A DNA stretch of 64,000 bases from Arachis hypogaea (Eukaryota > Streptophyta > Magnoliopsida > Fabales > Fabaceae), in NCBI RefSeq assembly GCF_003086295.3, contig NC_092038.1, positions 133,165,132-133,229,131 of the forward strand, written 5' to 3'. Below are positions 1 through 64,000 of the stretch, piece by piece. The translations under genes and the position numbers were made by a program. Within the stretch, counting starts at the first letter, position 1, and the number at the start of each line of letters is the position of its first letter. Under the pieces are notes generated by a model that saw only the letters and a program-made list of their open reading frames with translations, was not told the DNA's origin and searched no databases.

Positions 1-1168
1 CCAAAAGTGCTAATGGAAAGATTGTTAGTTCAATTGTCTTGGATAGTAAGTTTTGGCAAGATTGTCTTACCACTGTGAAAATTGTTGGTCCTCTTATTAA
101 GTTGTTGAAACTTGTTGATGTTGATGAGAAACCCTCTTTAGAATACGTGTATGAAGGCATGCAAAGAGGCAAAAATGCTATCAAGACAGTGTTTAAAAAT
201 TGAAAAGCTGCTTATACGCCATATACGAGTATCTTAAAAATGAGATGGGATAAGCATTTGAAGCGCGATCTCCATGCGGCGGCGTACTTTTTAAATCCAG
301 GCATTTTATATAGTGAGAAATTTGTTGAGAAGACAAATATATTGAGATCTTTACTTGATTTGCTTGATGTTGAAACACTTTGTGATGACTCAGTTGCCGC
401 AATGCAAGAGATACAGCTGTATCGAAATTGTAAAGAAAGTTTTGGGAGGAAAAGTGCTAAAAGAGCGGAATCAAGACTCGAACCTGGTAAGTTATTTTAT
501 ATCCAAGTTCAGTTCAGTTTGAAAGTTTAATATGTTGAGTGATAAACATTAAAAAGTATTTGATTTTTATATCTATGTGGGTGAACGGTGGAGGCTACAC
601 GGTGAAAGTGTTCCTAATTTACAAAAAATGGCAATCTGTCTTCTTCATCAAATCTCTTCTTCATTTGGATGTGAGAGGAACTGGAGCCTTTTTGAACCGG
701 TTAGAGCATCAAAGGTTAAGTGACATTATTTATGTCACCTATAACCTACGCCTTCAATATAGGTTGCATCAAAAGAAGAGGAATTATGATCAAATTGACA
801 TTCAAAGCATTAACACGGTAGATTTTTGGGTAATGACAGATGAGGATGATCCTGAATTTACTAATGGAGATGTCGAAGGCATTGAAAGTTTAATATACAC
901 TAATAATGCTATGTCTTCGTATCTTAATGGTGAGTGACATAGCAAACTTTGTTTCATTCCATAAAGATATATGTCGTTAATATTGATTTCTTATTGAGTT
1001 TTTTTCCTATTTTATTAGATGGAGGAGACATGGAAGTTGAAGTAGATATGCCTGATGTTGTAATTGAATCCTCAAATACTTCTTTTGGTGGTACTTCTGA
1101 AAATGGTGGCTTTGAATTACCTGTTTATGATGGAGACATCGGAATACTTAATGATGATTATAACTTCT
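1..1168 (+). pseudogene. hAT-type transposase-like gene, 3' part, decayed
   Basis: The window opens inside this reading frame (codon phase from base 3). The translation resembles the DUF659 to hAT-dimerisation part of plant hAT-derived proteins: it has the stretch VVGPLIKLLKLVD-like, then LKRDLHAAAYFLNPG near 255-300, and a tail resembling NRLEHQRLSDIIYVTYNLRLQ near 700-760. An in-frame TGA at 201-203 breaks the first part. A probable splice donor lies near 487. The dimerisation segment changes frame between about 590 and 700, so at least one small indel is present. The acidic C-terminus runs on in two further pieces to about 1168. The first half of the gene is outside the window. In the family such proteins bind DNA and dimerise through the C-terminal domain; here I infer a dead copy. 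Family assignment is from pattern recognition only. Confidence 0.7.
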
Positions 1169-2187
1169 AATGAGTAGTGTCTTTGTTTAGCTGAAGTATT
1201 GTTTGTTCAATGTTGTTTCTTTTGGTTGCAAAACATTTTGTGTTTGTCATTTATGTGCGTTTTGATTGTCTTTAGTTATAAACTTTGATATTTGAAGTTG
1301 TTTATGACCTTTTAAATTTTAATGATAAATTATGAATAATTCATTTTGTGAAATTGTTAAATTTTGAATTTTATTAATTCAGAAATTATTGAATTTAAAA
1401 TTTTAAAATTATGTATTGAATTTTTTATAATTTTATTCTATATTTGATTAAATTGGTTCAACTTCGGTTGAACTATTGAACCATTGAACCAGTCACTCGA
1501 CCGATTCAATGACCGATCTGGTTCTCGCAACCTTGATAAAAATTAATCAGCGATAAGTCAATTAAAAATAAAAAAATTGATTAAATAATTAATTAATCGA
1601 TCGAAATTATATATATTTTATATAAATATATGATTTTATTATATTCATTAGGAAAAAGTCTAGAGGACCAGTACTTTTATTCAAATTTGACCAACAATTA
1701 ACCAACAAAAGAAAAGTGAGTAATTTCACATTAGATATAATTTCACATCATTAATAATGACTAATTGATGGGTACAAATCACAAAACCTACTGTCCCCTA
1801 ATACTCCTTTTTGATTTAGTTCAATTTGAATTGAACCTTTAAATTTTTAAACATCTAATTTGATCGATTTGATCGCGAATTCAGTTTTCAAAAGACCGAA
1901 ATAAATTAATTAAATCAACACACAAAAATTAAATCTAGCTTATTAATAATTGAATTTAATTGTAAAAGGTAAAACTATTATGTGTGTCCATTTTTGTGCA
2001 AGTTCTTTTTACTCTTTTATTGTAAAAAAAAACAAAATTTTTACTTTTTGATGAATTAATTTGAATATAAAAAATAAAAAAGTATGTGTTATGAGATATT
2101 TGGATGAAGTTATTTTGAGTGGGTATGGGGAAGTGCAAGAGGAAATGAAGCATGAGTATGAGGAGTTGGATGATGAGGCGCATGGGA
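1169..2187. other. AT-rich spacer upstream of the RlmN-like gene
   Basis: No coding exon or structured repeat recognised. The stretch is very AT-rich. The last 150 bases contain the 5' leader of the next gene; several ATGs upstream of 2188 lie in other frames. Confidence 0.5.
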
Positions 2188-5100
2188 ATGGCGATACTTG
2201 TGCCACCCAACCCTATTCCTTCCATAATCCCTACCTTCCCTCGCTCTTTCACCACCCTAACTACGCCGTTTCTCACTACTTCCCGCCGCCTAACTCTTTC
2301 AGCTCCATCTTCTTCCTCTTCTTCTCATTACCACTTCTCTGATTTTGGTCATTACTTAACGCTCTATAATTTTAAAAATATTTTACTTCCCTTTTTAATT
2401 TTGTCAATATTTTTTAGATGCAGGAGAAGGCGACTGCGTTGCAAATGCAATTCCATGGAATGGTTCTAAGGTGCTTCTTAAAGGGATGACTTATACTCAA
2501 CTCCAAGTATGTTTCGTTGTTTTAATTTCACTTTCGTTTATCATTGTTTTCGATATGAATTGTTTTCATTTACTTAAACTATGTACTTTTTTTTTATAAA
2601 TAAGATGATTTTCAAATAATATGTTATTGTTAGTAAGACATGCCAGTTCTTAAGCTTGCTTCAGGTTTTATGGAATATGGATAGAACAAAGTCAAAGTTT
2701 TAGTTTCGGTATCTTATGTTGTTCTATGAATAAACTACTATTTATGACAACCAAAGATTTATGCACAGCCAATTCTAACCATGAAAGAGATAAACTAGCT
2801 CAATATCCATTGAAGATTGGGGTAGTTGACAAAGCTATCCAAAACGGTTGACAAAACTACCCAATCTTTGATGATAATGGGTTAGTTTATATCTTTCACG
2901 GGTAGAATTGTTTTATTCTTGAATTTCTGTTGAACATGTCATGAGCAGGCAAAGAGAGATATATTGTGAAAAATGGGTATTTGATTTCTCAATTTTTGTT
3001 GTTACTGCACAGAAATGGGTTCAATCTCATGGATACAGACCCGGGCAGGCAATGATGTTATGGAAGCGTATGTATGGAAACGATATTTGGGCTTTTCATA
3101 CTGATGAACTGGAAGGTTCATAATTCACCATCTTCTCCTTCATGTATTTAAGCGAGTTCAAATCATTTGTTTTATGAAAATTTGTACTGTTCAATAAGTT
3201 AATCATGCTAATGTCCATCTTTTTCAGATCCTCCAACTGAATGAGTTAAAACTCATGATTTTCTATCAACTTTCGCTTAGATATTCTGATTCTAGTTTAC
3301 TAATAAATGTAATTTATATACCAATGTTATAAACATGTAGGTTTGAACAAAGATTTCAAGAAGATGCTGAGTGAAAAAGCTGAGTTCAGGGCACTCTCTT
3401 TGAAAGAAATTCGCACAGCGGCTGATGGAACTAGGAAGGTTGAAATGATCTTTCCCACTGTGTTTGCCTTCTATTTTTCTTACAGCATACGTTCATCTGT
3501 TAATCCATGTTGCAATCCATTTTTCCCACTCTTTTGTGATGCATTTTTGGAGAGTCTTCGTGTTGACTGTTAATCTCACAGGATATTGCAGATTTTGTTC
3601 GCATTGGATGATGGGATGGTTGTAGAAACAGTTGTCATACCTTGCGATAGAGGCAGGACCACTGTGTGTGTTTCAAGTCAAGTTGGTTGTGCCATGAATT
3701 GCCAATTTTGCTATACTGGAAGGTAACTTCTTTTTCTGTTGTGATCAATTTACTGGCTACATTCTGATAGGAATCAAACATCTGATTAGTTAGGAGTTAG
3801 CTGGTATATGAGTAGTTAGGATTTAAGAGAGGATAGTGGTCTCTAGAATGGACCTTAACACTTGTAACCATTTATAATAAGTAGCAACAACGCATAATTC
3901 CTCTATTGTTTTACTGTTCTTTCCTTCACTCACTTGTTCGCTGGTCCAGTTTTATCACATTTGAATCTTGGTTCTTGTTCTATTTTGCCTGCAAGTTTGA
4001 AACACACCTAAATATTTTGCAGAATGGGTCTCAGGAGACACCTTACTGCTGCAGAAATAGTAGAACAGGCAGTTTTTGCCCGTCGAATGCTTACCAGTGA
4101 AGTTGGTTCCATCACTAATGTTGTCTTTATGGTAGGTCTATAATTTTGTTGACAGTTGTAAAGCTTACCTCATGTCAACAGTCTGCATAGATCAGAATTT
4201 GTACTGTATTCTTAAATTCTAGATAATAGACTGCTACTTCTGTTCACACTTCATACATTAACATGTCAATGTGGTGATAGAAAAATATCTCTAAAATATG
4301 AGGGGAAAGATATTCTATCTTTTATTTTCGCTACTCCTGTCTCCTAACATATAAAATTATCCATGAGTCCCTATTTAAACTTTTGATTTTATGTTATTGT
4401 TGATTACATGCTAATACCAGCTATATATTTCTTTTAGGGAATGGGAGAACCACTACATAACATTGATAATGTCATTAAAGCTGCAGATATTATGGTGGAT
4501 GAGCAAGGGCTTCAATTCAGTCCCCGCAAGGTCACTATTTCTACCAGTGGGCTTGTTCCACAGCTCAGACGTTTCCTTCATGAATCCAAGTGTGCTTTAG
4601 CTGTTAGTTTGAATGCCACTACTGATGAGGTAAATTTATTATTAATTACATGAAAAAAAAAAAGTTGATGACAGGGAGGGAGGGTTGATCAAACTTGAAT
4701 ATAATATTTCAGGTGAGAAATTGGATCATGCCTATAAATCGGAAGTATAAGTTGGACTTGCTTCTGGGTACTCTTCGGGAGGAGCTTTGCTCGAAACGCA
4801 ACTATAAAGTTCTTTTTGAGTATGTGATGCTTGAAGGAATTAATGACAGGTTAGTTTGCTTTTGCCCCCTAGTGTTCATTGTCATGTTGCCAGACAAACT
4901 ATTTTTCAGACTTTCAGTTCAGAATAATTTGTTTGGTCCACACACAACAGGGTCATAAATGACTTTTTAGGATTAAAATCCATAAGATTTTGAATTGGAA
5001 TGGAGCAAAGAATTCCAAATTGCATGATGCTCTGCTATTATATTGGCGGTTCCTTGTAGCTTAATGTTTAAGTAGGATTTTTCATGATATTTAATAAAAT

Positions 5101-5580
5101 TTTGTAGCACCTTTTTTCCTTCTATCTGTTCTATGACTAGTGGCTGTTAAGTTTAAAATCTTCATCCATATATCTATATTCTTCCAGCCAGTGGAATATG
5201 GGTCGTTTGTTGTTGATGAAATCTTTATGTGACTTTCCCTTTTCCCTTGCTCAGTAGTTTTTCCCCCCTTAACTTGTAATCTTTTATGCAGTGATGACGA
5301 TGCAAAGAGGCTAATTGAGCTTGTGAAGGGAATTCCATGCAAGATCAATCTCATCTCATTCAACCCGCATAGTGGATCATTCTTCAGACCAACAAAAGAG
5401 GAGAGGATGATTGAGTTCCGGAACACATTGGCCGGTGGAGGGTGCACAGTCTTCTTGCGGCTCAGTCGTGGCGACGATCAGATGGCTGCCTGTGGTCAGT
5501 TAGGCAAGCCCGGCACCATTCAGGCACCGTTGCTCCGCGTACCACAGCAGTTCCAAATGGCTATTGGAAATTCAGCTTGA
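2188..5580 (+). CDS. RlmN/Cfr-like radical SAM RNA methyltransferase, probably plastid
   Basis: Nine exons splice in consistent phase: 2188-2347, 2418-2506, 3013-3115, 3341-3438, 3592-3722, 4023-4131, 4438-4629, 4713-4849 and 5292-5580, giving 435 aa. The radical SAM motif CxxxCxxC is C183, C187 and C190, inside [14 protein letters not shown]176 just upstream and C407 in AACGQL match the two extra cysteines that bacterial RlmN uses for methyl transfer. [11 protein letters not shown]-binding in the family, is also present. Bacterial RlmN methylates C2 of A2503 in 23S rRNA and of A37 in some tRNAs. The first 50 or so residues are rich in Ser, Thr and Pro and poor in acid, like a chloroplast transit peptide, so action in the plastid is inferred. 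The start at 2188 was chosen because it gives this leader and the right splice phase. All key residues are intact. AATAAA-like signals follow near 5735. Confidence 0.93.
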
Positions 5581-5959
5581 TTCTTTACGTATAGATGTGG
5601 CTACAAATTTGTCCAACAGTTATTAGATGAATCCCACATAGACTTGACATTGAGAAAGCAAAATTTATTTAGCACTAGCTAGTCGGATTGTTATATTTAT
5701 CTATTTCCATATTGGAAATCCCTACTGTTCACAATAAATTTGATATATGATGTATGATATATTTTCATAACCGTGGAGCATCCAAATTCTTTGGTCAACT
5801 CTGGTGTTGTATCACGTTTTGTTTGCTTGCATTTTCAGATTATTTGATTAATAAAGGGAAAACTTGTGGTGGCTCTTGCATATGTTACATTTTTTGGCAC
5901 GACTCTGGCTAGTATTTCCATCTGTAAACTGTGATCTATTGCTGGTTGTGAGCCAGCCA

Positions 5960-6029
<70 letters not shown>

Positions 6030-6046
6030 TTTTTTTAACATGATAC

Positions 6047-6082
<36 letters not shown>

Positions 6083-7378
6083 AAACAAGGCATTTTTTAA
6101 CATAACACGCTTTTATTTTTAGTTCATTAACACCTGCATTTCTTGTTGGTTAAGTTTATCCTAAAGAAGTGAGCATAGAATATTCTTTTGTTCTTCCCAG
6201 GTACAGGTGTCCAACTTTAGAGGAGGGGCTTTCAAGTGTTTTTTTTTAGTTAGTGTAACGTGTTTGCCTAGGGAACTTACTAGGTCCTTTTCACCGTCAA
6301 CAAGCAATCATTTTGGGAATGGATCTTCTCCATTTCTCTTTATTTTTTTAACATTTAAAAGAGTAAAGTGTGATCTCTCACGATTAATTTTATAAGTAGA
6401 ATCAAAAATAAATATGAGAGAAAAAATAATGAAGATTAAGAATCATACTTTAGGTTGTCAATTTTTTTTAACAATTAAAAAGATCCATTTTCAATATTTT
6501 TTCTTCTTACATTTTTTTTTATTAATAATAATCATTACATGGGAACTTAAAAAACGTTCGGGGTCTGTATACTAAACCAAGTAATATTAATAGTGCGATT
6601 GTTCGTAAAACTGAGTAGTTAATATTCCTTAAATTACTACATGCAAGTTGCAACCATCATCAAGTGCTGCTTATGAAACCAGCAACGCCATATATTCCGA
6701 TTATCTGCATGACCCCTAAGACTCAAGTAAAATAAAAGTTAGGAATTTAATTGCAAAATTATTTACTAAGATATTTTTAGTTAATAATAATTAATTTTAT
6801 AATATAAATATTTCATTGTTAATTGTGCTCCACATTCTGTGCAGGATAAAAAAAGAATAATCAATATGTATTGCATTAAAACATGAAAATAACAAATAAT
6901 TAACGGTATTTTTTTTGAAAAAAAAAGTTCAACACCAAAATAAAACAAAATAATACAGAAAAAAATAAAATAATTAAATAATTTCTATGTCATTTTCGGC
7001 ATAGTTGGGTTAATAATGCTATTTAACCAAATGTTTATGCTTTATGACTTTTGAGATAACTACATAGTTAATTGACCTTTTTTTATTTTTCAACACATAA
7101 TTAACTTTTTTTTACTACACACACATAATTTTTTTTTTTAATTTTTAATTTTTTTAGCTTGAATTTTTAGCGAAGCAAAGGGAAAGGAAATTGATATTTT
7201 GCTCGGGGAGTTGTGGTGCACGCGCTTCATCTTGAGGTGAGGAATGAATGTAAACTTGGCGGGGTTTTCACCTGATGTTGATGAACATAAAACATTGAAC
7301 AATACGTAACCAGAACCCGCACTCTTTCTCTGGTTCTCCATTTCTCCCCTTTGCAGTTACAGTTACGGTTACACCTCT
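5581..7378. other. Spacer between the RlmN-like and SAMHD1-like genes
   Basis: Holds the 3' untranslated region of the upstream gene, two microsatellite blocks near 6 kb, and AT-rich sequence with many A or T runs. No coding exon recognised. Confidence 0.5.
5960..6080. repeat. Compound microsatellite (CT)n(AT)n plus (AAT)n
   Basis: A CT run from about 5960 passes directly into an AT run that ends near 6025. A separate AAT run of about eleven units follows at 6046-6080. Confidence 0.95.
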
Positions 7379-7408
7379 TCTCATTCTCTCTCTCTCTCTC
7401 TCTCTCTA
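7379..7408 (+). promoter_or_regulatory. Pyrimidine (CT) patch in the 5' leader
   Basis: An uninterrupted TC tract ends about 60 bases before the ATG of the SAMHD1-like gene. Plant core promoters and 5' leaders often carry such Y-patches, so a role in transcription start or translation is plausible. It is also simply a microsatellite. Confidence 0.45.
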
Positions 7409-7469
7409 GCCTCACGATTCATTCTCTTCTTTGCTTCACTCGTTGTTGTTGCTCAGCAATCAGCATTCA

Positions 7470-10400
7470 ATGGCTGCTCCTGCAAACGACGTCGTCGCTG
7501 TTGAAAGGACATTGCTCAAGCACGTTCGCGACAACGTCCATGGCAATATTTTCCTCGAGCCGGTAATCAACAGCTTTTTTTATATACTATTTAGGAACAA
7601 AAAATGGAACATAACTCTCATTCAAAATTTTCTCTAAATTCATTTTGCTTCGCTTGTTGTTATTTTTTTCCTCTTCGTGTTTCTGGTCACTTTTGCTTAC
7701 TTATAACATTAGGTGTAGATTCTGTGGCTGTAAACTGAATAGTTGTATGTATGAATGAGATTTTTCCGTGATGGAGTGTAATCCTCTAACTAAGAGAAGA
7801 TTCGGAAATCCTCAGGAGTATGCGTATAGTTGTGAATTTATGATCAACAATATAACATCGGTTGAAACAAGATTAAACTTAATCGAAAGTGAAAGAGAAT
7901 AATAAATGAAGATTTTCACTATGAGAAAGTTGTAATAATAGTAAATTCAGAAACCGGATGGACTATTTTTATTTTAGCCTTTTCTGGTGGTACATTTTTT
8001 CATCATTTATTGTTTCCGTTGATTTTGGTTGAACCTGAAATTCTCGTTGTTCATTGCAGATTTTCTTGAAATTTGTTGACACCGAACAATTTCAGAGGCA
8101 AGTGCGCATAGTCAAACTATATACTACTACTACTTAACTCTCTTACTTCTTTTAACTTTATTTTTTTTTCTTGTTTTAAATTTATGCAGACTTCGTGATT
8201 TGAAGCAGCTAGGTGAGTCAACTTACTACATGTGAATGAAGTAGTCAAATAGGATTCATGAAATAACTCTATGTTTATCAACTTTAGTATATAGTTTTAT
8301 GGCAGAGCATATAGATGTTGTGAGGAAGTCTGCACTTAGTCGATCAAAATTAAGCCCTAACTTTGAATCTTTGATTTTAATGTAATACAGGTCTAACTCA
8401 TATGGTTTACCCTGGAGCTGTACACACTCGTTTTGAGCATTCACTTGGTGTTTATTGGCTTGCCGGCAAAGCTATTGACATAATAAAAAAATACCAAGTA
8501 AATATATATAAACTACCTTGTGTTGCTATATGCTTGTTATTGGCAAGATGATATGAGATTATGTTGTTAAACAATCTTACTATGCTTTTAGGGCCCAGAG
8601 CTTGGTATTGAACATTGTGATGTGATGGCAGTAAAGCTTGCTGGTACCTGACATCTTTGGAGAGTTATTTGTTTTGACACTTCTAATTCCGCTATTTTGT
8701 TATTATTACTAATATGATATGATATTCTGCCTAGGATTACTGCATGATGTTGGCCATGGTCCCTTCAGCCACATGTTTGAGGGCAAGTTCCTTCCCCGGG
8801 TCTCTAATGGTGACAAATGGTAATTCTACGATATTCTTGTTAACTCAGGTTTTCTGACTTCTGTACATTGAAGTTTCTTCACATGATTAATAGCACATGT
8901 TTCCTGCTTCTTCCAACAACATTCCTAAAAATTATATTGTCTATAACTAGAACAAAGAAATATAGCAATGTTTGTGGGACTTGCTTCACATTATCCATTA
9001 AACTGAAGAGAGATATAACGGATTCTGTCATTATGACTTAGTAACTTTTACATATTTTCTGGATTTGTTTATTTCTATTTAAGGAGTTAAATTGATTTTC
9101 TAGAACCTGCAACTATGTGTTGGTTGAGAATTCATCCTTTTGAATTAACATTACTTTCAGGTCCCATGAGAAAATGTCAGCGAAGATGATAGATTACATG
9201 GTTGATGAACACAATATTGATATTGATCCTGAACTCCTCAAGAAAGTGAAGGTTAGACCTTAGTGTGTGCTATCAAATGAATACACTCGTACTTCTGTTT
9301 CATGGTTTTTTGAAGCAGCATTCTGTGATCGGTGAGAAAGGGCAGTTCCTCTTGACATGTTGCACAATTAAGAAATTCTTGGAGTGCAATGATACTCTAT
9401 TTTTGGACCATATTAACATCATTACATTTCTGCTATTTTGTAATCTAATATGTTTTGGCTCCTTGAACTATTTTACTTGTTGAGGTTCTTATGTTTCTCT
9501 TTCTGTACATATAACACATCTATAGTTAGAAAATTCCAGTTTATAGATAAGGAGCTCTGATGCGGTTTTAAATTGTGGCAGGAAATGATCACTTCAAGCT
9601 GTGGCAATCCTACACAAAATGTAGGTCTTCCTAATTCTAATTGTCTCTCTTCTGGATGTTAGTTATTTGCTCTCTACCATCTTACTACTCCTAAAATTTC
9701 CTTTTTGAATTTCTTAGGCAAAGGGAAACCAGTTCTTGTATGATATTGTGGCAAATGGTCGCAATGGAATTGATGTTGATAAGTACATACTTTTCTGCCT
9801 TTCTTCCTCGTCTTGTGTGACTGTTATTGATATGTGTGCTTTTGATAATAGTACTATAAAATTCATTATTTTCAGGTTTGACTACATTGTTCGTGATTGT
9901 CGTGCTTGTGGCCTAGGTTGCAACTTTCAGCCTGAAAGGTATTTATTAGGATGAATGCTTTGAGTTTGACAATGATTGCTCTTTTGTGCAGAAATGTTAC
10001 TCTACTATTGATTCCTGAACTATGCAGAAGCATCCATATTTTATCCAGTTTCTCTTTTCAAAAGGGATGATAACTGAAAATAATTTTACTGTATTTTGCA
10101 GATTGATGGAGACAATGCAAGTCATTGACGATGAAATATGTTATCGTGCCAAAGATTGTTAGTACATTCTGAAAATTTTGATATCATTGTTAGGGTGGAA
10201 GTTATGGTACGTATGTTATCTCAGTTTGACATGTTGGTCAGATCTGACAATTCACAAGTTATTTGCAACGCGGGCTGATTTGCATCGAACTGTCTATACA
10301 CATGCAAAAGTACAAGTGAGTGATTTTAGTATTTTACTAACTTCACTGATGCAAAAGCAAAAATCCAATTATTCCGCCTTTCAACGAGAGAAAACCACTT

Positions 10401-12103
10401 CAATGTTGACTTTTGTTTCCTTTATCAGGCAATAGAATTGATGGTCATAGATGCGCTGGTGAAAGCAAACCCATATCTTGATATTGCCTCCTCAATTCAT
10501 CAACCATCTGAATTTTGGAAGGTCTGTAATAATTTTAAATTTTTTGGAGTTGGGATTTCGAACGTAGCAGTAGCACCATGGAAATATCTCTCTCTTGCCA
10601 TATATTGCAGTTAGATGACTCGATTCTTAAAGCAATTGAGATTTCTCCTCGAGAAGAGCTCAAGGAATCCCAAGACTTGATCCGACGCATTCGCAGAAGA
10701 GATATATACCAGGTATTCTACCTTACATTTTCTAGCATAGATCCTTAACTCTCTATCTTTGTTTCTTTTTTCATTGTCTTTTCTCCTTTACTATTGTCTA
10801 TTTTACAGGACATGAGAATTGAATATTTCTGTGTAGCATTGTAGTATTGCTTAGTAGATAATTATCATCATCAGCGCATGCTAACATGTTATTTAAACTA
10901 TATCATTTTACTCCACTTTGTAGTTCTGCAATGAGTTTTCAGTACCAAAGGACAGACTTGACCACTTCAGAAACATCACACCCCAGGATATTGTTTGTTC
11001 CCAGGTTCACAAATAGTCGTTTAACTAGTTATTTGCTTATTTATTTTGGCAGAGAGGGGGTTCGTTACTTTATTATTCATGATATATATCAGTTTTTTAA
11101 TTTTTGGCTTGTCAGACAAATGGCATAAATTTGAAGGAAGATGATGTTGCTGTGAGCAATGTTAAAATTGATTTGACATACGGAACAGAAAACCCTCTCG
11201 AAAGGTACTTGACAAAGAAATGGTGACATAAGTCAAAGCACTTTCTTATATGGTATGGGCATTGACTAATGTTCTTTCTTTATTGTGCATGAATCTCCTG
11301 ATCCAGAATTAAATTCTTCAAGGTACAGTTATTTATGTTCTAGAGTTATATTTCATTTAAACTTTTGCACGTTGGTGTGTGAATGGTGATTGCAAATCTT
11401 GTAGTACATGTAACAACTTAAACAAAAGGCAAGCAAAATAGTCTAATTTGGAAAGATTATTAGTATGTATGTAATCAATTTTTTGGCCAATAGGTGGTTA
11501 TGGTATACCTGTAATTGCTCGATATTGTTATGTTGCAATCCAAATTTTGTAATGGCTTTGATAATCCTCATTCCTCCATGTGCTATTCGATTTGCATGTT
11601 GGCAAAGTATAATCTGTCTCTTCATTTTGAACATTCTTCCAAGTTGTAAACCAAGCTTAGCCCACAGACATCACATTACAAAATCCAAACTGCATCTTAT
11701 ATCATGCATATTCTAGATGTAACTTTGAGTTCGATAGTGAAGAGCATAACAGTTTTTTTTCTCCATTGACCAGGATTACGAGAGCAAAGAAAAGTTCCCA
11801 ATCCCAGACTATCGCATCAGTCATTTGTTGCCAGCTTTCAACAAAGACATCATAGTGAGGGTATACAGTAAGAAGCCTGAACTGGTTAGTACCTGGTGAC
11901 AAAATGAAGAAACCACAGCAAAAGTATTATATTTTCACAAGTAGTTATTATTGTTGTTGTTGATGATGATGATGATGGTGTAGGTTGGTGCTGTTTCTGC
12001 TGCCTTTGAAAATTATCAGTACAAGATATTTGGAAGAAAAGCGCAAGTGCACGAAACTCCTGAGAAGAAGAAACGCGGAAGATGCCATCAGTTGCATGTC
12101 TAA
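7470..12103 (+). CDS. VEN4: SAMHD1-like HD-domain dNTP triphosphohydrolase (VEN4 type)
   Basis: Nineteen exons join in phase to 465 aa: 7470-7562, 8060-8097, 8190-8212, 8391-8497, 8592-8643, 8735-8819, 9161-9251, 9582-9620, 9718-9782, 9876-9938, 10102-10157, 10242-10315, 10429-10521, 10611-10712, 10924-11004, 11116-11204, 11307-11322, 11774-11884 and 11984-12103. The metal-binding HD signature is complete: H68 in RFEHSLG, H108-D109 in [12 protein letters not shown], and D197 in GIDVDKFDY. The blocks YPGA and [16 protein letters not shown] also match SAMHD1. SAMHD1 enzymes hydrolyse dNTPs to nucleosides and triphosphate and so control dNTP pools. The Arabidopsis homologue VEN4 affects plastid and leaf development. 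No N-terminal SAM domain is present, as expected for plant members. Intron 2 has a GC donor and exon 17 is only 16 nt. The ortholog name is from family knowledge. Confidence 0.93.
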
Positions 12104-14614
12104 CCTATTGACCCCCCCAGCTTTGAATTTGTAAATTTCTACTCACAACTCTCTCAGATCAAACGATATACGTAGGTAGTGGCTCTTAGTTAAAATGGTA
12201 ACCATTTTACGTAATGAATTGTGTATATTATACGTCTAGAACTGATATTATAAAACTTTTTTACATAATCGTACATTTGTTTTTTAGATGACTATTCAGA
12301 CAGATAATATAAAAAGTAGTTACTTTTTAAAGCATGTGCTAATAAATAATGAGTGATATTTGATATTACTTGTAGAGCCGTAGCTTTTTATCTTGTAATT
12401 TTAAAAATTCTTTTAAGTAGGTTTGAATGTTTTTATATAAAAAAAATAGTAATAAGAAAAAAAAATAGATAAAGATTAATGTGTTTTGACCTTAAGAATA
12501 TATTTTTTTAATGTCTAATAATATATCATTTATTATTATATAATAAGGAGGACAAGAGATTTTAAATTCTAATTATAATTCTATAATACTACTAAATTAA
12601 TTATTAATTTGTTTATATGTTAAGTTTGATTAATTTATTAATTAATTTATATTTATTATACTATACATTAAATAATTTATTAAAAATTATTAATATAATA
12701 AATATAAATTAATTTAAAAATGAAATTGTATAAACTTTTTTTAGGACAAATAGATTTCTGATAAATAGACTTTTAAGTAATTTAACATCAAAATGATGTT
12801 GTTTTATTGGAATGAATAAAGACAAATAAGTCTTTAACTAATTTAGATTTAGGAATAAATCAATTTTTGTCTATTTTATGTTGTCACTTAACATCTAACT
12901 CAAAATGTTAATACAATACATCAACGATTTCTATTAACAGATAACAATAGTATTACAGAAAGACAATATTATCTCATAAAAATCAAAAACAAAAATCGAA
13001 ATAGATCTTTATTTTTGTCAAAAATTGCATTGCCATTCTGAAAAAGAAAGACAGTGGTAGATTGGTACTTTATTTCTTTTGAAAGGAGTACCCATGTTAT
13101 CTAATGGAATGAATTTTGTTATTGAACTCGTGACTTCTATTAGAACCTTTGTTTTATATCTTAGTTGTTAGAACTATGACGTTGGGTTTCACGGAATTGT
13201 TTTTGTTTTAAGGGTTAACTATTAATTTGGTATAAAAAAGATGATACAAAATTTTTTAAAGATATTATCGATAAAATAATCTTTGAATGATCTAAAAATG
13301 TGATAAAAATAACTAATAAATATTATATTTTTTTGTAAATAAACAAAATTTTTTTTTTTAATTAGTAAATAGTTTATCCATTTGATCTAATCTTTTGTGA
13401 TATTTGAATAAATATCTAGAAAGTGCATAGAAAAATTTAGAACAAAATTTGGTCTTTAAATTTTTTTTATTTTTCAAAAAATGTTATCATTCACAATAAA
13501 AAAATTTAAAACAAAATTTAATCTCTAGATTTTTTTTTAATTTTTTAAAAAAATGTTATCATTCACAATTAAATTTTTCTAAAAAAATTCACTTTGACAT
13601 AAAATTACTAAATTTTAAAAATAAAAAGATCTTAATTTTTTAATAATGATTGTAAAAATTTATATCAAAATATGATCTCTAAATCTTTTTTAAAATATAT
13701 ATTTAATATAATTTTTTTATCCCATTTTTAAATTTTTCGATAACTTATTTATCATTAACATCTTTTGAGATTTTTTTTTATCAAGGATGTAAACTTCAAA
13801 TACTATTTTGGTATTTTCCTCTTAGTACTACTACACATGAGCCTGTTTGGGAAGTAGTAAAAGCTACTTTTTTTTTTTTTTTTCTTTTAGATTATGAAAA
13901 GTCACAATTTGCGTGTTTGCCACTATTTTAAAAAAAACTTTTAACTTTTCGAAAAATTAATTTACAAGTAGAAATAAATATTTGACTTCTCTACTTTTCG
14001 ATAAGTCATTCTACCACTTCCTTAAAAAAAATTTAATTTCAAAAACAAAAAAATCTACTTTCCTTTTGGACTCTGTGAAAAATACTTATCCTTCACCACC
14101 ATTTTTACGCAACTCTGCTAGAAGCACTTGCCTTCCACCATCATTCTCACGCAATGTTCCAAACCTCACCATTTTCACATAATGATTCATCTGATGGAGG
14201 TATTGATCCTCTACCACCATTTTCATTTTCAGACAATATTGCATCTGAACAACCTACTGCATATATTCCTTCTAAATATTTTTTTATCATTTTATCACTC
14301 TATTTTTTATTATTAAATTTGTATTTAACTGTGGTATGAAATTTCAATTTTAATTTTACTTATTTCACATGTGATTTTATAGTTTGCTATTATTTTCATA
14401 GTTAATTATAACAAGTTCTTGACCTCAATAAAGGAGAAGGGAGTTCTAATAGGAGTAAAATAAAAAAACAACAAAATATATATTGACACACATTTTATAT
14501 TTATTTTTTATTTTCACCTACCATATCATACACAATATTTAGTGATTAGGTTATGTAAAATTAACATTTAATATTGGAAAGTATTTGTTATCATCGTTAT
14601 TTTAATATTCATTC
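12104..14614. other. AT-rich intergenic region
   Basis: No gene recognised. It contains the 3' untranslated region of the SAMHD1-like gene, long A/T stretches, and one short direct repeat. From 13838 the sequence GCCTGTTTGG followed by T-rich DNA recalls the start of a hAT-type MITE whose other end could lie near 15200, beyond the solo LTR, but the inverted match is weak. Confidence 0.45.
13439..13575. repeat. Short direct duplication in AT-rich DNA
   Basis: Two adjacent copies of about 65-70 bp share the core ATGTTATCATTCACAAT, at about 13482 and 13553, and the surrounding ACAAAATTT..TCT pattern. Confidence 0.7.
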
Positions 14615-15040
14615 TGTTTGGTAAGTCGGGGTACCGGACGGTTCGGGTTGGTACTTCGGTTATCGAGGGAGAATCGCCTGGTTCCTGGTCGCTGGGTTGG
14701 AGAAGGTGTGCTGACATCCCGAGCTCTTCGCGTGGAGAGGAGGGGTGTCACCTGCAAAGACACTCCGACGCTCTAGACAGTCGAGTGTGCAGGCGAAAAG
14801 GTGAGAGAATGATATGTGACGTACCTTGGGGGAGGGGTAGGACCCTCCCCATATATACCATGTCAGAGGTGGGTCCCACAAGGACAGACCCACCTTCCTC
14901 GAAGCTTCCTTCACACAGCTGTAGTGGAGCTGTCAGGACGCATGTCCGGGTGAGAGGTTGAGTAGCTCAAGCCCGACCATTCGGGTCGGGTGGTCCACGG
15001 GTCGGGTCGGCCCGTATGTTGTTTGGGACAGGCCGTAACA
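14615..15040 (-). mobile_element. Solo LTR, 426 bp, with 5-bp TSD CATTC
   Basis: The block begins TGTTTGGTAAG and ends GGCCGTAACA, so it has canonical TG..CA ends. It is flanked by an exact CATTC duplication at 14610-14614 and 15041-15045. It is much richer in G and C than its surroundings. A TATATATGG-type box on the minus strand (about 14850) suggests the LTR promoter points left. No primer site, polypurine tract or coding region adjoins it, so it is best read as the product of recombination between the two LTRs of a lost element. Internal wording (cacctgcaaagacactccg) resembles the solo LTR at 42511 (tacctgcaagagactccg), suggesting related families. Confidence 0.85.
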
Positions 15041-15194
15041 CATTCTTATGTAAAAAAAAATTATTTTTTTGAGTTATTTATCCAAACGATATAACTTTAA
15101 AATAAGTACTTTTATAACTAAAAATCTAAACACAAAATAACTTATTTATAAGTTGTTATTAATAAAAGTCCTTATGATTTAAGCTCTTTAAGCT

Positions 15195-16915
15195 CTTTTT
15201 GGCATACAAGTCATACAAGTCACTTAACTCAACGCGCGCGTGAAATCACGTTGTTTCTCTTTGTATCCCGCGTTCCTCCTCCTACTCCTCTTCCTTCTTC
15301 TTCTCATTCTTTCTTTGCGTTTCTCCTCCTTTTTCTTTGCGTGATCTTCATCGTCATTTTTTTATTACCGTTATTGTTGCTGTATTTTTTTTCCTCCTCC
15401 TCTTTTTATTGATTTTGCAACATTATTTATTTTTTTCTTCTTTATTTGATTTTTTTGCTCCTAAGAAGCATTCTGAGAATATGAAATAAGAAGATGAAGA
15501 AGAAGAAGCAGCAGAAGATGAGAAGGAAGAAGATGATGAGTTTTGAATTATACAGAACTTATGAGCAACATATACCGAAAATTCTTAAACAATACACTTA
15601 AATATCTTCATGTTACACTCAAATATCTTCGTGTTACACCCAAATTTGCTGCAAATACAAAAAAATGTTTCCTCTAATACTGCATTTTTTCTCCTTTTTT
15701 TTCTTATTTTCTTTCTTTCTTTCTTTTAGTTGAATGAATGTAAGGTCATCATCTTCCAAGTAATTTTACAGCATTATGTGTTTCTTCTCCTTCTTTATTT
15801 GATTTTTTTATTTTTATTCTTGTTCAAAGAGTAAAATAAGAAGAATTTTGAGAAGATAAAATAAAAAGAAAAAGATGAATAAGAAAAAAAGAAGAAGAAG
15901 ATGGTGATGATGATGAAAAAAAGAAGAAGAAACATTAGAAGATGAGGAAGAGGAAGAGTTTTGAATTATGCAGAACTTATCAGTACACATACACTGAAAA
16001 TTCTTAAACAATACACTCGAATATCTTCGTATTACACTCAAATATCTTCGTGTTACACCCAAATTCGCTACAATTACAGACAAATATTTCCTCTAATGCT
16101 GCATTTTTTTCTTCTTCTTTTCCTTATTCCTTTTTTTCTTTTAGTTGAATGAATATAAGTTCATCATCTTCTAAGTAATTTTGCAGCATTATGTGTTCCT
16201 TCTTTGTTTGGTTTTTTTTGTTTTTATTCTTGTTAAAAGAGTAAAACAAGAAGAAACTTGAGAAGGTAAAATAAAAAAGAAAAGATGAATAAGAAAAAAA
16301 AGAAGAAAATGGTGATGATGATGATGATAAAAAGAAGAAGCAGTAGAAGATGAGGAGGAGGAAGATGAAGAATTTTAATTATGCAAAACTTATCAGCACA
16401 CATACACAAAAAATTCTTAAACAATATACTCGAATATCTTTGTGTTACACCCATATCTTTGTATTACATCTAAATTTGCTGCAAATTCAGAAAAATATTT
16501 TCTTTAATGCAGAACTTTTACATTACATTCAATTCAAACCATTAACGATAAAACATTATTCACCTACAGAATCATAAACTATTAACGAAAAAATTAACTA
16601 GAATCGAATCATACCTCAGCCACTTGATTGGATTTAAAACAATAATCAATTTCGTTCAAGTTCAATTGACAACCTGAACTTAAATTATTTATTATTTTCA
16701 ACAACGAGATAACTGATGATAGAAGAGAAAGAGAAAAAGAAAGAAGGAAAAGAAATTTCAATGAAAAAAAGGAAGAAAAGGAGGAGGAGATGGTGCTGAT
16801 GATGACGATAATGAAAGAGAAAAATAACAAAGAAGGTGCAATTACGGCACGAGAAAGAACGTGTGCACATAAATATAAATTATTTGTATAAACTTGTATC
16901 AAAAAATGACTTGTA
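15195..16915. repeat. Tandem GAA/TTC-rich repeat element, three units
   Basis: Three similar units start near 15430, 15790 and 16200. Each has a T-rich lead, a run of GAA/GAT codon-like purines, and a shared block with CTTAAACAATACAC and ATCTTCGTGTTACAC. The shared block recurs at 15541, 15958 and 16373, spacings of 417 and 415 bp. The outer ends look inverted: ATACAAGTCATACAAGTCA near 15203 against TGACTTGTATATG near 16905. It may therefore be a TIR element with internal tandem growth. Apparent Ser- or Leu-rich reading frames here come from the low-complexity sequence. Confidence 0.6.
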
Positions 16916-16925
16916 TATGAAAAAT

Positions 16926-17544
16926 AATTGTTTTCCTCTTGTTTTAATTTTGCCAAGGACCAAAGACAGTTTATGATAGATGCCTCATTCGGTTATACTG
17001 CAAGGACTCGAGAGCTCGCTTATCACACAACTTATAAAATATCGAGACATTAGCCAAATTAGCTCAAATTGGTGGTGTTAGTTTGCTCTTAAACTCATGT
17101 ACTGACACTGACAACGTTAAGGACTAAGGTGAACAAGACAAACCCGCAAGTTAAAACGATATGGTGAAACATAACATCAAATGAGTTACCGCATCAAACT
17201 TCAATTGGAATCCTATAATATTAATCCAACTCTCAGCGATTCAAGTACAAAATAATTGGTAGATTCACCTTGGAGCCTACCTAGCAGACTATCATCTCTG
17301 TACTGACCTGTCCTACTATACATTTGGAAAGTGGAAGGAACTCTTATCCACAAGAAATGGTTAGAAACTGGATGTGTGTTTTTACGCATAGTAAACTGCC
17401 GGCCACCTTTTTCCATGTACCGTGGGAAACTCGGTGATAAAAAAAAGTACCAGATAGTTGATGTCTGTACAGGTGAAGAAACAATAACATCGATTATGTG
17501 AACTGTCGAAAGATTCTTCATCCAATGAAAATGCAAATTCTAAT
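16926..17544. other. Downstream region of the SUMO protease gene
   Basis: This lies beyond the stop codon of the minus-strand SUMO protease gene and should hold its 3' untranslated region. A minus-strand open frame at 17213-17536 looks like chance. No other element recognised. Confidence 0.4.
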
Positions 17545-19656
17545 TCATGCGGTGGTTAGATCAGGGTCCTTGGCTGTCTCAGTACATTCAGTTGGACTTG
17601 TGCCCGAAAATAATGAAGGAGAACACTTTGGAGAAGAATTACGGTCAATTGAATTTGTAAGTTCTTCCACGAGCAGTTTACGGATTTTCACTCTCAAATT
17701 GGATGCTTCTGAAGGTTTGAACCACTGCTTGCCAAACTGCAAATTGATCAATTATTAGAGATAAGATCTTCTCTTATTTTAACTATCAAAATAAAATAAA
17801 ATAAAATAAATTTTTTATTTTGTGGTGGGGGTGTGTGTGAGGGTGGGGTGGGGGGAGTAAGACCAACACTAATTACCATAGCCAAATCTTTCTTTTTGAG
17901 TCTTTCCGGTGCCCATTCAATGAAACGTTCAATAAAGTACAATACAAAAAGGCCACAATCATAATCATTCCTTTGTTGGGGAACCTGGTGCAAAAGACAC
18001 GCATAAAAAGTGGAAATAAAATTAAATCATATTATCATCCTCAAACTACCACAAACACGATATGCTAGATTACAGCACATAAATTTACCGTGATAACTTG
18101 CGCTTCAATTCGACGGGGAAGGCAATTCCATATCCTGTCTGCAATTGAAACATCTGATGACATATGTTCCTGATCCAAATAGTTCTTTTCTTCTATCAAA
18201 AAGCTACAAAGCATAATTTCGCTACATTAACTTCGATGTTTGAAATGTAAAAAAATGACTAACAAAGCAAGCAAAAACTAGATTGTGCGTCGACCTAGTC
18301 AAATGGCCTTGTTATCAGCCCCAGGTCCAAAAACAATAAATCAGGGAAATTGGTTACCCAGGTAGGTGGTAGTGGACTTAACTGAATTTGTCATACCCAC
18401 CAAACACACTACCCAAGAGGTTTAGCTGGATCTGGCTTTCAAGTCCAGTACTTACAAGCACATAAGAAAAGTACCTACTTGTAACATAGGATGGTAGTGA
18501 AGTCACAAGATATTTAAGAACTAATAACCAGAGCACAAACGAATTAGATATGTCACATATATGGTATACAATAAATCAAGTGCTACTTCATCCTAACCTT
18601 TTGATGTTATCAAATAGTGATCTGCTAGAGTGAAGACTCAAAGAATCCAGATGAAGTATGATTGGCCCTGATTCATCACCTTTATCCGGGATACAAATAA
18701 TGATCAAGCTCCAATGAAGACTGAATACATGAAACATCAGAAGAAAAAGAATCCGGAAATGAGAGAATGGACAAGAGAGATTAAAATATAACAATAAAAA
18801 TTACCCTGCTGCCAATATAAAATTGGGCATGAAGTGCATTCACAGGAGCACAGAAAACATAACTATAAAAATTTACAGTTAAATAACCCATTCTTCATTT
18901 GTTTTTTCTTACCAGTTTTTCTTCTCCCACTATTTCTTCTAATATGAAAATATTATAAGGCAGAAGAGACTTAAAATATATCAAAGAAAAACTAACTACA
19001 GAGCATATCAGCCCCTTATTTTAGTCGGACAAGCCATAGTTGTAGTTTCAAGTCAGTGTAAAATGAGGTGACACTATAGCCCAAGTATTAAATATATTTC
19101 TTGACCTTAGAGGGCTTTCCCTATCACAAGAATTGTATTTTCTTCCTATAATAACCTAAAACAAAAGAAAGCACAAAAGAACTTCCTCGCAGTCAAGAAT
19201 TTAATAACTTACAAAATGAAGTTTCACTGCTAAGGAAAAAACTTACTCCTCGTGTACTGGAATCAAAACATAGGCCTTCTGAAATATATTTACACCCTTC
19301 CACCACCTTCTGAATTTGACAAAGAATGTTGCTCTGTCACTTTGCTATATCATTTAATGGGAAAATGAATTAGAGAACATACTAAAAATTAACACTCCAA
19401 AATGCCTAAGTTGCTAGGTTAAGGCACGTGGATGCAGTTTGTCTCTTATACCCTCCCTCACATAAAAAAGCCTTTAGGCTTGAAATGCAGACAATACCCA
19501 GCTGAAATTTAACTGTTAATAAGAATAATAATTACACCTATTATTCACTTGTTCTCTATCATGCATTCTAACTAATGAACTATCAAATATCCCACTCCAA
19601 TTTCCAGATTACTTTCCCCATAGTAACTTCACATGTCTTCTAGAAAGAACCATTGC

Positions 19657-19688
<32 letters not shown>

Positions 19689-22600
19689 TGCAAAAGGGTC
19701 ATGATACAAGTGATAAACTAATAGTTTATGCTGCCCGAGAAATAGTTCTTCGATCAGTCATTTGCACTTGTATGGTGATCAATTAAATGTTTCCTTCAAA
19801 ACTATCAAGTAAAAACATATTTAATAACAGAAGTTAAACATCATTAATACGTTATCAGCTATCAGTCAAACCAGCAGCCAGTAAAGGGCATATTATTTTT
19901 AGAATAGAACAATTAAGAATGTGATGATCTTAAACATCTAAACTCTACTTGCAAATAATTAGAAAATTATTGCCATACATGCACATAATGACATAAATAC
20001 AGCTATGCATGTGCATAAAGATAATATATTACCTTAACCGAAACAGCCTCCTGAAGCTTCTTGTAGAAATATGTATTAAAAAAATGATACTTGGATAACG
20101 ATCTATTTGCCAAAGATGCTTGCTGCTTCAAATATCTAGCAAAGTGAAAATGTCATAAGTAGAGATATTAAAAGCTAACATCATACTGCAGTATGGTTCA
20201 AGTTTTCAGCTAGAGTCATCCAAAAGGTCAAAAATAGCACATTGGTTTACAAATCAAAGCAATAGTAATGACAGGTAGAAAACTCCAATAGGAAAAACTA
20301 GTGGAGCAATATCAAATTTCTTGGTGTTATATTTGGCTAAGCATAGCCACACACAAACAAACACACACACACACAAAAGGTCAAAAACAGCACATTGGTT
20401 TAGGAATCAAAGCAATAGTAATGACAGGCAGACAACTCTGGTAGGAAAAACTAGTGGAGCAATATCAAATTTCTGGGTATTATATTTGGCTACATACACA
20501 GACAGACAACTGAACTTAAAGACTAAATAGTTTCAGTAGTAAAAAGAACTATAATTTATCCTATCAAATATGCAACGATTTTGCTCTATCCATATACATC
20601 CCCACCAAATCACATCTTATGAATATAGGTTAACAAGAGAAAGAAAACACAAACTACATATTTCACTTCAAAATAACAAAATAAAAAAATTAACACTAAT
20701 AACCTATTTGGAGAAATGGAGGGAAAGTACAAATAAACTTACCGTATGTAAAAATTCATAATAGTTGAAGTCAAATAGCCTTCAGGAGCAAGGCAATCTA
20801 TGTCTGAGTAACAAATTTCAACAGACTCTGGATCGTCACTGGGCCATCACAAAGGTAAGTTTAAAGGTCATACAAGAAAAATGTGGATCTAAACAATGAT
20901 GGTTAAAGTACAAAGTTCTATACTTTGGAGTACCTTGATGGGTAATACATCTTAGCATCTTTCGCACTGAAAAGCAACACATACAAATCAGATAAAACAA
21001 CAAATTTCATAGACATATTGCTGAAGATGAAATGACTAAATATATATACCATTCAGCAAGTTTTTTTTCTTGCTCTGTCTTCTCTAGCACATAAGGTTCA
21101 TCATCATCGTCATCATCATCATCAAGGACAATGGGCTGACCCTGTTTAAAACATGTTATATATAACATATCACAAATCAATTATTAATGAAGCTAAAGTT
21201 GTCTTTGATTATCAACATACTACTAATCAAACTGTGGGTTCTAGTATAAATCACTCTAACTGCCAAAGGTGAATGGATATATGAGACATTTTTTATATAT
21301 AATATAAATAATAAATAATATATTATAAATATACCTTCTTGGACCTTGAGTCATCTGATTGAATTGCCTGTCTAGTTTCCTTCCTACAAGAGAGGAAAAA
21401 ATCAAATTAGAACACAACTAACAAATTCATTCATTTGAAAACTCCCAGTGAGAAACATGAATAACAAATCATATATGTAACATCTTCGGCTCAGATAGTA
21501 AACGGGTAAAAGAAAACCATATTAATATTAATGGCTTACTTAAGTACCCGAACAATTGAGCATCAGATTCTCCAGATCATGAGTTTAGATTACACAGGAA
21601 GAGGATGAAAGCAAAAAACTTTGTTTTTAAAAAAAAAGGACAAGGAGACAAAATAATTTCAGATGAAACCGATTGCTATTCTTCATCTAGCCCAAATTTG
21701 TATTGGGCACTGACCCAAATACAGAGGCAGAAATCCCACACACCATTATCCTTATAAACTATAGGATGCCCCTGGGTAAATTTAACTAAAATTGGCATAT
21801 ACTAGAAAAAGAAATATTCAGTACAAGAGATGCAAAGGATACATGTCAAGTGAACTAACAATGGCAACATGGCTAGGGTTTCAATGAAAAACAGTGAAGC
21901 AAGACATTCTTCTCTTACACTTCTGGAGCGAAGAATCTTGACAGGCTTTTCCCAATGTTCGCAGTAGAGATACTGGAAGCTGCTCTGGATTTTTTACCAT
22001 CATTAAAAGCATCATTCTTGGAAAGGTTGGTAGCGCATTGAAATGGCTCATTTCTAGAAGATGATCGAAGCCTCCTTCCTCTTTTAGGTTCTCCCATGTC
22101 TTTTATTGTCTGGTTATTGCAATGTCTGAATTGTGAAGTCTCTTTTCCAGATGTGTCAACCACCATACAATCCGTCTGCTTAACAAATAACAGTCAAACC
22201 GGGTACTGACATGTAAGTCAAAAAGGACAAATGGAGTATCTTGCAAATGTTGCAAAGGACCTTACATCAGCTCCTTCCAATTTCTTAGAAAAACAAGATG
22301 CAAATTGGGATTGAACTGGCACTTGAGATGAGATACTCTTCTGTCTCGAGTCACTAGACACACCTTCAAAAACATCCAGTTTCTCAGTATCCCACAAACA
22401 AATAATTCAATCACACGTCACTGCATGGTTTTACAGATATATCACAACAAACATTAAGCATCTGGTGTCCAAATTGATAATCTGATATGAGAAACTTTTA
22501 CAATACCGAAGATGCTTTACTACACCTTAACCAACGAATGCAAAGCCATGACATAATGCCCCAGTAACAATGGCAAGAAAAGATTCAATTTCACTCATAG

Positions 22601-23331
22601 ACCATTTTCAACAGCCACTTTCTATTAGCAACCATATGATTAGGCTCTATGGGGTTAAGCTGATAGTTAATTAATAGGCATTGCCACAAGATTGATTCAA
22701 CCAAAACAGAAACCTCACCAACATCACTTGAGCCAGTAGCATTTCTCGGTTTATCATCAGCATCAACAACTTCCTGTTCTACATAGGAAAACGAAAAATC
22801 AAACAAAATATAAGTAACTAAACTTAGAACAAAAGTCCTTCGACATCAATAAACCACATGAATTTACAGCGCAATGCTCATTGAAGCGAAAACCGAATCG
22901 ATTAACGCGGGCTAATCAAAACCAACGACTCACACAACACATTAACACACATTTTTAAAAGGAAAAAACAAAAAACAAATGAATGTTTCTTTGTATATTA
23001 AGAGGCAAACCTGGACGTGTGGCGTCCTTTTCCGGCGAGCTAGCTCTTCCTCTTGTCGCCTGATGGTATCGAGAATCTTGACACCTCCATCCTTCAACTT
23101 CGGGAGATGGATTCTCAAGGTTTGCTTCTTGCTCCGAATGCTTTCGATGAGCTGGTGGTCGGTTAAGTATCTAAATTCATCGTCGAGGGAGAAGGAATTA
23201 CCGGAGGCCATAGGCTTGACCACGATCTCCGGCGGCGGTGCGTCGCCGTGGCGGGGGAGAAGAGCTTCCCAGTCAAGGTCGAGACGGCGCTTCTTCTGCG
23301 AATTAGAGTTAGGTTCGCGTTGTTGGTCCAT
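17545..23331 (-). CDS. OTS1/OTS2: Ulp1-family SUMO protease, OTS1/OTS2 type
   Basis: Fourteen exons, read leftward, join in phase to 587 aa: 23331-23011, 22773-22714, 22382-22266, 22175-21919, 21383-21335, 21141-21050, 20966-20934, 20838-20743, 20135-20033, 19344-19247, 18720-18598, 18203-18089, 17984-17877 and 17736-17545. The C-terminal C48 peptidase domain has the full catalytic set: H411 in LHWSL, D434 in LHLDSL, Q492 and C498 in QRNDYDCG. The N-terminal half is divergent. It holds an Asp-rich run before EPYVLEKTEQEKKLAE and the block DPESVEICYSDIDCLAPEGYLTS, both typical of plant OTS/ULP1C-ULP1D proteins. In Arabidopsis these nuclear enzymes mature SUMO and remove it from targets, with effects on salt tolerance and light signalling. 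Length matches the Arabidopsis proteins. Splice sites of exons 2 to 4 are the least certain. Which OTS paralogue this is cannot be told here. Confidence 0.93.
19656..19683. repeat. Poly(A) tract in an intron
   Basis: An unbroken run of about 28 A lies in the intron between exons 9 and 10 of the SUMO protease gene. It is flanked by ATTGCAAAA on the left and ACATTGCAAAA on the right. Confidence 0.9.
20222..20500. repeat. Intronic tandem duplication, 153-bp period
   Basis: Two copies start at 20222 and 20375. Both contain GCACATTGGTTTA, AAAGCAATAGTAATGACAG and ACTAGTGGAGCAATATCAAA. A short CA-rich microsatellite lies at the junction. It is inside the intron between exons 8 and 9 of the SUMO protease gene and disturbs no exon. 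Confidence 0.85.
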
Positions 23332-23666
23332 TCATTTGATCTTTTTTAACTCTCAGTGAGTTACTCAGCGAGCGGGCGAGTGAACTCAGCGAGTGAAGGG
23401 TATTTTTGGAATGAATCAGCAATCCGTAAAAAATTGGAATGAAGGAAGTAACGGCGGAGAATCCATTTTACGGTGCGGTGTGGTGGCCTGCGCTGCTATG
23501 CTAGGGTGGCACAGTTTTTCAGAGAACGATGGAACTTCACACTTTTTGTTAAGGGTAAAATATTTCAGCCGATTAATATATACTCAAATTCCTTCTCAAA
23601 ACTTAGAATTGTATGTTTTCACTTTTCCGTAATAATATAACAAATAAAATCTTCCAAAAAAATAAG

Positions 23667-24629
23667 GAGAAAATTCTACTCCTCTCTTGTTAAAATGACA
23701 CTTTATTTTTTTTATTTTATAAATATATATTCTCTTTTTTTTTAATTTTTAAAAAATATTATCTTTATTTTATTTTAAATTTTTTATATTAATTAATATT
23801 AACTTTATCTATTTTTTAAGAAAAAATAAATTATTTTTAAAAAAATACCATTAACAAAAATTTTATTTTTTATTATTAAATTTTGTTTATCAAAATACCT
23901 CTTAATAAATTATTTTTTATTGACTAAATTGTATTTTTATCAAAATATTTTTAAAAAATTAATAATTAAATTATTTTTTTTTAAGATACCTAACTTCAAT
24001 AATTTTTTAAATATTAAATTATGATTTTACCAAAATTTTTATTAACAATTATTTTTATATTTTATTATTAATTTTTTGATAACAATATATATTATTTTAA
24101 TATTAAATAAAAAAATCTTATTACTATTAATATATATAACAACTAATATATATTGATATTGAAAAATAATTTTATTAAAATTTTTTATTTAATGTTAAAA
24201 TAATATATATAGATATCGAAAAATTAATAGTAAAATATAAAAAAATTGTTAACAAAAATTTTGGAAAAATTATAATTTAATAATTAAAAAATTATTGAAG
24301 GATTTTTTAGAAAAAAATAATATAATTATTAATTTTTTTAAAAATACAATTTAATCAATAAAAGAATAATTTATTAAAGAGTATTTTGGTAAGCAAAATT
24401 TAATGATAAAAAATAAAATTTTTGCTAATGAATATTTTTTAAAAAAATAATTTACTTTTTCTTTAAAAATGGATAAAGTTAACATTAGTTAACACAAAAA
24501 GTTTAAAATGGATTAAAGAGGAGGTTTTTTAAAAGTTAGAAGGAAAGAGAATGTACATTTATAAAATAGAGGGGAGAAAAGTGTCATTTTCATTTTAGCA
24601 TCTCGCAGGAGAAGGAGTGGAATTTTCTC
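23667..24629. mobile_element. Foldback element, 963 bp, almost wholly palindromic
   Basis: The left end GAGAAAATTCTACTCC is matched in reverse complement at the right end (GGAGTGGAATTTTCTC). Pairing continues inward: AAAATGACACTT against AAGTGTCATTTT, then nearly the whole AT-rich body. Flanks are AAAAATAAG (23658-23666) and AAAAATAAA (24630-24638), a possible 9-bp target duplication with one mismatch, as Mutator-type elements make. There is no coding capacity. It starts about 336 bp upstream of the SUMO protease ATG. Confidence 0.75.
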
Positions 24630-24673
24630 AAAAATAAATTATCTTTTAAAAATGAATTTGGACTAAATAGTAA

Positions 24674-25205
24674 ATACCCATTTTGGTCCCTTAGATTCAC
24701 ACGATTATTTAATTTGGTCTCTAAAATTCAAAATTACCTATATCAATCCTTTAGATTTAAGTCCGGACACCAATATGGTCCCTCGACTCTTTCCGGTGAT
24801 GACTAGATAAACGGAGTGCTGAGATGGAGCCTCCTTGTCATACTAAATGATGAGTAAACGATGTTGTTTATCCTTGGCGGCCAAACAAGTCTGAAATGAA
24901 GAATAGTAGAGGTAGAGAAGAAGAATAATACTTTATTTTGGTCTCCATTGTTTCTTCTCCCTTCATATACAAAGTGACGACATTTCTGACTTGTTTGGGT
25001 GCCAATGATAAACGACGTCATTTACTCATCATCCACGGTGGCAGAGAGGGTGCCAGCATTCTGTTTGTCTAGTCATCGCCAAAAAGAGTCGAGGAATCAT
25101 ATTGATACCCGGACTTGAATTTGAAAGACCAGTACAAGTAATTTTAAATTTCGATGATCAAAATGATTAATCGCATAAATCTCAGAGACCAAAATAAAAA
25201 ATTTG
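24674..25205. mobile_element. Second foldback/MITE-like element
   Basis: The left arm (ATTTTGGTCCCTTAGATT, then CCTCGACTCTTTCCGGTGATGACTAG shortened here to its ends) pairs in reverse complement with the right arm. The right arm contains CTAGTCATCGCC, AGAGTCGAGG and AATCTCAGAGACCAAAAT. Arms are about 215 bp and the central loop is short. No target duplication is clear. It lies only about 45 bp from the previous foldback element. Confidence 0.75.
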
Positions 25206-26491
25206 TCATAAATTTGAGTATTAATACATTATATAAAAGAATTTATATAATTAGGATAAAAAAAACCTTCTAATTATCTATTTGCCCACAAAAATATTAC
25301 TTATTTATTATAATAATAAAAATACTCAAACAATATTAAATAATATATAAATAGTAGCATAAACACTAAAGATGGACATAGAAGAATTTCAGATTAAACA
25401 TTTTGATTTTTAACAAATTTTATTTTTTTTTTTAACTTTTCAAAAAATAATTTCATTAAATAGATTAGTCGTTTTGTTATTTTGAAGTAGAGTGATTTGT
25501 TTTACCATCATACTTTAGAATATAATTGTGTTATAATAAAATTTGTTAGGTATTTATTTATTTAATACGTATATTAAAAATTGATTGAAAACAATAGAGA
25601 TGTCAATTTATCAGATGGATTAATTTTGGATGACTTTCAAAAAAAAAAAATTTGTTACATACCAAAATATCCGATCTATAATTCCTTAAAGAAAAAGTGA
25701 AAAAATATTGTCTCTGTTAATTTAGCCATAAACATGATCCTTTGCGAATTTTGGTGTGGTAGACGACCACAAAAGCTTTGTTTGTGATCCTAATTGCTTT
25801 TGTTAACGAAAACTAATTTTCTTTATGTTTGGATATGTTTCGTGCAGTTTTAGATATCAGATTTAGTTAACATGGGCAAACGTTATTGTTAATAATTAAG
25901 AAAATTTTATAAAAAAATATAAAAATGTCAATTTTAAATACATTTGTTAAAATAAAATATTTAAATATTTTTACTAATAATAATCTTAATATTTGTCTTT
26001 AATATACACATAAATCTTTAATATTTTAAAAATATTTTTTTGGTATTATAAATTGGGAGTATTTTTGTCAATAATTAAATAATTTGAAAATAGGAAAGAG
26101 ATTTATTTCAATAAACTTTGTAAGTAATCTTATTTTGGGTAATGACCATATTGTTATCCAAAATTTTTATTTGACAAAATAATTTTCAAATAAAAAAATA
26201 AACATGTGGCTCCTAAAAATATAAAAAATATTTGACAAAATAAATCGATTGTTATTTCCTCAGTTTTACCCTTTTTTTAATTTCTGATTTTTTGGATGAA
26301 AAGAAAATATTGTGTAAAGTTAGAGTAAATCATAAAGAGTCCACCATGAGAATTGGTCACTCTTAATCTTAATGTTTAAATTGTAATTTATTCACCCTTT
26401 AATTAACGCATGGAAAAATATTAGAGACCAACTCATAATCGGTCAAGTTGTAACGACAATAATTAATAATTAATTTTTAAATAAAAATAAT
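25206..26491. other. AT-rich spacer left of MULE A
   Basis: No gene or structured element recognised between the foldback pair and the target duplication of MULE A. Confidence 0.5.
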
Positions 26492-26591
26492 ATAGTAATG
26501 GGCTCATTTTTTTGCAAATAGAGAAGCTTATGGTGTATCACCATGAAATGGAGCAACAGCCAAAATTTTCACTGCTATGGGTGTCAGGAGA

Positions 26592-26891
26592 AAAACGCAG
26601 CTTCCATTTTTCATTTTCTAGCATTTCGTTGTTTTTTTTTTTTTGTTTCAAATAAAACAAAACGTAATTTCCGTTTTGCATTTGAATATTTTTTTTATTT
26701 AAGAAAAAAAAGGCATAAACGCAGGTTGCGTTTGTCAAAAAAGATTTATTAATTTTTTAAAAAAAGTAAAACGCAGGCTGCGTTTGTTAGATGAGCTGTT
26801 CAAATTTTTTTGGAAGAAGAGAAAACGTAGGTTGCATTTTGTTTGGGCCTAAATTTTTTTTTCAAAATGTACAAAACGCAGCTTACGTTTT
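26592..26891. repeat. Left subterminal palindrome array of MULE A
   Basis: Six imperfect palindromes of the form AAAACGCA(3 nt)TGCGTTTT start at 26592, 26659, 26716, 26768, 26822 and 26873, so spacing is 51-67 bp. The best copy is AAACGCAGGTTGCGTTT. They are separated by T- or A-rich DNA. MULE B has six at the same place. Confidence 0.85.
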
Positions 26892-27273
26892 GTATGCGAA
26901 ATAATATTTTAATAAAGAGCCTTGCATATAAATAGCTAACACAGCTAATACCAACTCGCACCTCACTTCTCTTCTTCACTTGTACTCCCATTCCCTTTTC
27001 TTTCATGTATCTGATGCTTGTGCTTGTGAGATTTTTCGGTTATTAGAAGGGTAAAAAAAGTTAGAATATGGAGGATATTGCAAATATACGAGTGTATTAT
27101 AACGGTGAGATTATACCGAATACACACGAAGGAGTGGGTTTTATTTGTGAATGTCCATTTTCATTTGCTATTCCATACAGCACGAGTTTTGTAGAGTTAC
27201 AAAATGGTCTTTGTGTGAACATACAAAGTCACATTTCGAAAAGGGTGAGCAACATTTTGTACAAGAATACTGT

Positions 27274-30200
27274 TGAAGAACGGAAGATTGACGATTTAGA
27301 ATTCAGAATAAATTCCCGTTGCAAGTATAGTTTCTAAACCAAGCAATCATCCTTTCTTACAAACGTTTTGGTTGTCACAAGCAACAAACCCCTTTAAAAT
27401 TGATAATCGAAGTATTTAAACCTCGGGTCGTCTTCTCAAGAAATTGCAGGGAAGTGTGATTTATTATTGGTTATGAAAAAGTGTGTTTTGGGGTTTCGGA
27501 TTAAGATAAAAAGCAAGAATAGCAATGGCAGAGGAAATAAAATAATAACAATAAAAAGCCTTGATTAGGAGAGATCAATCGGAAGTTCTATCCTTGTTGG
27601 ATTTTTCTCAAGATCAATTGATAATTGAAGGTTGCTTCTACTTAGTTATCCTTTACGAAGTAAAGTAAAAGAAATTCAAGTAAGTTGGAAGTCTACTTCT
27701 ATTCACAAGTTCTAATCCTCTCCTTTGGGAAGGATTAGCGTTAGTGACTAAAGAGCCAGCCAACAATAAACCCAATTACAATTCAACTCTTGAGTAATTC
27801 AACTCAAGGGTCTCCAAATATTAATCAACTCCAAAATCAAGTTCGGATCTAACTTAGAACATCAATTAATAACAAACAATAGAAGAAGTGATAAATCTGA
27901 AATACCTCAAATTGCATTAAATAAAGAGAATCAAGTCTGACATTGGAAAGTTCATAAGCCAAATTGGAAAAGAAGAGAATCAATAAGAAAAATAAATAAA
28001 CCAAAGTACTAGGATAAATAAAAGTAGAAGATAAACTAAATGAAACGAACATTGAACCTGTGATGAAGAAGAAATAATCCTAAATCCTAAAACTAAATCC
28101 TAAGAGAGAGGAGAGAACCCCTCTCTCTAAAAACTACATCTAAAATTATGAAAAGTGAATGATGGAAGACATCTTCATGAATGAATGCATTCCCCCACTT
28201 TATAGCCTATAATCTGTGTTTTCTGGGCCAAAAATTAGGTCAAAAACAAGCCAGAAATCGCCCCCAGCGTATTCTGGTACGTACAGGTCGCGGGAAAGTG
28301 ACGCAGAAGCGTCGTCCACGCGTTTGCGTGGATTGCGTTTCTGTCAGGTCACGCGTCCGCGTGATCCACGCGTTTGCGTCGCCTGGCTTTAGGGCAGCTA
28401 TGACAAATTATATATCGTTGCAAAGTCCCGGATGTTAGCTTTCCAACGCAACTGGAACCGCGTCATTTGGACCACTGTACCTCAAGTTATGGTCGATTTA
28501 GTACCAAGAGGTCAGGCTGGACAGCTTTAGCAGTTCCTTCAGTTTCTTGTATTCCTTCCACTTTTGCATGCTTCCTTTCCATCCTCTAAGCCATTCCTGC
28601 CCTATAAACTGTAATAACCTTGATTTTCGAGTACATGAGATCTTTTCTGAAAGTACGGATTTCTCCGGAAGATTAGTAAAGGGAACAGCTCTGCTATATC
28701 ATCAAGCATTTCAATCCTCATTATCATTATGTCATCCTTAAGCTAGAACCTCCTCTGAGGCAAGCTCGATAATGCAATCACGAAGAACCTAGTTTTTGAA
28801 CCGTATCGGTTGGCAGTTTTGATTCTGATTTTCGTAAATAGTCTCTGTTTGACGAACCGGACTCGATTCATGAGAGGAGAGAGATAATAGTATAATATTA
28901 TCATTATATTAGTATTAGAAAATTCTTGAATGATATTATAAGGTTACCTGGTCTGTTTTTGTTAAAAACAGAAAATCGGTTTAACCGGATTTACGGTTTA
29001 CTGGTGCAGCTTAGCACCAGCACTCTCTGATGAATTTAGCAATGCTAAGGCCTCATTATACATGTTCTATTCTCATAATAAATATGTTACTAGTGTCATT
29101 TATGCTAGTAGCTCAGAAAATAATTTTTAGAGATATTTTTACGAGTGTTCCGATACACCTAGTTTTAGTAGTTGTACACCAGAGATATTTTAATATTATT
29201 TTAATCCACCTCCAAGCCAACCAATCACAACTCACCTTACACCCCCAAGACCTCCAAGGCTGTCTCATTTCATCATTTTGGCCGAAAATAACAAGAGAGA
29301 AAAGAGAGAAACTTTCATGAACACTTAATCTTCAAAGCTTGATTTCTTCTGAACTAAAACTCAAATCAAAATTTCAATCCGACCAAAATGATCCTCTCTT
29401 CTTTCTCTACATGATCATATGACTTATCAAGGCTGGGATCAAGGTGAGTTGGCTGTACCATCTCTCTTTTGATTTAGTTTCAAGGAAACATGCTTAAATA
29501 TGTGTTTTCTTGATGTGATTTAGGAGGAAAAAGTGTTTAAGGACCACCTGAAAGTTTGATTGAATTAGGAGCAGCAAGACCAGGTAGGGTGTCACGAAAT
29601 TAATCTTGATTATTTGTGTTTGAGTTGTGTGAAAGTTGTATTATTTGGCTGTGCTAAAAATTGGTTGCATATATGATTGATTCTTGGTGAAAATTTGGTG
29701 AAATTTTGATGAAATTTGATGAAATTCAAGCTTTAAAGTTCATATTCTTGGGCAGCTGGAAAAACGAAACCCTAAGCTTAAATTGAGGTTCAATTTATGT
29801 TGAAATCATGTAGAAAAGATGGGGTTTTAGTGGCTGTAATTTTATTTTGAATTATGGTAAAAATCGGTTGCTGAAAAGACTGAAAAACGGGTAAAAACAG
29901 AGAAAGAATCTGAAGAACATGAAGAACACTTTGAGTGTGATGAAGAACAATGAAGAACAGGCCTTAGATCTTAAAAAGGGCAAGGAAGTAAAATTTTTGG
30001 TGTTTTAGGGGTTGTTTGGTAATTTCTGAAAGTTAGGGTGGTAAAAGTAGAAATATTAAAAGTTACGGGTGGTAAAAAGTGAATTTTAAAGGTTAAAAAT
30101 AAAAGTAAGTTAATTTTTCAAAAATTTAATGATAAAATAATAAAAAAATAATAAAATATTAAATAATAATATTTAATTAAAAATAATATTTTAATAAAAA

Positions 30201-31845
30201 TAATAAAATAATGCGGAAAAGGCAGTTTTCTGTAAAAGCTTTAGAAAGAAAACTTTAAGCGCAGAATCTCATAATTATCTTCATAAAACACTTAGGGAGT
30301 GGTAAAAACATATTAGTGAGGCAAAGATAAATAAAAGATAAAAAGTTGAAGAAAAGATAAAAATCGAAGAAAAAGTCTGTAAAGTTTTAATGACAGAAAA
30401 ACAGACAGAGACTAGTGAACGAATTAGGGCAACATAGTTAGTCTTGGAATTGCGAATAGGGTTATGTATTATATGAAAAGTTAAACTGTTTCAGTATAGA
30501 CTTAATGAACCTATACTTGGGATAGGCTAACTGTTCATACCGAAATTTACATAAGCTTTAAATACATACGTTAAACCAAGAAATCAGAACAGAGTAGAGA
30601 AATACAGAAAACAGAGTAACCAGAGTAAAGTAAAGAGATAAAGAGAAAAAGAGTAATATAGATACAGATGAAGAGAGTAATCAGAGAAGAGAAAAGAGAT
30701 ACAGAGAAAAGAGAAACCAGAACAGAGTAAAGAGATATAAAGAGAAGAGTAATATAATAAAGAGATATTTATATATATTAGTTGCTTGATGCAACCCAGA
30801 GCTATATATATATATATATATTAGTTGCTTGATGCAACCCTGAGTTATATTTAATATATATTAGTTGCTTAATGCAACCCAGAGCTTCTGTAGGGAAATT
30901 AAGTCACCTACAGCTATTTTCCACTTCCCCAGAGCAGAGCAGAGTATATATATTTTTCTGCAGTAAGCAGAGGTTGTCTCAAATGAGCGGCTATTATTAT
31001 ATGCGCATTTATTTAGGAACGGAAAATCGTATCCGGGAAATCAGGATTACTCGTGACCGAATAAATGTCGGGATTGCGGGCAGCCAACCGGCACATGAGC
31101 TCATGGCCTGCGCTAGGGCTAGACATGCATCATTCTTGTCTGCGCATCATTCTCTGTTGCATTCCTTTCTGTGTGTGATCTACTTCTTTATGTTTGTCTG
31201 CTTGTATGCTATTTTTGTGTTTTATTTTCTTATATTCTTTTGTTTGTGTTCTGCTTTCTGTTCTCTCTACTTTCTCTTTCTATCTTTATCTTCTGTTTAC
31301 TGCTTCGCTATATTATGTTATTCGTCTACTAATCGACCCCAAGTAAATGAACGTAACTAATAACCCCGGCCCTACTAAGAACTCCCCAGTTCTTACCCCT
31401 TCTCTCTCCCTTTCCCCTTTAGATGGAAGTAAGAGTTTCTTTCCGTAGTTCGCTGACGATTGTACGCAAAAAGGGATTCCGCTCTAGGCAGTCTTCTGAG
31501 TTTAGGGTGAATATCGTTCTCTGATTATATGTATATACTGTGAGACCAGCCAACGTCTGCACCCCGTTCGTATGCGCACTTTAACCTAAATCATGTGTAT
31601 GAGATTCCTATTGTGTGGCTACTTCATGAGGTACCAGAGAGACGTCCTGTGGAAAAGTCTGATCATGCAGAGGAGTAGCAGATGATGTTCTATCTTTTGA
31701 TGATGTTCCACTTGACTTGAGTTTTGAAGACCTAGAACGTACTTTCCCTCGCTTTAGTAGTTTAGAGGGACTAGGTGAGTATAGAGTCTAGGCTAGCCTA
31801 GGTGCCAGCTTAGGGACCTCTTGAACAGGTCAGGACCTGGGATGT

Positions 31846-31891
<46 letters not shown>

Positions 31892-32435
31892 GATATTATT
31901 TAGCTATATCTAGGGGTGTTCTAACTAACATTCTATATGCTAATAAAGGCTGAATCACCGAATGTTGTCAACTACTTGTTATGTATTTTTGTGTGGTTGT
32001 TTATAACTGTTTTATCTGTTATTACTTGTGAATTGATTATAAATGATTCTGTCTATTAATCCAAACATTTTCAAAAAAAATACACCACGCAAATTAACTA
32101 CGCATTTAACAATGAATCAGGCTCATATGATAAATAATAGATAATAATTAGGAAGACAAATTGGTAGCGCTCAGTTTCCGGTATGATCTAGACATATTGA
32201 AAATTGGGTCGTTACATAAACTCTGAAATCACTTAACACACATATCAAGGCATCTAATGGTAATAAGAGAGGATTAATATTAGCAATTTAAAGGCCCAGG
32301 AAACATGTTTTCAATCGTAGCACAAAATTAGGAAGGAAAACGTAAAACCATGCAAATAGTATGAATAAATGGGTAAAGAGTTGATAAAAATCACTCAATT
32401 GAGCACAAGATAAACCATAAAATAGTGGTTTATCA
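27274..32435 (-). repeat. Left (3') LTR of the retroelement, split by an insertion
   Basis: LTR sequence is at 27274-28609 and 32217-32435; the piece between is a separate element with its own 5-bp duplication. Without it the LTR is about 1.55 kb and aligns closely along its length with the right LTR. Confidence 0.88.
28610..32216. mobile_element. 3.6-kb solo-LTR-like element nested in the left LTR
   Basis: It begins TGTAATAACC and ends GGTCGTTACA, flanked by an exact TAAAC duplication (28605-28609 and 32217-32221). The right LTR has the uninterrupted site. There is no convincing coding region; an open frame at 30872-31360 looks like chance. Features inside are an A/G-rich stretch (about 30590-30760), three copies of a unit containing TTAGTTGCTT(G/A)ATGCAACC (30776-30885), and a long TA microsatellite (31846-31884). 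Length and ends fit a long LTR of a Ty3-type element left after recombination, but a non-coding non-autonomous element is possible. Confidence 0.75.
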
Positions 32436-32450
32436 ACCTCCCCACACTTG
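32436..32450 (-). other. Polypurine tract of the LTR retroelement
   Basis: On the minus strand this reads CAAGTGTGGGGAGGT and abuts the TG of the left LTR, where plus-strand DNA synthesis would start. Confidence 0.75.
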
Positions 32451-34600
32451 AACATTAGCATGTCCTCATGCTAAGCTCAAGAGAAGCTATAAAAGTGAAG
32501 AGGAATGATAGAATGTATGAAATGCAACCTATCTATATGAATGCAACTACATGCTAAGATGTTTCTACCTACTTGGTTAAAAGTAAATAAGTTTTCCAAG
32601 ACAAATATGAATCAAATTCCACTAATTCAAATTATACAATGAAAGACAGGTAAACTTGTAAGAAGATAGCTCGTGAAAGCAGGGAACATAGAATCAAGCA
32701 TTTAACCCTTACTGGTAGTGTATATACACTCTAATCTCTCAAGTGTACAGGGTAATTCACTCTACTATTCTCTAGTCATGCTTTCTAAACTTTGTTCTTC
32801 ATCTAACCAATCAACAAATATTTAATGTACCAATGCAAACATCATGAGGTCTTTTTAGGGTTGTAATGGGGCTGAGGTAAAGGTAAGGATATATGTATGG
32901 CCAAGTGAGCTTTATAAAGTGAATCCTTGATTAGTCTAAGATCTCACCTAACATATACATACTTTATACAATTTTAAAAATACTTTACCTAGCTACCCAA
33001 ATTTTTTCCACTTTTGTATTACATGCTCATGTATCAAACTTATTTTTGAATTTTGTCTCATGTGCATTGATTCTTTTTTATTTTGCATTTGGGGTAATAT
33101 TATTTTTCTTCTCTCTTTTTTTTTTCTTTTTTTTTGTATCCCCTTATTTAATTACTTAATATATTTTTTTTATTTTTTTCAATGCACATGGTATTTTGAT
33201 TTCACATGAGCATGCTTCCCAAATTTTCAAATAACTCATTCTTTTTAAATTCCTACTTTGTTTCTATCATCCCATGTTCCCATAAAATTTTCCACACTTA
33301 AATAATACACAATTTCTATCTTAAGCTAACCAAAGATTTAACTTGGGATTTTTATTTTGTTTTTCTTCTTAAAGCTAGTAATGTGGTTTATAGAACAAGA
33401 GGGGATTAAAAGGCTCAAGGGGGCTAACAAGGGTGATGTAAAAGGTAGGCTGATTTTAGGGATAAGTGAGAAAAAATTCAAATGATGGCCTCAATCATAT
33501 GCAAGCATGTAAATACACTAAATAATGGACATATAGAGTGGAACAAAGCAAAGATTACAATCATAGAAAAGAAAACACACAAGAATAAAATATTTATGGT
33601 TAAATAATGTAACCATATAAATAAGCTCAAAATCTCACAGGTTGTGTGTTCTTTGGCTCAAAAACCATGTTCCAAATACAACTTCTGATAAGTTTAACAC
33701 AAAAATTTTGATTTTAAATTAGTAAAAATTTTTCAAAAATAGGGTCTTTAAAAATAAACTTATTATTTCTCAACCAAGCAGTAGATAAATGCATAAAATC
33801 AAACAAACATGCAATTAAACATGCAAATGCAAAATGAACAAACAAAGAAAATAAAACAATGGTGTTGAAAAGAAGAAAATAGCTAACCCATGGAGATCGG
33901 TATCGACCTCCCCACACTTAAAGATTGCATCGTCCTCGGTGCATGCTGAGATGTGCAGGTGGACGGGTTGTTCCAACTGATGCTTTTCTTCAAGGATTGT
34001 GCAGATGGACTTGTTTGTCTCCCCTTTTAGAAGTTTCTCCCTTTTTTCGTCTTCGGTGGCCAGCCTGAAAGAAGAGAAAAAGAAGAATAGTAACCCAGAA
34101 ATAAAGATAAAATAAAATATGGTTGGGTTAATGCCAAATAATGAGGGTCTCAATTACATGGTAACTACAACATGCAAGTGAGAAAACAGTAGAAGTACAT
34201 GGAAAATCAAGAGTGCAAAAATTTGCAACAATAGGGAAGAGAGTGTGGGTAAGGAGAGAAAATATAAAGTCATGTCAATGTAAAATTAATACAGATATAA
34301 AAGATTGGCATTGATTTAAATAATATTACCTAACCAGAATAAAACAAGTCACTAAGCACCCAAAATAATTCAAGAGAAGATGCAACAGTTAAATAAGAAA
34401 ATCAACACCAAAGGAAAAATTTAGAAAAGAAAAGAAAAATATGCACTAAATTAAAATGCAATGAATGAAATATGCAAATAAATTAAGTAAAATAGAATGA
34501 AGGTGAAAAGGAATGAGAAGTGAAAGAAATAAAGTAAGAAAGAAAGAAGAAAAGATAGAAGAAATTAGGATTAGAAAAGAAAAGAGAAGATAATTAGCGC
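32451..34600. other. Internal retroelement region without recognised genes
   Basis: Non-coding on both strands as far as I can see: T-rich near 33100-33200, then A-rich to 34600. No pol domain motif was found. Confidence 0.55.
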
Positions 34601-34609
34601 TGATTTGGA

Positions 34610-35140
34610 TGAGTTGTGCGGCGCAGGCGACGCGGACGCGTGAGTGATGCGGTCGCGTGGTGCGCGATAAGGTCAGGTAACGCGGAAGCGTGGGTCACGC
34701 GATCGCGTGGCCTGATTTGTGCGATTGGCGCGAGTGCAGCCTCGCGTTCGCGCAACTCTCTGTTCGAAACTCTTTTCGCCAGATTTTTGGGTGACGCGGT
34801 CGCGTGGGTGATGCGATCGCGTGAATGACCTTTCTTTTAAAAATTACGCGGACGCATGGGGCACGCGTTCGCGTGGTAGGGCTTGTGCTGCTAGCATGGT
34901 TCCAGCCCCACTCCATCATAACTTTCTGCCATACACCTCTTTACGTCGATTTCATAGGGCCACGCGTTCGCATGGGAGGCATTTTTCCCACATGACGCGG
35001 ACGCGTCAGCGACGCGGTCGCGTGGATCAATTTGTGCCAAAGGCACGCCTCCAGCCACGCTCTTGCGTGACTCTCTGTTCAATTCTCTTTTCTTCAAAAT
35101 GCACTGGTGACGCGGACGCGTCAGCGACGCTGCCGCATCC
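34610..35140. repeat. CG-rich degenerate repeat array inside the retroelement
   Basis: Many copies of GACGCG(G/T)ACGCGT-like and GGTCGCGTGG-like words recur, in striking contrast to the AT-rich surroundings. The same words occur once in each LTR (about 28290-28385 and 38850-38930). Long open frames here on both strands are a by-product of high CG content. Confidence 0.75.
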
Positions 35141-35351
35141 GTGTTTTTTTTTTAATGCAAAATGCAGAATGCAGTATGCAGATGCTGATGCGGATGTTAT
35201 GAATAATTCCAGGTTCAATAAAATAAAATAAAACTCAAAAACAAACAAAACTAAATAAGATTGAAAATGGAACGATCATACCACGGTGGGTTGTCTCCCA
35301 CCTAGCACTTTTAGTTAAAGTCCTTAAGTTGGACATTTGGTGAGCTCCTTG

Positions 35352-37202
35352 TTATGGTGGCTTGTGCTTGAACTCGTCTTGAAACTTCCACCAATTCTTG
35401 GACTTCCAATAAGCTCTATCAATACCAAGTAAATTCCTCAAGTTTTGATAGAGTTCTTCACAAGCTTTGAGCTCCCAAAGTTGATCCTCATATATTCCTG
35501 GATCCCAAATCTTGTTTCTACACCCGTCTTCAAGTTGATTATCATGATTCCATCCGGGTGGTTCAGCTTTAGAATTCTCACTGAAGCGTCCAAACAACTT
35601 CCTAGACCCATTCAATTGAGCTCTACACCAACCTTTGCGTTTAAACTTAAAGCTTCCAACCATAATGAACCTTGCAGGACAATTCTTACCACTGACCATC
35701 TTCCTCTTACTCTTAATGCCACAAAGAGCTCTAAGTTGACCATCCGTCTCCAGTAGCCCATATTCAAGTGGAATTAGAAAGCTAAGGGATATGAATTTTA
35801 CCCACTTGAATGTTGTGAAGGATGATGGCAACTTAGGGGGAGGTATTTCTAACGAATTTGCAAGCTCCACTCCCTTGTGCTCTTCTCTAACAACTTCAAC
35901 CTCTTTGCAAGTTTCTTCAATATCAACCTCTTTCTCTTAGTAGCTTTCTTCCAATTCAATCTCCTCTTCACTGCTTTCCAAGGGCATGAGAGGTTGTGCT
36001 TCTTCTTCTTGAATCTCCATCTCTTGATCGACCTCTTCCAATTCCTTAACCATGACACGCCTTGGAGGTTGTACACCCTCCTCAACATCAAATGCAACTG
36101 TCTTGGAAGGAGGCTCTATGTCTTGACTTTTCCATGGAGGTTCAGCATCTCCCAGATCTTCAACCACTTCTTCCTCTTCAATAATTATTGCTTTGTCTAG
36201 TAGTTTTAATATAAAATTGTACTCATCCTTGATGATTTTCTTTCCATGACAACTCCTTTCAACTATTCTTTCATCTTCAAGGGTCTCTCCTATCTCCACA
36301 TTTTGGGCCTCCTCTTGCTCTAAGACAAAATTAGACTCCTCCTTGGTGTCTTCCTTCACTCATTCTTCAACCACTCCTTCAACTTCAAGGGTCTTTACTA
36401 CCTTTACCTTTAGGGCCTCCTCTAGCTCCTTATGAAGTATGGATTCGCGAAGATGATCCATTCTCTCTTGTTCCATGTTAATAGCATCATTGGGATCATG
36501 TTGCTCTTGGATTGATGGATGTGGGTACTCTTCCATGGATGGTGGTGATGGGATGGAGAGATCATTCTGTGGTTGAAAAGGAAGTGCACTAGAACTTGAG
36601 GGTTGATTGTTGAAGGTATTTGGTAGTCCGATTTGGGCGACAAGAGCTTGTATAGTAGAGTTTAGATCGGCAAGTGCTTTCTCCATGGAGGTTTGGGGTG
36701 GATAGGAGGGTTCATTTGTTGGGAGAAAGGGTTCATGGTGGGAAGGTGGTTCATCTTGATAATGATAAGGAGATGTTGTATATTGAGGTGGTGGTTTATG
36801 AGAGTAATTGTGTTGGAATGGGAGTGGTTCTATGTACGGTTCATTTGGCTCATAAGGTGGTTGGTATGGTAGTTGAGGGTTAGGGTCATATAGAGGTGAA
36901 TGGCGGAAAGGGACTTGTGAGTATGGTGGTCCAAAGCTATTTTAAGGATGTGGTTCATTGGCATATGATGGAGCTTGCTGGTAATTACAAGGGGGTCCAC
37001 CATATCTATTGTCTTGGCATGCATTGTAGGATGGTCGTTGTCCATGGTATCTTGGAAGGTGATGTTGCCGAAAGGGTTGATCAGATCCTCGTGGCTCCTT
37101 CCATCTCTGATTGTTTTGACCTTGATGCATGTTCCTGTTATAATTTTTATTCCTTGCAATAGCATTAGGACCAAACTCAAAGCAATGGGGGTGAGAACTC
37201 AT
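35352..37202 (-). pseudogene. Gag-like single reading frame of the retroelement, three internal stops
   Basis: Reading leftward from 37202, one continuous frame of 617 codons runs to a stop at 35352. It is broken only by TAA at 36942-36944, TGA at 36360-36362 and TAA at 35937-35939; no indel is needed. Order of segments: a basic Asn/Gln stretch (MHQGQNNQRWKEPRG), a Pro/Tyr/Gln-rich zone, a predicted helix (MEKALADLNSTIQALVAQIG), a very acidic Glu-rich zone, and a Trp/Lys-rich C-terminus with ELANSLEIPPPKLPSSF. The first part resembles the tail of plant Ty3-type Gag; the rest I do not recognise. No protease or polymerase follows. Confidence 0.65.
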
Positions 37203-37817
37203 AATAACAAATAAAAATAAAAAAAATAAATTTAAATTAAAAGGTTATTGAAATTTAAATTTTGAATTTGAAAAATAAATTTTGAAAATTGAATTTTAAA
37301 TTTGGAAATTTAAATTTTGAAATTTGAAATTTGAAAATTGAAATTTGAAGTTTGAAATTTAAATATTGAATTTTGAAATTTGATTTTTGAAATAAGATAA
37401 GATAAGATTCTGAAAAAGATATGATTTTTGAAAAAGATTTGAATTTTGAAATTTAAAACTAAGATAAGATAAGATAAAAATTTTAAAAAAGAAATCTGAA
37501 TTTTTTTTTTTTGCAAATTTCGAAAATTCAATTAAAATAAAGAGAAAAGATATTTTTGAATTAAATGAGGAAAGAGAAAAACAATAAAATGACACCAAAC
37601 TTAAAATTTTTAGATCAAAACGAAGAGAACAACTAAGAACAACTTGAAGGTCAAGATGGACACGAAGAACAAATTTTTGAAAAATTTTTAATAACTAAAT
37701 AAAAACCAATAATCTCTTAATTTATGAAAAAGCAAAAATAAAAACAAAAATAAAAACAAATAAACAAACAAAAAGCAAATATTTACAATAACCAATAATA
37801 AGGCACATGTTTGCAAT
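37203..37817. other. A/T-rich leader between primer site and gag-like frame
   Basis: Repeated AAATTTGAAATTT-type words on the plus strand from 37230 to 37480. No gene recognised. Confidence 0.5.
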
Positions 37818-37835
37818 TCCCTGGCAACGGCGCCA
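37818..37835 (-). other. Primer-binding site of the LTR retroelement
   Basis: On the minus strand TGGCGCCGTTGCCAGGGA starts three bases inside the right LTR. TGG matches the CCA end of a tRNA. I do not assign the tRNA species. Confidence 0.75.
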
Positions 37836-37838
37836 TTT

Positions 37839-39359
37839 TGAAGAATGGAAGATTGACGGTTTAGAATTCAGAATAAATTTCCGTTGCAAGTATAGTTTCT
37901 AAACCAAGCAATCATCCTTTCTTACAAACGTTTTGGTTGTCACAAGCAACAAACCCCTTTAAAATTGATAACCGAAGTATTTAAACCTCGGGTCGTCTTC
38001 TCAAGGAATTGCAGGAAAGTGTGATTTATTATTGGTTATAGAAAAGTGTGTTTTGGGGTTTCGGATTAAGATAAAAAGCAAGAATAGCAATGGCAGAGGA
38101 AATAAAATAATAACAATAAAAAGCCTTGATTAGGAGAGATCAATCGGAAGTTCTATCCTTGTTGGATTTTTCTCAAGATCAATTGATAATTGAAGGTTGC
38201 TTCTACTTAGTTATCCTTTACCAAGTAAAGTAAAAGAAATTCAAGTAAGTTGGAAGTCTACTTCTATTCACAAGTTTTAATCCTCTCCTTTGGGAAGGAT
38301 TAGCGTTAGTGACTAGAGAGCCAGCCAACAATAAACCCAATTACAATTCAACTCAAGGGTCTCCAAATATTAATCAACTCCAAAATCAAGTTCGGATCTA
38401 ACTTAGAACATCAATTAATAACAAACAATAGAAGAAGTGATAAATCTAAAATACCTCAAATTGCATTAAATAAAGAGAATCAAGTCTGACATTGGAAAGT
38501 TCATAAGCCAAATTGGAAAAGAAGAGAATCAATAAGAAAAATAAATAAACCAATGTACTAGGATAAATAAAAGTAGAAGATAAACTAAATTAAACGAACA
38601 TTGAACCTGTGATGAAGAAGAAATAATCCTAAATCCTAAAACTAAATCCTAAGAGAGAGGAGAGAACCTCTCTCTCTAAAAACTATATCTAAAATTATGA
38701 AAAGTGAATGATGGAAGACATCTTCATGAATGGATGCATTCCCCCACTTTATAGCCTATAATCTGTGTTTTTTGGGCCGAAAACTGGGTCAAAAACAGCC
38801 CAAAAATCGCCCCCAGCGTATTCTGGTACGTACAGGTCGCGGGAAAGTGACGCGAAAGCGTCATCCACGCGGTTGCGTGGATTGTGTTTCTGCCAGGTCA
38901 CGCGTCCGCGTGATCCATGCGTTCGCGTCGCCTGGCTTCGGAGCAGCTATGACAAATTATATATCGTTGCGAAGCCCCGGATGTTAGCTTTCCAACGCAA
39001 ATGGAACCGCGTCATTTGGATCTCTGTACCTCAAGTTATGGTCGATTTAGTACCAATAGGTCAGGCTGGTTCCTTCAGTTTCTTGTATTCCTTCTACTTT
39101 TGCATGCTTCCTTTCCATTCTCTAAGCCATTCCTGCCCTATAAACTCTGAAATCACTTAACACACATATCAAGGCATATAATGGTAATAAGAGAGGATTA
39201 ATATTAGCAATTTAAAGGCCCAGGAAACATGTTTTCAATCGTAGCATAAAATTAGGAAGGAAAACGTAAAACCATGCAAATAGTATGAATAAGTGGGTAA
39301 ATAGTTGATAAAAATCACTCAATTGAGCACAAGATAAACCATAAAATAGTGGTTTATCA
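37839..39359 (-). repeat. Right (5') LTR of the retroelement
   Basis: This 1521-bp LTR starts TGAAGAATGG and ends GTTTATCA on the plus strand. It carries the CG-rich block near 38850-38930 and the uninterrupted site (CCCTATAAACTCTG) where the left LTR was invaded. Confidence 0.9.
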
Positions 39360-42300
39360 CCTGTGCAAGTATTTGGTGGGCTGATACAGTTTCAAATAAT
39401 GTCCATCACTGACGATGCAAGCATGCAGCAGATGTTCTATATTTATCGACAAACTCGATTTCACGTGCCGGTGATAGAGCTGTACGTTGAGTTTGAACAA
39501 CAGTCGGGGATGGGTACGGTCGGCGACGAGGTCAATGTTGATGAGCTCGGGGATATAGATTGGGAAGAAGATAATAATGACAGCGAAGAGAAATTCGAAG
39601 CTAACTATGAAGTCGATGACGAAAACGATGATGGAGACTTGGCAGGCAATCCGGTGGTGCAGAATGAGGCGTATGCCATTGTAAGCCAACACCCGTTTGG
39701 TGTTCCGTCTTTTATGCAGACTCTAGATCTCGAAGTCATGCATGCCCCAGAATTTCCTGAGTATGCGAATACGGGTATGTTATGATTATTAACTCAAGTT
39801 TTCTATAGTGCTTAATTTATTTGCCTTGTCTGACTGATGGTGGTGCGCATGTCGTAGGTGAAGGCAACGTTGCGGCAGAAGATGGCAAGTTTAGTGTCGG
39901 AATAGAATTTGGTTCGAGAGAGTCGGTGATATCTGCAATCAAAAGCTACACCATCTCTAGAGGAGTTGATTACACTGTGTATGAGTCTGAGCCGCAGACA
40001 TTCTATGCGAAATGCAAGGGGGTATGGTGTAGGGTGCGACTGGCTTATCCGAGCTAGCTTGATTCGAAAAAAAGCTTGTTGGGAGAGCAGGAGATACAAT
40101 GGCAAGTACACGTGTACCATGGGCACGATTTCACAAGATCATCCCAAGTTGGACTCAGACACAATTGCTGATGCCATTAGGCCGTTGGTCGAAGCAGACC
40201 CCTCGATAAAGGTGAAGTCTGTTATTGCAGAAATTCAAGGTAGGTTCAACTACACTGTGAGTTACCGCAAGGCTTGGTTGGCAAAGCAGAAAGCTGTCGC
40301 AAAAGTTTTCGGTGATTGGGAAGTTTCTTACCAGATTCTTCCAGTATGGTTGAAAGCAATGACAGTGAAGATGCCAAGGTCTCGTGTTCAAATTAAAACG
40401 CTCCCTGTTTACCGTGAGAGTGAGGAGGTTCAAGGTGTAAGAGTTCTGCACCACATTTTTGGAGCTTCTATCCGTGTATTGTAGCATTCAGACACTGCAA
40501 GCCACTGGTGCAGGTTGATGGCACGCACCTATACGGAAAATATAAAGGTGCACTTCTGGTAGCGGTTGCACAAGATGGGAATCAAAACATTGTGCCTATT
40601 GCATTTGCGATTGTCGAGGGCGAGAAAGCAGACGCGTGGGAGTTTTTCCTAACCAATTTGCGGAGATATGTTGTTACCATTGATGGTGTGGGTATTATTT
40701 CTGACCGCCATACCTCCATCGACGCTGCAATAGCTCGCAGTAACGGTGCATGGTTACCACCAAGGGCGTAGCACATGTACTGCATCAGGCACATCGGGTC
40801 CAACTTCTTAAGGAGGTTCAAGGCTCCATATTTGCATAAACTCATGGTGAACACAGGTATTTCAACTCAATGTTATGGTTCAATTCATAGTAAATTTCAA
40901 ATTTGTGGCATCTGCTTATGATTAAATGGTTTGTTCAACAGGCTATTCTAGGACGGAGCAGGAGTACAACAAAAACTACCAAAGGCTCAAAGAGCGGGGT
41001 GAGGCATATACTTAATGGTGTGATGAGATCGGTGTTGGCATTCGATGGTGGTTATCGTTGGGGACATATGACGACAAACTTGGTAGAGTGCATAAATTCT
41101 GTCCTGAAGGGTGCACGTAACCTTCCTGTGACTGCCCTTGTCCGGTCAACTTTCTATTGGCTGAATGAGTTGTTCACTCGGAAGAGTACCGAGGCCCATG
41201 AGCGTCTCCGCAACGGATTCACGTATTCAGAATTTGCAACGAAGAGAGTTGAAGAAAGCTTCCGACGTGCAGAAAACATTGTGGTCAACCGGTTCGACAG
41301 GCGCAACGAGATGTTTGAGGTTCGCGAAATGCAAGATGGTACCATTTACACTGTTAACCTTGCACAACGACACTGCGACTGTGGCCATTTCCAGGTCGAG
41401 CGACTTCCATGTTGCCACGTGCTTGCATGTTGCGCCAACCAGCGTCTTGATTGGCAAGTGTATGTGCACGATGTGTACAAGATGTCTGAAATTTGCAAGG
41501 TGTACAGAGGCGAGTTTGTTCCGATGGGTGACCTATCTACGTGGGATAGATACGAAGGAGCGAAGGTGATCGCCAACTGGACATTGAGGCGTGCGACGAA
41601 AGGAAGGCCGAAGTCAACCCGATACTTGAATGAGATGGATTCGCGGGATATGTGTGGTCCTCGCCGGTGCACTATATGTGGACACGAGGGACATAGCCGC
41701 AGCCGATGTCCGCAGCGCGCAGGTCCAAGTTCCGCTGGAGGTCATTAGTGGTTAGGCTTTTCAATGTAACTTTCTTATGACATACTTCACAATTATATGT
41801 TATTTTTTTGTAACCTCGTCATTTACTTTAACGTAGTTAACAATTTATAATAAGTAAAGTTTTTAAGTTTGTTATTTATTTTTTTGGAGAACAAACATCT
41901 CGATCCAAACAGAGTTATACAGGAGCAAAGCTAAATATGTCATAATAATAATACTGAATAGAATCATCTAAATATAACATACGACACTGAATACAAATCT
42001 GAATACAATGCTGAATACAAGATCAACTGCAACTAACTACTTCCTCGGCACCTTCTTCGAATACAAGGATGGGGTGTATTTGTTCGAAGGTGCAGTCTGT
42101 GTCCGTAAGTTATACGGATGACCCTGAGACACACCGGCGTCTAGCCCACTGTCGACGTCAGGACCACTGTCGAAATCTGTCATGCTCGCACAACCAGTGT
42201 CATACAAACCAATGCCACTCATCCCCGGAGCACTCGATCCACCAAGATCATACCAGTGCTGCAAGTCGTATCCCAAGTCTCCCTCTTCCTGCTGCAGGTA

Positions 42301-42510
42301 CTCATTCAAATCAAATAATTGGCCGCGTGGTGGTGCGGACGGACCAGGCAGATCTACATGACCCGTCGAGTGATCAAAGTCGAAGTCACTAGTATGACCT
42401 GAAGTGGCGCGACGACCACTAGAATGATGAGATATAGCAGGCCCTTCCTGCGGTTGCATCGGGCCGAGAAAATATGTATCTCTCAGGACCTCAGAGAAGC
42501 TGATGGTGTC

Positions 42511-43050
42511 TGTTCCGAGGGTTACCTGAAACTGGAGGTTGATCTTGGTTGAGATCCTCTGTACGGATCGGTACCGACGTGTCCGACTGGTGGGAGACGG
42601 CCGGAGCTGTCGTGTCCGACTTGTTGATCTGGCTACACTACTGATCCTTCGTCACCAGAGGGTGGAGGGTACCTGCAAGAGACTCCGATACTTAAGTTAG
42701 CATGGGTATTAAACAGGTTTTTAGTAGAATCAGAGTATGAGTTATACCTGGGTGCTCCAGTGTATTTATAGTAGTTGTAGAGTGACCTTTCTAGATAAGA
42801 TAAGTTAGTTATCTTATCTTATCTTTATCTTTGAGTTGAGGTCAGCTTATTTTCAAGGGAACCGCCCTTATCTCTATAGGCTTGGACGGCCTTTGGATTT
42901 GGGTCGTGTTCCTCTACTTGGGCCCTTTATGGGATTTCCTGTCGATTTGGCCGAGTTCTTTAAGAAGAAGTCGGTCCGCTTGACCTGAAGAGGTCGGTCG
43001 CTTTGTCGTCGATCATCCCATGTCGGATAGCTCGACCCAGGGTATGAACA
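42511..43050 (-). mobile_element. Solo LTR, 540 bp, in the PMD gene, TSD GTGTC
   Basis: It starts TGTTCCGAGG and ends GTATGAACA, so its ends are themselves inverted (TGTTC/GAACA). The exact duplication GTGTC is at 42506-42510 and 43051-43055. Leaving it out rejoins the PMD reading frame without a shift, which independently supports the borders. A minus-strand TATA-like box (CTATAAATAC, about 42757-42766) suggests the LTR reads leftward. Confidence 0.92.
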
Positions 43051-43178
43051 GTGTCCAATCCACCCAACGGGCTAAAGTGACCCTCGGCTGGAATTACCAG
43101 ATGTGGTATGTAGGGCTCAAGTGCCTGAAGCGGCTGTGGTTCCGGTATATATGCTGCCTGCTACTGATATGTTGGCCA

Positions 43179-43307
43179 CTGCTGGGCATATGCTGGATCC
43201 TGAAACTGCTGGACATATGCCGGGTCCTGAAACTGCTGGGCATATGCCGGGTCCTGAAACTGGTGCTCATACTCCGGGACCTGATAGTGGTGCTCATATG
43301 CCGGCAC
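43179..43307 (-). repeat. 27-bp coding tandem repeat in the PMD gene
   Basis: Four full units and one partial unit start at 43179, 43206, 43233, 43260 and 43287. On the minus strand each encodes nine residues like FQDPAYAQQ, diverging to YQVPEYEHQ towards the start. It forms the Gln-rich low-complexity part of the PMD protein. Confidence 0.9.
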
Positions 43308-44078
43308 CTAATTAACAATTAAATACAATTAATAGTAATTACTGATAACTATTTATAAACCTAATAATCATAATACTAGGAATTAAAAACAATACATGTT
43401 CCTGTTGCTCATGAGGCGGGACTTCCTGGTGAGAGTCAGCTGGTTCTTCCTGTTGCTGCTGTGGTTCATCAGCGCCAACCTCTTCGCCTAGAACTCTATC
43501 TGACAGTCGCAAGTGAATCTCATACTGCTGCGTGTACCAGTCGTAGTACACTGGGAGAGGATGGAAGTCAATAATCTCTTCGCCTAGCTGCAATGTGTTA
43601 TAGCGGTCAGATGTCCATCTGTTAACCCATTGACTGTAAATCTGTCCCCATTCATGGTTCTGTGCTCCTGTCAACCGCTTGCAGTGATCACAACCAAGGT
43701 CGAACGCGGGGCCTGGTAGTAGCTGCTGCATCCCGAACTGTCGTCTGACCCGGTCTGTCGCGTGCCACTCTATGCACTCGAATGACATTAGAGGCGATTG
43801 GGTGGAGCACATAACCATATGGGGAGCGAGGCCATCCGGAATCCCCACTCCCATATATGGCCGCCATATAAATTGCACAATAGTTACCAAGAGGCCGATT
43901 AGAAAAACTATTCTTCTGAATAAAAACATTGGACATTAATGGTACAACTTACGTCGTCAACTCCCATGTCGTCGAGTCCTCGCCTAAAATGTGCAGTAGG
44001 CCGCCATATATATCTCGTATGTCGGCGCCAATGACTCCACCTAACGAAAACAGAATAACAATATTAATAAGAAGAACA

Positions 44079-44079
44079 A

Positions 44080-44153
<74 letters not shown>
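44079..44153. repeat. (AAT)n microsatellite in a PMD intron
   Basis: About 25 AAT units. Related AAT/ATT runs fill the large first intron of the same gene (about 44960-45660, densest at 45430-45490). Confidence 0.95.
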
Positions 44154-44156
<3 letters not shown>

Positions 44157-45441
44157 CAATATGAATAAGCTTGATAATAATAATAAGAATAACAATAACG
44201 ATAAAAGCCAATACCGTCGCGCTAGTGGAATACCAATATTGCCGAGTTGATCACGGGGTATAGGTGCCAGGAACGGCATACGCTCCCACGCCCAAACAAA
44301 AAGTAGTATCAGTGGGCCATCCATTTTCTTGCAGTTGTATTGTGAGGCACGACACAACGATCTGTATAGGTGTGCCAGACTGGCTGCTCCCCAACTATAC
44401 CCTGAAATCCGGGGAAAATCCCGAAGTAGCGGTAGAAACTTCGAGTTCAATGAAACGGTCGACTTATCCGGAAACACAATTGTATCGAGCACGCAGAAAA
44501 TGTGCGCTCTGACGTACCGCTCGAGAGACTCCTGAGTATCACACGGCTCGGTGTCTCTGCACTGCCGAACCCAAGCAATATTAACCTTTCCCAACACGTG
44601 ATCGTTCAGACCAGGCTCCCGACCAAAACACGCAATGCAGTTCTCCACCAAAAACTGGTGGTATCTGATCTTCCCGTAACAGCCTCCCCATTAATCGGGA
44701 GACTAAGAATATAACTCACATCGTCCAACGTCACCGTCACTTCACCGACCGGAAGATGAAACGTGTGAGTCTCCGGCCTCCAGCGTTCCACCAAAGCACT
44801 CGGTAGTGCAGAATGACCTCTCATTTCGCCTGCTCGCGAAACGTGTTGAAACCCAGTCAATGCTAATGTCGATGCAGCTACCTCGTTAAAGGTATCTGGC
44901 GGATCCAATTTTCTGGGCAACAAATTTATGATAGCCTGCAAAAAAATAATGATAATTATTAAATTCTAAATAATATCGATTATAACATAATAATAAATTG
45001 TTAAAAAATCACAAAAATTTATCTATTATTTATTAAACAGTATTATTAATTACTAAAAATTAATAATAACTTATTCTCAATATTATAACCAGTATTATAG
45101 AATAATCATAATAACACTCTAATTATAATAATAACTACCCAAATATAACAATAATAATAAACATTTATTATAATATCTATAACCTAAACGGTTTGTTATA
45201 AACATACAGTATTAATTATTATTACAAAATATTACTAAAGTATTAAACGTAATAATTTTTTTTCTACGTAAACATTATTAAAAAAACCGTTTACTGTTAA
45301 CAGTATTATTATTATTATTATTACTATCATAAAAAATAATAATAAATCACTAAAAAATAATAATAAATTATTAAACATTATTGAAATTAAAAATTATTAA
45401 TAAATTATTTTCATTAACATACCCACTATTATTATTATTAT

Positions 45442-45485
<44 letters not shown>

Positions 45486-45965
45486 CAACAACAACGTCAC
45501 TAACAATACAGAGATTAATTTGCCTATTAATAATAATAATAATATAATAACAATATTAAAAAATTAAACCGTAATGAGAAATTAATAACAACATAATATT
45601 AGTTATAATAATATTAATAACCTCAATACTATTAATTACAACACAAATAAATAAAATTCGAATAAATCTTTATATTTATTGTTACATATTAAAAAAAATT
45701 TACTTACAAATTGAGGATGATCCAAATACTCAATAATATGATCTTCTGGTTTGGTATAGTCACGCACCATTTTTTTTCTATACTGTGTACTTGTTCTTCT
45801 TCAACAAACTCTTTCACAGCTTCCTCACTCTCCCTCAACTATTTCTTCAGTAACTAGTTTTGCTTTAGTAACTTTGCTTTCCTCTCAATCTGCGTTTCTC
45901 ACTTATAAGGACCCAGCTGAATCCCCTCCGAGAACACGTGGCACGCATGCAGCTAGGGAGCATGC

Positions 45966-46166
45966 AAAACGCAACCTGCGTTTGGCTCTGGTTTACTAAC
46001 AAACGCATCCTGCGTTTTGCGCAGTCCGAAGTTGGTCAAGCACTGCTCCTGTCGGCATGCAGGGCACGTTTCGTTTGCTGGTTTCCTTCCCTCACCAATC
46101 GCAGCCTGTGTTTTGCAGGGCCTGCATTTTTTTATTCCAACGCCTGCAAAACGTTACCTGCGTTTT
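45966..46166. repeat. Right subterminal palindrome array of MULE A
   Basis: Palindromes start at 45966 (AAAACGCAACCTGCGTTT), 46001, 46097 and 46148, with a degenerate one near 46050. They are the same motif as at the left end, so the two ends are marked by motif arrays rather than by long inverted repeats. Confidence 0.82.
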
Positions 46167-46277
46167 GCATGTCTCTGATCTTCACAGGTCCACATTTGTG
46201 GACATCACACCATGTATCCATTTATCTGCACTTCACCATTGTGTTATCCATTTAGAAATTAATTTCTGATAGTAATG

Positions 46278-47674
46278 ATCAACATTAATTACAAATTTGA
46301 AAAATAAAAATAACCTAAAATAGCAACTCCATACTCACATAACATGAATTTGGAGAAACCAACCCACACCCCCACCTCGAACCGAACCCCCCCTCAAAAC
46401 CTCAGTCAGCCTGGATCATTGCACAGAACACCAACATCCACTCCACCTGAATTCTTGACCATTTTACCGACGGGAAGCCGCGCCTAATGCCCACCATAAT
46501 GCATTCGGAAGAAACACTCGACGCTCTCCATAACGCCATCGATGCCGTCATCAGCCAGCAACGGTAGTTTGCACGCAACGGAATTGTCATCGAGATCGCA
46601 CGCACCTTCACCCCGCAAGTTCGGCCACATCCCAAAGCCGCGAACCAAAATTCCGTATTTCCAAAGACACCTCCATTAGAAGACACATGTATAAAAGACA
46701 CTTCTATTAAAAGATACACGCATAGGAAGACATACCCAAAGGACACATCCGACGTATTAGGAAGACACACCAGATATGAATTAGGTGGCAGTAGAGCAGC
46801 AGCATGCGACGGAAATGGAGGACACGAGTTTGCGTCCTGGCGACAGCAATGGCTTTCACGCCCATGAGATGAATGCTGAAGGAGGTGGAGCATCGACCCA
46901 CCCACCGGAGAAGACAAATCCGTGGCGGCATCTTTGATAAGGATTCGAAGCAGAGGCAGCAGCAAGTGCCGTCACGGTCGACGTGGATGGCTTCCTCGCA
47001 CGCGACGGCAGCATCTTCTTCGCCCGAGCACTGGACGGCGCTGATTGATGTTAGTTGTGGGAGAGAAGATGACTAGGGGGAGAGATGAGGAAATCGTCGC
47101 CATGTAGAGGAAGCTCGCCAATGGTATGGAACTAGAGAAGTGAAACATAATGGTGAAAAACTGGGCATTAGGTGAAACAGTGATTTTTTTAATCGATCAG
47201 GGTAATTAGAGTAAAAGCTAGATAATTGGGTAGATAATTTTTTGGTAATTTGAGTTTTTGGATCTAGCCAATTAAGAGTTGGCAGAAATTAGTTGGACTC
47301 CTAGTTAGTTACTTAGCAAAATTCTTAATACATATGTTTGACTCCTTGGTCCATTTATAGCTCGGTCGTATTCGATATTTGCTTACCGTTTACCCGAATC
47401 TTAACCTGTTTTGTTTTCCATCCAAAAAATCGTAAGTTCCAAAAAAAAAAAGAAAGTGGTGTGACATATGATATTAGACATCTCTTTGATATTATAACCT
47501 AATTTGTGAACCTTAATCAATTGAAATCTATATTGACATCCAAATTCGTAAAACCTTAATCTCCAATACACAAAATATAGGTTAGGATATTATAAATTTT
47601 TGGGGCTCAATATAAATTTAAGAAGGCTAAAGTAAACAAAAATAATGTTATAGTGTCAACTGGAAAAGCAATGA
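46278..47674. other. Segment between MULE A and MULE E
   Basis: No gene recognised. The part at 46400-47080 is less AT-rich. It has several AAGACAC(A/T/C)-like words (46660-46770) typical of repeat DNA, and an open minus-strand frame (46402-46965) with no recognisable domain. The rest is AT-rich. Confidence 0.45.
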
Positions 47675-47683
47675 TAATTAAAT

Positions 47684-48583
47684 GGGAGATTCTACTATGC
47701 TGAACCCATTTCCTTTCTTTACATGCTGATGACAAATGGAGAGGCTGCCGCAATGACACGCGTTGAGAGAGACTGCCCAGGAAAGCTAGCTTTCTGCTTT
47801 GCAACAGAATATGGGTCCCACACGCTTTTATTTGTCGGTTACTTTTCAGGTGTTTATGTTTCTAACGTTGGATTAACTAAGGTGTTAATTTTTTTGTAAT
47901 TAAGGTTGGTAGTTGCAAAAACTGTAATGGGTTATTTTACAAAAAAATGGTTTGGGTTTAACCAAAAAAGACCTTTGTCTTATTACTAAGAGTGGATTGT
48001 AAGACCACCAAAAAAAGGATTGGATTAGATTGACCCAAAAAAAAAAAAAGAGGTATGTTTATCATGTTACAAAATTTTTTGTTTTGCTGAAAAGTCTTAA
48101 ATAAAAATATCATAAATAAAAAGCCTATAATAATGTATAATTTAATAATTAAAGTTGTGACCATATTTGTTGGCAAGATAAAAGATAGTGATAATATAAT
48201 TTTTGAATTGAAAATGAAGTGTTAATTTTTTTTTATGAAATTAAAGAGCATTTTTTTAAAATGAATTGTCAATAACAATCACCTTTATTTACTTGTAACG
48301 TAGAGAGTACGGTACTCCCAGTTATTTTATTACTCGGTTTTCTTATCGCTACATTTATAATTTTTATTTTTTTTAAATTGTTAATAATTTCAATTAACAT
48401 AAATAAGTGAATGAAAATACAAATAAAAATAAGAAACATAAATATGAGGGGAAAAAAGTAAAAAAAAAATATTATAAAAATAAATTAAAATAAAAATATG
48501 AAGGCTATGAAAATAAATAATCATAAAATTAAATAATCAGTAAAAATTATTGATATACATAGTATGACCTATAACAGAAACAA
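47684..48583 (+). repeat. Left terminal inverted repeat of MULE E
   Basis: About 900 bp, pairing almost base for base with 59746-60646 reversed. Inner end is near TATAACAGAAACAA. It will contain the promoter side of the hybrid-binding-domain gene, as MULE TIRs often do. Confidence 0.9.
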
Positions 48584-49285
48584 TAATTATGGTATTAAAT
48601 GTTATTGTTCAATAATTTAATTTTGCAAACAGTCTATTAGAGACTTAGAGTAATGTGTCATAGGAGAGAGTCTCATGTCATCGTTACAGATGTGAGATGA
48701 ATAGTGTGAAGCAAATATTTTAGAATATAATTTTTTATTGTATTTATGAAAGACCAACAGAAATAATGAATAATGATATTCCTAGTTATGTTGTTCCTGA
48801 GACCTGTTTTTTCTTTTTTCCATTAAGACATTAAAAACCGAATTTTTTTCCCAAGTTTTAGGTGGTCATTTTTTTTCTCTTTTTATCTCCTTCTATTTTT
48901 TCATCTTTTATGTAAACAAAGTTTTAAATCAACCTGCCAACATTTGTCTTAGTGATAGAATATGTTGGTGTGATGTAAATATTGTAATCGTTAGAGAAAA
49001 AATGTTTAAATTTTTTATTTTTATTTATGATGGTTATTAGTAAGACAATTATTTACTAATAATGTTGTTATAGTTATTATTTATGTTAGTTGTTATTATT
49101 ATTAGTATTATTGTTATTATTATTATTATTTTGTTTGGAATGAACTTTTAGGTGGCTTATAAAATGCTCTCCTTATGTATTCTACGAATTAGTGTTAGCT
49201 GAGAAAGAAGATATTAGTGGTGTCAGGGGTGCTTTCTGTCTCCTTGCTCTATGAAACACATTTTCTTTTGTATACTTAAGTGATA
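48584..49285. other. Leader region before the hybrid-binding-domain gene
   Basis: AT-rich, with ATT microsatellite-like sequence at 49080-49130. It probably holds the promoter and 5' leader. No other gene seen. Confidence 0.5.
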
Positions 49286-50170
49286 ATGAGCACCGACGGT
49301 GGTCGTTTTCCATTCTACGCGGTGCGAAGGGGTCGGGTTCCCGGCGTTTATCGCTCATGGCAAGAGTGTGAGCAACAAGTCAATGGCTATCGAAACAGCG
49401 AACATCGTGGGTTCCGTAATTTGGCTGAGGCCGTGGCTTGGCTGCGCAGCGCCGCAGCATCTCCCGCCCGACAGCCAACACCGCCTGTTCAAACAGTGAG
49501 AAGAAAACCTTCCAAGTTGTTAGAGGTGGCCTTCTGTTCAATGTCTTCATCGCAGCTAGTATCTTCCGGAATAGTTCCATCCAACTGCCAGGAATGTGAT
49601 GGTGGCAGCAACCCTGTTGAACAGGGAGGTGAGATGCAAAAACTTTACTTCTAATACTTTTATCTAAGTTTTTCATTTAGCAAGCTTTTAATGCCAGAGT
49701 GAGTGTGATGTTAATGTGCAGTGGTAGAGCCAGCAAGTGAGAGGGCGTTCATGCATGTAGAAGACATGGAACTAATGTTGTTGAGAGCGTGTTCGTTCTT
49801 TCAAATTGGTCTCCCAATTTTTGTCCCCCACGAGATCAACCCGAAGGATGATAATGTGCTTTTTGGTTTCACGGTGGTGCTCCCCCACAATGGAAGAGGA
49901 CTCGATCTTGTGGCTCACGGTCCGTTGTGCTACAGCGAACACTTTGCTCGTCAAGAAGTTTCGTTCACAATGTTGGATAAGATTCTTTCTACTATGGGTT
50001 ATACTATTCGTGATTACAATCATCACATTGTTGTACGTGTCACGGCCCAGTTGAATCAGGAGAAGAAGGAAGAAGTTGACCGATTGAACAACCGAATTCG
50101 TAAACTTGAGCTTGAGAACGAGGAGCTTAGGGGACAAGTTGAAATGTTTGGGGAAATGTTAGAGGAATAG
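49286..50170 (+). CDS. RNase H1-type hybrid-binding domain plus coiled-coil protein in MULE E
   Basis: Two exons (49286-49628 and 49722-50170) give 263 aa with no break. Residues about 9-52 (FYAVRRGRVPGVYRSW, then CEQQVNGY and FRNLAEAVAWL) match the N-terminal hybrid-binding domain of RNase H1, the same fold as in caulimovirus viroplasmin. In RNase H1 this domain grips RNA-DNA hybrids. No catalytic RNase H domain follows. A linker rich in Ser and Pro leads to an unfamiliar region with IGLPIFVPHEINP and VLPHNGRGLDLVAHG. The C-terminus (EEVDRLNNRIRKLELENEEL) is a clear coiled coil, suggesting dimerisation. It is the only unbroken gene in the element. Function is unknown; binding of hybrid or double-stranded nucleic acid is inferred. 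The start at 49286 is the first ATG in frame. Confidence 0.8.
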
Positions 50171-51671
50171 ATTACGCCTAATAGTCTTTCTGTATGTGGT
50201 TCTTTTTTAAAGGTTCTTTTTTATTTGATAAGATGAGAGACCTGCCTTTATGGGGTTGTAAGGGACAATGAAGATGGTGCTTTGGTTGGGCTTTTGACCA
50301 CAAAGACACTTAATTTGGGTCCTAATGGAATAGGGTTTTCCGTTGGGTTCCCTCTAGGTTTAATGAAGTAATTGTTAAGTTTTATTTATCAACTGGCTGT
50401 ATGAAATATGTAAGTTTGTTAAGCTTAATTAGATGGATGTTGATCAGTGTATTGAAAACGATTCTCGAGTCCAAAGAGCTTTTAAAATTTATTTTTTCGA
50501 AAATTTGTTTTCCCAAAAAAAAAAAAGAGATGCAACAAACTAAATTAAGAAGCTAATATTGTCCAACTAAACTAATAGAATAATAAGCTAAGACAATTAA
50601 CCGCTTAAGTTTGTAATCAAGGTGATGACCGGTCTTTCTTTCAAATTTGTACTTGCACCAAATTGGAATAAATTTCTAATTCGATGATTAATAACTAAAA
50701 TTAAGAATCCGTTGTTGCATCAAAAAATCAATACTAGCAATCTTTCTAACCATCAGTGAAAGAAATAATTGTTATAATAATTTTTTATTTGACAGTCACT
50801 TATAAAGTTTTTGATAATGAAATTTAAAAAATCAACAAACCTAAATACACTAATGAGTGACCAGTCCGTATTTTTTGGTGGAATTGTTTTGCATGGAGTA
50901 ATAAAAGTTTGTCTAACTTTTAAAAAGATTAATTTTGTAAAAGAATGTTGTATTTAAAATTTTTATACATGAATAGTAACGGTTAAATTTAATGTTTGTA
51001 TTTTTAAGATTTGAGTACATGAATAATATAATTTTTTTGAAATTTTTAAACTATTAATGTTGTAGATGATTGTTGTATTTGACATGCCAGTTAATGTATT
51101 TTTGAATAAATTTTGTCAATTAATTTATTTAAGATATATCAAAAAAATTAAACAGGCAACACTGAAAACTAAAAAACAATATTCATCTACAATTATAATT
51201 GGAATTTATTTAAACATATTTATTATTCTTAAGAGAAAAAGTGATAGGATTTATTAGTTATTAAATCATACAGTCATTACGAAAGAAAGATTTTGAAAAT
51301 TATCTTCTGGTGAGAGTGGCGTGTACTTAAACAAATGTCAGTAGTCATGTCAACGGTCATGTTGCCGTTACCCTAAGGCCTATGACTGCATACATGGGGA
51401 AAATGCATAGCAGGTTGTGATTGAAAGAGTCATTCCAGTCTGATTGCTTCTTCTATAAGCCTCTTTGGTAAATAAAAAAATATATTTCTTTTGGGAATAA
51501 TATATATTTAGAAATGTAGGAGTAACTTTTTTTTAAAGGAATAATGATGGAGTTGTGTCTGTTCAGTTGGGCTAGGTCACTAATGGGCCATGATATGATA
51601 TGAGCCCATTTCATGGTTTCATATAACACATGTGGAACTATTCATAACCATAGTCCATGCAAGTTTCGGCA
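50171..51671. other. AT-rich spacer in MULE E
   Basis: 3' region of the upstream gene and promoter side of the Ulp1-like gene. No exon recognised. Confidence 0.5.
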
Positions 51672-54600
51672 ATGGAGACATGTGCTACTGTGGAAGAGAT
51701 ACTTGGAAAAATGAACGAACAAGTTGATGCACTGAAGGAGAAAAATGACAATGTCTCTCTCGCAAGGTGAGTAATGCAATCCTAGTAATAAACCTTTGTG
51801 ATTCTTGTTATGTGGTGTGTGTTATTTTTCCTCTGACAAGTTAACACATGGTTGTGTTTCGAGCAGTGAGGTCGCTAAAGGGACGGACGGTGGTGACGGG
51901 ACAATCGACGACGATCATAACATCAGGTTTATCCGCATGTTCCAGGAGGTTGGTTTTCTGCACAACATGTTGTGGCCATAGGTTTGAATTAGGTGTATAG
52001 TTGTTAGTAAGTCTAGCTTACGTATGTAGCTGTATGGATATTGCAGATAATAAACCAGAATAAAATGACCAGGGAGGTGATGAAGACCCTAAATGAAGAC
52101 ATTAGGACTATCTCTGGGATCCTAGTGGAACATGGGAAGATTCTCTAATCTCTAATTGTTGCGGTTGGTTCTCTGGCCGACCTGAAGAAAGAAGGCGTGC
52201 AAGGCAACGCACGGATGGTCGCGTGTAAGAAGACGCGGGCAAAGGCGGCAGATGAACCAGAGGCGACTTTGGTTAGCAAGAAATCTGTGGGAGTTAAACG
52301 TGGTGCCGTAAAGATCTCACCGCCACTGAAGCCCACAACTAGAGGGGACACGGCCCGCCAGAGGCAGACACAAAAGAACCGAAACGGTGGCCCCACTAAA
52401 TCCGCTAAGCTAAAAGTAAGTGAAGTTTTTTTTGTTTTGGCAATTTACGTCCAAAAGTATCAAGTTATTTGCTTCATCATTTACTGTTGGTGCAGCGCAA
52501 GTTAACATTTGAAAACCAGGATTCTGCGTCAACTGAAGGTAGTGACGTCTGCCAAACTGAGCATGGGTCGTTGTTCACATATCACACACACCTCGCCTTC
52601 CATGTTGCATCTGATATGCCGCAAGTAATGAATTTAATGTTTGGGTATTTAGTAATATTTCTCTCCTATGTGAATTTTCCTGGTCTTAGTCCTACTAGAA
52701 TTTACTTACACGGATTTTGTGTTGCTTTGCTTGGGTAGTGTCTCGAGTTGGCATTTCGGCCACCAGACGGAATGCATTTTCAGGGGTCGGAGTTTGTCAT
52801 GGCCGCTTACATTTTCTCGAAGAATATGGATGAACGGTACGTATGTATGTGACATGGCTTGGTGAATGTGAGTTGTCGTAATGTTACACTTGAGATGTAT
52901 TCATGTATCGGAGCGTGACCATGCTTGTTTAATGTTTCTTGTGGTAGGGAGATTCTAGTTGCGGATGAGCACGCACAGGGTGATCGGCGTACATTATGGA
53001 GCCTAAGACCGGGGCAGCAAGTTGTTGACGACGTAAGTAGTGGTTCACATACGTTGTTGTTATACGTTGGTGTGTGGGAAGCCTTAGTTGCAGTCTTGGA
53101 TAACCGTCTTTGTGGCAACAGGTTATCAACATGGTGGCCTCCATGCTCAGCTTCGACAACATGTCTCCTAAGTGGTTTTTGCCAACCACCTTTGCGGTAA
53201 AATTATGTCCCCATATCCAGTAAATTGTGCTAACGATTCTTCTTTTCATGAGAAGTTTGAAATGAATTTGTCGTTACAGAAAAGGCTGTGGAAAATGTGT
53301 AACTTTATGATTAGAATTATGACAACTTTTCCTTCTCGGGATGAAAGATAGCGATAACATAATTCCGGTTTGATAATTGAAATAATAGTCTGATTACGTA
53401 TGGAATAAGTAAAAAAAAAAACATTGAACATAGGTTCCGAGAAGCTATGGTACATAGTGATTTTTGATTTCTTATCCATGGTTAATTACATTATGCCTAT
53501 AAAGTGGTGTTTGGTGTTGTGTAATTTATTTTAAGCAATATTGGAATGTTAAAAATTTGCTAACATTTATAAATTTTGAAATTAAATTTTAATTTTCATT
53601 GTTTATTATGAAATTAGACGTTTTCTGAAAATTACTTGTCAACGGCAATCTCTTTTTTCCACTTGTGACATAGAGAGTACGTCACCGTTAGCAAAACCTG
53701 AGGCGGTTGACTCGTGTATGTGTCTGACGTAAAATTGTGTTTCAACGTCCAGCAAATTGCGCTAAGTCCTGTGAACCATAGCATTGACACTTTCGAGTTC
53801 ATCCGGTCTAACTTTATGGGCTATGCGGATAACTTGCATCGGGTAACAACTTATTTCTGCATTTTAATTGACAATATTCCTTTGCCGTTACGTTAGTAAC
53901 TTATTTACTTCATTTGTGTAGATATATGTTCCAATGTACAGGGAGCAACATTGGTACCTGATGATTGTGGATCTAGTGTTCTGCAGGCTAATTTACCTAG
54001 ATTCTGCGAAGAATGTGTCGGAATATGAAGCCAGGATTGCTCAAATGAAATATGTGGTGAGTACATAGCACGTGACCCTTATCAACTCCTCATGCATTTC
54101 AGGCATTAATAAATGTTTCCACCTTAGTAGCTTTGAGTACAACTAATAAATTGAGACCTTTGCAGGCCTTCTTCATAGAGAATATGTTGCAAGATACGAG
54201 GTTCTAGAGCGATAAGGGACATTATAAACCACATCCCTCCACATTCGACCTCGACGAGCCGGAGGTTGGCCACCAAATTGAGGGCTCGTATGTACCATAC
54301 TAATCCATGTTTTTGTTTGTTGAACCCTAAAATAATAATGTAATAACAACACATGTGACTTTACTTTCCCGTGTAGAAACGACTGTGGAGTGTGGGTTGT
54401 TCAGTGGATGATGCAATCTTGGGTGTTTAGAGATTTCATGTTAGAGGTAACAAACACTGCCAAATTGAAATGATGCTTTAATAGACATTGTTAGATGCCA
54501 TTGTTGTTACGTTGCAAACCTATCTTACCTACATACTAGTTCAATTGATACTGTAGTTGTCATTGCTTGAAATCGTTGTTGCTACTGTCCGGAATTAGCT

Positions 54601-54822
54601 AAACCAATTAAATGATGGCTATTGTAGGATGTCACCAATCAGACTAGGATGTGGCTTGCTCTTGATTTGGTCATGGGTAGACATAACCCAATTGCTCGCG
54701 AGGTAGGTCGCAAGGCCATGGCTGATTGGGACAGAAATATGTCCCGTTCCAAGCGTCGTCACAATGGCAACAATGCACCGGCCGATGCAGGTCCATCCCG
54801 TAGTGGCAGCTTGACGTTCTAG
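51672..54822 (+). pseudogene. Ulp1-like C48 cysteine protease of MULE E, two in-frame stops
   Basis: Twelve exons join in phase to 514 codons: 51672-51766, 51867-51948, 52047-52415, 52496-52624, 52739-52836, 52948-53032, 53122-53196, 53753-53842, 53922-54056, 54166-54287, 54377-54446 and 54628-54822. The C48 catalytic residues are kept: H351 in REQHWYLMIV, D368 in IYLDSA, and C430 in NDCGVWVVQW. The N-terminus has a short coiled coil and a Lys-rich basic stretch that could be a nuclear signal. Stops are TAA at codon 93 (52146-52148) and TAG at codon 400 (54205-54207). There is no frameshift. Family members cleave ubiquitin-like proteins such as SUMO. Transposon-carried ULP genes have unknown substrates. 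It could be a recently dead gene, or this copy may be complemented elsewhere. Confidence 0.87.
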
Positions 54823-55841
54823 GTGGTATCGTAGATATTTTGTTGCGGTGGATATTTTGCTATGATGAATTGTGCACCTAGTTGCATATTTTGCTATGAT
54901 GCATTGTGCACCAAGTTGCGTGAACCTCACGTGTCTCGTTGGGGATATACTTGGGGCCTCGCTTTTGTCAATATGAGGCCCTGTGCCACCGCAAATGAAT
55001 CTTTCTTATGCTAATGACTCAACTATTATAATAGGAGTACATGTATTAAACTGACTAGATATTCCCTACATGTGCATGAATATATTGTAAAACTTGCAAC
55101 TCTTTTGCTATTGTTTCTTAATGCCTAGCTAAAAACATTGAGAAGTGATGAATAAGATCCACATCGTCGCACTCGTTTCAAGCGAATTTTATAAAATAAT
55201 TGGAAGCCATTCTATGATTAAATTGTAACAAGTTAGGAAGTTATGGAAGACTATGATTACCGTTCTGGGCAAGAATGATAATATGGAACCAAAAGCCCGT
55301 AGCATTCGATACACTAGTGGGTTGAACCCAGTTTACTAATTTCCTTTTTGGCAATAATAACTTAAAGCCCAAAAGCTGACTAACCCGGCCCAGGTTTAGT
55401 TTTTAATCAAGCCATGTGGTTGCTACCATAAACCCAGCGACTTACTCCTCAGGTTGGGGAATTGTTATTAAGGTGACATGGGCTGCATTATCAAAAGCCC
55501 AACAAGTAACCCCTCAAGCCCAAATATCATTATTTACTCTCACGATTGGGTAACCTCCAAGCCCCAAATTCATTCTATAGAGGCGCACATGTTATCATTG
55601 CTATTGGGCCTTGCAAAATTTTACAAAAACAAAATCAATTATACTTGAAGGCAGGTTAACAAATATAGCCACCCTCAACTTACGGTGTTGAGATAAGATG
55701 CTAGAAAAAAATAACAAACACCAGATCCCTGGAACAATACACCAACAACTAAGCAGACTCAAATAACTCTGCATATAATATGCTTCTCGTTGCCATGCCA
55801 GTGACAAGGGAACCATACATTGTTTAGCGGGATAGCATCTG
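54823..55841. other. Gap between convergent genes of MULE E
   Basis: 3' ends of the Ulp1-like and FRS-like genes meet here. No exon seen. Short minus-strand open frames at 54619-54930 and 55601-55816 look like chance. Confidence 0.5.
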
Positions 55842-58488
55842 TTAGTGATCGGTATTCCCCCAACCTTTGCGTGATCCTTTCTGTATTCTTCCGAGAAAGA
55901 CCCTAACCTGCATCATTATGGAAGCAACTGTTCATAACAATTTTTTCGCAGTCAACAGTTATTCGCATACAACATGACCCTAAATACTTGGATCATCGCA
56001 AGCTTTTAACGATGATACATATACACATGCAGGCATCCTAACCTCGTTTGCCCAATCGTCATTGAAGGTGCATCCTGCCTTCGCATTGTTTCCTACGTAG
56101 TTGCCGGAGGTCGAATCAGCGAACTGTCTCCTTAAGTCATCTAGGTTCCGTGCATAATTTCCAGCATTTCCATGGCCAGGTTCCCTCTGAAAGACGGAAG
56201 TTAGTTGAATGACATTGCTAATACGTAAAGAACACATGACAACTACCATGTGAAGTGAATACCTTGAAACTCGCAGGTGTCATCCTAGATGAATCATCTT
56301 GGCATTCTGCTCCGGCCACACCGTGCTGGTCCGCATCGTTAGCTGCTGACGACTTCTTCCCCCTATCCTGGGGACATTTTCTTTTCGTATGGCTTACGTG
56401 CTTGCAGTTAGCACATCGCCTTCTCTTGCCTAATTGCCTTTGTTTGGCCAGTCGAGGGGCGCCCTTAGGGTTCGCAACCTTGGGATCCCGTACCACCTTC
56501 TTCGTCCCCCTTGTGTCCCGTTCATATCCTAACCCCCGACATGCAAATTCCAGAGTATTGCACAAATTAACTATGCCATCGATTGCTTTTCGAAACAAAT
56601 TTTCATCTTGTGAACCAAGGTAAACAAGCCATTGAGCCTTTGTGTGGAGCGCCCCATGTCTAACCAAAAAACCTCTTTAGGTGGGATCGTCCACCTTCTC
56701 ACCATATTGATCTATATCTTTGGCATCTTTTCTCCATCGTCGCAGGACCAATCTTTCAGGTATTTCCTGCAGATGCGCTGCTTTCATCATAAAGAACATA
56801 TGCCTGCATGGGTACCCGTTCTTTTCCCAAAAAAAGCATTGACAGTCGAGTTTTCCAGTACTTCTCCCGAAGGCGGCCATTACCTGAACATCAGGTTTCT
56901 CATATTCCTCTAGATAATAAACGGTTGTATTCAAGCACCGTTTTTTCGTAAGTAGATTAACTGCTCCAGCTCCTTCAATCTCTTTCCTAACATATGCGAA
57001 CAACTCTCGAGTATAAACACTAGCAGCAGCTATCTCTATTGACCTCAAACATGTGGTCATAACCGGATTGGTGTAAATGGAGTTAAATTGTAGCAACATC
57101 TCTTTGTTCCGATATTCATGGACGACTAGCTCTAGATTTTGCACTAACTCGAGGATAGTATGGCTTGACTTCGAAAACTTGTTAACCACAGCATTTATTC
57201 CCTCACATCGCGACGTAGTCTGGAATCTGGCGCAAAACTTGTCACGTAAATACGCCTTTACCCATAGCTTTCGCTTCTCATGCATGTGCCTTGCCCAACT
57301 ACTGTCATGCAGCCCAAACTCCTCAATTGCTGCAGCCCAATCCTCTTTGAATTCATTAACCTCCATGTCCATGTACAACCAACGCTTGAACAAACTGCGG
57401 AGGCGTTCGTCTTTTACATTTGATGTCACATTTTTTTCCACATGCCACGCACACAAATGATGGGTTGCCTCAGGTAAAACCGACTTCACAGCTTTTATCA
57501 TTGCTTTGTCCCCGTCAGTAACAACTACACAAGGTTTCTTTTGGCACATAACCTCTAGCAAATTCTGTAACATCCACGTATACGACGATACAGTTTCATC
57601 AATCAACAACCCAAAACCAAAAATAGTAGTTTGCTTATGGTTGTTTGAGCCTGAAAAAATCACTACTGGACGTTTGTATCTATTTTTCCTATAAGTGGAG
57701 TCAAACGCTAAGACATCTCCAAAACACTGAAAATCAGACCGGCTATTCCCATCAGCCCAAACCATGTTACCAAGCCTTTCATCTTTTGTGAGGTTGTAGC
57801 GTGCAACATACATAGGGTCAACAACAGCCTTTCCCTCAAGGTAAACCAACGTTGCATTCGCATCACCATCAGCTATTCGTGACCGCCTCATCTTGTCCGC
57901 GTAGTTGTACGCATCCTTTTTCAAAAATCCCAACAAAGAGTATCCACCTGACATACCAGCCATGTGACCCAAGATTTTCGACGTCCCAATTCCATACGCA
58001 TGCATCCCGTCAATGTGAGCCTTTGCCGCGTCCGTCATTTTGCGATGACTGCGAATCAGGTAAGACATCCCAACAGGTGCTAGGTCATGGTTGTGATCCA
58101 GTACTACCTTCCTAACCTTCCATTTCTGCTCACTCTTCTCCAAGTATATTGATAGCATTGCTTTGCAGCCAGTCCGTGTTTCTGGTTTGTGTCCCCGCTG
58201 CCTATCAATCCTGTTATAGTGCTTGATTTCCCTCAATCCTTCCTTGTTACAAAAAAATTGATATCTCACAACATTACTGTGGCTATCTTTACCTGAGTCC
58301 CCTTTCCGTACCCCAAATCTGTTGACTCTTCCATACCTTCGATAAAACTCATACGCATCTTCCACACTTTTCCAAACTTGGTTCAAAATATCATCCGCGC
58401 TCAAGTCAAACCCTGGTTCTCCTTCAGGCAAATGTTCCTCCTGAACCTCATTACCACCAACCTCTTCCGCATTCATCTCCTCGTTCAC
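55842..58488 (-). pseudogene. FAR1/FRS-like MULE transposase with zinc knuckle, one in-frame stop
   Basis: Read leftward, three exons (58488-56263, 56186-56043 and 55907-55842) join in phase to 811 codons. Domains: FAR1-type DNA-binding zinc region at about residues 45-135 (GCKAMLSIYLE, VLDHNHDL); MULE catalytic domain at about 245-440 with VLAFDSTYRK, VVTDGDKAM and SRCEGIN carrying the likely D, D, E; SWIM finger near 550-580 (CQCFFWEKNGYPCRH); and a CCHC knuckle (CANCKHVSHTKRKC) in the C-terminal part. A TAA at 56677-56679 (codon 604) is the only break and separates the knuckle from the rest, so a protein with complete catalytic and SWIM parts could still be made. FAR1 and FHY3 are domesticated relatives that act as transcription factors; the TIR context argues for a transposase. 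The start at 58488 is the first ATG of the frame. Confidence 0.88.
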
Positions 58489-59745
58489 GTCACTTACACC
58501 ACCCCCCGCACTCCCCTATCGCCTCACCTCTATTCGCATCCATCTGCAACTCCAAACATTACATAATCTGAATACTCATAAAAACCTCATTACTCTACAA
58601 TTTCCTACAATACATGTTCTATCTAAACTATACATGCATGAACCAAGTACCCCTAGTTGAGTGCAAATTAGAAACTCGCTACCTTGGAAGGAAAGAAATT
58701 GAAGCATTTCCAGCTATTATCCCATTAAACCAAGGTTGTAAAAAGAGTCTAAACTATACATGCATGAACCAAGTACCCCTAGTTGAGTGCAAATTAGAAA
58801 CTCCCTACTTGAAAAGGAAAGAAATTGAAGCATTTCCAGCTAGGTTGTAAAAAGAAATGAACACAAGGTCATATCAATTTTACATATCAATAGTCAGAAC
58901 ATTAACAAAGAGCAACCTAGCAACATTAACTGCTCATATGAACACGTTAACAACATCAAAACCGTTATGTCCTCTTCAATTAATTATTCAACTTTATAGC
59001 CGGGACCAAAAACAGCAACCTAAAAAAAGTCCAAAGAACATCGCCTCACAAACAGTTCATCAAATTGCCAGCTCGTGACGACCAACAAACTCGAACTAAG
59101 ATCAAACTCAATACTTATGTTAGCAATTTCGCAAAAAATTCAGCTGCCTGACACACACTCGAAGAACAGATCCTCAAGAACAATTTTATTCAATATCAAA
59201 TTAATAATAAGAAAATCATTAACTTTCAAAACCACCTGAACAATATTTTAAACACTTCAACAAATAACATGAACGAGGACCAGCCACGAACATAAATACC
59301 TGGAATACTCAACTCAGACGGAGATCCTATGACGGCTGAACGGCGGACTAAGCACGGCAATACCTGGAACACTCAACTCAACGACGGCGACGGTGCAGGC
59401 CTCCACGGCAGACCGTGAAATCCTCAGGCGACCAGAGTGGGATCACCGTCGGGGTCAGAACATGGGCGACGCGTGACAAAGAGCCATTTGACACGTTCCA
59501 GCAATGGACAAAGAAGGCTTCTTCAGGTTCGGCAGCGTGGAAGATGTGGGGACCTAGTCACTGCCTCACAAATGACACCTCCGTAGAAGCTAGGATTTTC
59601 TTTGTCATTCAGGATATCCCTTTCTTAGCCCTCTACTAAGATTTCGTTTTCTATTTCTTAGTATTGTTTCCTCCTCCCTTTTTTTATTTTTAAAAAATCC
59701 ACTTCAACAAAATTACAGAAATTACAATCAACATTCTGATATCCT
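58489..59745. other. Upstream region of the FRS-like gene
   Basis: It holds the 5' leader, a tandem duplication (58623-58848), AC-rich sequence, and a patch richer in CG at 59300-59600. That patch has a short direct repeat, AATACCTGGAA(T/C)ACTCAACTCA, at about 59297 and 59360. No exon recognised. Confidence 0.5.
58623..58848. repeat. Tandem duplication with about 126-bp period
   Basis: Two copies start at 58623 and 58749. Both contain ACTATACATGCATGAACCAA, TTGAGTGCAAATTAGAAACT and GAAGCATTTCCAGCTA. The second is slightly truncated. Confidence 0.9.
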
Positions 59746-60646
59746 TTGTTTCTGTTATAGGCCATACTATGTATATCAATAATTTTTACTGATTATTTAA
59801 TTTTATGATTATTTATTTTCATAGCCTTCGTATTTTATTTTAATTTATTTTTATAATATTTTTTTTACTTTTTCCCCCTCATATTTATGTTTCTTATTTT
59901 TATTTGTATTTTCATTCACTTATTTATGTTAATTGAAATTATTAACAATTTAAAAAAAATAAAAATTATAAATGTAGCGATAAGAAAACCGAGTAATAAA
60001 ATAACTGGGAGTACCGTACTCTCTACGTTACAAGTAAATAAAGGTGATTGTTATTGACAATTCATTTTAAAAAAATGCTCTTTAATTTCATAAAAAAAAA
60101 GTTAACACTTCATTTTCAATTCAAAAATTATATTATCACTATCTTTTATCTTGCCAACAAATATGGTCACAACTTTAATTATTAAATTATACATTATTAT
60201 AGACTTTTTATTTATGATATTTTTATTTAAGACTTTTCAGCAAAACAAAAAATTTTGTAACATGATAAACATACCTTTTTTTTTTTTGGGTCAATCTAAT
60301 CCAATCCTTTTTTTTTGTGGTCTTACAATCCACTCTTAGTAATAAGACAAAGGCCGTTTTTGGCTAAACCCAAATCCTTTTTTTGTAAAATAACCCATCA
60401 CAGTTTTTGCAACAACTACCAACCTTAATTACAAAAAAAAATTAACACCTTAGTTAATTCAACGTTAGAAACATAAGCACCTGAAAAGTAACCGATAAAT
60501 AAAAGTGTGTGGAACCTATATTCTGTTGCAAAGCAGAAAGCTAGCTTTTCTGGGCAGTCTCTCTCAACGTGTGTCATTGCAGCAGCCTCTCCATTTGTCA
60601 TCAGCATGTAAAGAAAGGAAATGAGTTCAGCATAGTAGAATCTCCC
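59746..60646 (-). repeat. Right terminal inverted repeat of MULE E
   Basis: Reverse complement of the left repeat with scattered single-base differences and small differences in A/T run lengths. Confidence 0.9.
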
Positions 60647-60655
60647 TAATTAAAG

Positions 60656-61032
60656 ACATAGTGAAAGGGAGATCGGGATTAGTGACTCCAACGTCCGATG
60701 CGAAATACAAAAACATTAAAAATGGCTACAAAATATATTAAAAATTAAAATAAACCTCCATGAAATTAGTTTTAATGGTTTCAATAAATATTTTCTGCAC
60801 TCAGTCATTTTTTTAATCTAAATTGATGATGAAATTCTAAATTAATAAGAATAAGGAATGTTACGATAAAAATAAAACAAAATGTTTATTTTCTATGAGA
60901 AGCATCAATTTACTATTTTACAAAAAAAAAAAAAAACAAAGAATAAATTAAATATTTATTACCAAAATCAAAGCACCTAAAAATAATTATCAAAATTTTC
61001 TTATCATGTCCTTTGCAAAATTGAAGTGTAGG
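60656..61032. other. Short spacer between MULE E and MULE B
   Basis: AT-rich unique-looking DNA of about 380 bp. No element recognised. Confidence 0.5.
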
Positions 61033-61131
61033 GTAGTCATTAGCTGATTTTTTTCTATATGGAAAAATTTTTTGTGTAATGCAATGAAATTGATAGATAA
61101 AAAAAAATTTTCACTACTATAATGTCAGCAT

Positions 61132-61414
61132 AAAATGCAACTTGCGTTTTATTCTTTTTTTTATTTTTTTTTGTTTATGAAATTAAACAAACGCAATTTG
61201 CGTTTTTCCTTTTTGAGAGTTTTCAATTTTTTTCTATTTCCTTTTGACCCAAAACGTAACATGCGTTTAGTGATTTGAATTTTTTTTGAAAAAACAAAAT
61301 GCAACTTGCGTTTTTTGTTGTGTCAAAATTTTTTTGAAGGCCACAAAACACAGGTTACGTTTTTAAAGTGTCAGAAAAATTTTTTTTGAAAGCATCAAAC
61401 GCAAGTTGTGTTTT
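61132..61414. repeat. Left subterminal palindrome array of MULE B
   Basis: Six palindromes start at 61132, 61189, 61251, 61296, 61345 and 61397, spacing 45-62 bp. Examples are AAACGCAATTTGCGTTT and AAAACGTAACATGCGTTT. Number and spacing match the left end of MULE A, though the sequence between them differs. Confidence 0.85.
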
Positions 61415-61587
61415 GTGAAGGAAAAATATTTTAAGCAAGAGTGTTGCCTATAAATACGAAGTGGGACTCATTCAAAGTTCCTCACTCCACTTCTCCTCAT
61501 AGTCCTCTTTTTTGCATATATGTCATAGTAGTGAATTTTTTTGGCAGTTAATTGTGTAAAAAAGTTGGGTTATGTGAGGTGGAAGTT

Positions 61588-63007
61588 ATGGAAGGTATTG
61601 CAAATTTGCGATTCTATTATAACGGTGAAATTATACCAAACACATACGAAGGAGTGACTTTTGTTTGTAAATGTCCGTTTTCATTTGCTATTCCATGCAC
61701 CATGAGTTTTGTAGAGTTGCAAAATGGTCTTTGTGATAACATATAAAGTCACATTTCAAAAAGGGTGATCAACATTTTATACAGAAATCCTATACAAGTA
61801 TTTGGTGGGCTAATACAGTTTCAAATAATGCCCATCAATGACGATGCAAGTATGCAGCAGATGTTCTATATTTATCAACAATCCCGATTTCACATGCCGA
61901 AGATAGAGTTGTACGTTGAGTTTGAACAGTAGTCGGGGCTGGACGCGGTTGGCGAGGAGGTCACTGTTGATGAGTTCGGGAATATAGATTGGGAAGAAGA
62001 TAACAACGACAGTGAAGAAGAGTTCGAAGCCAACTATGAAGACGATGACGAAAACGATGACGGAGACTTGGCAGGCAATCTGGCGGTACATAATGAGGCG
62101 CAAATGATTGTAAGTCAGCACCCCTTTGGCGTTTTGTCTTTTATGCGGACTCTGGATCTCGAAGTCATGCATGCCCCAAAATTTCCTAAGTATGCGAATA
62201 TGGGTATGTTATGATTATTAATTCAAGTTACCACTAGTGTGTATTTTACTTGCCTTCTCTGACTGATGGTGGTGCGCATGTCGTAGGTGAAGGCAACGTT
62301 GCGGTGGAAGATGGTGAGTTTAATGTCGGAATGGAATTTGGTTCTAGAGAGTCAGTGATATCTGCAGTCCAATGCTATACTATCTTTAGAGGAGTTGATT
62401 ACACTGTGTATGAGTCTGAGTTGCAGACATTCTATGCGAAATACAAGGGTTATGGTGCAGGGTGCGATTGACTTATCCGAGCTAGCTTGATTCGAAAGAA
62501 AGCTTGTTGGGAGATCAGGAGATACAATGGCAAACACACGTGCACAATAGGCACTCTTTCACAAGACCATGCCAAGTTGGACTCAGTCACAATTGCAGAT
62601 GCTCTTAGGCCGTTGGTTGAAGCAGACCCGTCGATCAAGGTGAAGTCTATTATTGTAGAAGTTCAATATAGGTTCAACTACACTATAAGTTACCGCAAGG
62701 CTTGGTTGGCAAAGCAGAAATCTATGGCCAAAATTTTTGGTGATTGGGAAGTTTCTTACCAGACTCTGCCAGTATGATTGAAAGCAATGACTGCGAAGAT
62801 GCTAAGGTCTCGTGTTCAAATAAAAACGCTCCCCGTTTACCGTGAGAGTGAGGAGGTTCGAGGTGTAAGAGTTCTCTCCATTGTGTTTTTTGGAGCTTCT
62901 ATCCGTATATTGTAGCATTTAGATACCACAAGCCATTGGTGCAGGTTGATGGCACACACCTGTACAGAAAATATAAATGTACACTTCTAGTGGCGGTTGT
63001 ACAAATA
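61588..63007 (+). pseudogene. Truncated MuDR-type transposase of MULE B
   Basis: It starts with MEGIANLRFYYNGEI at 61588, homologous to the MULE A transposase, and keeps the same intron (about 62206-62287). Four in-frame stops are seen. Codons TAA near 61744 and TAG near 61930 replace what are coding positions in MULE A. TGA near 62469 and TGA near 62775 replace Trp. Coding similarity ends just after the first catalytic aspartate block (VDGTHLY). The acidic linker, GSRESVISAV block and SYRKAWLAKQK block are recognisable. It cannot encode an active enzyme. Confidence 0.87.
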
Positions 63008-63293
63008 ATGTGTTCTTCAGGTAACGTAAAATCACGAACCATTTTTTTTTATAAAATAAAACCCTAAACCTTCTATTCTTCTTTTTCCTCCCACACTTTC
63101 TTCAAACCCTTTTCCTCCTTCAGCGCATACTTTCTCAATGGAACCCACCCACCCTTACGTTTTGTTAAACTCTTCCCTCTTCCACCTGCGTTTTTCAATT
63201 TAAAGGCCCTCTTAACGCCCTCGACGAACATGTGTCGCGCATGTATACACGGTGCTGACAATTGCAACCTACAATTGTAGATTGACGACTGAC

Positions 63294-63453
63294 AAACGCA
63301 ACCTGTGTTTGATGACTTCCCAAGATAGTCAACACAGCAGGTTGCAGGGAGTTGGGACACGTTTCATCCACTGCATGGCCCTCTCTGACAAACGCAAACT
63401 GCATTTTGCAACTTTTACTTTTTCTGTATCACAAAAAACGTAACCTGCGTTTT
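63294..63453. repeat. Right subterminal palindrome array of MULE B
   Basis: Palindromes start at 63294 (AAACGCAACCTGTGTTT), 63390 and 63435, with a degenerate one near 63257. Confidence 0.78.
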
Positions 63454-63563
63454 TCAGGTTACTGTGTATCGCAGATCCACATTTGGGATTACACGCCATG
63501 CACTAATAATATTGCATATCACCATTTTTACCTCCATTAATAAATTAATTTATGGTAGTCATT

Positions 63564-64000
63564 CAATTGTCATTAAATGAAAAAAGAAGTGTTTGGTCAT
63601 ATCAATATTTTTGTAATAAACTAAACATGATTCTAGGACTGTCAAACGGATTAGTCCGGTCTATTTAGACCCAGTCCGTTAAGTTCGTGGGTTAAATAGG
63701 CTGGACCGTTTAATCCCGCTTCATTTTGCGGGCCATAATTTTTTAGTCCAGACCATTTATGGTCAGCCGGATGGGTTAAACAGGCCAACCCGTTTATTAT
63801 TTTATTTTATTTTTTGAAAAATATTTTGACAAAAATTATCACTTTTAGGTCAAAAACCTTTTAAAAAAATAATATTTTTTAGTTGATAGGTTAGATTTTC
63901 GGGTCGAATCACGAGAAATATCGGCTAAAAGTGTAACTATTTTTGATAAAAAAAAAATATAAACGGGTCACCCCGTTTAACTCATATTTTTTTTTATTTA
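63564..64000. other. Repeat-like DNA at the right edge
   Basis: From about 63640 the sequence has repeated words such as GGGTTAAA(C/T), CCCGTTTA and AACGGGTCACCCCGTTTAAC (63964-63983), some inverted. This suggests part of a dispersed repeat cut by the window edge. No coding capacity seen. Confidence 0.5.

What the first reader, a model, noticed from the sequence alone, without database searches (positions are those of the whole stretch)
47684..60646. One MULE carrying Ulp1-like protease, hybrid-binding-domain protein and FRS transposase
Long TIRs, a near-perfect 9-bp duplication and three multi-exon genes define one 13-kb element. MULEs with captured Ulp1 genes are established (Kaonashi type). 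Finding a complete FRS-type transposase gene and an RNase H1-like hybrid-binding gene between the same TIRs suggests a three-gene mobile module. One possible scheme, which is inference, is that the protease removes SUMO from silencing or repair factors while the hybrid-binding protein acts on nucleic acid at the site.
Basis: partly seen in the sequence, partly recalled or inferred. Interest (0 to 1): 0.82.

Follow-up and report, generated by a model that had tools for sequence, protein, structure and literature searches.

The report
Peanut jumping gene carrying three genes
A 13-kb peanut transposon carries its own transposase gene, a SUMO-protease-like gene and a gene for a predicted two-domain nucleic-acid-binding protein; this copy is partly broken, but relatives suggest that the extra genes travel together, perhaps to dodge gene silencing.

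Summary
Real, at the stated coordinates. Two 900-bp terminal inverted repeats (96.25% identical) with a 9-bp duplication (8 of 9) bound a 12,963-bp Mutator-like element (MULE) in Arachis; two peanut proteins tagged A03 match it. Three genes lie inside: a hybrid-binding (HBD) and an Ulp1-like gene (+), and a FAR1/FRS-type transposase gene (-). "Complete" is wrong: the Ulp1 gene has two in-frame stops, the transposase one; only the HBD gene is open throughout. No second locus with all three genes between TIRs could be shown. Main new point: behind the HBD lies a predicted dsRNA-binding-like fold (best matches DCL4 dsRBD2 and DRB7.2, tied with other dsRBDs; sequence support below Pfam's cut-off), then a coiled coil, and no RNase H domain. 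Ulp1 in FRS/Jittery-like MULEs is known; my paper searches showed no HBD-dsRBD partner. Best reading, inferred: a MULE family whose accessory pair blunts RNA-directed silencing.

The parts
47675..47683 (.). left target-site duplication TAATTAAAT
   Evidence: 8 of 9 match to the right side
47684..48583 (+). left terminal inverted repeat
   Evidence: 96.25% to right TIR over 907 columns
49286..50170 (+). HBD-dsRBD-like gene, exons 49286-49628 and 49722-50170, 263 aa, open
   Evidence: public model Ahy_A03g011075 (P0003) with another splice
49310..49441 (+). RNase H1 N-terminal hybrid-binding domain (residues 9-52)
   Evidence: PF01693 3e-18; PDB 1qhk 4.9e-8, 3bsu 7.5e-7
49748..50002 (+). predicted dsRBD-like domain (about residues 124-208 of the window protein, carried over from residues 129-213 of the modelled relative P0001)
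   Evidence: Pfam hits below cut-off
51672..54822 (+). Ulp1-like protease gene, 12 exons, in-frame stops at 52146 and 54205
   Evidence: public model of this locus P0027 (HN51_013596)
53197..53752 (+). Ulp1 gene intron 7 holding diverged TIR-like sequence
   Evidence: 74% over 117 and 68% over 146 columns to the TIR; 75.2 bits against at most 32.8 in 100 shuffles
55980..58515 (-). FRS-type transposase gene (FAR1, MULE, SWIM; frame open from 58515, ATG at 58476), in-frame stop at 56677-56679; behind it, by eye, a CCHC zinc-knuckle-like stretch
   Evidence: public model Ahy_A03g011074 (P0068)
59746..60646 (-). right terminal inverted repeat
60647..60655 (.). right target-site duplication TAATTAAAG

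Best explanation
SHOWN: a decayed, TIR-bounded FRS-type MULE of Arachis with three genes, pairs of which recur at other loci. The transposase gene reads inward from the right TIR; the HBD gene and then the Ulp1-like gene read inward from the left TIR. PREDICTED: the HBD protein is HBD + dsRBD-like fold + coiled coil; the Ulp1 protein is a SENP/Ulp1-fold cysteine protease with a helical, coiled-coil-like N-terminus. INFERRED: the transposase moves the element, and the accessory pair keeps it from being silenced. The HBD-dsRBD protein would bind duplexes made from the element (dsRNA from the long TIRs or from the converging genes, or RNA:DNA hybrids), or bind the host's DRB4/DCL partners, and so starve RNA-directed DNA methylation. 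The Ulp1 protein would strip SUMO (or a relative) from silencing proteins.
Against: No functional data at all. The dsRBD call is below Pfam's cut-off of 23.7 bits wherever bits were shown (18.5 in P0001; 15.7 for the window's own domain; 13.1, E 0.1, for the window's whole protein); a sequence profile found no PDB chain at E<=10; the model's mean pLDDT is 63.4 (69-84 by ten-residue block over 131-210) and no Foldseek match reached E 0.001. Canonical dsRNA-contact motifs look only partly present (motifs recalled). HBD residues are only partly kept (human F-K-K aligned to H-R-G; contact role recalled). Two of three genes are broken here. HBD was not found in Stylosanthes, although Ulp1 and FRS were. 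A nomenclature paper thinks Kaonashi-type proteases unlikely to act on SUMO (PMC6117577, passage).
Confidence: 0.4

Rival explanations
1. The accessory pair serves transposition itself: the HBD-dsRBD protein binds R-loops or element ends, as mudrB is thought to help integration, and the Ulp1 protein tunes the SUMO state of the transposase or repair factors.
For: Additional ORFs occur in several MULEs and mudrB is said to be apparently required for integration (PMC6446971, passage). HBD is a nucleic-acid-binding fold. Inward-reading genes as in MuDR (MuDR gene order recalled).
Against: dsRBD folds read A-form RNA or partner proteins rather than DNA ends (established knowledge); top structural matches are silencing proteins, though a shared fold shows no function.
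Confidence: 0.25
2. Passenger genes: host HBD and Ulp1 genes were captured by chance and the recurrence only reflects copying of one composite element.
For: Ulp1 capture by MULEs is described as frequent and repeated (PMC2528002, passage). Broken frames here.
Against: Three HBD-linked Ulp1 proteins (window, P0042, P0021) fall in different Ulp1 lineages, each grouped with Stylosanthes proteins (87/85, 94/91 and 95/97; only the last reaches the strong-support mark), so one recent composite does not explain them easily. Catalytic columns are kept in most aligned relatives.
Confidence: 0.2
3. A KIU/VANC-type sequence-specific anti-silencing system in which the Ulp1 protein itself recognises DNA motifs in the element.
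For: Some VANC genes of Vandal elements carry an Ulp1 domain, and such elements induce hypomethylation of their own kin (PMC13317346, passage).
Against: No DUF1985 among Pfam hits of 33 family members. The tandem-repeat scan of the element gave 13 short, mostly AT-rich rows of 2-3 copies plus one TTA run, not motif arrays.
Confidence: 0.1
4. The dsRBD-like domain is a modelling artefact and the protein is an HBD plus coiled coil only.
For: Low mean pLDDT, shallow alignment of 18, no Foldseek match under 0.001, no sequence-profile hit in PDB. Whole-protein Pfam scans also gave weak hits to coiled-coil families such as Wtap (5 of 18) and bZIP (4 of 18).
Against: Two dsRBD-fold Pfam families hit from sequence alone, neither in reversed controls; all 50 listed VIA rows overlap model residues 129-213, and most are named as dsRBD, Dicer, RNase III or dsRNA-binding entries.
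Confidence: 0.12

Closest known systems
Jittery-like / FRS-type MULEs with an Ulp1 gene (melon, grapevine)
   Same: Jittery-like MULEs with an Ulp1-like gene, in either orientation (PMC2528002, passages)
   Different: No HBD gene is mentioned in the passages seen; TIRs here are 900 bp against 39-292 bp, or none, listed for plant Jittery elements (PMC6446971, passage)
Kaonashi (KI/KIU) MULEs of Arabidopsis
   Same: MULE with an Ulp1-like gene antisense to the transposase, one of three coding genes (PMC13317346, passage)
   Different: KI elements are non-TIR with mudrA; here long TIRs, FRS transposase, no DUF1985 hit
VANDAL21/Hiun with vanA, vanB, vanC
   Same: three-gene MULE with accessory genes; VANC is an anti-silencing factor
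   Different: accessory proteins of other families; anti-silencing is shown for VANC, only inferred here
Caulimovirus P6/TAV
   Same: HBD (PF01693) in a parasite's protein (PMC7102451, passages); DRB4 suppression named in a cited title
   Different: only the HBD was compared; P6 is a viral protein with other roles
Arabidopsis DRB7.2 and DCL4 dsRBD2
   Same: top, though tied, structural matches of the middle domain; DRB4 with DRB7.2 acts on inverted-repeat dsRNA
   Different: 13-16% identity; homology by sequence not shown
Helitron helpo1.3 of Pleurotus (capE)
   Same: a transposon carrying a PF01693 gene (PMC4289320, passages)
   Different: fungal Helitron; no Ulp1 or dsRBD gene in the passages seen

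Membership tests
Mutator-like element (MULE) | terminal inverted repeats with a target duplication of about 9 bp | tested here: met
   96.25% TIRs, 8 of 9 TSD
Mutator-like element (MULE) | MULE transposase domain with D, D, E and CxxH | tested here: met
   PF10551 1.7e-25; residues present in the window; D 105 of 109, D 99 of 108, C 102 of 103, H 101 of 103, E 111 of 112 rows with a letter; catalytic naming recalled
FRS/Jittery-type MULE | N-terminal FAR1 domain and SWIM or CCHC zinc finger | tested here: met
   FAR1 1.6e-19, SWIM 1.3e-5; the in-frame stop lies behind SWIM
FRS/Jittery-type MULE | transposase inside the Jittery clade in a tree | not tested
   no reference Jittery set was aligned
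Autonomous element | intact transposase gene | tested here: not met
   in-frame stop 56677-56679 and start region out of frame; relative P0081 reads on through the stop's place
Kaonashi (KIU) MULE | non-TIR element | tested here: not met
   900-bp TIRs
Kaonashi (KIU) MULE | VANC-type DUF1985 with Ulp1 | tested here: not met
   no DUF1985 at E<=1 in 33 members; HMMER's filters drop most weak matches
Ulp1/SENP SUMO protease (C48) | catalytic fold with His, Asp, Cys | tested here: met
   for the family: PF02902 in 30 of 33; the window copy has two in-frame stops
Ulp1/SENP SUMO protease (C48) | cleaves SUMO | not testable with these tools
   needs an assay
RNase H1 | N-terminal hybrid-binding domain | tested here: met
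   PF01693 3e-18
RNase H1 | catalytic RNase H domain | tested here: not met
   no RNase H hit in the 263-aa protein nor in the precomputed domains of the 25 Arachis hits
dsRBD superfamily | helix-strand-strand-strand-helix fold | tested here: met
   in a predicted model of relative P0001 only, of middling confidence
dsRBD superfamily | sequence match above curated cut-off | tested here: not met
   Dicer_dimer best 1e-4 among 9 domains; 23.7-bit cut-off not reached where bits are shown; no PDB profile hit
Pack-MULE | no transposase gene, host gene fragments only | tested here: not met
   transposase gene present, though broken

The most novel reading that the evidence does not exclude
A plant DNA transposon family encodes its own suppressor of RNA silencing: an HBD-dsRBD protein that mimics DRB7.2/DCL partner domains and hides dsRNA made from the long TIRs from DCL3, working with a SUMO-protease partner.
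Probability: 0.25. Interest if true: 0.85.

Novelty: new variant of a known kind. Interest (0 to 1): 0.6.

Why it matters
Few plant DNA transposons are known to encode an anti-silencing factor; VANC is the one I met in the papers seen. An HBD-dsRBD gene that recurs beside Ulp1 or transposase genes is a testable candidate that would act at the RNA level. It also bears on crop genomics: a peanut progenitor genome paper reads the large FAR1 family as transcription factors tied to fruit development (PMC5943715, passages), and a groundnut mapping paper lists FAR1 and Ulp1 genes as trait candidates (PMC11536578, passages). At this locus such gene models (P0068, P0027) are genes of one decayed transposon; whether those papers' own genes are too was not checked.

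Tried and rejected
Whole-genome copies of the TIR: the genome search 'own' was asked six times in the same form and never answered. The other DNA collections are described as bacterial, archaeal, viral or plasmid, and I made no scan of them; so TIR copy number, empty sites and dN/dS were not tested. Chance capture as sole explanation: set back by recurrence and by the Ulp1 tree. Kaonashi and VANC labels: set aside on TIRs and lack of DUF1985. Simple co-inheritance of HBD and Ulp1 does not fit well: the HBD path from the window to P0002 (0.49) is far shorter than the Ulp1 path from P0042 to P0028 (1.83), and HBD was not found in Stylosanthes; exchange between elements or unequal rates are both open. 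The Ulp1 and FRS searches scored only the 7,998 and 7,992 candidates sharing most words, and 120 of 268 FRS hits were listed, so links may have been missed; clustering at 90% also hides copies. In the FRS count one listed protein (P0083) was dropped before alignment; 119 relatives plus the window were counted. Short HBD models were left out of some alignments: A1 held 22 of 26 hits plus the window, A2 18 of 26; the Ulp1 alignment held 33 of 40. A look in viral structures gave viroplasmin rows and DRBM rows; whether any entry holds both was not looked into. Paper lists were capped.
Full report
OBSERVATION. The inverted repeats run 47684-48583 and 59746-60646 and align over 907 columns at 96.25% identity. 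Of 894 compared sites 21 differ, 18 by transition, K = 0.024; 16 of the 21 lie in the outer 300 columns and none in columns 450-750. The flanks carry TAATTAAAT and TAATTAAAG, 8 of 9; 333 of 434,730 flank 9-mer pairs do as well. With a legume rate near 8e-9 per site and year (recalled) the TIR pair would be about 1.5 million years old.

IDENTITY OF THE GENOME. Three public proteins are covered in full by exact 10-mers of the window's six frames: P0003 (Ahy_A03g011075, HBD), P0068 (Ahy_A03g011074, FRS) and P0027 (HN51_013596, Ulp1). So the window is most likely Arachis hypogaea, chromosome A03, or close A-genome kin.

GENES. HBD gene: exons 49286-49628 and 49722-50170, 263 aa, no stop; HBD at residues 9-52. 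Ulp1 gene: 12 exons, 51672-54822, placed by hand, all 11 introns GT-AG, in-frame stops at 52146 and 54205. FRS gene on the minus strand: FAR1, MULE and SWIM domains between 58476 and the in-frame stop at 56677-56679; homologous sequence goes on behind the stop to about 55980. Relatives without these stops exist: P0028 for Ulp1, P0081 for FRS. The closest FRS relative, P0067, is a 600-aa model that ends short of the stop's place, so it says nothing on that stop. The Ahy_ model P0068 leaves the FRS stop stretch out, and the HN51_ model P0027 leaves the two Ulp1 stop stretches out. I read the stops as decay of this copy.

RECURRENCE. HBD search: 26 hits, 25 Arachis and one fungal protein with an RNase H domain. 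Ulp1 search: 40 hits, which I count as 20 Arachis, 14 Stylosanthes, 5 Sesbania, 1 unnamed. FRS search: 268 hits, 120 listed. Links outside this locus: (a) HBD P0002 and Ulp1 P0042 bear consecutive tags; (b) P0021 and (c) P0013 are gene models whose head is the HBD protein and whose tail is an Ulp1 N-terminus, in the same order and on one strand as here; (d) HBD P0014 and FRS P0134 are two tags apart; (e, f) Stylosanthes Ulp1 and FRS proteins share contig lengths 84,978 and 261,841, that is 2 of 14 Stylosanthes Ulp1 hits and 2 of the 5 Stylosanthes proteins among the 120 listed FRS hits. Contig length stands in for contig identity, an inference. No locus other than this one was shown to have all three genes, and none of the others was shown to have TIRs. 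In the Ulp1 tree the HBD-linked proteins fall in different lineages that group with Stylosanthes proteins: window lineage with P0048, 87/85; P0042 with P0047, 94/91; the clade of the P0021 tail with P0046, P0049 and P0050, 95/97. The tail of P0013 was not in the tree.

ULP1 PROTEIN. Model of P0028: mean pLDDT 75.5, 77-97 by ten-residue block over 171-450; best matches SENP2, SENP1 and yeast Ulp1, NEDD8 proteases lower. SUMO specificity is inferred. A nomenclature paper holds that Kaonashi-type proteases are unlikely to act on SUMO (PMC6117577, passage), which weighs against the simple reading.

MECHANISM. Shown: anatomy and recurrence of pairs. Inferred: anti-silencing. The long TIRs are a natural source of inverted-repeat dsRNA; DRB4 with DRB7.2 is reported to sequester inverted-repeat dsRNA precursors processed by DCL3 (PMC8138440, passage); a caulimovirus HBD protein is linked to suppression of DRB4 (title seen); SINE RNA can bind a DRB protein and lower small RNAs (PMC2408557, abstract). 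These are leads, not tests.

PRINT. Searches bearing on the combination (some lists capped) returned Ulp1-MULE papers, VANC papers and one fungal Helitron with PF01693; no title or abstract start listed there describes an HBD-dsRBD gene in a MULE. The paper behind VANC-Ulp1 (Sasaki 2022) was not held and is known to me here only through a review passage; the melon and Hoen papers were not read.

VERDICT. A real and well-bounded element; a new variant of Ulp1-bearing FRS-type MULEs; this copy is broken in two genes; the HBD-dsRBD partner is the part worth following.

Noticed in passing
40894-41748 (+) and 43339-44690 (-): An ORF with a SWIM finger and, by eye, a CCHC knuckle, and two plant mobile domain ORFs on the opposite strand (PF10536 8.7e-22 and 1.5e-15): looks like a second, MuDR-type MULE remnant with antisense PMD a few kb left of the element.
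   Followed up: partly
53197-53752: Ulp1 intron 7 holds diverged TIR-like sequence in the left-TIR orientation; either an old TIR-bearing insertion or TIR growth from internal sequence.
   Followed up: partly
P0028-P0066 (Ulp1 relatives): Many of the 33 aligned Ulp1 relatives from Arachis and Stylosanthes end in a motif like S-x-S-x-T-I/F; meaning unknown.
   Followed up: no
58622-58716 and 58748-58842: Two copies of about 95 bp, 95.8% alike, just upstream of the transposase gene.
   Followed up: no
47684-48583 against 59746-60646: TIR differences cluster in the outer 300 columns (16 of 21), none in columns 450-750; gene conversion or decay of methylated cytosines could explain it.
   Followed up: no
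54852-54919: Two 34-bp tandem copies behind the last Ulp1 exon.
   Followed up: no
61100-61420: Repeated short motifs like AAACGCAAGTTGCGTTT in the right flank, one pair reported as an inverted repeat.
   Followed up: no
P0001-P0025: Databases name several of these HBD proteins Ribonuclease H although no RNase H domain is listed for them.
   Followed up: partly
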